Positions 1 to 39,573 of a stretch of 39,573 bases of DNA are shown here, piece by piece. Location: positions 1-39,573 of the forward strand of contig JAAYOJ010000040.1 of the NCBI GenBank assembly GCA_012520405.1, in the 5' to 3' direction. Position 1 is the first letter of the stretch, and every line of letters begins with the position of its first letter. The position numbers were made by a program, and so were the translations under genes. The stretch is from Peptococcaceae bacterium (GTDB lineage: Bacteria > Bacillota > Desulfitobacteriia > Desulfitobacteriales > Syntrophobotulaceae). The notes beneath the pieces are model-generated. The model was not told where the DNA came from and did no database searches. It saw nothing but the letters and a program-made list of their open reading frames with translations.

Positions 1-1
1 A

Positions 2-871
2 GATCTTGAAGCACTTAAAGCAGCTGTCGGGGAGGATACTGCCGGACTTATGCTTACCAATCCGAACACCCTTGGCTTGTTCGAAAAAAATATTGTAGAG
101 ATTGCAGAAATTGTTCATAAGGCAGGGGGACTTCTCTATTACGACGGAGCAAATCTCAATCCTGTGATGGGCATTGTCCGTCCAGGCGATACCGGGTTTG
201 ATATTGTCCACCTCAATCTGCACAAAACCTTTTCAACTCCCCATGGCGGAGGCGGACCCGGTGCCGGCCCCGTCGGATGCAAAGCCTTTTTATCGAAGTT
301 TTTGCCGGTCCCAAGGGTGGAGGAGAAGGACGGGAAATTTTATTTTGCCAGTGATTATGAAGATACAATGGGCAGTATGAAGGCCTTTTATGGAAACTTC
401 CTTATTGTGCTCCGGGCGCTCACCTATACACTTACGCTGGGCCGGAAGGGTATTCCTGAGGCGGCCAAGAGTGCCGTGCTCAATGCCAATTATATGATGA
501 AAAGCCTTGAGGATTTGTTCCAGGTGGCCTTTCCCGGCAGATGTATGCATGAGTTTGTGCTGACGGCCGAACCGCTAAAAAAGAAAACAGGCGTAAGCGC
601 GCTGGACATTGCCAAAAGCTTGCTAGACCATGAGATGCATCCGCCGACCGTTTATTTTCCGCAAATTGTTCATGAAGCACTAATGATTGAACCCACCGAT
701 ACGGAATCGAAGCAGTCCATTGATGAGGCTGTGAAGGTCTATCGACAGCTGTATGAGAAGGCCTGCACAGATCCCGAGGCCTTACACCAGGCTCCTGTAA
801 AAACGGCGGTGCGCCGTTTGGATGAGGTCACTGCGGCGAGGAAACCGATTTTGCGCTATAACTTTGATTAA
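2..871 (+). CDS. gcvPB: Glycine dehydrogenase (decarboxylating) subunit 2, C-terminal part
   Basis: This is the C-terminal part of the P-protein beta subunit, truncated by the left window edge; the reading frame is open from base 2. The enzyme is the PLP-dependent glycine decarboxylase that loads the aminomethyl group of glycine onto lipoyl-GcvH in the cytoplasm. The PLP-lysine motif NLHKTFSTPHGGGGPGAGP is intact, with the lysine codon at 224-226. The TNPNTLGLFE segment before it and the HEFV/HPPTVYFP segments after it are typical of the split-type (PA + PB) enzyme of Firmicutes. The following lipoate ligase and dihydrolipoamide dehydrogenase genes support a glycine-cleavage locus, and gcvT, gcvH and gcvPA are expected to the left. 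The family assignment is very secure. Confidence 0.96.
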   Translation, partial: DLEALKAAVGEDTAGLMLTNPNTLGLFEKNIVEIAEIVHKAGGLLYYDGANLNPVMGIVRPGDTGFDIVHLNLHKTFSTPHGGGGPGAGPVGCKAFLSKFLPVPRVEEKDGKFYFASDYEDTMGSMKAFYGNFLIVLRALTYTLTLGRKGIPEAAKSAVLNANYMMKSLEDLFQVAFPGRCMHEFVLTAEPLKKKTGVSALDIAKSLLDHEMHPPTVYFPQIVHEALMIEPTDTESKQSIDEAVKVYRQLYEKACTDPEALHQAPVKTAVRRLDEVTAARKPILRYNFD

Positions 872-885
872 TGGTTAGGACAATA

Positions 886-910
886 AATCAACGGGTAATA
901 CCCGTTGATT
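886..910 (+). promoter_or_regulatory. Intra-operon hairpin between gcvPB and the lipoate ligase gene
   Basis: A perfect 11-bp inverted repeat: AATCAACGGGT (886-896), a 3-nt AAT spacer, and ACCCGTTGATT (900-910). No U-run follows, so it is a poor intrinsic terminator. It lies between two co-directional genes, with the next ATG at 929, so an mRNA-processing, stabilising or attenuating stem is the more likely role. The structure is seen directly; the role is inferred. Confidence 0.6.
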
Positions 911-928
911 ATATTCATGAGGGAAAAT

Positions 929-1924
929 ATGATTAAAAGAACAAGGATCTATATGTCCGGCTCAACATGTCCGTACTATAACCTGGCCGTAGAAGAGCAT
1001 CTCTTGCATCTTGTAGAAGATGAGGAATGCATCCTGTATCTGTGGCAAAACAAGCATACCGTGGTCATTGGCCGAAATCAAAATGCCTTAAAAGAGTGTA
1101 ATACGGAAAGACTGGCAACGGATGGAGGAAAACTTGCGCGACGTTTGAGCGGCGGGGGAAGCGTGTACCATGACCTGGGTAATCTCAACTTTACCTTTCT
1201 GATCAAGGAGCGGGATTACGATGTGGACAGGCAATTATCTGTTATTATCCGAGCGCTTAAGGATTTTGGGTTAAACGCCGAAAAGACCGGACGAAATGAC
1301 ATATGTATTGAACAAAGAAAATTCTCCGGTAATGCCTTTTACAGACATAAGGGACGTTGTTACCATCACGGAACCATTCTTGTGGATGTGGATTTACAAG
1401 ATATGTCAAAGTATCTGCATGTTTCGAGGGAAAAACTACGGTCCAAAGGTGTATCCTCCGTAAAAAGCCGAGTAGTCAATTTGAAGGACTTAAGCAGCAG
1501 TATTAACATCTCTGATTTGAAAAGCGCGTTAGTAAGAGCTTTTGCTGAAATATATACTGCGGAGCCCGAAAGCATCCTAGACCGGGATTTGGACAGTCTG
1601 GAAATTAAGAAGCTGGAAGACAAATATGCTTCCCATGAATGGCTTTACGGTAAAAGGATGAAAGCAGATTTAACCTTAAACCAAAGGTATGCCTGGGGAG
1701 AAATTAGCATTGACCTCCAAATCCAAGGAGATATCATTGCTGATGTGCAGGTATTCTCTGATGCGATGCATGAAACCATTGCCGAACTTATGGTCTCCTG
1801 CCTGACAGGTGTCCGCTTTCAGCAAGGGGCCATGGTGGATGCCCTTAGGCGGTTAGAAGGAAAAGTTGAACAAGAAGTTTTGGATGACATTATTGCTTTA
1901 ATAAAAACGCAGGAAATCTGGTAG
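929..1924 (+). CDS. lplA: Lipoate-protein ligase A family
   Basis: Cytoplasmic ligase that activates lipoate with ATP and attaches it to the lysine of lipoyl domains, here most plausibly GcvH. The catalytic-domain signature ARRLSGGGSVYHDLGNLNF (about residues 70-88) and the KFSGNAFYR and GVSSVKSRVVNL segments are classic for LplA/LplJ, and a C-terminal accessory domain follows. The length of 331 residues matches Bacillus LplJ. I chose ATG 929 because GAGGG lies 5-6 nt upstream. The frame is open further upstream to a TTG at 905, but that lies inside the hairpin between the two genes. Placement between gcvPB and lpdA indicates local lipoylation of the glycine-cleavage system. Confidence 0.93.
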   Translation: MIKRTRIYMSGSTCPYYNLAVEEHLLHLVEDEECILYLWQNKHTVVIGRNQNALKECNTERLATDGGKLARRLSGGGSVYHDLGNLNFTFLIKERDYDVDRQLSVIIRALKDFGLNAEKTGRNDICIEQRKFSGNAFYRHKGRCYHHGTILVDVDLQDMSKYLHVSREKLRSKGVSSVKSRVVNLKDLSSSINISDLKSALVRAFAEIYTAEPESILDRDLDSLEIKKLEDKYASHEWLYGKRMKADLTLNQRYAWGEISIDLQIQGDIIADVQVFSDAMHETIAELMVSCLTGVRFQQGAMVDALRRLEGKVEQEVLDDIIALIKTQEIW

Positions 1925-1938
1925 GTGAATGATAAAAA

Positions 1939-3348
1939 ATGAGTAATTTTGATTTGGTTGTGATTGGTTCCGGACCCGGAGGATATGTAGCAGCAATCAG
2001 AGGAGCCCAAAAAGGACTTAAAACAGCTATAATCGAGGATTGGGAAATTGGCGGTACCTGCCTGAATCGGGGCTGTATTCCCACAAAATCCATGATTCAT
2101 AGTGCCAATCTTTATAAGGAAGCTGTTAACGGAGAAATGTTCGGACTGCTTACCGGACAGCTTGGGTTTGATTTTGAGGTTATAAACAAGCGTAAAATTG
2201 AAGTTGTACTGAAATTGCGTACCGGCGTAGAACGCCTGCTTAAAGCCAATAAAATTGAGATTATTCGCGGTAGGGGAGCAATCAAAAATCCGCAAACCGT
2301 TATTATAAAGACCACTAACGGCAAACATGAAATTGAGACGAAATACATTATTATTGCTACCGGCTCCAAACCGAAGTTACTTCCGGAATCAATGCAGAGC
2401 ATTGAGAACGTATTCACTACCGATGATGCTCTGGCCGCTGACGCCAAGCTTTATAAGAGGATACTTATTTCAGGAGGCGGGGTAGTCGGCGTGGAATTTG
2501 CCTCCCTTTATAACGATTTGGGATGCGAGGTCACGATCGTCGGTTCGAGGGAGAACCTCCTGCGCCGTATGGATACGGATATATCCAAAAACATTATGAT
2601 GCTGTTTAAAAAACGAGGGATCAATATTGTTACGCCGGCTAAAATTCAGGAAATCCAAAAGGCGGGCAGCGAACTTTTGTGCAAAATATCGCATAAGGAT
2701 GAGGTTAAAGAAGTGGTATGTGACGGAGTGCTCGTCTGTATTGGCAGAGCCCCTGTGACGGAAGGACTTTTCCTGGAGGACGTTGATGTTGATCGGGATA
2801 GCAGCGGATTTATAATTATTAATGAAAATATGCAAACCAGTATTCCGAATATATACGCCATTGGGGATTGTACCGTAAACAGTACTCAACTTGCTCATGC
2901 TGCGTCAGCCCAAGGACTTAATGCTATTGACCATATTGTGGGAAGCCCTTGTGCCGTCAACCTGAAGGCCATTCCCAGTTGTGTCTATACAAGCCCTGAA
3001 ATAGCCGCTGTAGGTCTTACCCCTGAGGAAGCGAAGGAAAGGGGCATAGAGGTTAAAATCAGCAAATATATGATGGGCGGAAACGGCAAATCCATCATCA
3101 CCAATGAGGATCGAGGCTTTATCAAGCTGGTATTTGATGCTAAAACTAACGTGCTTATTGGAGCGCATCTCATGTGCGCCCGGGCAACGGATATTATCAG
3201 TGAGTTAACAAGTGCTATTGCCAATAATATGACAGCCGAAGAGATGGCTTCCGTAATACGGCCTCACCCTACCTTTGTAGAGGGGATCACGGAAGCGACG
3301 GAGGATTTCTTTGGTACAGCAATTCATATGCTGCCGAAGAGAAGCTAA
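1939..3348 (+). CDS. lpdA: Dihydrolipoyl dehydrogenase (L-protein)
   Basis: FAD- and NAD-dependent enzyme that reoxidises dihydrolipoyl-GcvH. It has the N-terminal FAD motif GSGPGGYVAAI, the redox disulfide GGTCLNRGCIP (Cys41 and Cys46), the NAD-binding GGGVVGVEFASLY motif, the second FAD motif YAIGDC and the C-terminal catalytic HPTFVEGITEA with its His and downstream Glu. At 469 residues it is full length. It begins 14 nt after the lipoate ligase stop and is probably co-transcribed with it, which completes a gcvP-lplA-lpd module. It could also serve another lipoyl complex, but none is visible in the window. Confidence 0.95.
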   Translation: MSNFDLVVIGSGPGGYVAAIRGAQKGLKTAIIEDWEIGGTCLNRGCIPTKSMIHSANLYKEAVNGEMFGLLTGQLGFDFEVINKRKIEVVLKLRTGVERLLKANKIEIIRGRGAIKNPQTVIIKTTNGKHEIETKYIIIATGSKPKLLPESMQSIENVFTTDDALAADAKLYKRILISGGGVVGVEFASLYNDLGCEVTIVGSRENLLRRMDTDISKNIMMLFKKRGINIVTPAKIQEIQKAGSELLCKISHKDEVKEVVCDGVLVCIGRAPVTEGLFLEDVDVDRDSSGFIIINENMQTSIPNIYAIGDCTVNSTQLAHAASAQGLNAIDHIVGSPCAVNLKAIPSCVYTSPEIAAVGLTPEEAKERGIEVKISKYMMGGNGKSIITNEDRGFIKLVFDAKTNVLIGAHLMCARATDIISELTSAIANNMTAEEMASVIRPHPTFVEGITEATEDFFGTAIHMLPKRS

Positions 3349-3416
3349 CTCATCTGCAACTTCAAAGCGGTAGGGCAGTTCGTGAAACACAGCTTTTTTT
3401 GGGGGAGGGTATTGAT

Positions 3417-4241
3417 TTGACTTTCAACTACCATAGACCTGTTCCTCGATCAAAAATTAGAATGTCCCTTGGAAAGCTGTATTTTACTTGGAGGCGTTAC
3501 TTTGTTTGGGCATTCAATCGCTCGATCAAATACGCCTCAAGTTATGGAACCATAGATTTTAATAACCTAGTAGCTTCTCATAAAACGCCACTGTACAGGC
3601 AACTTCGTAATGTTGATATGTGGCTACAAGAGAATAAAGTAACTAATCTTAAGTTAGCAAGTGAAAAGCTCGATGGGTTAATAGTGAAATCCGGAGAAAC
3701 CTTTTCATTTTGGCGTTTGGTTGGAAAACCGACTAAAGCAAAGGGGTATTTGGAAGGAATGGTTTTAACCAATGGTTCATTTACCGCAGGAGTAGGGGGC
3801 GGACTTTGCCAGTTATCAAACCTCATCTATTGGATGACACTTCATACGCCTTTGACAGTAACAGAGCGCTGGCGTCATACGCACGACGTTTTTCCTGATG
3901 TGAACCGGACACAGCCTTTTGGGAGTGGGGCGACTGTCGTTTATAATTACGTCGATTTGCAAATTAGAAACGATACACCCTTTGAATATCAACTTAAAAT
4001 CAGGGTAGGGGAACATGACTTAGAAGGCGAATGGAGATGTGAACAACCCTGCCAATTTAAATATGAAATCTATGAGAGCGGGCATTTGATAAAGCAAGAA
4101 TGGTGGGGCGGTTACATGCGCCATAATGTTATAAGGCGTAGAGTATTGGACCGTCATGATCAAATTATCTCGGATGAATTTGTGACAGAAAACCATGCCA
4201 TTATGATGTATGAACCGTTACTTCAAGAAGGCAATGAATAG
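3417..4241 (+). CDS. VanW family protein
   Basis: A 274-residue VanW-type protein. The diagnostic segment is the Gly-rich GVGGGLCQLSNLIYW preceded by SGETFSFWRLVGKPT, with HTHDVFPDVNRTQPFGSGATV after it. VanW proteins are named from vanB-type glycopeptide-resistance clusters, but their biochemical role is unknown and most genomic copies have nothing to do with resistance. I place the start at TTG 3417, which is 8-9 nt after the strong ribosome site GGGGGAGGG (3401-3409); the frame also has a TTG at 3399 that lies before that site. No clear signal peptide or membrane helix is visible; the N-terminus is basic. The gene ends on a terminator hairpin. Confidence 0.82.
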   Translation: MTFNYHRPVPRSKIRMSLGKLYFTWRRYFVWAFNRSIKYASSYGTIDFNNLVASHKTPLYRQLRNVDMWLQENKVTNLKLASEKLDGLIVKSGETFSFWRLVGKPTKAKGYLEGMVLTNGSFTAGVGGGLCQLSNLIYWMTLHTPLTVTERWRHTHDVFPDVNRTQPFGSGATVVYNYVDLQIRNDTPFEYQLKIRVGEHDLEGEWRCEQPCQFKYEIYESGHLIKQEWWGGYMRHNVIRRRVLDRHDQIISDEFVTENHAIMMYEPLLQEGNE

Positions 4242-4271
4242 GCTGACAAATATTGTCGGCCTTTTATTTTT
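4241..4271 (+). terminator. Rho-independent terminator after the VanW gene
   Basis: GGCTGACAA (4241-4249), loop ATA, TTGTCGGCC (4253-4261), then TTTTATTTTT. The stem starts on the last base of the VanW stop codon and closes the gcv-side transcription unit before the TRAP promoter. Confidence 0.85.
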
Positions 4272-4310
4272 CCTAGCAAAAATATATTTTATGCAATCGA
4301 AAGTAAATTG

Positions 4311-4339
4311 TTGACAGTTTTATTGGCATTAAGTATATT
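4311..4339 (+). promoter_or_regulatory. Sigma-A type promoter of the TRAP operon
   Basis: TTGACA at 4311-4316, a 17-nt spacer, and TATATT at 4334-4339: a near-consensus housekeeping promoter just downstream of the VanW terminator. It leaves a leader of about 130 nt before the binding-protein ATG. A second, weaker candidate is TTGACG 4414-4419 with TATTAA 4436-4441 (16-nt spacer), closer to the gene. Confidence 0.65.
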
Positions 4340-4416
4340 TAAAGTAACTTTTTGAAAAACCTGTTAAAAAATGTACAAATTAACCATAAAATTAGTTTGA
4401 AAAAATACTAATATTG

Positions 4417-4430
4417 ACGGAGCAATCCGT
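4417..4430. promoter_or_regulatory. Small inverted repeat in the TRAP leader, possible operator
   Basis: ACGGA-GCAA-TCCGT (4417-4430) overlaps the -35 region of the second candidate promoter and lies about 80 nt downstream of the stronger one. It could be a repressor site or a short RNA stem. No regulator gene is adjacent, so the role is open. Confidence 0.3.
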
Positions 4431-4474
4431 TTATATATTAAATAACTAAATAAATTTAAATCGGAGGAAAAGAG

Positions 4475-5575
4475 ATGAAAAAAAGAATTCCTGTTCTAAT
4501 GCTTATTTTGCTCTTAATGACAGCGTTAGTAATCTCCGGTTGCGGTAAGAGTTCCGGCGGGGACAGCACTGCCAGCGGAGATGCTGCGGGAAATGGGCTA
4601 CCCAAAGTAGAACTGTCACTTACCCTCCATGACCCAGTCACTTCTCGTATAGCGAAGGCTATGCAAGCTTGGGCGGACGAGGTAAGCGCCAAGACGGACG
4701 GCGGCCTGACCATCAAGCTTTTTGGTAGTGGCACGTTGGCTCCCGGACCTGAAGCACTGAACTTCGTAATGGATGGCACGGCCGATATCGGCTGGCTGTA
4801 CACGATGTTCTATCCGGGACAGTTTGCGCTTACAGAAGTGGTCGCTTTGCCGATGAATGGGCCGACACATCCGGCACAGACCGCCGAAGTGCTGTGGGAT
4901 CTCTATGAATCAACTCCTGAAATGAAGGAAGAGCTTGATTCCAAGGTACACGTTTTAACCATGTACGGGAATCCGGTTAATTTCATTTCTACAACTAAAA
5001 AGCCAATCAACACCTTAGCTGATATCAAGGGAATGAAACTGCGCTGCCCGGCAGGGGCTATGACCGAAGTCATGCTGCTCTGGGGTGCCTCACCCGAAGT
5101 TGTCGCAGCCGGGGATACCTATGATGCTCTTCAAAAAGGCAATATTGACGGCACATCTTGGGAATGGCAGGGTATTGAAGCATTCAAACTTTATGAACAG
5201 CTAAAATACTATATGGAAGGTATGCCTATTTATGAAGGTGTCTTTGTCCTTGGCATGAACAAGGATAAATGGGACAGCCTGCCTCAGGAATATAAAGACG
5301 TTCTGAATGAGACTACAGGTCGTGCGGGCTCGGTTGCCTTCGGCAATACATTCTATGAAGCGGCCGAAGAGTCCAAGGAAGCGATTTTCAGTTCAAACAA
5401 AAATCTCGAGATTGTAAATCCCACGCCTGATGCAATTGCAGAATTCAAGGCTATTGCGGACGAATACGCTAAGACCTGGGTCCAAAAAACCTCGAAAGAC
5501 GGCTTTGATGCCCAGGCTTATCTGGACAAATCTTTGGAGCTGACGGAAAAGTATAAGGACAAATATAATAAATAA
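4475..5575 (+). CDS. dctP: TRAP transporter substrate-binding protein (DctP family)
   Basis: Extracytoplasmic binding protein of a tripartite ATP-independent periplasmic transporter. The N-terminus is a lipoprotein signal: a basic MKKR start, a hydrophobic stretch and a lipobox ending ISGC with Cys23, so the protein should be tethered to the outer face of the membrane. The DctP fold is indicated by GTADIGWLYTMFYPGQF, the ligand-contacting segment KGMKLRCPAGAM with the conserved Arg that usually binds the substrate carboxylate, and GNIDGTSWEWQGI. The length of 366 residues is slightly above average because of a Ser/Gly-rich linker after the lipid anchor. RBS GGAGGAAAAG lies just before the ATG. 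The substrate is not determinable from sequence, but an organic acid is likely by family. Confidence 0.93.
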   Translation: MKKRIPVLMLILLLMTALVISGCGKSSGGDSTASGDAAGNGLPKVELSLTLHDPVTSRIAKAMQAWADEVSAKTDGGLTIKLFGSGTLAPGPEALNFVMDGTADIGWLYTMFYPGQFALTEVVALPMNGPTHPAQTAEVLWDLYESTPEMKEELDSKVHVLTMYGNPVNFISTTKKPINTLADIKGMKLRCPAGAMTEVMLLWGASPEVVAAGDTYDALQKGNIDGTSWEWQGIEAFKLYEQLKYYMEGMPIYEGVFVLGMNKDKWDSLPQEYKDVLNETTGRAGSVAFGNTFYEAAEESKEAIFSSNKNLEIVNPTPDAIAEFKAIADEYAKTWVQKTSKDGFDAQAYLDKSLELTEKYKDKYNK

Positions 5576-5645
5576 GTTCAAATAGCAGCTTAGTAGTTTG
5601 TGCAAATCTTCATTAACGTTGTTGATGGAATGAACATTGTTTATG

Positions 5646-5676
5646 GAAACGGGTCGCAACTTCTGCGATCCGTTTC
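5646..5676 (+). promoter_or_regulatory. Intra-operon hairpin between dctP and dctM
   Basis: A 13-bp stem: GAAACGGGTCGCA (5646-5658), loop ACTTC, TGCGATCCGTTTC (5664-5676), with one G-U wobble and no following U-run. It sits in the 124-nt gap between the binding-protein and permease genes. Stems like this usually protect the 3' end of the abundant binding-protein mRNA or damp read-through. This function is inferred. Confidence 0.65.
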
Positions 5677-5699
5677 ACCGGCCGGAAAGGAGCTCGTTT

Positions 5700-7007
5700 A
5701 TGGACTTGATGACCCTTGCCATACTTGGTATTGTAGCTTTTCTGGTACTTATCCTACTTGGTATGAATATAGGCATTTCCCTTCTGCTCGTCGGTACTAT
5801 AGGCTATGCACTTGCTGTTTCTCCAAAGGCAGCTCTAGGCCTTCTACGCTCGATCCCGGCTTCCCAAGCGGGAACATACGCCCTTATGGTTATACCGATG
5901 TTTATTATTATGGGAAATTTTGCCTTTCATGCAGGACTGTCTAACGGACTCTATAATTTTTGTAACAAATGGTTGAGCAGACTTCCGGGCAATCTCGCTT
6001 GCGGAACTGTGGCTGCCAGCACTGGTTTTCACGTTATTTGTGGCAGCATCGCCGCCACAACGGCAACAATGGGTACAATCGCCATACCGGAAATGCGCAA
6101 ATACGGTTACGATGACAGACTTGCAACCGGTAGTGTGGCGATGGGCGGAGCACTCGGCAATCTCATTCCTCCAAGTACACTTCTCATTATTTACGGCGTA
6201 GTTGCCGAACAATCTATTGGCCGCCTGTTTGCAGCCGGTATTATCCCGGCTATTATCTTGCTAGTACTGACTATTATCACTATTGTTATTATGGTTACAG
6301 CAAAACCGAGCCTTGCACCGCCACCGCATAAAACCCCATGGAGCGAACGGTTTAAATCTACTATCGGCATGATCCCGATTATTATAATCTTTACTGTTGT
6401 TCTTGGCGGAATGTTTTCCGGTCTCTTCACCGTAAACGAGGCTTCGGCTCTAGGCGCTTTGACGGCTGCAATTATTACTATTGTGAAAGGTCGCTTTAGC
6501 TGGAAGAGCTTCGTTGAAATCATGGCCAAATCCGTTGAGACTACCGCGATGACTTTTCTAATTATTATAGGTGCTGCCGTCTTTTGCACCTTCCTGAACA
6601 TTACAGGATTTCCGGAGCAGCTTGCGAACATCATTGCGGGAATGGACGTTTCCAAATTTGTTATTATCCTAGTTATGACCATTATTTATCTCATCCTCGG
6701 GGCTGTCATGGACGAACTTCCGATGATGATGATGACAGTTCCGATTTTTATGCCCATCGCTGTAGAGCTTGGGTTTTCCCCGATCTGGTTTGGCGTCTAT
6801 GTGGTTCTCTGCATGGAAATGGGTGCGATTGCACCGCCGGTCGGGCTTGCCTGCTTCATTCTTGCCGGCATTGCCAAAGACGTGCCGCTCGGAACGATCT
6901 ACCGAGGCGCTTTGCCTTACATTATTACCATCTTGGTCATGATTGCGATTATTACAGTCTTTCCGAATCTTGCAACCTTCCTGCCAGATCTGATTTTTAA
7001 TCAATAA
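5700..7007 (+). CDS. dctM: TRAP transporter large permease (DctM family)
   Basis: The 435-residue, multi-spanning (about 11-12 helices) ion-coupled permease of the TRAP system. Diagnostic segments include ALMVIPMFIIMGNFAFHAGLS near the N-terminus, GGALGNLIPPSTLLIIYGVV in the middle (conserved GxxxPPS-type loop) and MEMGAIAPPVGLACFILAGI towards the C-terminus, an internal repeat of the same motif. ATG 5700 is preferred: it follows GGAAAGGAG at 5683-5691, whereas the open frame extends upstream through the hairpin to a weaker ATG. The gene precedes the small permease, the reverse of the more usual P-Q-M order. Confidence 0.94.
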   Translation: MDLMTLAILGIVAFLVLILLGMNIGISLLLVGTIGYALAVSPKAALGLLRSIPASQAGTYALMVIPMFIIMGNFAFHAGLSNGLYNFCNKWLSRLPGNLACGTVAASTGFHVICGSIAATTATMGTIAIPEMRKYGYDDRLATGSVAMGGALGNLIPPSTLLIIYGVVAEQSIGRLFAAGIIPAIILLVLTIITIVIMVTAKPSLAPPPHKTPWSERFKSTIGMIPIIIIFTVVLGGMFSGLFTVNEASALGALTAAIITIVKGRFSWKSFVEIMAKSVETTAMTFLIIIGAAVFCTFLNITGFPEQLANIIAGMDVSKFVIILVMTIIYLILGAVMDELPMMMMTVPIFMPIAVELGFSPIWFGVYVVLCMEMGAIAPPVGLACFILAGIAKDVPLGTIYRGALPYIITILVMIAIITVFPNLATFLPDLIFNQ

Positions 7008-7022
7008 CGGAGGCGATGATTT

Positions 7023-7586
7023 ATGAAAATAATAAAACGACTTCTTTATCGCTGCGCCGGTGCTATGGGCTCAATTAGCGCCATTGGGTATATCGCGATC
7101 ATCGTCCTCTGTGTGTTCGACGTTGCCCTGGAAAAACTAATAGGGAAACCTATCCGGGGGTCTTATGAACTCGTGGAACGCTGTATGGTTATCGCGGTTT
7201 TTGCTTCATTTGCTTACGCCCAGGTTAAAAAAGCTCATATCAATATGATGATTCTTATTGAGCGTTTTCCGAGATTTTTGCGTTTGCTTTCTCTCGGCCT
7301 TACGAGCTTACTTTCTGTCGGAACGACGGGCTATGCCGCTTATGCTGCATGGACGCAGTCAATGACCGCCATGGATATGAATCAGTATACCGGCATCCTG
7401 CATATCCCGCTCTGGCCGTTTTACTCCTTGCAATCAATCGCCATGTACTTCTTTGCCATCATTCTACTTCTTGATACAATCTATGTCTTCGGAGCGATAA
7501 AGAGCAATAGGTTAAACGAGATGGTAACGGAGGATTATGGAATGATAATCCCTAAATCGAGGAAGACTGCGTATAAACCCGAGTGA
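7023..7586 (+). CDS. dctQ: TRAP transporter small permease (DctQ family)
   Basis: A 187-residue protein with four predicted membrane helices (about residues 13-35, 50-70, 83-108 and 128-152), matching the DctQ family. The motif RGSYELVERCMVIAVFASFAYAQ, with the Glu after the first helix and a following KKAHI segment, is typical. It pairs with the DctM large permease encoded 15 nt upstream; the RBS GGAGGCGATG precedes its ATG. A strong terminator follows, so the transporter is a self-contained dctPMQ unit. Confidence 0.9.
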   Translation: MKIIKRLLYRCAGAMGSISAIGYIAIIVLCVFDVALEKLIGKPIRGSYELVERCMVIAVFASFAYAQVKKAHINMMILIERFPRFLRLLSLGLTSLLSVGTTGYAAYAAWTQSMTAMDMNQYTGILHIPLWPFYSLQSIAMYFFAIILLLDTIYVFGAIKSNRLNEMVTEDYGMIIPKSRKTAYKPE

Positions 7587-7600
7587 ATTCCTGAATCAAG

Positions 7601-7644
7601 AAATCCCGAGAAAAATTAGTTTTATTATCTCGGGATTTTTTTTA
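7601..7644 (+). terminator. Rho-independent terminator of the TRAP operon
   Basis: AAATCCCGAGA (7601-7611) pairs perfectly with TCTCGGGATTT (7628-7638), followed by a run of T residues to about 7643. It lies 15 nt after the dctQ stop. Confidence 0.92.
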
Positions 7645-7681
7645 TTTTTATCTTTAAAATTATGTGCTTATAAAGCACTAC

Positions 7682-7710
7682 TTGCTAACACATCCTTCCA
7701 GGTTTATAAT
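7682..7710 (+). promoter_or_regulatory. Sigma-A type promoter for the lyase gene
   Basis: TTGCTA (7682-7687), 17-nt spacer, TATAAT (7705-7710). It lies about 90 nt before the lyase ATG and after the TRAP terminator, so it probably drives the gene at 7803. Confidence 0.6.
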
Positions 7711-7802
7711 CATAAATAATTTTAATAAGTAATTAGCAGAAGCTTTAAACTATACATATTTAATTTGTTGGGCATTTCGCGAGCATCATGGAGGTGACAT
7801 TC

Positions 7803-8750
7803 ATGCCTAAATTAAGAATCCTGGATTGTACGCTGCGTGACGGAGGACTGACTAATAATTTTAGTTTTGAAGATAAATATATTCAAAACCATTTACAATT
7901 AATGGCTTTAGCTCATGTAGATTTCGTGGAAATGGGGTATAAAACATCCGGCAGCTTTTACGATAAACAAGCTTACGGTCCTCTGAAATTTTGCCCGGAT
8001 AGTTATATCCGTCAGTTTATTAATAATATAGAAAATCCTCCCGCACTGGCTTTTATGGTGGATGTAGGCAAGTTCGACCGAGAAGATATTGCCCCGGCCT
8101 CGCAATCTCCCTTTGTTATGGCCAGGGTGGCCTGCTATTTAAATCAGATAGAACAAGCAGTGCAAGATGTTTTGTTTTTTCAAGAGAATGGCTATATAAC
8201 AACCTTAAATATTATGGCTATTTCCAAAGAACAGCCTCAAGAAATAAGGAAAAAACTGCAGTTGGTTAAACAGGTTATACCGTTTATAACGGTTTATATC
8301 GTGGATAGCTATGGGGCTTTGTATCCGGACCAGATCAGAAATTTGATTACTCTCTACAAACAGGAACTACCGGAAAGCAAGATTGGTATCCATGTCCATA
8401 ATAATATGCAGCTTGCTTTTTCCAACACCATTACCGCTATTGAACACGGGGCGGTTTATGCCGATGCCAGCGTCAAAGGGATGGGCAGAGGTGCTGGAAA
8501 TTGCCCTTTGGAATGTCTTTTGCCTTATGTTGAAAAAAAATTTGCCAATAAAAACCGCTATGATTTAAAACCTGTTTTGAAACTAATAAATGATTATTAC
8601 CAGAAAGAAGATAATTACAAAGCTTGGGGTTTTTGTACCAAACAGTTATTAACAGGACTTTTTAATCAGCATCCTGTGTACAGCTTACCTGACCGCAGCT
8701 ACGATCTTGCCGATATGTATGATTACCTGCAAAGAAAAGATAGGGATTAA
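7803..8750 (+). CDS. HMGL-like (DRE-TIM metallolyase) family aldolase/lyase
   Basis: A 315-residue TIM-barrel protein of the HMG-CoA lyase / 4-hydroxy-2-oxovalerate aldolase / isopropylmalate synthase superfamily. The metal and catalytic motif ILDCTLRDGG is at residues 6-15 (Arg12, Asp13). The His-x-His metal pair is in IGIHVHNNMQLAF, and the glycine-rich KGMGRGAGNCPLE follows. These features resemble 4-hydroxy-2-oxovalerate aldolases (MhpE/DmpG), but it lacks their communication domain and no acylating aldehyde dehydrogenase lies nearby, so the substrate is unknown. ATG 7803 is chosen because the upstream in-frame ATG at 7788 is part of the ribosome site GGAGGTGAC. It lies upstream of a flavin oxidoreductase and a LysR regulator and may belong to the same pathway. 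Confidence 0.78.
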   Translation: MPKLRILDCTLRDGGLTNNFSFEDKYIQNHLQLMALAHVDFVEMGYKTSGSFYDKQAYGPLKFCPDSYIRQFINNIENPPALAFMVDVGKFDREDIAPASQSPFVMARVACYLNQIEQAVQDVLFFQENGYITTLNIMAISKEQPQEIRKKLQLVKQVIPFITVYIVDSYGALYPDQIRNLITLYKQELPESKIGIHVHNNMQLAFSNTITAIEHGAVYADASVKGMGRGAGNCPLECLLPYVEKKFANKNRYDLKPVLKLINDYYQKEDNYKAWGFCTKQLLTGLFNQHPVYSLPDRSYDLADMYDYLQRKDRD

Positions 8751-8800
8751 GTGCCAATCCACCGGCCAACAAGACCTCTTAGACCTCGATAAGCTTTACT

Positions 8801-8823
8801 TATGAAAGCATTGTGTTTTCATA
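8801..8823. promoter_or_regulatory. LysR-type operator candidate
   Basis: TATGAAA-N9-TTTCATA is a perfect 7+7 dyad spanning 23 bp, with the T-N11-A core typical of LysR sites. It abuts a -10-like TATTAT (8822-8827) about 60 nt before the oxidoreductase ATG. A LysR gene ends this transcription unit, which makes autoregulation plausible. Confidence 0.45.
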
Positions 8824-8883
8824 TTATACAGAGCCTGTTCAGAATGCTAGAATGGAAAAAAGAGGGGAAAGGGAGGTTTTATT

Positions 8884-10851
8884 ATGGCAAAATTTAATGA
8901 ATTCCAACATGTATTTTCACCGATCAAGGTAGGCAACCTTACGCTTAAAAACCGCATTCAATTCTCGCCTATGGTCTGTTGCTTATCAAATGCTGCCGGC
9001 GAGGTTACCACAGAATTCGTAGAATTTTTGGGCATGCAGGCCCGGACCGGAGCCGGCCTGGTGACTATTGGCGCCACTCCGGTGGACAATGATACAGGAG
9101 CGGATGCTTACGGGGAACTGGATGTTACCAATGATAATAAAATTCCAGGCTTAAAACGCGTTTCCGAAGAAGTACACCGTTATGGAGCCAAACTTTCCAT
9201 TGAACTGGTTCATTCCGGCAGAGGCTCTCTGCCCGAGCTTTTACGCAAGCCTTATGCTTTGGCCCCCAGTATTATTCCTACTCCGGGTGGTCCTAGGAAG
9301 ATTAAAGTTATGGATCAAGACGATATTGACCAAGTGATAAAAGCCTATGCTGACTGCGCAGAACGGTTAGTTAAAGCCGATTTTGATATGGCCATGATTC
9401 ATGCCGCTCACGGTAATCTAATTGCCCAGTTCTTATCTCCCTACACCAATAAACGCAATGACTATTACGGCGGTTCCTTTGAAAACCGGGCTCGTTTTGG
9501 CCTGGAACTGCTGCAGGCCGTCCGGGAAAGAGTCGGCCAGAGCTTAGCATTAGAAATGAGGATCAGTGCTGAGGAAATGGTTGAAGGCGGCATGGAGTTA
9601 GAAGAAACCATAGAGTTTATTAAACTGGCCCAAGAATATATTGACTTAGTTCATGTCTCGGTAGGTCTGATCGTGGAACATAATAAAGCGGCTTTTTGGA
9701 CTATGCCGCCTTACTATCATGCTCATTGCCATAACGTAAAATATGCCGAAGCGGTAAAAAAGGATCCGGATATTAAAATTCCGGTAACCACAGTCGGCAG
9801 TATCAATACTATTAAAGATGCCGAAGAAATAATAGCTTCCGGAAAAGCTGACATTGTGGCCATGTGCAGGCAGCTGCTCGCCGATCCGGAGACTATTAAA
9901 AAGGCTTACCGCGGGGAAGAAGGAACAACTAGACCTTGCCTGCGTTGCTGGGAAGGTTGTGTCGGTGCTGTTGCCTTCGGGGGCCAGGTCAGATGTAGCA
10001 TCAATCCGGTAGTGGGCAGGGAAACTAAATACCGGGAAATTCCGCTGGCTCGCAGAAAGAAAAAAGTGGTAGTGGTAGGCGGTGGGACAGCCGGAATGAT
10101 GGCTACTCAAACCTTGGTGGAAAGAGGGCATGAAGTCGTACTTATGGAAAAAAAGGATAGACTAGGCGGTCATCTGCCTGAAATAAGTGCACTTCCGTTC
10201 AAAGGGGATTTACGTGCCTACTTGAAATGGAATGTAGACACCACTATGAATTGCGGGGCCAAAATTTTGCTAAACACTGAGGCGGACGAGGATAGCATCC
10301 GCAAGGAAAACCCGGACGCTATTATTATCGCGGTTGGGTCCAGCCCGGTGGAACTTGATATTCCAGGAAGCGATAACGAAAATGTTCACTCGGTTTTAGA
10401 TGTGGATAACGGTAGGGTCCAAGTCGGATCCAAAGTCGTTGTTTGTGGTGGCGGAGTGAGCGGTATGGAATGCGCCCTGGCTTTGGCCATGGAAGGCAAA
10501 GACGTTACTGTCGTGGATATGATTCCTGTGGAGCAATTTGCCAAGGATATGGTGGTTGCCACCCGGCCTATGCTGCTCTATCTCTTAAATCAACATAAAG
10601 TCAAATTTATTGGGGAGCATAAAGTGCTGCAATTCCTTAAAAATGGAGTAGAAATAGAAGATCGAAATTGGAACCATTCCATTATAGAAGCGGATACCAT
10701 TGTTAAGGCCTTCGGTATGCGACCTAACAAGGAATTGGTGGAGCGTTTAGGTTGTATTGTCCCTGAAACTTACCTAGTCGGTGACTGTGACCAGGCTAAG
10801 AATATTCAGTATGCCAATCATTCCGCCTTTAATGTTGCGGTGGAGGTTTAA
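8884..10851 (+). CDS. NADH:flavin oxidoreductase / 2,4-dienoyl-CoA reductase-type enzyme (FMN, [4Fe-4S], FAD)
   Basis: A 655-residue three-domain enzyme. Residues 1 to about 345 form an Old Yellow Enzyme-type FMN barrel (FSPIKVGNLTLKNRI at the N-terminus, HGNLIAQFLSPYTNKRND at 176-193). Cys352, 355, 359 and 371 form the exact C-x2-C-x3-C-x11-C cluster motif. From about residue 394 there is a dinucleotide-binding module (VVVVGGGTAGMMA) with a second one near residue 520 (VVVCGGGVSGMECAL). Relatives include FadH, 2-enoate reductases and the bile-acid enzymes BaiCD/BaiH; the substrate cannot be read from sequence. The position of the usual catalytic Tyr (HGY) is Asn178. RBS GGGAGG precedes the ATG. 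The LysR gene follows by 2 nt. Confidence 0.88.
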   Translation: MAKFNEFQHVFSPIKVGNLTLKNRIQFSPMVCCLSNAAGEVTTEFVEFLGMQARTGAGLVTIGATPVDNDTGADAYGELDVTNDNKIPGLKRVSEEVHRYGAKLSIELVHSGRGSLPELLRKPYALAPSIIPTPGGPRKIKVMDQDDIDQVIKAYADCAERLVKADFDMAMIHAAHGNLIAQFLSPYTNKRNDYYGGSFENRARFGLELLQAVRERVGQSLALEMRISAEEMVEGGMELEETIEFIKLAQEYIDLVHVSVGLIVEHNKAAFWTMPPYYHAHCHNVKYAEAVKKDPDIKIPVTTVGSINTIKDAEEIIASGKADIVAMCRQLLADPETIKKAYRGEEGTTRPCLRCWEGCVGAVAFGGQVRCSINPVVGRETKYREIPLARRKKKVVVVGGGTAGMMATQTLVERGHEVVLMEKKDRLGGHLPEISALPFKGDLRAYLKWNVDTTMNCGAKILLNTEADEDSIRKENPDAIIIAVGSSPVELDIPGSDNENVHSVLDVDNGRVQVGSKVVVCGGGVSGMECALALAMEGKDVTVVDMIPVEQFAKDMVVATRPMLLYLLNQHKVKFIGEHKVLQFLKNGVEIEDRNWNHSIIEADTIVKAFGMRPNKELVERLGCIVPETYLVGDCDQAKNIQYANHSAFNVAVEV

Positions 10852-10853
10852 TT

Positions 10854-11777
10854 ATGACGCTGCAACAGCTCAAATATATTATAAAGATAGTTGAATGCGG
10901 CTCCATTACTGAAGCCGCTAAACAGCTATTTATTACCCAACCCAGTCTATCGACGGCAGTTAAAGAACTTGAAAAAGAACTGGGAATAGAAATATTTTAC
11001 CGCACAGCCAAAGGAATATCCTTAACTATTGACGGGACTGAATTCCTCTCCTACGCACGTCAGATTATTGAGCAGACAGAACTTATGGAGCAGCGTTATT
11101 TAGGTAAAAAACCCTCAAAACAACTTTGTTCAATTTCCACTCAACATTATGCTTTTGCAGTTAATGCTTTTGTAGAATTACTTTTAGGTCTTGATGTAGA
11201 TGAGTATGAATTTACCCTACGGGAAACAAGAACATATGAAATAATTGATGATGTAAAAAATTTACGCAGTGAAATAGGGATTATTTATTTTAGTAATTTC
11301 AACGAAAAAGTTTTGAACAAGCTGTTAAAAGAAAATCATTTGATATTTAATCCCCTTTTCGAAGCTAAGCCCCATATTTTTGTTAGTTCCAGGCATCCTC
11401 TTGCTAAGAACAGTTCAGTTACTCTCGAAGATCTGGAAAACTACCCGTTTCTGGCTTTCGAACAAGGTGAGTATAATTCTTTTTATTTCTCAGAAGAGAT
11501 TTTAAGTACAGTTCCTCGCCGAAAAACAATCCATGTCAGCGATCGGGCTACTCTTTTTAACCTTTTAATTGGCTTAAATGGATACACTATCTGCTCGGGC
11601 CTTTTATGCAGTGATTTAAACGGAGATAACATTGTTTCCGTGCCGCTTCAGACGAATGAAAGAATGCTGATAGGTTGGATTGCCAACAAGAAAGCACATC
11701 TTAGCATGCTGGCTCTTGACTATATTTCGAAACTGAAAAAACTGATTAGCGAATACGGATATACTGTTCTTGAATAA
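10854..11777 (+). CDS. LysR family transcriptional regulator
   Basis: A 307-residue LysR-type regulator. The N-terminal winged helix-turn-helix is clear (residues 1-60: LQQLKYIIKIVECGSITEAA, then the ITQPSLSTAVKELEKELG recognition helix), followed by a linker helix and a periplasmic-binding-protein-like effector domain (about residues 90-300). The start lies 2 nt after the stop of the flavin oxidoreductase gene, so the two are translationally coupled, and the regulator probably controls that enzyme and itself. The effector is unknown. Unlike most LysR genes it is co-directional with, not divergent from, its likely target. Confidence 0.9.
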   Translation: MTLQQLKYIIKIVECGSITEAAKQLFITQPSLSTAVKELEKELGIEIFYRTAKGISLTIDGTEFLSYARQIIEQTELMEQRYLGKKPSKQLCSISTQHYAFAVNAFVELLLGLDVDEYEFTLRETRTYEIIDDVKNLRSEIGIIYFSNFNEKVLNKLLKENHLIFNPLFEAKPHIFVSSRHPLAKNSSVTLEDLENYPFLAFEQGEYNSFYFSEEILSTVPRRKTIHVSDRATLFNLLIGLNGYTICSGLLCSDLNGDNIVSVPLQTNERMLIGWIANKKAHLSMLALDYISKLKKLISEYGYTVLE

Positions 11778-11780
11778 AAT

Positions 11781-11810
11781 ATGTCTCCGCTTTGAATAGA
11801 GCGGAGGCAT
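11781..11810. terminator. Bidirectional terminator between the LysR gene and metF
   Basis: ATGTCTCCGCT (11781-11791) and AGCGGAGGCAT (11800-11810) form an 11-bp stem (one G-U) with an 8-nt loop. It lies exactly between convergent genes. T-rich sequence follows on the minus-strand side; the plus-strand U-run is weak. Confidence 0.65.
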
Positions 11811-11812
11811 AT

Positions 11813-12676
11813 TTATGCTACAAGCAAGGTGTTTATGGCCTTATAGATTTGAGAAGCAATGTAAGCATTATTCATAGTATAGAGATGTATTCCATCAACC
11901 CCCTGGGTTATTAAATCTACGATCTGATCCACAGCATATGCAATTCCTGCATCCCGCATTGCTTCCGGATTGTTTTCATATTTATTCATAATAGATATAA
12001 ATTTTTTTGGAAGCTTTATTCTGTTAAGGGCAACCATACGTTCAGTTTGTCTTTTGCTCATAACCGGCATGATTCCGGCTTTAATTGGAACGTTAATTCC
12101 TGCTATAACCGCTCGCTCTCGGAAGGAATAAAAGCTGTTATTATCAAAAAATAACTGCGTTATGAGTTGGTCTGCCCCTGCATCTACTTTGTTTTTTAAA
12201 TTACGAATATCCTCAATAATAGTTGGACTTTCGATGTGACCTTCAGGATAGCAAGCCCCTATTATATTAAAATCTCCGTTTTCTTTGATGAAGGAAATCA
12301 AATCGCTGGCATACCTGAAGTCATTATGTGGTGTTAAAGCGGGATTTGTATCACCTCGCAAGGCAAGTATATTTTCAATTCCGGAACATTTGCAGTAATC
12401 TAGTATTTTAAGTACAGCCCTTTTGGAAAGATGAAGGCCTGGAAGGTGGGCAACACTTTCGATACCATAGTGATTTTTAATTACAGAGGCTATTTCAAAA
12501 GTATTGGCCTTATTTTCACTTTTTCCAGCACTATAGGTCACACTTATAAAATCAGGGTTAAGTTCTTTTAATTTTTGAACTGTATTATGAATTGCAGTTA
12601 AAGGGTCAGAGCCCTGAGGAGGAAATATTTCAAATGACAGTATACTTTTCGTATTATATAATTCTAATGTCTTCAT
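11813..12676 (-). CDS. metF: Methylenetetrahydrofolate reductase
   Basis: A 287-residue FAD-dependent TIM-barrel enzyme that converts 5,10-methylene-THF to 5-methyl-THF for methionine synthesis or the Wood-Ljungdahl methyl branch. Recognised by SFEIFPPQG near the N-terminus (catalytic Glu), SVTYSAG, ALRGDTNP, IGACYPEGHIES and ADQLITQLFFDN, all in family order. The length is slightly shorter than E. coli MetF (296). The ribosome site AAGAGGAG precedes the ATG at 12676. It stands alone on the minus strand with no folate or methionine gene adjacent. No metV-type zinc subunit or SAM riboswitch is seen in its short leader. Confidence 0.94.
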   Translation of the reverse strand: MKTLELYNTKSILSFEIFPPQGSDPLTAIHNTVQKLKELNPDFISVTYSAGKSENKANTFEIASVIKNHYGIESVAHLPGLHLSKRAVLKILDYCKCSGIENILALRGDTNPALTPHNDFRYASDLISFIKENGDFNIIGACYPEGHIESPTIIEDIRNLKNKVDAGADQLITQLFFDNNSFYSFRERAVIAGINVPIKAGIMPVMSKRQTERMVALNRIKLPKKFISIMNKYENNPEAMRDAGIAYAVDQIVDLITQGVDGIHLYTMNNAYIASQIYKAINTLLVA

Positions 12677-12947
12677 AGCGCTAAACTCCTCTTAGTATTT
12701 TTTTAGGCTGAACTTGCCTTTCCATTTTTTAGTTATTACAATACCATAAAGGGCTTGCTATAGGGTAATACTTAATAATTATACTTTGCCATAGATTTGA
12801 ACTATATCATGATTCTTACTATAAAATGGCATAGAGTAAGTACTTTCCTAGAAGATTTTATTTGTCAAGAAGGGGAACTTGATACTTTTGTAGAAAATTA
12901 TATTATAATTTGTAGGAATCAATCGCTATTATGGAAAGAGGATAATA

Positions 12948-14033
12948 ATGCATCAGCTACCATTCTACCCGGGACAAAAACTCAGCTTTACAACTGATTC
13001 AGAACTATTCCACGATGTATATACTACTGAAATTAAGGAAGTGTATCACGATCGTTTGGAATTGTATATTACTTTGCACAGGGGATATTTACTCCTTATT
13101 CCGATTGGTACAACAATTCGTTGGCTCGATACCAATTCACAGTGGGAATTTACGTCCCAGGTAATTTCTCGCCAGCCGGCTAAACAGACTTGGAGCGTTA
13201 CTATACCTGTTCCTAAAAATGTGCAAAGGAAATCACGGGTTATAGCTATAGGTAGCGGTAAAGGGGGGGCGGGTAAGACCACCCTGGCCATTAATTTAAG
13301 TTTAGCTTTAAGCGCGTTAGGAAATAGAGTCATTATTCTTGATGCCGATCTAGGAATGGCCAATGTTGAGGTCTTGCTGAGACTAAATACCCGCTTGAAT
13401 TTAACCAATGTGCTTAAAGGAGAATGCACTCTAAAAGATATTTTAATCCCGGGTCCGTCAGGTATAAAAGTTATCCCCGGTTCCAGTGGCATTTCTGCTC
13501 TAACGAGTATTGATGCTGTCCAGTTTAATCGGATTATTTCCGGCTTTGCCGATCTGGAAGAACAAAGCGACATCTTTATCATAGATACAGGTGCGGGTAT
13601 ATCAGAAGTTGTGCTTAGATTTCTGGAAGCGGCCGATGATTTAGTATTAGTCACTAATACTGAACCCCATGCTATGATGGATACCTATGCTTTGGCAAAG
13701 GCCTTGGCTTATCGTAACCCGGATATTAAACCCTACCTTATTATTAACCGTTGTGAAAGTGAGGCGGAAGCGAGAAAATGCAGCCAGACTTTTAATAAGG
13801 CTGCTTCAAGATTTCTCAAAGTCCAGCCTGAACTTCTGGGCTGGATTTATGACGATAAAAAAGTGAGCAAATCCTTGAAAAACCAAAAACCACTTTTTCT
13901 TTCCGATCCACATTCCGAGTACTCTCGCTCTGTTTTGAATATAGCAAAAAAATTATTAGGCAAAAAAGTGAAAGCTGGAAGGCAATCGGGTATTGTATCC
14001 TTTATTAACAAATTTAAACGTAGTTTCGGCTAA
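12948..14033 (+). CDS. FlhG/MinD-type ATPase with N-terminal flagellar-brake (YcgR/PilZN-like) domain
   Basis: A 361-residue fusion. Residues 1-95 resemble the N-terminal domain of YcgR/YpfA-type proteins: FYPGQKLSF, beta-rich DRLELYITLHRG, WEFTSQVISRQ and a closing IPVPKNVQRKSR, where a PilZ domain would normally begin. From residue 98 a deviant Walker A ATPase starts: VIAIGSGKGGAGKTTLAINL (signature Lys105, P-loop Lys110), DADLGMANVEVLL and the Walker B-like DIFIIDTGAGIS. This pattern matches FlhG/FleN and MinD, which set flagellar number or cell position at the membrane. The C-terminus SFINKFKRSFG could be an amphipathic membrane-targeting helix. No flagellar gene is adjacent, so the target process is unknown. 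ATG 12948 follows AAAGAGG. Confidence 0.75.
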   Translation: MHQLPFYPGQKLSFTTDSELFHDVYTTEIKEVYHDRLELYITLHRGYLLLIPIGTTIRWLDTNSQWEFTSQVISRQPAKQTWSVTIPVPKNVQRKSRVIAIGSGKGGAGKTTLAINLSLALSALGNRVIILDADLGMANVEVLLRLNTRLNLTNVLKGECTLKDILIPGPSGIKVIPGSSGISALTSIDAVQFNRIISGFADLEEQSDIFIIDTGAGISEVVLRFLEAADDLVLVTNTEPHAMMDTYALAKALAYRNPDIKPYLIINRCESEAEARKCSQTFNKAASRFLKVQPELLGWIYDDKKVSKSLKNQKPLFLSDPHSEYSRSVLNIAKKLLGKKVKAGRQSGIVSFINKFKRSFG

Positions 14034-14093
14034 AATTTAATCTATTTTTTCAACCATAAGGATTGCCAAATAGTAAACTAATTGGAAAAAAAT

Positions 14094-14120
14094 AAAATTT
14101 GGCAAAGCCAAATTTTAATA
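14094..14120 (+). terminator. Probable terminator after the FlhG-like gene
   Basis: AAAATTTGGC (14094-14103), loop AAA, GCCAAATTTT (14107-14116): a perfect 10-bp stem ending in TTTT then AATAATTT. The AT-rich base pairs double as the A-tract and T-tract on both strands. Confidence 0.6.
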
Positions 14121-14148
14121 ATTTATTATATCTTTATCCAATATCTTA

Positions 14149-14157
14149 TGCTATAAT
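14149..14157 (+). promoter_or_regulatory. Extended -10 promoter element for the M23 peptidase gene
   Basis: TGC-TATAAT (14149-14157) is an exact extended -10 element about 33 nt before the ATG at 14190. No good -35 box is visible, as is usual for extended -10 promoters. Confidence 0.55.
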
Positions 14158-14189
14158 GGGAACGGCACTTGGACATAAAGGGGGAGAGA

Positions 14190-15698
14190 ATGATTGAGAA
14201 AGATGGCTTAAAACAGAGAATGTCTGTTTTTTTTAATAAAGCCAAAAATATTTTAAATAAGGTTAAGATTAAAGAACATATCAATAAAGTTACTGAAGCA
14301 AAATTACTTACACGACTCGTAAGCTTTTTAAAAAATATTTCCTGGAAATCTCCCAAGACAATTGGGATAAGTGCTCTCAGTGTTATTATTTTAGGTGCCG
14401 GAATATTTTATCTTAGTACTACGGTTTCGGCTGTCGGTATTACGGTGAACGGCAAAAATATAGGATATGCTCAGAATAAAACTGAGGCTGAACAAATTGT
14501 ACAGGAAGTATTGCAGAAGCATGGTGAAGTCTCCGGACAAGTTGCCCATACCAACGATAAAATTGAATATGAAAAAGCAAGAATAAAAAAAGATGAATAT
14601 GCTGCTAACAAGATTTCCTTTGCCTTGTTGCTAAATGCGATAATACCTTATATTAACGCTTGTGGAATCCAAATTGAGGGGCAAACGGTTGTCCACCTGG
14701 CAGATACAAAACAAGCAGATTTAGTATTGACCAAATATAAAGAATACTTTACCAAACCCGGTGATAAGAATGTAGTTGATTCCGCCGAGTTTGAAGAGGA
14801 AGTAACCAAAGTTGCGGTTAAGGTTCATCCCAGCGATATAATATCGGTTGATGAAGCCCTGGATTTTTTGTTAAAAGGGGATGCAGCTGAGACCGAATAT
14901 ACTATCCAAAAGGACGATTCATTTTGGCTGATTGCCCGTAAGCATAATATGCTGGTTGATGAAGTCCTGGCAGCTAACCCGGGATTTACTGAAGATACAA
15001 TTATTCAACCGGGTCAGACCATCAAGCTGGCCAAAATTGAACCTTTCCTGACCGTAATTAGTAAAGGAACAAAAGTTGTTAAAGAAGTAATTCCTTTTGA
15101 TGTCCAAACCGTAACCAGCACCAAAGTCGCTGCCGGTAAATCTGTTGTTCAGCAAGCAGGTAAAGATGGCGAAAAAGAAGTTACTTATAAATACGTAGAG
15201 AAAAACGGCAAAACGTTAGAAAAAACCGTGGTCAAAGAAGAAGTATTGGCCAAACCGGTTAAGCAAATTATTGCCAAGGGCCCTGCTGTTAAGCCTGTTT
15301 ATGTTGGCACTTCCCGTGGATCAGGTGCAGTATACGGATTGCAGTGGCCGCTCAGCGGTAGGATTACTTCTTATTACGGGTACCGTTCTCGTGGCTTCCA
15401 CACCGGTATTGACATTGACGGAGTGACCGGACAGCCTTACTACGCTGCGACTGCAGGCAAAGTGGTTTTGGCCGGGTATGTTGGAAACTATGGTTACTGT
15501 ATTATTGTGGACCATGGTAATGGAGTAGCTACACGTTACGCCCATTCCTCGAAACTCTTAGTCAGCGTCGGTGATCAGGTTAAAAAAGGACAAAATATCG
15601 GATTGGTAGGCTCGACCGGGAAATCAACCGGATCCCATCTTCATTTTGAAGTTATAGTAAATGGCAGCACAGTTAATCCACTAAATTATCTTCCATAG
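14190..15698 (+). CDS. LysM-G5-M23 membrane-anchored peptidoglycan endopeptidase
   Basis: A 502-residue envelope protein. A basic N-terminal region of about 55 residues precedes one membrane segment (IGISALSVIILGAGIFYLST). After an alpha/beta spacer come a LysM domain (YTIQKDDSFWLIARKHNM to QPGQTIKLA), a G5 domain (VVKEVIPFDVQTV to VLAKPVKQIIAKG) and a C-terminal M23 LytM-type zinc peptidase. The M23 zinc and catalytic motifs are complete: HTGIDIDG (His, Asp), YAHSS and the SHLHFEV His-x-His. It should bind and cleave peptidoglycan cross-links outside the membrane. ATG 14190 follows GGGGGAGAG; the frame opens a little earlier with a TTG that lies before that site. Domain order resembles Firmicute cell-wall or sporulation peptidases. 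Confidence 0.92.
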   Translation: MIEKDGLKQRMSVFFNKAKNILNKVKIKEHINKVTEAKLLTRLVSFLKNISWKSPKTIGISALSVIILGAGIFYLSTTVSAVGITVNGKNIGYAQNKTEAEQIVQEVLQKHGEVSGQVAHTNDKIEYEKARIKKDEYAANKISFALLLNAIIPYINACGIQIEGQTVVHLADTKQADLVLTKYKEYFTKPGDKNVVDSAEFEEEVTKVAVKVHPSDIISVDEALDFLLKGDAAETEYTIQKDDSFWLIARKHNMLVDEVLAANPGFTEDTIIQPGQTIKLAKIEPFLTVISKGTKVVKEVIPFDVQTVTSTKVAAGKSVVQQAGKDGEKEVTYKYVEKNGKTLEKTVVKEEVLAKPVKQIIAKGPAVKPVYVGTSRGSGAVYGLQWPLSGRITSYYGYRSRGFHTGIDIDGVTGQPYYAATAGKVVLAGYVGNYGYCIIVDHGNGVATRYAHSSKLLVSVGDQVKKGQNIGLVGSTGKSTGSHLHFEVIVNGSTVNPLNYLP

Positions 15699-15749
15699 TA
15701 TTAAGAGTATTAAGCTTGTATAAACTTTTTACTTAAATATTTCAGAATT

Positions 15750-15776
15750 AAAAGCGCACTATAGCGCTTTTTTTTT
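15750..15776 (+). terminator. Rho-independent terminator after the M23 gene
   Basis: AAAAGCGC (15750-15757), loop ACTATA, GCGCTTTT (15764-15771), continuing into a T-run to about 15776. Confidence 0.85.
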
Positions 15777-15788
15777 AACTACTTTTAG

Positions 15789-15817
15789 TTGACAAACAGT
15801 ATTTATTTAGCAAGAAT
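15789..15817 (+). promoter_or_regulatory. Possible promoter for the first DegV gene
   Basis: TTGACA (15789-15794), 17-nt spacer, AAGAAT (15812-15817, 4 of 6 matches). A better TATAAT lies nearby, but at the wrong distance from this -35 box. Confidence 0.35.
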
Positions 15818-15847
15818 TATATATAATAGTATAATGGGAGGTTTATT

Positions 15848-16729
15848 ATGGCAATTAGAATAGTTGTTGACAGCTCTTCCGATATTCCGCAGGAACTGTC
15901 TGCCCAACTGGGTATTGTAACCGTACCTATGCCTGTATATATTGATGGGAATAGCTACCAGGAAGGGGTAGACCTTTTCCCCAAGGAATTTTATGCCCAA
16001 TTTAAAAATTATAAGGATCTTCCCAAAACATCTCAGCCTAATTTGAACGTTTTAAAAGAAGCTTATGAAAAAGTTTTGGCTGAAGGAGACGAAGTTATTG
16101 GCATTCATCTGTCTTCCGGCCTTAGTTCAACCTATCAGACAGCGTTAATGGTTCGGGATATGTGCAGCGAACCTCAAAAAATTCATGTTATTGATAGTTT
16201 GGGTGCTTCTTTTGGCTTTGGTTTGCAAGCAATACTAGGCCATGAAATCCTTAAAGAAAGTGGGGAAAACAGAGATTTTTCTTCCGAAAGCCGGGATGAA
16301 GTGATAAACAAGATTACTGCCGTAAGAGACAGAATGAGATATATCTTTACTATTGATACCCTTGAGTATCTGGTTAAGGGCGGCAGAGTGAGCAAAACGG
16401 CAGGTTTTGTTGCCGGATTGCTGGATCTTAAGCCGATTTTACATATCAACCCTCAAGGCGAAATTGACGTCTTTGGCAAAGTCAGATCTAAAAAGGCTGC
16501 TTTGCGTAAGCTCCTTGACATTATGGAGCAAGAGATTGTTGATGGAGAAGGGCAAACTATTGGAATTTCTCACTCCAATAGTCCTACTGAAGCTGCATAT
16601 TTAGCCGAAGAAATAAAAAAGAGAATTAAAGTAAAAGACATCATTGTTTCTGAAATTGGTTGTGTTATCGGGAGCCATGTGGGCCCCGGAACTATCGCTT
16701 TGTTTTACCAGGGTCAACCTAAGCGTTAA
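15848..16729 (+). CDS. DegV family fatty-acid-binding protein
   Basis: A 293-residue DegV protein. In Firmicutes this family (FakB) presents a bound fatty acid to the kinase FakA for phosphorylation before phospholipid synthesis. The sequence shows the N-terminal IVVDSSSDIP motif, the LSSGLSSTYQTA loop that contacts the lipid carboxylate, TIDTLEYLVKGGRVSK, and the C-terminal IGCVIGSHVGPGTIAL. RBS GGGAGG precedes the ATG. The gene sits between two transcription units and is followed after 88 nt by miaB. No fakA homologue is seen here. A second DegV gene is at 28994. Which lipid it binds is unknown. Confidence 0.92.
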   Translation: MAIRIVVDSSSDIPQELSAQLGIVTVPMPVYIDGNSYQEGVDLFPKEFYAQFKNYKDLPKTSQPNLNVLKEAYEKVLAEGDEVIGIHLSSGLSSTYQTALMVRDMCSEPQKIHVIDSLGASFGFGLQAILGHEILKESGENRDFSSESRDEVINKITAVRDRMRYIFTIDTLEYLVKGGRVSKTAGFVAGLLDLKPILHINPQGEIDVFGKVRSKKAALRKLLDIMEQEIVDGEGQTIGISHSNSPTEAAYLAEEIKKRIKVKDIIVSEIGCVIGSHVGPGTIALFYQGQPKR

Positions 16730-16817
16730 GTTGTAGGAAAAAAATTAAGATTTGATAGATATTAAAACACTTTGATATTAAGTATAAAGGATGTATTAAA
16801 ACTAAGGACTGAAATGG

Positions 16818-18149
16818 ATGACCTCAAACACTAAAAAAGTTTGTGCTATTTCTTATGGCTGTCAAATGTCGGCGAGAGATGCCGAGACCCTTACTGCCGT
16901 TGCCCTTCAAAATGATTATGTGAGAACAAATCTGCCGGAGGAGGCAGACTTAATTATCGTCAACACCTGTTGTGTTCGGGAAAGTGCCGAAAATAAGATT
17001 ATCGGCAAAATTGGGCAGCTCAAAAAACTCAAAGAGCAAAAACCTTCACTAATAATTGCGGTAGCCGGCTGCATGGTTCAGCAGCCTGGAATTCTGGAAA
17101 AACTGCAGAAAAAAGCGCCCCATATCGATATTTGGACCGGTACCTTTGACTATTCCAAATTTGAACAACTCTTAAAATCCAGTTTAAATGGTCAGAAAGT
17201 ATGTATGGTTTCCCCTGAAGCCTATGAATGCAATGAAGTTGTTCCTTTGGCTGAGAAGGGGAAACTTAGTGCTTTTGTCAATATCATGTACGGCTGTGAA
17301 AATTATTGTGCTTACTGTATAGTGCCTTATGTTAGGGGGCGGGAACGCAGCCGACCAAAGGAAGTAATCCTGGAGGAAATCAAGCAATTAGTACAAGCGG
17401 GATGCCGGGAGGTAACCCTTCTCGGACAAAACGTTAATTCTTATGGCCTAAAAGACGGATTTGGCTATGATTTTTCCGATTTGTTGCAAGAAGTTGATAA
17501 CCTACAGGGTCTTGTTCGAGTACGCTTTATGACCTCCCATCCCAAGGATTTAAGTGATAAGCTCATTACTACCCTGGCTCAAGGAAAACATTTATGCGAG
17601 CATTTCCACTTACCCTTGCAAGCGGGCAGTAATAGAATTTTAGAAGCTATGAACAGAAAGTATACCCGGGAATATTATCTTGAGCGGGTAGAGCGGATTT
17701 TGCAAGATATTCCTCAAGCTAGGCTTACTACTGATCTGATTGTCGGATTCCCCGGAGAAACGGAAGAAGACTTTGAATTAACCCTTGATATGGTGCGTAG
17801 GGTACCTTATACCCAGGCATTTACTTTTATGTATTCGCCCCGATCCGGTACTGCTGCGGCTACTATGTCGGATCAAGTTCCTTTGGATGTTAAAAAATTG
17901 CGCCTGCAAAAGCTTATGGAGTTGCAGAATGCCCGCAGTTTAGCATGGCGAAAGAACATGCTGGGCCAGGAGTATGAAATACTGGTCGAGGGCCCTAGCA
18001 AATCGGATCCTGAACAGCTGACAGGCAGAACTAGAGGCAATGAAATTGTTGTTTTTAAAGGGACAGATGATATGGTCGGAAAACTAATCACAGTTAAAAT
18101 AACCTCGGCCAATTCCTGGACCTTATTTGGAGAGCTTAGTAGTCAGTAG
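16818..18149 (+). CDS. miaB: tRNA-2-methylthio-N6-dimethylallyladenosine synthase
   Basis: Radical-SAM methylthiotransferase that adds the 2-methylthio group to i6A37 of tRNAs reading UNN codons. Residues 1-130 hold the UPF0004 domain with three conserved cysteines for the auxiliary cluster (SYGCQM at Cys15, NTCC at Cys51, AGCMVQ at Cys85). The radical-SAM cluster is Cys160-x3-Cys164-x2-Cys167 in YGCENYCAYCIVPYVRGRE, and a C-terminal TRAM RNA-binding domain begins near residue 380. At 443 residues it is full length. The partner prenyltransferase miaA is encoded 9 kb downstream in the same block, so both steps of ms2i6A formation are present. MiaB rather than MtaB is favoured by the GCQM motif and the mutS linkage. 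Confidence 0.94.
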   Translation: MTSNTKKVCAISYGCQMSARDAETLTAVALQNDYVRTNLPEEADLIIVNTCCVRESAENKIIGKIGQLKKLKEQKPSLIIAVAGCMVQQPGILEKLQKKAPHIDIWTGTFDYSKFEQLLKSSLNGQKVCMVSPEAYECNEVVPLAEKGKLSAFVNIMYGCENYCAYCIVPYVRGRERSRPKEVILEEIKQLVQAGCREVTLLGQNVNSYGLKDGFGYDFSDLLQEVDNLQGLVRVRFMTSHPKDLSDKLITTLAQGKHLCEHFHLPLQAGSNRILEAMNRKYTREYYLERVERILQDIPQARLTTDLIVGFPGETEEDFELTLDMVRRVPYTQAFTFMYSPRSGTAAATMSDQVPLDVKKLRLQKLMELQNARSLAWRKNMLGQEYEILVEGPSKSDPEQLTGRTRGNEIVVFKGTDDMVGKLITVKITSANSWTLFGELSSQ

Positions 18150-18168
18150 GCAGAGGTAGGGGGATATT

Positions 18169-20721
18169 ATGACTACACCGATGTTAAGGCAATATAAGGA
18201 GATTAAGTCCCAAACCGGCGAAGCTATTGTTTTCTTCAGACTGGGTGATTTTTATGAGATGTTTGGCGAAGATGCCCAATTGGCTGCTCCAATCCTGGAA
18301 ATAGCCCTCACAGCTCGAGAAGCAGGGAAAGGTGAAAAAATTCCCATGTGCGGAGTGCCTTACCATGCCGTGGACGGTTATTTAAGTAAACTGGTGTCTG
18401 CCGGTTACAAAGTGGCAATTTGCGAGCAAGTGGAAGATCCCCAAACTGCCAAGGGCATTGTGAAAAGGGAAGTAGTGCGGGTAGTAACCCCAGGTACAAC
18501 AGATATTATCGGCTCAGAAACCAAAAATAACTTTCTGGCCGGTGTTTATAAAGCAAAAGAGTGGGGTCTGGCCTACCTGGATATTACTACGGGGAGTTTC
18601 TGTATATTACAGAGTGCATCCCTACAGCTTATCCTGGCCGAACTGCATAGGATTGAGCCTGCCGAATTGGTCCTGCCCAGGGAGCAGGGAGTGGCGCCAG
18701 ATTTTTTTCAGGAATACTATCAGAGTGTTGTGGACAAGAATTGGTTTAGCAAGACTGAAGAATTAAAGAACAGATTTCCGGAACAAGCCGGACTTCTGGA
18801 GGAAATGAACGCTGCGGCTAAAGCTGCCGCCGGCTTGTGGCAATATGTTTTGGAAAATATCCCTAATTCTGAGCAGAGCCATATTCTTGAAATCTCTACG
18901 GTAGAGCAAAACGCTACCATGATTCTGGATAAGTGGACGCGTCGTAATCTGGAACTAGTTGATTCTTTAAGAGGGGATGGGGAAAAACATACGCTCTATT
19001 CTGTTCTTAACCTTACTAAAACTGCTTTTGGGGCCCGTCTCCTGCGCAATTGGATTCAGCAGCCGCTTTTGGATATCCGCAAAATTGAAGAGCGGTTAGC
19101 CAAAGTGGAAGAACTGGCTAACAATACTTTTTTACGCCGCGATTTGCATAAGCTATTTGAAGCTGTTTATGATCTGGAACGTCTCTTAGGAAAACTGGCC
19201 CTTGGCCGGGCCAATGCCAGAGATATGCTGGCTTTAGGCAGTACACTATCTTTAATGCCCCAGGTAAGAAATATTATTATGGGAAACAGCTCCCAAGAAC
19301 TTAAAAGTTATATACCAGCCCTCTCCACCCTGGATGAATTGGCAGCAACGCTAAGGGACGCCCTCAATCCTGAAGCCCCTGCTAGCATTCGAGAGGGAAG
19401 CATTATTAAAAACGGTTTTTCGGAGGAAGTGGATAAGTTAAGGGCTATTTCCTCCGGAGGCAAAGAATGGATTGCCCGATTGGAGAATCAGGAAAGGGAA
19501 CGGACTAAAATCCGTTCTCTTAAAATAGGTTACAATAAGGTTTTCGGCTACTATATTGAAGTTACCAATGCCAATTCCCATCTGGTACCGGAAGATTATA
19601 TCCGTAAACAAACCTTGGTTAATGCCGAACGTTTTATCACCCCTGAGTTAAAAGAGTATGAGCAGCAAGTACTTACGGCCCAGGAGCGGCTTATTGATTT
19701 AGAATATGAAATTTTCCTGGATCTTAAAGAACAGGTTTTAAAACATTCAGCCCACATAATTAAAGCAGCCCAGGCCTTAGCGGAAATGGACGTTTTTGTT
19801 TCCCTGGCGGAGGTTGCGGTTCGCTACGATTATCATAAACCGGAGATTAGAAACGACGGCATAATTAATATCTTAGAAGGCAGGCATCCGGTGGTAGAGC
19901 GCCTTACAAACCATTTCGTACCCAATGACACTTACCTCACGAGTAATAAACATTTGGCCTTGATTACCGGCCCCAATATGGCCGGTAAATCCACCTATAT
20001 GCGGCAAGTGGCCTTAATTGTTCTGCTGGCTCAAATCGGTTCCTTTGTCCCGGCTCAAAAAGCTTCGATTTCCTTAACTGATTGTATTTTTACCCGGGTA
20101 GGGGCTGCCGACCATTTGGCCGCCGGCCAGAGCACCTTTATGGTGGAAATGAACGAGGTAGCTTATATTCTGAGAAATGCTAGCTCTAAGAGCCTAATTA
20201 TTCTAGACGAAGTGGGGAGGGGCACGGCCACTTTTGACGGTCTCAGCTTAGCTTGGTCTATAGCGGAGTATTTGGTTGAGACTAATTCTCTAAAGACCAA
20301 AACTCTTTTTGCCACTCATTATCATGAATTAACCCAATTGGAAGAGAGATTTCCCCAAATTTTTAATCTCCATGTGGCGGTTAAGGAAAAAGGGGACGAT
20401 GTGGTTTTCCTCCATAAAATACTTCCTGGGAAAGCTGATCGCAGCTATGGTATTCAGGTTGCTAAGATAGCCGGCTTACCAAGGCCACTGCTAAAAAGAG
20501 CGGCGGCGATTTTGCGGGAGCTGGAGAGTTCCCCGACTTCCCGAAAATTGGTCAAGGCCGTGGACACCAATGCCCTGCAGCCTTCCTTGTTTGAGCTTCC
20601 TCAGACCCATCCGTTGCTCAAGGAATTGGAGGAATTGGACGTAGATAATCTCACGCCCCGTCAAGCCTTAGAGTATCTGTACGATATTGTTAACCGTGTC
20701 CACTCCTCAAAGATTATGTGA
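18169..20721 (+). CDS. mutS: DNA mismatch repair protein MutS
   Basis: The 850-residue mismatch-recognition ATPase. The mismatch-intercalating Phe-x-Glu motif is Phe28-Tyr29-Glu30 in RLGDFYEMFGEDA. The connector, lever and clamp regions follow in order, and the C-terminal ABC-type ATPase has Walker A GPNMAGKSTYMRQ, the signature region DHLAAGQSTFMVEM, Walker B SLIILDEVGRGTATFDG and the ATHYHELTQLE His loop. Its length is almost identical to E. coli MutS (853). The C-terminal tetramer or beta-clamp segment is present (QPSLFELP looks like a QxxLF clamp-binding motif). It starts 19 nt after miaB with RBS AGGGGG. mutL is encoded 3 kb downstream after two unrelated genes. Confidence 0.97.
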   Translation: MTTPMLRQYKEIKSQTGEAIVFFRLGDFYEMFGEDAQLAAPILEIALTAREAGKGEKIPMCGVPYHAVDGYLSKLVSAGYKVAICEQVEDPQTAKGIVKREVVRVVTPGTTDIIGSETKNNFLAGVYKAKEWGLAYLDITTGSFCILQSASLQLILAELHRIEPAELVLPREQGVAPDFFQEYYQSVVDKNWFSKTEELKNRFPEQAGLLEEMNAAAKAAAGLWQYVLENIPNSEQSHILEISTVEQNATMILDKWTRRNLELVDSLRGDGEKHTLYSVLNLTKTAFGARLLRNWIQQPLLDIRKIEERLAKVEELANNTFLRRDLHKLFEAVYDLERLLGKLALGRANARDMLALGSTLSLMPQVRNIIMGNSSQELKSYIPALSTLDELAATLRDALNPEAPASIREGSIIKNGFSEEVDKLRAISSGGKEWIARLENQERERTKIRSLKIGYNKVFGYYIEVTNANSHLVPEDYIRKQTLVNAERFITPELKEYEQQVLTAQERLIDLEYEIFLDLKEQVLKHSAHIIKAAQALAEMDVFVSLAEVAVRYDYHKPEIRNDGIINILEGRHPVVERLTNHFVPNDTYLTSNKHLALITGPNMAGKSTYMRQVALIVLLAQIGSFVPAQKASISLTDCIFTRVGAADHLAAGQSTFMVEMNEVAYILRNASSKSLIILDEVGRGTATFDGLSLAWSIAEYLVETNSLKTKTLFATHYHELTQLEERFPQIFNLHVAVKEKGDDVVFLHKILPGKADRSYGIQVAKIAGLPRPLLKRAAAILRELESSPTSRKLVKAVDTNALQPSLFELPQTHPLLKELEELDVDNLTPRQALEYLYDIVNRVHSSKIM

Positions 20722-20745
20722 ACTACTAAGGGTGTTGGAGGGTAT

Positions 20746-22494
20746 ATGAGTATAAGAATTGGTATTGATGTAGGCGGAACTTATACTGATGCGGTATTAA
20801 TTAGTTCAGGTCAGGTTAGACAAACAGGCAAAGTGCTAACCAAGCCGGATCAACTGTTGCATACCGTGCTTGAGGCTTTGGATTCTCTCAACATAACGTC
20901 AAGAATTTCCCCCAATCATGAAGTGGAGAATATTACGGTAAGTACCACTTTAGTTACCAATGCCATTCTGCAAAAGCGGCTACCGGAGGTGGAACTAATT
21001 CTTCTCCCGGGATCCGGCATGAAACTGACTTCTCTGCCTTGGCCTGTTCCCTACCATGTGTTGAGCGGGGAACTGGATTATCGTGGCCGACAGATCGCTG
21101 CCCTGGACAAACATGAACTGCAACATTTGACCGAAACAATAATCAATAAACGCCAAGGAATTAAACAAAAAAACGAAAAGCCCCTGGCTGTTATATCCGG
21201 CAAGTTCTCCCACCGTAATTATATTTTGGAGCAGCAGTTAGCAGCTTATTTGCAAAAGGAGATCCCGGAGCTTTCTATGGCCCTAGGAAGTGAATGGGGG
21301 CAAAGCAACTTCTACCGGCGCTCTCTTACCGCTTACCTTAATCTTGCTACCCAGGATTTGTTTGCCGACTTTCGCGACAATTTGATCGAGGCTGTCCATG
21401 CCCGGGGGTTACATGCTCCTGTTAAGATTTTAAAAGCTGATGGGGGTATGTTACCGGCTGAAAATATCAGACCTGTAGAATCTATTTATTCCGGTCCGGC
21501 GGCGAGTTTGTTGGGAACCTTGGCTCAAAGTAACCCTGAGCATGCCTATATTGTCGTCGATATCGGAGGTACGACCACTGATATCGGGCTTGTTCTGGCG
21601 GGAAAACCGTTATTATCCTCTCGAGGGGCCCACATTGGGGACTTTTTAACCAATATTCATTCTCTGGCGGTCCGATCTATTGCTGTAGGCGGCGATTCCG
21701 TTGTTCTGCCCGCTGAAGGGGAACAGGCAGCTGCCGAAGGTAGGGAAAATAATAATCTAAGTTTAGCTAGCTACCGTCTGGGGCCTGCTTATTGCCTGGG
21801 CGGCAGCAGGCCAACAACTACCGATGCCTTACGCTATCTTGGCCTGGTCGATTTTGGAAGCCATACCCGAGCGGAAGAAGCCATGTCTTTGCTTTTGCCT
21901 GAAGGAAGAAGGGAAACACCTTATTTAAGAGATATTGCTCAAAAAATTCTAAACCTCATGGTTGAGCACATAGCTTCGGCTATCGAGGCACTGGTTAAAC
22001 AATGGCGAAATGAACCGGCCTATAAAGTATGGCAGGTGCTTAATCCTCGGGCTGATCATAAATTTCCTATTAAGCTCAGCGGGGGAGGGGCTCATGGTAT
22101 AGCTGCAGCCTTAGCTCAAAGAATGAACACCACGGCCACTCTGACAGATCATGCCATGGTAGCTAATGCTGTGGGCGCAGCTATGGCCAGACCGACCTTC
22201 TCTTGGACCCTTAATCTGGATACCAGCCTTAGACGATACAGGATTGAGGAAACAGGCGAGCAGGGGGAATGGCGTGGTTCATTGAAGCCCCACCGGGAAG
22301 TGGAACAATTCTTGAACACCCTCGCTTCGAAACAAGCTAAGGATATGGGCCTAGATGAATACCGTCTGGAAATAGAACCCTTCGATTATTTTCCTTTAGT
22401 TGAAGGCTACCGAACTGTGGGGCAAATAATCAGAGGACGAGTACATTTGCCTCCGGGTGCGTTTCAGTTGCAAGATTATGGGCCATCAGCCTGA
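20746..22494 (+). CDS. Hydantoinase/oxoprolinase family protein (HyuA-type, A subunit only)
   Basis: A 582-residue protein with the N-terminal hydantoinase A motif IGIDVGGTYTDAVLI, the ASKHA-type phosphate loop IVVDIGGTTTDIGLVLAGKP in the middle, and the LSGGGAHGIAAALA segment near residue 445. The family includes N-methylhydantoinases, acetone carboxylase subunits and 5-oxoprolinase, which use ATP to open or carboxylate rings; it usually works with a B subunit. No B subunit gene is present here, so this is a stand-alone homologue of unknown substrate. It lies 24 nt after mutS with RBS TTGGAGG, inside the mutS-mutL block, which suggests only shared transcription. Confidence 0.85.
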   Translation: MSIRIGIDVGGTYTDAVLISSGQVRQTGKVLTKPDQLLHTVLEALDSLNITSRISPNHEVENITVSTTLVTNAILQKRLPEVELILLPGSGMKLTSLPWPVPYHVLSGELDYRGRQIAALDKHELQHLTETIINKRQGIKQKNEKPLAVISGKFSHRNYILEQQLAAYLQKEIPELSMALGSEWGQSNFYRRSLTAYLNLATQDLFADFRDNLIEAVHARGLHAPVKILKADGGMLPAENIRPVESIYSGPAASLLGTLAQSNPEHAYIVVDIGGTTTDIGLVLAGKPLLSSRGAHIGDFLTNIHSLAVRSIAVGGDSVVLPAEGEQAAAEGRENNNLSLASYRLGPAYCLGGSRPTTTDALRYLGLVDFGSHTRAEEAMSLLLPEGRRETPYLRDIAQKILNLMVEHIASAIEALVKQWRNEPAYKVWQVLNPRADHKFPIKLSGGGAHGIAAALAQRMNTTATLTDHAMVANAVGAAMARPTFSWTLNLDTSLRRYRIEETGEQGEWRGSLKPHREVEQFLNTLASKQAKDMGLDEYRLEIEPFDYFPLVEGYRTVGQIIRGRVHLPPGAFQLQDYGPSA

Positions 22495-22519
22495 CAGGCC
22501 TAGGGAAAGGGGTTAGGTT

Positions 22520-23863
22520 ATGAAAAAGACAGGAATCGTGTTTTTCCCGGCTTTTGATTGGTCTTTGGGGGAAACCCACCCGGAAAGGGAGGAACGCTTA
22601 CTCTATACTCAAGAACAAATATTTGAAGAGGGAGTCATGGATCTTCCTCAAATAAAACAATATTCGCCCGCTGTGGCAAATATACAAGATGTTTTAAGGA
22701 CTCAAGCTGTGTTTCCTAGTCCAAAGCATCATGAATTGGATGCCCACCTGATTGCCGTAGGATGTTCCCTGGTTTTAGGGAAAGCCTTGATGGCCCAAGA
22801 AATTTCGAACGGCTTTGTGCTTGTTCGTCCCCCCGGTCATCATTCAGCTACTGTTGTTTGGGGCAACAGAGGATTTTGCACCTTAAATAACGAAGCTATT
22901 TTGGCTAATTATTTAAGGACTTATTACGGCGTAAAGAAAATAGCCATTATTGATACGGATGTCCATCATGGTGACGGGACCCAGGATATTTTTTATTACG
23001 ATCCCAATGTGCTATGCATTTCAATTCACCAGGATGGTAGGACCCTTTATCCGGGAACCGGCTTCTGCGAAGAAAAAGGAGGACCAAATTCCTGGGGAAA
23101 TATAGTAAATATCCCGCTTTCCCCTGGTACTGGGGATGAAGGTTTTATTTATGCTTTAGAAAAATGGGCTTTGCCGGCGGTCGAAGAATTTAAACCCGAT
23201 ATTATTATCAATTCTGCAGGCCAGGACAACCATTTTACCGATCCTTTGGCTTCCATGAACGTCACAGCAAAGGGCTACGGGAAAATCACGGAAATGATCC
23301 GACCCGACTTGGCAGTCCTGGAAGGAGGCTATTCCATCCAGGGAGCGCTTCCTTACGTTAACTTGGCTATTCTATTGGCCTTAGCCGGAGAGGATTATTC
23401 CGGGGTAAGAGAACCGCAAAAAATAAACCGTCGGGTTTTGGGTGGAGAAAAAGTCCGTTCTTATATTGATGATCTATACAAGTACTTTCAACAAATTAAG
23501 CCCAACTGGCGCTATGCTCAAGGACAAAACAAGCACCTGCCGGCGGGGAAATGGGTAAGTGTGGAGAAAGAAATCTTTTATGATACAGAAATGTTTAGAG
23601 AACAACGTCATGATCTTATCCGGGAATGCCAGCATTGCGGCGGGACTGTGTTTATAAGAACCCGCAACCAGGCCACAATGGAGAAAGCCATGCTGGTGAA
23701 AATACCCTTTGAGGCCTGTCCGGCCTGTGAACAAGCGGGCTATGACCTGGTCGAGCATTACAAAAAATCTGCTCAAACTCTTCTGCTGCAAAACCAGCTT
23801 CGTAATCAAGTGTTATTCTGGGAAAACGGTAAGGAAGTGAACCTGTTTGCCTCCGAGAATTAA
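22520..23863 (+). CDS. Histone deacetylase family (class II/acetoin-utilisation-like) amidohydrolase with C-terminal zinc ribbon
   Basis: A 447-residue protein. Residues 1 to about 315 are an arginase-fold HDAC/acetylpolyamine amidohydrolase domain with a complete active site: the His107-His108 pair in RPPGHHSA, zinc ligands Asp147 and His149 in DTDVHHGDGT and Asp236 in SAGQDNHFTDPL, and the transition-state Tyr271 in LEGGYS. It should hydrolyse acetyl-lysine or an acetylated small amine in the cytoplasm. The extra 130 residues contain Cys370-x2-Cys373 and Cys400-x2-Cys403, a four-cysteine zinc ribbon. RBS AAAGGGG is upstream. The 3' end overlaps mutL by 17 bases. The substrate is unknown, and no acetyltransferase is nearby. 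Confidence 0.88.
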   Translation: MKKTGIVFFPAFDWSLGETHPEREERLLYTQEQIFEEGVMDLPQIKQYSPAVANIQDVLRTQAVFPSPKHHELDAHLIAVGCSLVLGKALMAQEISNGFVLVRPPGHHSATVVWGNRGFCTLNNEAILANYLRTYYGVKKIAIIDTDVHHGDGTQDIFYYDPNVLCISIHQDGRTLYPGTGFCEEKGGPNSWGNIVNIPLSPGTGDEGFIYALEKWALPAVEEFKPDIIINSAGQDNHFTDPLASMNVTAKGYGKITEMIRPDLAVLEGGYSIQGALPYVNLAILLALAGEDYSGVREPQKINRRVLGGEKVRSYIDDLYKYFQQIKPNWRYAQGQNKHLPAGKWVSVEKEIFYDTEMFREQRHDLIRECQHCGGTVFIRTRNQATMEKAMLVKIPFEACPACEQAGYDLVEHYKKSAQTLLLQNQLRNQVLFWENGKEVNLFASEN

Positions 23864-25715
23864 GCTTTTGGACCAGCACTGCATTAATCAGATCGCCGCC
23901 GGGGAGGTTGTGGAAAGACCTCTTTCTGTGGTTAAAGAACTTATTGAAAATGCAATAGATGCCGGTGCTAACAAAATAGAAATTAGTGTAGAGGGCGGGG
24001 GACAATCCCAGATCAGAGTCAGGGACAATGGCTGCGGTATGGCCCCTGAGGATTTGCAACTGGCAGTATTGCCTCATGCTACCAGTAAAATCGCTAAGAT
24101 TGATGACCTGAATAACTTAGCTAGCTTGGGCTTTAGGGGGGAGGCTTTGCCCACTATTGCCGCCATATCTAAATTGAGTATTGTATCTCGCCGCAAGGAA
24201 GACGCCGTAGGATGGGAAATCCGAGTTGAAGGGGGCCAGGTAGCTTCCTTTGCTGAAACAGGCTGTGCGCCGGGGACAGATGTTACAGTGTCGGACCTAT
24301 TTTACAATACACCTGCTCGCCGGAAATTCTTACGTTCGGCTAATACCGAGTTCGGGTTGATATCGGATATGGTTAGCAGGTTGGCTTTAGCTAACCCGAG
24401 TATTTCTTTTTCTCTTCGCCATGCCAGAACTCTGGTCTTAAATACTACGGGCAGGGGTAATTTGCTGGATACCATAGCGGCTGTCTTAGGAAACGAAATA
24501 GCCCGAAAAATGCTGCCTCTTGAAGTTGAGGACCAGGGCATAAAAGTGGCCGGGTATATCGGCAGCCCTGAACAGGTTAGGAAATCTCGCAACGGGGTAA
24601 CTTTTATTGTTAATGGCCGCTTTATTCGTTCTCAGCTTTTGTATCAGTCTCTTAAAGAAGGTTACCATACCTTAATTCCGGCAGGAACATACCCCTATGC
24701 TGTCTTGACCTTAACCATGCCCCCTGCGTTTTATGACGTCAATGTTCATCCCTCCAAACTGGAGATAAAATTTAAAGATGAAAAAGTTATATTTAATCTA
24801 GTCAGCAATTCAATCCGCAAGACCTTACTAGAGGCCAGGCCTGTAAGGTCGTTACAGGACAAGCAAACAGACTATGATCCCCAGAATTTCCATGATTATC
24901 AAAAAGATCAAAATTACCAAAATACAACCAAGCTTCTAAGCCCAAGGAGCCGAAAAATAGCCGAACCACATAAGTTCTATAGTTCTACCCCAACGGTAGC
25001 CGACAGCTGGGAACAGCTTAAATTATTGTATAAACCTGCACCCGGTTTAACAACGGACAAAAGTGTTAAAGTAAATAAAGAACTGTATATTGAGAATCAG
25101 GAACAAAATCAAGATAAGAAAAGTGAACAGGTTAATTTCGAAGAATTAAGGGCCCTTGGCCAGTTGTTCAATACCTATATTCTTTGTACGGATGATCAAG
25201 ATTTATATATCATAGACCAGCACGCTGCTCACGAGCGCATTCGCTATGATAATTTACGACAGCAGCTTAACGAAAAGGGAGTATATTCGCAGATGCTTCT
25301 TATTCCTGAGACCGTTGAACTTACAATTCAGGAAGAACAGATTATGCTTGAGCATTTTGAACAACTAAACCAGCTGGGATTTATTATCGAGAATTTTGGA
25401 GAAAGGACTTATTTTTTGAGAGCAGTTCCTATCGTCCAGAATTTACCTGAGCCGGGCAAGCTATTAATTAAGTTTCTAGATGAAGTCCTGAGTAAATCTA
25501 TCCCACCAACCCAGGAGAAATTAATGGAAAGCTGGCTCGATATGATTGCATGTCGCTCGGCCCTTAAAGGTAACGCTAAATTATCCCTTCAAGAAATGGA
25601 TCAGTTGATTCAAGAATTGGGCAACAGACCCAATCCACTGTCTTGCCCCCATGGTCGGCCCACCATGATAAATATTTCCAAGAAAGAGTTGGAAGACAAA
25701 TTTAATCGAACCTGA
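23847..25715 (+). CDS. mutL: DNA mismatch repair protein MutL (endonuclease type)
   Basis: A 622-residue GHKL ATPase that links MutS recognition to strand incision. The ATPase motifs are intact (ELIENAIDAGA, RDNGCGM, LGFRGEALPTI, and TDVTVSDLFYNTPARRKFL). A variable linker of about 100 residues leads to a C-terminal nuclease domain with DQHAAHERIRYD (457-468), ACRSALKG and the CPHGRPT and FNR ends. The last position of the canonical DQHA-x2-E-x4-E motif is Asp468 rather than Glu. The start is TTG 23847: the frame is closed by a TGA at 23838-23840, and AAGGAAGTG lies 7 nt upstream. It overlaps the deacetylase gene, suggesting translational coupling. Confidence 0.95.
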   Translation: MPPRIKLLDQHCINQIAAGEVVERPLSVVKELIENAIDAGANKIEISVEGGGQSQIRVRDNGCGMAPEDLQLAVLPHATSKIAKIDDLNNLASLGFRGEALPTIAAISKLSIVSRRKEDAVGWEIRVEGGQVASFAETGCAPGTDVTVSDLFYNTPARRKFLRSANTEFGLISDMVSRLALANPSISFSLRHARTLVLNTTGRGNLLDTIAAVLGNEIARKMLPLEVEDQGIKVAGYIGSPEQVRKSRNGVTFIVNGRFIRSQLLYQSLKEGYHTLIPAGTYPYAVLTLTMPPAFYDVNVHPSKLEIKFKDEKVIFNLVSNSIRKTLLEARPVRSLQDKQTDYDPQNFHDYQKDQNYQNTTKLLSPRSRKIAEPHKFYSSTPTVADSWEQLKLLYKPAPGLTTDKSVKVNKELYIENQEQNQDKKSEQVNFEELRALGQLFNTYILCTDDQDLYIIDQHAAHERIRYDNLRQQLNEKGVYSQMLLIPETVELTIQEEQIMLEHFEQLNQLGFIIENFGERTYFLRAVPIVQNLPEPGKLLIKFLDEVLSKSIPPTQEKLMESWLDMIACRSALKGNAKLSLQEMDQLIQELGNRPNPLSCPHGRPTMINISKKELEDKFNRT

Positions 25716-25733
25716 ATGCCTGATTAGAGACAT

Positions 25734-26639
25734 TTACGCTAAATGCAACCCCGTTAACATTATTTTTCCGGCTTTAGCCCATATAGAAGGGAACTGCTCA
25801 AGGGGCAAAGGGTTTTGTCCGGAGCCGCATTCTATGGTAAAACCTGGCTTGCGCCATTTATAAATAAACCAGTCCTTATAACCGGCGTCACTGTCAACAT
25901 AACGTACTGCTCTGTAGCCGCTTACTTTGGCTAATTGTTGCACCATGTTTTCTGCTTGGGGAGGTTCGAATTTTCTGTATCCCCAATATATCTCTTCTCC
26001 CTGGGTATGAAAAGCCATTACTATTTGGAAATCATTTTCTCTGGTAAAATCGGCTATTGCTCTCGCTTCCGGTTCGGATAAAGGAAAAGGACCAGGATAA
26101 TTCATGGGTGCCGGTCCGGAAGTTTCGCGGCGGGCATTCTCATTTTCCCAGTAAGCAGGAAATTGATCGTTTAGATCCACACCCCGAATATTGGCTTTCC
26201 AACCTCTAAAATTGCTTGACCCCTTATTGGCTTGCATTACTTGGCGGTAGTAAGGATTATTATCGGCAGTAAACCCATTCAACACTAAATCAACGCCATC
26301 CGGGTTAACCATGGGTACGATCCATAGAGTCTTTTCTTTTAATAGCTTGGAAATTTCAAATCCTTCTAATGTTTGGCCTGAACGAGCAGCCTCAAGACAC
26401 TTTTCTATAAAGACCATTAAGAGAAGGGAAGTAATCCATTCGTTAGCGTGGAAGGCCCCGTTATAGTGAATTAGCCGTTTGCCGCTTCCCAGTCGTACAG
26501 CGGGAATAGAACGACCGAGAACGCTTTTGCCGATATTAAGAATTTCTATCTGGGGATATGTACTTTTCAAATTGCTGAGATCTTTAAGCATGGTTTTATG
26601 ATCATAGGCAGTTGAAACTTTGACAATACTGTTTTTCAT
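25734..26639 (-). CDS. M14 family zinc carboxypeptidase (gamma-D-glutamyl-L-diamino acid endopeptidase-like)
   Basis: A 301-residue peptidase close to Bacillus endopeptidase I/YqgT-type proteins, which cut peptidoglycan stem peptides next to D-Glu. Zinc ligands are visible in GAFHANEWIT (His-x2-Glu) and MAFHTQGEEI (His), and the catalytic Glu is in PGFTIECGSGQNPLP. The VPMVNPDGVDLVLNG and RGVDLNDQFP segments are typical. There is no signal peptide or LysM domain, so it is probably cytoplasmic and may act in muropeptide recycling. RBS AAAAGGAGAG precedes the ATG at 26639. The gene lies on the strand opposite to the mutL and rsmJ-like genes, breaking the operon. It starts 76 nt from the divergent methyltransferase start. 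Confidence 0.88.
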   Translation of the reverse strand: MKNSIVKVSTAYDHKTMLKDLSNLKSTYPQIEILNIGKSVLGRSIPAVRLGSGKRLIHYNGAFHANEWITSLLLMVFIEKCLEAARSGQTLEGFEISKLLKEKTLWIVPMVNPDGVDLVLNGFTADNNPYYRQVMQANKGSSNFRGWKANIRGVDLNDQFPAYWENENARRETSGPAPMNYPGPFPLSEPEARAIADFTRENDFQIVMAFHTQGEEIYWGYRKFEPPQAENMVQQLAKVSGYRAVRYVDSDAGYKDWFIYKWRKPGFTIECGSGQNPLPLEQFPSIWAKAGKIMLTGLHLA

Positions 26640-26714
26640 AATTATCTCTCCTTTTCCGTGTTTTCAAAAGGGGTTGCCGTCAATACTATAAATACAGCCT
26701 TAAAGGAAACGGAT

Positions 26715-27533
26715 ATGATTAACCAAGATAAACAGATAACAATAAACTATAAGCTGACCAATAAGAGTCTAAGCCACAAGGTTGACTTCTTCCGGGATAA
26801 GTACGGTCTTAATCTTATTCCTGCCAATACTATGCCCTCGGAAGCAAATTGGCCTTTATTAAGAGTTACTAAACATAACTTAATATTAGAACACCAAGGG
26901 GGCAATCTTTTTTTTCATCCGAGCATGGCTCTTTTGCGGATGATCAATCTTAAGCGAGGAATTAAAGACAGGTTTCTGCAAGCGACCGGCTTAGAATCCG
27001 GCGATATTTTTCTTGATGCCACAATGGGATTGGCTTCAGATACATTAATCGCAGCCTGGGCAGTAGGCCATGAAGGCAAGGTTATTGCCATAGAGGCTTC
27101 CGTGCTGCTTCACTTCCTAGTGAGTGAGGGTCTGGCATCTTTTAGGGACCTTAAGCCGGCCAAAATAAGGGGAACCGACAAGTCAGCTGCCTGGGAGGAA
27201 CTTGCCGAGGCGGCAGACAGGATAGAAACTGTCTGTTCTGATCATTATGCTTTCCTACGGAAGTTGCCTGATTGTTCGGTCGATGTTATATATTTTGATC
27301 CTATGTTTAGGGATACCTTGGCTGACAGCTCTCCTTCCATCAAACCTCTCCAGGATTTGTCCGTGCCTAAAGCTTTGAATGCTGAAACTGTGAAGGAGGC
27401 CTGCAGGGTAGCCCGCCGACGGGTGGTTTTAAAAGAAAGAAATGGGAGTGGAGAGTTTCAGCGGTTGGGGTTTAGACTCCTTGACGGTGGAAAGTACAGT
27501 AGTGTTAGTTTTGGAGTTATTGATAAAGACTAG
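26715..27533 (+). CDS. Class I SAM-dependent methyltransferase, RsmJ-like
   Basis: A 272-residue protein with the SAM-binding motif FLDATMGLASDTLIAAWA, acidic motif IAIEAS and the catalytic-type motif VIYFDPMFRD; KRVV-like ARRRVVLKERNG follows. These match the RsmJ/DUF548 family (E. coli RsmJ makes m2G1516 of 16S rRNA), and Firmicute homologues such as YpiP are common, but the exact base is untested. I chose ATG 26715, which follows AAAGGAAACGG; the frame extends to a GTG at 26658 without a ribosome site. It is followed after 18 nt by miaA, consistent with an RNA-modification role. Confidence 0.8.
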   Translation: MINQDKQITINYKLTNKSLSHKVDFFRDKYGLNLIPANTMPSEANWPLLRVTKHNLILEHQGGNLFFHPSMALLRMINLKRGIKDRFLQATGLESGDIFLDATMGLASDTLIAAWAVGHEGKVIAIEASVLLHFLVSEGLASFRDLKPAKIRGTDKSAAWEELAEAADRIETVCSDHYAFLRKLPDCSVDVIYFDPMFRDTLADSSPSIKPLQDLSVPKALNAETVKEACRVARRRVVLKERNGSGEFQRLGFRLLDGGKYSSVSFGVIDKD

Positions 27534-27551
27534 GCCAGGGGGAAATTCCTG

Positions 27552-28493
27552 ATGAAATCCATAATTGTGATTATAGGTCCTACGGCAGTAGGAAAAAGTT
27601 CCTTAAGTGTGGAATTGGCTTTAAAGCTAAAGGGAGAGATTATCTCCGGCGATTCCGTCCAGGTTTATCGTAAGCTTAATATAGGATCGGCCAAACCTAC
27701 GCCTGCTGAACAAAAAGGAGTCCGGCATCACTTAATAGATTTGCTTGAACCGGACGAATACTTTACGGCAGCTGATTTCCAGGCCAAAGCCAAGGATTTA
27801 ATTACTGAGATTCAAGCCCGGGGCCATGTGCCCATTATTGTTGGCGGAACCGGTCTATATATCCGTGCTCTCTTGGACGGGTTTACCTTCCCGGAAGAAG
27901 GCTCTACAGCAATTAAACAGAAATGGCTTGAATTTGCCAGGGTTAATGGTCAAGTTGCCTTGTATAATAAGCTTAAACAATGCGATCCTCTCTCAGCTCA
28001 AAAGTTACACCCTAATGATAAGGCTAGAATTATACGGGCGCTGGAAGTTTTCGAGATTACTGGTATGCCCTTATCCGCTCAGCGCTCTTATGAAGAACAT
28101 AAATATCCTGCCTTGGATAAATCTATACTATATATTGGCTTGACTGCCCCAAGGGAAATTATTTACCAAAGAATTGACCAACGTTGCGATGATATGGTAA
28201 AATATGGCATAGTGCAAGAAGTTTCAGCCTTATTAAAAGAGGGATATTCTCCTAAACTAAAATCCCTGCAGAGTATAGGGTATCGGCATGTGATTCTATA
28301 TCTAAAGGGGCTGTTAACTTGGGATGAAATGCTACGCTTATTTAAACGGGATACCAGACGATTTGCCAAAAGGCAGCTTACCTGGTTTAGGAGGGATCCA
28401 AGAATAAAATGGTATGATATCATTCAAAATGAATCGGACATAATTATTGACAAAATATTACAGGACTATAACAGAGCTTGCATAGTATTATGA
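27552..28493 (+). CDS. miaA: tRNA dimethylallyltransferase
   Basis: A 313-residue enzyme that transfers the dimethylallyl group to A37 of tRNAs, producing the substrate of MiaB. It shows the P-loop IGPTAVGKSSLSVELA, ISGDSVQVYRKLNIGSAKP, the GGTGLYIRALLDG loop, and LKSLQSIGYRH with the RRFAKRQLTWFRRD C-terminal motif. Length and order match the family exactly. It starts 18 nt after the rsmJ-like gene, and 50 nt before hfq, the common miaA-hfq arrangement. Confidence 0.97.
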   Translation: MKSIIVIIGPTAVGKSSLSVELALKLKGEIISGDSVQVYRKLNIGSAKPTPAEQKGVRHHLIDLLEPDEYFTAADFQAKAKDLITEIQARGHVPIIVGGTGLYIRALLDGFTFPEEGSTAIKQKWLEFARVNGQVALYNKLKQCDPLSAQKLHPNDKARIIRALEVFEITGMPLSAQRSYEEHKYPALDKSILYIGLTAPREIIYQRIDQRCDDMVKYGIVQEVSALLKEGYSPKLKSLQSIGYRHVILYLKGLLTWDEMLRLFKRDTRRFAKRQLTWFRRDPRIKWYDIIQNESDIIIDKILQDYNRACIVL

Positions 28494-28543
28494 TATCGTG
28501 TACAATCGTAGAATAAACAAAAAATGGTGATGGAGGTATTTAA

Positions 28544-28786
28544 ATGAATAAATCACCGATTAATTTACAGGACTTATTTTTGAACCAAACCCGTAAGGAG
28601 AACATACCGGTTACAATTTATCTCATAAATGGTTTTCAACTCAAGGGTACTGTAAAAGGATTTGACAACTTCACAGTTATACTTGATTTCGAAGGAAAAC
28701 AGCAAATGGTATATAAACATGCTATATCCACTGTTATGCCCTTAAGGCATGTTAACCTAAATGCCGGAAATGAAGGGGCGAGCTAA
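28544..28786 (+). CDS. hfq: RNA chaperone Hfq
   Basis: An 80-residue Sm-like protein forming the hexameric ring that binds small RNAs and poly-U or A-rich mRNA. Sm1 is [24 protein letters not shown], and Sm2 is the diagnostic [14 protein letters not shown] (KHAIS). The N-terminal [17 protein letters not shown] is the usual first helix. The acidic, short C-terminal tail (NAGNEGAS) is typical of Firmicute Hfq. RBS TGGAGG precedes the ATG, and a strong terminator follows. Confidence 0.98.
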
Positions 28787-28859
28787 GACTAGATGCTTCG
28801 ACTGAAGTGGGGAATTGAGAGAGGACCAAAAATTCAGTAAAGATTAGAATTTATTGAGG

Positions 28860-28883
28860 CCGGCCATAACTATGGCCGGTTTT
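28860..28883 (+). terminator. Rho-independent terminator after hfq
   Basis: CCGGCCAT (28860-28867), loop AACT, ATGGCCGG (28872-28879), then TTTT. It ends the miaA-hfq transcription unit 73 nt after the stop. Confidence 0.88.
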
Positions 28884-28901
28884 CTAACTGAACGGATGGT
28901 A

Positions 28902-28931
28902 TTGACATGTCAAGAAAAAACGATGTATTAT
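28902..28931 (+). promoter_or_regulatory. Promoter with overlapping palindrome for the DegV-TetR unit
   Basis: TTGACA (28902-28907), 18-nt spacer, TATTAT (28926-28931). The -35 box is the left half of a perfect 12-bp palindrome, TTGACATGTCAA (28902-28913). This is a plausible operator for the TetR-type regulator encoded in the same unit, which would block the -35 region. Confidence 0.55.
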
Positions 28932-28993
28932 GAAGTTAATACAAACGTCCGAATTAAGATGTCTACATATTAAGAAAAGAGGTTTATCAAAAA

Positions 28994-29857
28994 ATGATCA
29001 AAATAACAGCAGATAGTACTTGTGACCTTTCTCCTGCTATTTTAAGCGATTTTAACATTTCCTTAATGCCTCTCTCCATACTTGTAGAGGATCAAGCATT
29101 TCGAGATGGTGTGGATATTACGCCAGCAGATATTTTCCGCTATGTTGATGAAGACAACAAAACATGTAAAACCGCGGCGGTAAATCATTATGAATACGAG
29201 CGATTTTTTGCGGATCTTTCACCCCAGTTTTCAGCAATTATTCATGTCTGTATAGGCTCGGGCTTTTCCTCCTGTTATCAGAATGCATGCATAGCAGCCC
29301 AGAACTTTTCCAATGTTTATGTCGTTGACTCAAACAATCTTTCCAGCGGAAGCGGCCACATTGTCCTTGATGCCGCATTAATGGCTAAAGACAATATGCA
29401 AGCCCCGGAAATTTTAAACAGATTGGCGGAGTACATCCCTAAGGTCGACGCCAGCTTTGTCATTGATCGCTTGGACTATTTACATAAGGGCGGCCGCTGT
29501 TCCGGGCTTGAAGCCCTAGGGGCGAAATTACTGAATATAAAACCATGCATTGAAGTAATTGGTGGCCAAATGAAGGTTGGCAAAAAGTACAGGGGAAGTT
29601 TTGAACGCTGCCTGGAAAACTACGTTAAGGATAAATTATCAAATTGTCAGCAGGAAATCGATTACAGCAGGATTTTTATTACCCATTCGCCGTGCAATCC
29701 TTCTACAGTACAAAAAGTAAAAGAGGCTATTCAGCGTTACGGGGATTTTAAAGAAATAATTGAAACTGATGCCGGCTGTACTATTTCCAGCCATTGTGGT
29801 CCAAATACTTTAGGGATACTTTTTAAACGCTTAACCCCTAAAACTAAAATTGTTTAA
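28994..29857 (+). CDS. DegV family fatty-acid-binding protein (second copy)
   Basis: A 287-residue DegV/FakB-like protein. It shows TADSTCDLSPAI at the N-terminus, DGVDITPADIF, the lipid-carboxylate loop CIGSGFSSCYQNA, DRLDYLHKGGRCSG and the C-terminal AGCTISSHCGPNTLGILF. It is clearly diverged from the DegV at 15848, with several cysteines not found in that copy. RBS AAGAGG is upstream. The TetR-type regulator 45 nt downstream is probably co-transcribed, so this copy may respond to a fatty-acid or related ligand, a possibility rather than a demonstrated link. Confidence 0.9.
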   Translation: MIKITADSTCDLSPAILSDFNISLMPLSILVEDQAFRDGVDITPADIFRYVDEDNKTCKTAAVNHYEYERFFADLSPQFSAIIHVCIGSGFSSCYQNACIAAQNFSNVYVVDSNNLSSGSGHIVLDAALMAKDNMQAPEILNRLAEYIPKVDASFVIDRLDYLHKGGRCSGLEALGAKLLNIKPCIEVIGGQMKVGKKYRGSFERCLENYVKDKLSNCQQEIDYSRIFITHSPCNPSTVQKVKEAIQRYGDFKEIIETDAGCTISSHCGPNTLGILFKRLTPKTKIV

Positions 29858-29902
29858 GCTTAAAGGTTCAGATAAATTTCAATTTTTTTAGGAGAAAAGC
29901 AA

Positions 29903-30481
29903 ATGACTGCCAAAATCAATACAACCAGCCAATCTCAAAGGATATTGGACGCAGCAATAAAATGTATTGCTAAGAAAGGTTATGCTAATGCTTCCTTACG
30001 AGATATTGCCGGCGAAGCAGGTGTAGTGTTAAGCCAGTTAAATTATTACTATAAAAATAAAGAAGGCTTATTTATTGAAGTAGTTAAAATACTATCTCAA
30101 CAATACTTAAACGAGATTGAGGATATCTTAAAAAGTGGGGAAACAGAGAAAGAAAAGACTGCTGCTTTAACCCGGTACTTTCAACGTATGCTTAAAGAGG
30201 ATTCTGAGCTGCTAACCCTTCTTTTTGATTTAAGCAGTATGGCTTTGTGGTCAGAATCTTTAAGGGAAATTCTTAGTAACTTCTTCAATGATGTAGCGAA
30301 GCTTATTGAGAAACATATCCTTGAGGGCATATGGCACAAAGGAAAGTTAAAAAAATATCCTACATCGATATCCAGGATTATGTTGGGTGCCATGCTTGGA
30401 ACTTCTATCCAAGTCGTGTTAGCTGAAAATCGAGAGGATATCATGCATTCCTTGGAAGCAATACAAGTGGTGTTTGCTTAA
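29903..30481 (+). CDS. TetR/AcrR family transcriptional regulator
   Basis: A 192-residue repressor-type regulator. The N-terminal helix-turn-helix is classic: ILDAAIKCIAKKGYANASLRDIAGEAGVVLSQLNYYYKNKEGLFIEVV (about residues 15-62, given here in abbreviated family terms), followed by an all-helical ligand and dimerisation domain with a TetR_C-like tail. It lies 45 nt after the second degV gene with RBS TTTAGGAGAAAAG. The palindrome at 28902-28913 is its best local target. The ligand is unknown; a lipid is suggested by the DegV partner only. Confidence 0.9.
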   Translation: MTAKINTTSQSQRILDAAIKCIAKKGYANASLRDIAGEAGVVLSQLNYYYKNKEGLFIEVVKILSQQYLNEIEDILKSGETEKEKTAALTRYFQRMLKEDSELLTLLFDLSSMALWSESLREILSNFFNDVAKLIEKHILEGIWHKGKLKKYPTSISRIMLGAMLGTSIQVVLAENREDIMHSLEAIQVVFA

Positions 30482-30491
30482 GGGGAGACGA

Positions 30492-30525
30492 AAAGCACTG
30501 AACGAGCAAGTTCAGTGCTTTTTTG
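30492..30525. terminator. Bidirectional terminator between the TetR gene and purC
   Basis: AAAGCACTGAAC (30492-30503), loop GAGCAA, GTTCAGTGCTTT (30510-30521), followed by TTT on the plus strand and by TTTT (from the AAAA at 30491-30494) on the minus strand. It serves both convergent genes. Confidence 0.9.
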
Positions 30526-30542
30526 ATGGTTCTTTAAATTCT

Positions 30543-31244
30543 TTAGTCGGTTAGCATGATTTTTTCGAGTTCTAAGGGGCTAACAGGTGAGCCATCTTTG
30601 TAGGCTCTCATATTCCCACCGGAGATTTCATCAATTAAGGCGATATGTTGGTCGTCACCGACTCGGCCAAATTCAAATTTTATATCGTATAGTTCAAGTC
30701 CCTTTTTAGCCAGTTCTTCCTTGACGATATTAGCTATTTTTTTGGTCAGATCCCGCAATAGGGCATATTCTTCTTTGGATAGTATGCCTAGCATATCCAA
30801 GGCATCATCCGTGATTAAAGGATCGTTCCTACTATCGTCTTTGAGGGTCACTTCTACCAAGGCATCCAAAGGTTGCCCCTCTTGGGCATAAAGGCCATAA
30901 CGGCGAAGGAAACTGCCCACGGCACGGTAGCGGCAGATGACTTCCAGGCCTTTGCCGAAAGGGGTAGCTTTTTGCACAGTCATTGTCAATTCGTTAGGGT
31001 TAGCGTCAATATAGTGAGTGGGTATCCCTTGTTCCTTGATTTTTTCGAAGAAAAATTTTGTCAGTTGTAGGGCGGCTTTGCCGGAACCTTCCATGGTAAG
31101 ACCGACTTGATTGGCACCGGGATCAAATACCCCATTTTCTCCGGTCACATCGTCCTTGAACTTCAATAGATAATTGCCGTCAGCCAATTCAAAGACATCT
31201 TTGGTTTTCCCTTTATAAACAAGCTTGATAGTAATCACTCCCAT
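30543..31244 (-). CDS. purC: Phosphoribosylaminoimidazole-succinocarboxamide synthase
   Basis: SAICAR synthetase of de novo purine synthesis, which joins aspartate to CAIR with ATP. It shows LVYKGKTKDVFEL, LLKFKDDVTGENG, the GIPTHYIDA and VICRYRAVGSFLRRYG segments, LKDDSRNDPLI, and EFGRVGDDQHIALIDEISGGNMRAY with the catalytic metal residues. The start is uncertain: ATG 31244 gives a family-typical length of 233 residues, but the sequence GGGAGTG right after it looks like a ribosome site with a poorly spaced GTG, and an earlier ATG at 31271 is also open. The gene stands alone, away from a pur operon, and no purine riboswitch is seen. Confidence 0.93.
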   Translation of the reverse strand: MGVITIKLVYKGKTKDVFELADGNYLLKFKDDVTGENGVFDPGANQVGLTMEGSGKAALQLTKFFFEKIKEQGIPTHYIDANPNELTMTVQKATPFGKGLEVICRYRAVGSFLRRYGLYAQEGQPLDALVEVTLKDDSRNDPLITDDALDMLGILSKEEYALLRDLTKKIANIVKEELAKKGLELYDIKFEFGRVGDDQHIALIDEISGGNMRAYKDGSPVSPLELEKIMLTD

Positions 31245-31462
31245 AATAAAGTAGTTTATATAATCTGCCATAATAATAATACTTGAAAATATCCTTAGTC
31301 AAAAGGCAAAATGAGTTATTTATTTTCTACTCTATTTAATATACCAGATATATCTTTAAAGAGCATACCTATAGTTGTTAAAATAGTAATTACTTCCCAA
31401 ACTGATAATATTTATTTATAATTATAACCAAGAGATATATTGCCGGTTTAGGATGTGGGGAG

Positions 31463-32695
31463 ATGTTGTCTAGGATAGGCAAACAGCTAAAGAATTTTTT
31501 TGTTATATCGGTGGAAGAAAAATACCAAAATGATTTTATTAACGAGATAAACTCCATTAATTCATCCAGAGTGAAGGTGTGTTCTGTTACTTTCATTGTT
31601 TGTGAAGTTGTGGTGATTATACTTTCATTTTTAATAAAACAGGAGAATTTGCTCAGCCGGCCGGATCTTTACTATTTACTTATGTATATTATTCTAACAA
31701 TGGGAATGGTCGGTTTTTTATTGTCTTTTATCAAATTGGGGAAGAATATTCAGCAAAACAAGAAGAAAATTCAGGTAGGGGCAGTACTTTTTGCCTGCTT
31801 TATCCTTTTCTGGTGTGCCGGTATATCTTTATTGGATCAATTGTCTTATGGTCAGATTGTAGTCTACCTCTCAGCTATTATTTGTATTGGAGTAATACCT
31901 TTTTTTAGGACTATAGTTCTATTGCTTATTTATGTAGGGGCTGAGGCTTTTTTTCTTATTCTGCAGCCCTATTTTCAAGAATCAGCAGAAATTATATTTG
32001 GTAATGGTATAAATAGCTTTACATTTATAGTTTTTGCGCTAGTTATATCTCGTATGAGGTATAAAAGCATTGCTGAAGATTTCCAGAACAAAAGAATTAT
32101 TCAGGAAAAAAATGCTCTTTTGGAGGAGAAGAGCATTCGTATGAACGATATCAATAAACTATTAATTGAAACAAATCAAAGGCTGAAAGATTTATCGCAA
32201 AGGGACTATTTGACAGGAGTTTATAATAGATCAATGTTTGACCAAACCCTGAGGGTGGAATGGGATAGGTGTAAACGCCACCACATACCCTTGACCCTAA
32301 TGATGGTCGACATAGACTTTTTTAAGCAGTTTAACGATACCTACGGGCATCAGGCTGGGGATGAATGTATAAAGCGGGTTGCAGAAGTATTATCGTTATG
32401 TGCTAGACGTTCTTCAGATGTAATCACAAGGTATGGCGGAGATGAGTTTGTTTTAATCCTACCTCATATGAATCGGGAAAGTGCGCTTAGTTTGGCTGAG
32501 GAATTGAGCAGGAGGGTCAGAGAGTTGTTTATTCCACATGCTAATTCCACAGTTTCAGACTGTCTAACAGTCAGCGTCGGAGCTAATACCCTAATTCCCT
32601 CTGAGAAATCAACTATTCAGGAACTGTTTAGGAATGCGGATAAGGCTCTTTATGAAGCTAAACTGACCCGTGATAAAATAGTGATAAACCAATAA
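31463..32695 (+). CDS. Membrane diguanylate cyclase (GGDEF)
   Basis: A 410-residue protein that should make the second messenger cyclic di-GMP at the membrane. About six membrane helices lie between residues 42 and 197 (MASE-like sensor of unrecognised type), followed by a coiled-coil linker (about 203-245) and a GGDEF domain. The active site is intact, RYGGDEFVLIL (325-329), as are DYLTGVYNRSMFD and VDIDFFKQFNDTYGHQAGD. An allosteric I-site Arg-x-x-Asp (RSSD, 316-319) sits five residues before it, so product inhibition is expected. GGGGAG lies immediately before the ATG, so the TTG 3 nt later may be the true start. No EAL domain is present. Confidence 0.93.
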   Translation: MLSRIGKQLKNFFVISVEEKYQNDFINEINSINSSRVKVCSVTFIVCEVVVIILSFLIKQENLLSRPDLYYLLMYIILTMGMVGFLLSFIKLGKNIQQNKKKIQVGAVLFACFILFWCAGISLLDQLSYGQIVVYLSAIICIGVIPFFRTIVLLLIYVGAEAFFLILQPYFQESAEIIFGNGINSFTFIVFALVISRMRYKSIAEDFQNKRIIQEKNALLEEKSIRMNDINKLLIETNQRLKDLSQRDYLTGVYNRSMFDQTLRVEWDRCKRHHIPLTLMMVDIDFFKQFNDTYGHQAGDECIKRVAEVLSLCARRSSDVITRYGGDEFVLILPHMNRESALSLAEELSRRVRELFIPHANSTVSDCLTVSVGANTLIPSEKSTIQELFRNADKALYEAKLTRDKIVINQ

Positions 32696-32771
32696 TGATA
32701 AACCAGGAAATTTATTGCTACTCACGTTTATTCACAGGATTAAATTATTTAGAGTGAAGAGGGGGTTAACC

Positions 32772-32945
32772 TTGTTATATTTAATATCGTCTATCCCGGT
32801 TTTACTACTTGTTTTCCTTGTTTTGTCGATAATTAGGTTAAATAAGAGGATTGATGAGTTGGAAGAAAAGATAGCTACCGGCTATGCCCCTATCCTTAGT
32901 GACTTGCACCGCAGGATTGAAGAGTTAGAGCGAGAAAAAAAGTAA
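32772..32945 (+). CDS. Small membrane protein with coiled-coil tail, unknown function
   Basis: A 57-residue protein I do not recognise. The first 23 residues are a strong membrane helix (LYLISSIPVLLLVFLVLSII); the rest is charged with heptad-like RLNKRIDELEEKIA and LHRRIEELEREKK segments, indicating a coiled coil facing the cytoplasm. TTG 32772 is preferred because GAGGGGG lies 6-7 nt upstream (32759-32765). The frame is open to 32715, but no ribosome site supports that. It follows the diguanylate cyclase gene by 76 nt and may be co-transcribed with it. Coding status rests on RBS, composition and heptad pattern only. Confidence 0.6.
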   Translation: MLYLISSIPVLLLVFLVLSIIRLNKRIDELEEKIATGYAPILSDLHRRIEELEREKK

Positions 32946-33042
32946 CAATAAGATCAGCAGGATATTGCCCCAAAAAGTTGAAAGTATAATTTATTAAGAG
33001 CGGCCATAGGGATGGTAAAAATATACCGAGGAGGATTTCACA

Positions 33043-35034
33043 ATGGCATTCCTAAAATTTCCCCATCTTTTTCAGCCTCTTACTTTGGGCAAAACGGTAT
33101 TTCGCAATAGAATTTTTGCTTCGCCAACCGGCTTTCAAAACGGTGACCATCTTAACTTGCCCAGTAAAGAACTTATTGCTTACTATGAGCTAAAAGCACT
33201 GGGCGGAGCGGCCTCGGTGACAATGGGTGATTGCTTAGTGGACAGTAAAAACGGCCGGGTGACTAAGGTTCAGTTTCCACTTGATGATCCGGACCAGAAA
33301 GGTCCTCTGGGTTCTTTGTGCAAGGCAATTACTCGTCATGGTGCGGTCGCCTCCCTGGAACTTCAGCATGGCGGGATGTATGCACGTACTTCCGGCGAAC
33401 AACTGGGTTATGTTTGGGGGCCTTCGGCGACCATGTTGCCTTTTAGGCCTGGTGGCAGTCCGCAGGTTAAAACGGATGGGACCATGATTGAGGTTAGAGA
33501 AATGTCTGAGGACATGATAGAATATACAATTTCTCGTTTTGGAGATGCGGCCTTATTTGCTAAAAAGCGTGGCTTTGGCATGGTTATGATTCACGGAGGC
33601 CACGGTTGGCTGGTATCTCAATTTATGTCGGATAAAACAAACAAGAGAAAAGACCGCTGGGGCGGTTCCCTGGAAAACCGGATGAGGTTTCCTCTGGCCA
33701 TTATCGATGACATTCGCAAAAAATGTGGTCGGGATTTTCCGATTGAGTTCCGCATGAGTGGTTCGGAGTGCTACCCCGACGGCTATGGCATAGATGAAGG
33801 GATACGTTTTGCCCAGATGTTAGACGGCAAAGTGGATCTTATTCATGTTTCCGCCGGCAACCATGAAATTTTTGATGTTTTCTTTATTACCCATCCTTCC
33901 ATGTTTCATGAGGACGGCTGTAACGTTAAGTATGCGGCCGAGATCAAAAAACATGTCCAAACCCCCGTCGCTACTGTGGGGGCCCTGTCCGATCCAGCTA
34001 TGATGGAAGAGATTATTGCTTCGGGCATGGCGGATGTAGTAGAACTGGGACGCGAGACTTTGGCCGACCCCGATTTTCCCATCAAAGCACGTACCGGACG
34101 TGACGAGGAGATTAACCAGTGCTTGCGTTGCTATTCCTGCTTCTCCGAGTGCGATGCTACCTGCCATTTTCAATGTGCCATCAATCCCGTTATTGGGAAT
34201 GAGTATGAAACCAAGTTTGACATACCGCCCAAAATCAAAAAGAAAGTGCTTATTGCAGGCGGCGGTATAGCCGGGATGCAGGCAGCATTAACCTGTGCAG
34301 ACAGGGGACATGAAGTCATTCTTTGTGAAAAAACAGCTGAATTAGGCGGCATTCTGTTGTGTGAAGACCAGGTTCCTTTCAAGAAGAAGCTTAAATTGTA
34401 CATCGAAAAACAAAAAAGAATGATAAAAAAATCTGGGATAGAGGTAATACTGAACACCGAAGTAACAAAGGATTTAGCTGAAGAAATTGCCCCGGATGCA
34501 ATTATTGCAGCGATGGGGGCTACTCCGATTAAACCCAATATTCCTGGTATAGATAATCCGAAGGTTTTGAGTGCAGTGGATATCTACAAAAATCCGCAAT
34601 TGGCAGGGCGGAAAGTGGTTATTATTGGCGGCGGTCTTGTTGGCGTAGAACTGGGGATCTTCCTTTCCATGAAGGGCAGCGAGGTGACCATTTTAGAAAT
34701 CATGCCTTATTTAAACTATGGTGCCTCCGGTGTTCACGGTGCTTTCCTTGACCTTAAAATCCCCGAGTACGGCATAAGGGTGGAGCTTTCAACTAAGGCG
34801 GTTATGATCGACGATCAAGGGGTAGTTGGCGAGGACCAAAAGGGAAAGCAAAAGAAATTTCCAGCCGACACGGTTATATATGCCGTAGGCTTAAAGCCCC
34901 AGTGGGAGAGAGCCGACGAGCTGCGCCAGCTAGCCAAAGAATTCTTTCAAATAGGGGACTGCTTGAGACCGCGCAATATTCTTATGGCTAATCAGGAAGG
35001 ATATTACGCAGCTAAGGATATAGGTCGTTTCTAA
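33043..35034 (+). CDS. NADH:flavin oxidoreductase / 2-enoate reductase-type enzyme (second paralogue)
   Basis: A 663-residue paralogue of the enzyme at 8884 with the same layout: OYE-type FMN barrel (residues 1 to about 350), cysteine cluster, then FAD/NAD modules (VLIAGGGIAGMQAAL near 402 and VVIIGGGLVGVELGI near 527). The barrel carries HGWLVSQFMSDKTNKRKDRWGG, with Trp189 where classical enzymes have the catalytic Tyr. The cluster region has six cysteines (360, 363, 366, 370, 374, 378), with C-x2-C-x2-C-x11-C spacing rather than the usual C-x2-C-x3-C-x11-C. RBS GAGGAGG precedes the ATG, and a TATAAT lies about 55 nt upstream. The substrate is unknown; anaerobic reduction of an enoate or enoyl-CoA is the family expectation. 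Confidence 0.88.
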   Translation: MAFLKFPHLFQPLTLGKTVFRNRIFASPTGFQNGDHLNLPSKELIAYYELKALGGAASVTMGDCLVDSKNGRVTKVQFPLDDPDQKGPLGSLCKAITRHGAVASLELQHGGMYARTSGEQLGYVWGPSATMLPFRPGGSPQVKTDGTMIEVREMSEDMIEYTISRFGDAALFAKKRGFGMVMIHGGHGWLVSQFMSDKTNKRKDRWGGSLENRMRFPLAIIDDIRKKCGRDFPIEFRMSGSECYPDGYGIDEGIRFAQMLDGKVDLIHVSAGNHEIFDVFFITHPSMFHEDGCNVKYAAEIKKHVQTPVATVGALSDPAMMEEIIASGMADVVELGRETLADPDFPIKARTGRDEEINQCLRCYSCFSECDATCHFQCAINPVIGNEYETKFDIPPKIKKKVLIAGGGIAGMQAALTCADRGHEVILCEKTAELGGILLCEDQVPFKKKLKLYIEKQKRMIKKSGIEVILNTEVTKDLAEEIAPDAIIAAMGATPIKPNIPGIDNPKVLSAVDIYKNPQLAGRKVVIIGGGLVGVELGIFLSMKGSEVTILEIMPYLNYGASGVHGAFLDLKIPEYGIRVELSTKAVMIDDQGVVGEDQKGKQKKFPADTVIYAVGLKPQWERADELRQLAKEFFQIGDCLRPRNILMANQEGYYAAKDIGRF

Positions 35035-35081
35035 GGCTATATTTAATCCATAATTACTTTGTTAATCATACCTCTTCAATT

Positions 35082-35117
35082 GGCCCTTAGCCCTTTTGGG
35101 TTTCTAAGGGCCTTTTT
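35082..35117 (+). terminator. Rho-independent terminator after the flavin oxidoreductase gene
   Basis: GGCCCTTAG (35082-35090) pairs with CTAAGGGCC (35104-35112), with an inner CCC-TTTT-GGG extension (35091-35100), then TTTTT. Confidence 0.92.
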
Positions 35118-35131
35118 AAGCTTATCTTTAA

Positions 35132-35175
35132 TAACAAAAGAAGATGCCTTCCACCACACCGGGATGAAGACATCT
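35132..35175 (-). terminator. Terminator of the symporter/small-protein operon (minus strand)
   Basis: On the minus strand AGATGTCTTC (35175-35166) pairs with GAAGGCATCT (35151-35142; one G-U) around a 14-nt loop, followed by TCTTTTGTTAT. It lies about 38 nt after the 36-codon gene's stop. Confidence 0.7.
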
Positions 35176-35212
35176 CCTTTAATATTTCGTTTATTTACTC
35201 TCTGTTTTTAAG

Positions 35213-35323
35213 CTAATTGTTTTCTGAGCTTTTCTGAGAGGTAAGATATCCATAAATTCCGATAGCCGCGCTACCTATCATAATAGCTGCTACAATAGCT
35301 TGCCATAACATTAAGCCGTCCAT
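35213..35323 (-). CDS. 36-residue membrane protein, putative symporter accessory subunit
   Basis: A 36-codon gene, found by reading the minus strand next to the symporter. The peptide begins MDGLMLWQAIVAAIMIG and ends TSQKSSENN, with a single membrane helix of about 22 residues and a short polar tail. A strong ribosome site AAGGGGGAAG lies 5-6 nt before the ATG. Its start is 12 nt after the stop of the 56-codon gene, so it belongs to the same operon. Short single-helix proteins encoded beside sodium:solute symporters are known as accessory proteins in several anaerobes; I cannot confirm family membership here. The plus-strand open frame overlapping this region lacks such signals. Confidence 0.72.
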   Translation of the reverse strand: MDGLMLWQAIVAAIMIGSAAIGIYGYLTSQKSSENN

Positions 35324-35335
35324 AATACTTCCCCC

Positions 35336-35506
35336 TTAATCATCATAGTCGATAACGAAACGATTGTTATCGCTCCAAGACTCTTCGTCCTCAGGCAGAT
35401 GCGACATCCATTTAACCCAAGCGACTTCAGATATGAGCATTTGGATAATAACACAGATAATCGTAAATATGGCAAAACCAACAGGTAATGATAACGTAGG
35501 TCCCAT
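35336..35506 (-). CDS. 56-residue membrane protein, putative symporter accessory subunit
   Basis: A 56-codon gene starting MGPTLSLPVGFAIFTIICVI, with one membrane helix (about residues 7-26), then an aromatic amphipathic segment (VAWVKWMSHLP) and an acidic C-terminal tail (EDEESWSD and DYDD). The ribosome site AAGGAGG lies 7 nt before the ATG, one of the strongest in the window. It starts 49 nt after the symporter stop and is followed by the 36-codon gene. I do not recognise the family by name. The operon context and RBS support a real protein that assists or stabilises the symporter. Confidence 0.75.
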   Translation of the reverse strand: MGPTLSLPVGFAIFTIICVIIQMLISEVAWVKWMSHLPEDEESWSDNNRFVIDYDD

Positions 35507-35554
35507 TTTCAATCCTCCTTTTAATAAAAAGCTAAAATACGCAAGCTATGTCTA

Positions 35555-37045
35555 TTACTTCGCGGCATTCCGTGCTGCATCATAAGCTGCCCTCTGCTTG
35601 TAGTAAACTTTCGTGAAGCTGTCCTTCCTGTTTTTATCCAGAGCGGTAAAGAAGAGGCATAGGACAGTGGAAAGAATAATCATGAAGATTGAATAGTTGT
35701 TACCTTCCAGATGGAAGACAGCGGCGAGGTTAGTAAAAGTAAGTACCAGGTTCAAAAACCAGCTGATACCCAGCGTAAGAAGCGCGGCTTTGCCGGAACG
35801 TTTCCAAAGCATCCCGATAAGGAAGATGAAAAAGAGAGGAACAAGAAAGGCGAATAACCAGGTTATCCCCAGATTAACAGCAGCCTGAATTTTAACTGCA
35901 CCCAGCATAGCAGAAGTGCAGCCGACAACGATCCAAACCCGGGACCAAGTCTTTTCCTTCTGGGGAGACATATTTCTAAAGTATGGGAAATAGGAGAGAA
36001 TGTCACGGTTGAACATGGTTGCCAAAGACAGAGCCACCATGGCAACAGTTGAGAGCATAGCAGCCAGGAAGACACCGATTACGCAGATCTGCAGCCAGCT
36101 TGGCATGTAGGTCAAGGTTAATACAACAACGCCAGCAGCTCCGTTACCGGTAGCAGCGGGTTCAGGCAGGGCCATGGCAGCCAAACCTAAACCGAGAATA
36201 ATTACGCCAAACAGCACGTTCATAGGGATAGCTGCGGTACAGGCTCTTCTCAGTACTTGGACGTTTTCCACAGCGGCTGCGGACTGGATGTTGGCTTGAG
36301 CCATGTTAAGGCCAAGGGCGCAGGCCAGGAAAGTGCCGATTACATAAGTGCGGAGGATTTCCGGATTACCAAGGATGGTGAGTAGGTCTGGATTATTTGC
36401 CAGAATGTTGTTATTAATGCCAGCCCAACCTTCTGGGGTTGAAAAATTTAGATACACGAGCATAATAATACCAAATAAATACATTAAGGCAGCATTAACA
36501 ATATTAACGTAGCCGATTTCTTTCATGCCAGCCAGGTACACGTACAGAATTCCTGTAAGAGCACCAATGATGGCTCCTGTTAGGTTGGATAAGCCGGTCA
36601 GGGAGGAGATTACAGTGGCCAGGCCCTGGGTCTCAACGCAGAGGATACCCCAACAGTAGCCAACCCCGACCCCGCCGAGAATCGGCATGAGAATAGGATG
36701 GAACATTTTACCGAACATATCGTTTAAGGTCACACAACCGAAACGGCGATACCAAATACCGTTAAATCGAAGAATAATGATAAACATAAAACCGGTGCCT
36801 ATACAATACCAAATAGTTGCTATACCTGTATTCCAGGACTGAAAGGCGAGACCGTTAATGTGGCCGCCTCCCAGAGCAGTCAGTGCCTGGGTAGCTGCAA
36901 CCGCAAGCCAAGGCAATTTCCTGCTGGAAAGGACGAAGTCATCTTCCACGCCGGTTTTACTCTGCTTCCAACGAATAAAGGCATAAACTACAAAAATTAT
37001 AATGAGATTGTAAGCAATCCCGCCGATGGTGACAAACCAGTTCAT
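35555..37045 (-). CDS. Sodium:solute symporter (SSS family)
   Basis: A 496-residue carrier with about 12-13 membrane helices and the LeuT-fold SSS pattern. Typical segments are DDFVLSSRKLPWLAVAATQALTALGGG (sodium site and helix TM1), the FGKMFHPILMPILGG region and FLAAMLSTVAMVALSLATMFNRDIL (TM8, sodium-ligating small residues). The solute cannot be read; candidates are carboxylates, amino acids or pantothenate-like compounds. ATG 37045 is chosen because the frame's earlier ATG at 37063 is part of the ribosome site GGAGGAG. The last 25 residues are a charged cytoplasmic tail. Two small membrane genes follow in the same operon. Confidence 0.9.
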   Translation of the reverse strand: MNWFVTIGGIAYNLIIIFVVYAFIRWKQSKTGVEDDFVLSSRKLPWLAVAATQALTALGGGHINGLAFQSWNTGIATIWYCIGTGFMFIIILRFNGIWYRRFGCVTLNDMFGKMFHPILMPILGGVGVGYCWGILCVETQGLATVISSLTGLSNLTGAIIGALTGILYVYLAGMKEIGYVNIVNAALMYLFGIIMLVYLNFSTPEGWAGINNNILANNPDLLTILGNPEILRTYVIGTFLACALGLNMAQANIQSAAAVENVQVLRRACTAAIPMNVLFGVIILGLGLAAMALPEPAATGNGAAGVVVLTLTYMPSWLQICVIGVFLAAMLSTVAMVALSLATMFNRDILSYFPYFRNMSPQKEKTWSRVWIVVGCTSAMLGAVKIQAAVNLGITWLFAFLVPLFFIFLIGMLWKRSGKAALLTLGISWFLNLVLTFTNLAAVFHLEGNNYSIFMIILSTVLCLFFTALDKNRKDSFTKVYYKQRAAYDAARNAAK

Positions 37046-37559
37046 AAAATAGTTCTCCTCCATTCAATTTAAAATATGCATTGCTTTGTTTAGACTTCGG
37101 TAACCTGCTGAGTGCAATGAATGCTGCTGTTTCTTCACCTCCAGATAAATTTTTGACATTTACACCTGGGCCCAGCATAAATGTTTTTAATAAATAAGTG
37201 TCTGTTAAATTAAAGATTATTCACAAACACAATATTTATTTCGCATTATAATTTCCGAAACGCCAAACATTGGAGGAATATGTAATTTAATGATTATTTG
37301 GAATTTTCAAAAAGTAAAAATTGTGTAAAAAAATTAGAAGACATTATCAAATTTGTTAAAACATCCATTTATATTATAAAATATGAAATAAGCTGATAAA
37401 CTAAATTTCTCAAAAGTTAAGAGGGAAACATTTAAGAATATTTTGTAATATTAACAATTATATTGTACCTAAGGCTTAAAAAGGAATAAACCAACTATTT
37501 GTGTACCGGCAACAAATTTTTGTTAAGGCTAATAAGAACAAAGATTATAGGAGAAAAAA
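37046..37559. other. Divergent intergenic region between the symporter and MBOAT genes
   Basis: A 514-base AT-rich region with no convincing gene on either strand. It holds the symporter leader, a long inverted repeat (37156-37184) and the promoter region of the MBOAT gene. A TTGTTA about 17 nt before a TATAAA-like stretch near 37358-37385 is a possible but weak plus-strand promoter. No sigma-54 box, riboswitch or RNA gene was recognised. Confidence 0.6.
37156..37184. promoter_or_regulatory. Operator-like inverted repeat upstream of the symporter operon
   Basis: ACATTTA (37156-37162) and TAAATGT (37178-37184) flank CTGGGCCCAG (37166-37175), itself a perfect palindrome. Together they make a nearly symmetrical 29-bp dyad, off by one base in the spacers. 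It lies about 110-140 nt upstream of the symporter ATG. Symmetry without a loop favours a protein-binding site over an RNA hairpin. Confidence 0.5.
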
Positions 37560-38972
37560 ATGTCTTTTAGTACTGTGGGTTTTATTTTTGCTTTTTTACC
37601 AGCCCTATTAATTGTGTATTTTATTATGCCCAGAAGAATGAAGAATATCACCTTAGTTATAAGCAGTTTAGTTTTTTATGCCACTTTTATTGTTTATGGA
37701 GGAACCCGCTCTATTGCTGTCTTGGGTTTTTCTATAGTTTTTAACTATCTTCTGGGTATCTGGTTGGATACTAATATAAGTCAGGGTTGGCGTAAAGCTA
37801 TATTGGTGTTAGGTCTTGGGGGAAACCTGCTGCCTTTAGCTTATTATAAGTATTTCAATTTTGTTGCGACTAATATTAATTACTATTTAAACTTTAATGT
37901 TTCGATAAGGGAGGTTTTATTACCGCTCGGGATTTCCTTTTTTACTTTTAAAGCCTTGTCTTATCTGATTGATATTTATCGGCAAAAGGTTAAAGCAGAA
38001 CGCAATATAATTGATTTTGCTCTTTACCTGTCAATATTTACCCAAATTATTTCCGGACCAATAATGCCTTATAGCGAAATGAGAGATGAGCTTAAACACC
38101 GTGTTACTACTTTGGATTCATTTACTTATGGGATTAGACGGTTTTGTTATGGTTTAGCTAAGAAGGTATTAATTGCCGACATTTTAGGGCAAACAGTAGA
38201 TACAATATTTACTATGGCTTCTAGCCAGCAAATTGATATGCCGACTGCCTGGTTGGGAATGATTTGTTATACCTTACAGATTTACTTTGACTTTTCCGGA
38301 TATACGGATATGGCCATCGGGCTTGGCAAAATGCTGGGTTTAAGTACCATGGAGAATTTTAATTATCCTTATATATCACGTTCAGTAACGGAATTCTGGA
38401 GGAGATGGCATATTTCCCTTTCTTCATGGTTCCGCAATTATTTATATATACCCATGGGCGGAAATCGTTATGGCAATGTTTATCTTCATTTATTTATAGT
38501 TTTTCTGGTCACGGGGATATGGCATGGTGCAAATTGGACTTTCATTGTCTGGGGATTATGGCACGGCTTCTTTGTGATTACGGAAAGAATGATAAGTCAC
38601 CGATCATGGTATAAGCAAATCCCTGCTATAGTTAAGACCATTGTTACCCTATTGGCTGTTGCCCTGGGATGGGTTCTTTTCCGTGCCGCCAGCCTTACTG
38701 ACGCCATCACTTATTTTCAATTGCTCTTTGGCTTAGCGGGCGATCCTTTACCTGAATTTACTATTTTATATTATTTAAATCCCCAGCTTATTTTTACGCT
38801 GATTATTGCCTGTTTCTTAAGTGTTCCCTTGATTCCTAAGTTAACGGCTTTATGGCCGAAAGAATTCTATTTGAATGCTAGCAGAACTGTTTTGATTAGC
38901 ATTTTATTAATTGTAAGTTTGATGTTTGTTATGACCAGTACCTACAATCCTTTTATATATTTTCAGTTTTAA
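37560..38972 (+). CDS. MBOAT family O-acyltransferase (AlgI/DltB-like)
   Basis: A 470-residue polytopic membrane protein that moves acyl groups across the membrane for O-acetylation of an extracellular polymer. Diagnostic motifs are the NYPYISRSVTEFWRRWHISLSSWF segment and the catalytic-His region VTGIWHGANWTFIVWGLWHG. The N-terminal FLPALLIVYFIMPRRMKN and LPLGISFFTFKALSYLIDIYR match the AlgI group. About ten membrane helices are visible. RBS TAGGAG precedes the ATG. It is followed 24 nt later by a DHHW/AlgJ-like gene, the usual pair for alginate- or peptidoglycan-type acetylation. The polymer is unknown. Confidence 0.94.
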   Translation: MSFSTVGFIFAFLPALLIVYFIMPRRMKNITLVISSLVFYATFIVYGGTRSIAVLGFSIVFNYLLGIWLDTNISQGWRKAILVLGLGGNLLPLAYYKYFNFVATNINYYLNFNVSIREVLLPLGISFFTFKALSYLIDIYRQKVKAERNIIDFALYLSIFTQIISGPIMPYSEMRDELKHRVTTLDSFTYGIRRFCYGLAKKVLIADILGQTVDTIFTMASSQQIDMPTAWLGMICYTLQIYFDFSGYTDMAIGLGKMLGLSTMENFNYPYISRSVTEFWRRWHISLSSWFRNYLYIPMGGNRYGNVYLHLFIVFLVTGIWHGANWTFIVWGLWHGFFVITERMISHRSWYKQIPAIVKTIVTLLAVALGWVLFRAASLTDAITYFQLLFGLAGDPLPEFTILYYLNPQLIFTLIIACFLSVPLIPKLTALWPKEFYLNASRTVLISILLIVSLMFVMTSTYNPFIYFQF

Positions 38973-38996
38973 TGTTGCATGGTGAAGGGTGAAGAC

Positions 38997-39573
38997 ATGA
39001 AAAAATTAAACTTCATAACTGTTATAATATTTGCTGTAATTTTATTACTTCCCATCATAACTTTTAATTTTAAATCTAACCAAATTTCAGCTATTGATAA
39101 TCGTAAACTGACGGAGTTTCCCGCTTTTAATTCGAATGCCTCGGTAAAAGAATTCGTTAATGATCTGAATTCTTATTTTAACGATCGTCTTGGTTTTCGG
39201 ACCTTATTTATTAGCTCTTCTGTGCTTATACAGGATAAATTATTTGGCGTGCTGGTTCATCCTCTTTATACCAACGGCAAAGAGGGCTATGTTTTTTTGA
39301 AATTAAGGCCTCAGCTAACCGATTTTGAGTATGTAAATGAGTTTGTGGACTTTGTGGCTAAGCTTCAGACTTACTGCCAGGAAAGAGATGCGATTTTTCT
39401 TTTTAGCTTGGAACCGGCTAAACAAACTGTTTATGAGCAATATTTGCCCAAAGGGGTTAATTATAAAAATGATAGGGTAAAACTAATGTTAAGCGGTCTT
39501 ACGGAGAAAAATATTAATAGTGTTTACACCGCGCCTGCTTTGATCGAGGCCAGCAAACAAACGCAAGTTTATA
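38997..39573 (+). CDS. AlgJ/DHHW-like SGNH-type acetyltransfer protein, N-terminal part
   Basis: A 5' fragment cut by the right edge after 192 residues. The N-terminus has a basic MKKLN start and one hydrophobic helix (TVIIFAVILLLPIITF), likely an uncleaved signal anchor. It is followed by IDNRKLTEFPAF and LNSYFNDRLGFRTLF, which are the motifs that mark AlgJ/AlgX-like and DHHW-family proteins that work with MBOAT partners. The GKEGYVFLK segment marks the start of the SGNH-like domain; the catalytic residues lie past the edge. RBS GAAGGGTGAAG precedes the ATG. The gene is probably translated together with the MBOAT gene. Confidence 0.85.
   Translation, partial: MKKLNFITVIIFAVILLLPIITFNFKSNQISAIDNRKLTEFPAFNSNASVKEFVNDLNSYFNDRLGFRTLFISSSVLIQDKLFGVLVHPLYTNGKEGYVFLKLRPQLTDFEYVNEFVDFVAKLQTYCQERDAIFLFSLEPAKQTVYEQYLPKGVNYKNDRVKLMLSGLTEKNINSVYTAPALIEASKQTQVY

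Follow-up and report, generated by a model that had tools for sequence, protein, structure and literature searches.

Two conserved single-span peptides accompany one clade of sodium:solute symporters and probably form a three-part transporter with it

RESULTS

Layout of the symporter operon

The window (the whole 39,573-nucleotide stretch of DNA analyzed) contains a minus-strand operon of three genes followed by a terminator, with a convergent neighbor on the other strand.

37045-35555, minus strand: sodium:solute symporter (SSS) gene, 496 amino acids, start after GGAGGAG at 9 nt
35506-35336, minus strand: small ORF A, 56 codons, ATG start, AAGGAGG 7 nt upstream
35323-35213, minus strand: small ORF B, 36 codons, ATG start, Shine-Dalgarno-like AAGGGGGAAG 10 nt upstream
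approximately 35179-35138, minus strand: hairpin of an intrinsic terminator with a 14-bp stem; the U-rich tail behind it reaches about 35129
33043-35034, plus strand: OYE/BaiCD-like reductase, 663 amino acids, convergent neighbor outside the symporter operon

A longer symporter ORF starting at 37063 is possible, but the start at 37045 is preferable because GGAGGAG sits 9 nt before it. The first-pass annotation had described genes of 56 and 36 codons behind the symporter, each with a strong ribosome site and one membrane helix, and a terminator after the second. Both genes are present on the minus strand, do not overlap, and contain a single hydrophobic stretch each. A has the ribosome site AAGGAGG; that of B (AAGGGGGAAG) is weaker. 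The terminator was borne out as well: on the minus strand UUUUGUUAUU comes after its 14-bp stem, the centroid structure of a 111-nt stretch has an energy of -20.9 kcal/mol (z score of -2.57), and 0 of 200 shuffled sequences folded equally well. A consensus terminator scanner missed the hairpin because its loop is long.

The symporter, A, and B lie in one reading frame with in-frame stops between them, in the window (35213-37045) as well as at L024 and L027. Translational fusion or read-through of the three was rejected, since the frames differ in most relatives; the shared frame in the window is therefore a coincidence.

The symporter is a divergent SSS protein with a predicted Na2 site

The symporter has 13 predicted transmembrane (TM) helices. 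It scores 87.5 bits against the Pfam SSF model, above the cutoff of 22.8, and 89.9 bits against NCBIfam TIGR00813, below the superfamily cutoff of 184, which is one database's naming threshold. Falling under the latter though above the former, the protein is a divergent member of the SSS family (TC 2.A.21). AlphaFold2 predicted the symporter fold confidently, with a pTM of 0.84 for the window model and 0.81 for a model of the L027 locus. Foldseek comparison of the symporter model gave as its best matches the chains of human SGLT2 and SGLT1 in structures with MAP17, followed by CHT1, vSGLT, and SiaT, with TMt values of 0.66 to 0.82 (SGLT1/2, CHT1, and SiaT); the alignments to the SGLT1/2 chains are long and have a high rmsd (7.2 to 10.8 Å). 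The Na2 serine pair in vSGLT, within AAIVSSLA, aligned to aAiLStfA of the clade in TM8; S338 is invariant across the clade, and the residue after it is Ser or Thr. Such a Ser-Ser/Thr pair on TM8 is presumably the Na+-binding Na2 site known from vSGLT and PutP. Placement of the symporter in the SSS family stands on its fold, on the Na2 motif, and on a score above the Pfam gathering threshold, and its predicted family function is Na+-driven solute transport.

A and B occur together behind every symporter of a non-redundant set

The genome that contains the window encodes two further symporter paralogues, 49% and 40% identical to the window symporter, and a tandem pair lies directly behind both, with peptides of 54 and 36 amino acids (L002) and of 43 and 37 amino acids (L003). 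All three paralogues of this genome (3/3) thus carry the A+B pair. A search of a genome collection yielded 14 loci from Peptococcaceae, Oscillospiraceae, Family XIII, Gammaproteobacteria, a proteobacterial metagenome-assembled genome, and the cultured alphaproteobacterium Cohaesibacter marisflavi. A and B were directly downstream in 13/13 complete loci; the sequence of the fourteenth, L035, ends within the symporter. Further genome searches added L006, L037, L039, L040, L090, and L097 to L099, all with the pair, while a search of plasmids recovered distant SSS genes only.

With near-identical genomes counted once, there are 22 pair-bearing symporters. One relaxed detector, which called two successive ORFs of 25 to 75 amino acids with a helix hydropathy of at least 1.9, a ribosome site, and starts no more than 200 nt apart, found the tandem pair with 22/22 clade symporters and with 0/45 other SSS genes, the latter mainly from Bacillota. 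Dropping the ribosome site requirement gave the same result (22/22 versus 0/45), and an origin of A and B as chance ORFs was rejected on these counts. Conserved peptides beside the SSS genes of relatives, for which the first-pass annotation had proposed a search, are thus present. In pair-bearing loci the gene order is always symporter-A-B, the distance from the symporter stop to the A start ranges from -3 to 67 nt, and a ribosome site precedes every start. The pair is spread over Bacillota, Alpha- and Gammaproteobacteria, and one further group.

When 65 SSS proteins were placed in a maximum-likelihood tree, all pair-bearing symporters fell into one 23-member branch with an SH-aLRT support of 100. 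Presence of the pair required two state changes on this tree, versus a mean of 18.6 when it was shuffled. The single member of the 23 without a downstream pair is L038. Upstream of its symporter lies a 31-amino-acid ORF, MPSIFCGVIWMYVLIGAMYVICSAIASKSST; it has AAGGAGG and includes a B-like string, IWMYVLIGAMYV. Among 1,859 small ORFs this was the top match to the core B profile, with an E value of 0.32, which is not significant. Judging by these resemblances, B may possibly have shifted upstream in L038 and A may have been lost. The 31-amino-acid ORF is on the minus strand, 170 to 75 nt before the symporter start, and is also found in L091.

The clade is rare in Bacillota, occurring in 6 of 398 sampled genomes, that of L038 included. 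Its rarity and scattered distribution suggest horizontal transfer of the whole symporter-A-B unit.

A and B are distinct one-helix proteins under purifying selection

Each peptide has one hydrophobic stretch in 22/22 loci. Summed over the clade peptides, Lys and Arg residues after versus before the helix number 55 versus 6 for A and 75 versus 3 for B; by the positive-inside rule, both look like N-out/C-in proteins. The core signature of B is close to WM..V...M..YG...G..+, and the N-terminal start of A is rich in aromatic residues. The aromatic and acidic tail that had been ascribed to one of the peptides does exist in the A protein of the window, but it is a subclade trait and not a general property of A: it is kept only in the subclade of the window (L002, L023, and L024), the A proteins of L025 and L026 have a short HEPED tail instead, and proteobacterial A proteins have basic residues behind the helix.

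Profiles of B from the core and outer subclades recognized each other (best E value of about 1e-5; hhalign probability of 94%). Mutual recognition of the corresponding A profiles was weaker (hhalign, 78%), and the A proteins of the two subclades are tied mainly through their position. Two ideas about the origin of the peptides were set aside. A and B do not appear to be duplicates of each other, as their core profiles barely match (hhalign, 38% over 13 columns). Nor is A favored as a detached SGLT-type TM13, since its charges indicate N-out/C-in and TM13 of SGLT runs in the opposite direction.

Between the window and a congeneric genome, dN/dS was 0.13 for A and 0.08 for B. Three further close pairs gave 0, 0.07, and 0.02 for A and 0.14, 0.30, and 0.19 for B, and the symporter values in these close pairs were 0.03 to 0.19. 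The numbers are small (20 to 34 synonymous sites) but consistent, and B evolved faster than A in 3/4 pairs. A and B are under purifying selection where this is measurable: the four close pairs, with dN/dS of 0 to 0.30, displayed neither the loss of conservation nor the excess of nonsynonymous and synonymous change that the first-pass annotation had named as refuting its reading. The genes for A and B are conserved, code for protein, and occur in a single deep SSS clade only.

Predicted placement of the helices

In-frame read-through chains, which occur by chance in the window and in L027, served as input for AlphaFold2. In the window model, A had a pLDDT of about 70 to 83 and B of about 45; in the L027 model, A was at about 50 and B at about 63 to 83. 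Each model thus placed one helix confidently, and the docking was inconsistent between them; the alignments contained few rows for A and B.

Neighboring genes and the likely solute

The genes downstream of the pair are wholly different between loci. In Cohaesibacter (L034), the gene after the pair encodes a BKACE protein that scores 536 bits against a 3,5-dioxohexanoate:acetyl-CoA model with a cutoff of 430, and the neighborhood includes a 3-hydroxyacyl-CoA-dehydrogenase-like enzyme and a 3-oxoacid CoA-transferase; the BKACE match hints at a triacetate- or pyrone-type substrate. The L029 neighborhood encodes an acetoacetate-CoA ligase, a cyclase-family hydrolase, and a cupin. At L025 and L026, an OYE-type reductase lies directly upstream on the same strand, and an iron alcohol dehydrogenase follows. 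A small organic acid or a zwitterion is the probable solute.

Catabolic genes recur around the proteobacterial loci L028, L029, L030, and L034, among them those for BKACE, the 3-hydroxyacyl-CoA-dehydrogenase-like enzyme, the cyclase-family hydrolase, a cupin, an SDR protein, and a CoA-transferase or acetoacetate-CoA ligase. OYE/BaiCD-like flavoenzymes recur by the symporters, at 33043-35034 and 8884-10851 in the window, 3886-5913 in L025, and 3896-5941 in L026. Genes at 4475-7586 of the window encode what by eye is a tripartite TRAP-type transporter (solute-binding protein and large and small membrane subunits), and they precede the second OYE-type reductase and a LysR regulator.

DISCUSSION

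A three-part transporter

The SSS subfamily described here, accompanied by two dedicated partners of one span each, is real, conserved, and unrecognized in the databases searched. The first-pass annotation had read the operon as encoding a three-part transporter, and the strict co-occurrence, conserved gene order, purifying selection, and restriction of the pair to a single clade that crosses phyla strongly support that reading. We therefore consider it likely that the three genes specify a secondary transporter of three subunits, in which the symporter would associate physically with the dedicated single-span proteins A and B. Counting against this are the inconsistent AlphaFold2 docking, the absence of the downstream pair from L038, and the mainly positional link between the A proteins of the two subclades.

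In the proposed mechanism, the symporter, A, and B would be made from one transcript. The A and B helices, oriented N-out/C-in, would rest on the fixed part of the symporter, aiding its folding, its membrane insertion, or the scaffold for alternating access. Ion and solute would be carried by the symporter alone, and the solute would be fed to the neighboring catabolic enzymes. By analogy with MAP17 and human SGLT2, the most likely role of A and B would be to stabilize or scaffold the symporter. We lean, with modest confidence, toward a stricter form of the model: an obligate heterotrimer of the symporter and two different MAP17-like single-span subunits, both required for function, which would be ancient enough for Bacillota and Pseudomonadota to share it.

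A and B could instead be assembly or quality-control factors that act in insertion, folding, or oligomerization and do not belong stoichiometrically to the mature transporter. The co-occurrence and selection data fit such factors too, and the structural paper on MAP17 favors a role for that protein in localization, folding, or stability over a direct effect on activity (PMC10803289). There is, however, one A gene and one B gene per symporter, and stand-alone copies were not seen, a pattern that is more subunit-like without being decisive; we regard assembly factors as unlikely. That B evolved faster than A in 3/4 close pairs, and that each AlphaFold2 model contains one confident helix, would also fit an arrangement in which one peptide touches the symporter and the other, most likely the faster-evolving B, senses or couples to a downstream enzyme or transport partner. 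B is nevertheless linked to the symporter as strictly as A (22/22), its subclade profiles recognize each other better than those of A, and the downstream genes differ completely among loci, which makes this division of labor quite improbable. Short hydrophobic peptides are common as such, but the absence of the pair from all 45 other SSS loci under the same criteria, together with purifying selection, a ribosome site at each start, and a position conserved across phyla, leaves hardly any room for A and B as small type I toxins or as chance hydrophobic ORFs, the latter already refuted.

The pair also has practical consequences. About 20 genomes in this analysis encode two small-protein families for which neither Pfam nor NCBIfam has a model. 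If A and B are left out, heterologous work on clade symporters may fail because the partners are missing. The A+B pair marks a transporter subfamily that lies beside catabolic genes and can aid substrate prediction.

Comparison with known transporter-peptide systems

No Pfam or NCBIfam model matched A or B above noise, and in the open-access literature, to which the survey was confined, no description of an SSS transporter with two peptides was found. ActP with YjcH (DUF4212) and PanF with YhdT are SSS carriers with one adjacent small membrane protein. Partners of the YjcH and YhdT types are larger, multi-span, and single, in contrast to the two single-span peptides here, and neither the DUF4212 nor the YhdT model matches A or B.

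The single accessory peptides that the first-pass annotation mentioned for some symporters of anaerobes have a catalogued representative, NF045580, but that peptide belongs to a different family and lies upstream in the loci checked. Like A and B, it is a one-helix peptide (about 33 amino acids) encoded beside an SSS gene. Unlike them, it occurs singly and directly upstream of an SSS gene that is only distantly related to the clade (L101 to L104, four relatives); the products of these genes score 38 to 61 bits against the A3 profile, versus 381 or more for clade members. The model did not match A or B at E values up to 1 for the peptides of the window and up to 10 for the other clade peptides tested; as a positive control, a consensus of the NF045580 peptide scored 72 bits against its own model, the cutoff of which is 35 bits. 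Given this result and the tandem downstream position of A and B, identity of either with NF045580 was rejected. No NF045580 peptide was found in the genome of the window, and among 14 control genomes a signal appeared in Methanosarcina acetivorans only.

MetP-MetS is reportedly an NSS-family methionine/alanine importer with a small subunit. It resembles the present system in that a secondary carrier with the LeuT fold has a small subunit of one span, and it differs in belonging to the NSS family and in having one such subunit. The Pfam model MaAIMP_sms did not match A or B, so neither was taken for MetS. The source for MetP-MetS is Trotschel et al. 2008, as cited in a passage of PMC2807442.

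A further parallel, and the precedent for the proposed mechanism, is that of human SGLT2 and SGLT1 with MAP17 (PDZK1IP1), likewise an SSS-fold transporter with a single-span auxiliary subunit. The single TM helix of MAP17 binds at TM13, moves together with the bundle domain, and stabilizes SGLT2; MAP17 is part of the fixed scaffold and supports surface expression (PMC10803289). It differs from A and B in being one subunit rather than two and in not being encoded beside its transporter, and the SGLTs have 14 TM helices versus 13 in the model of the clade symporter. A and B had no sequence relation to solved PDB chains, MAP17 included, and no match to the MAP17 family in Pfam. As far as the sequences indicate, the likeness to MAP17 is one of arrangement only. 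There is still debate over the reason that SGLT2 requires MAP17 and over the role of small helices in LeuT-fold carriers. For questions of this type, the present bacterial clade, whose symporters are strictly linked to two one-helix peptides, offers a compact, genetically tractable system. Known SSS helpers of such a kind number at most one per transporter; two are new here.
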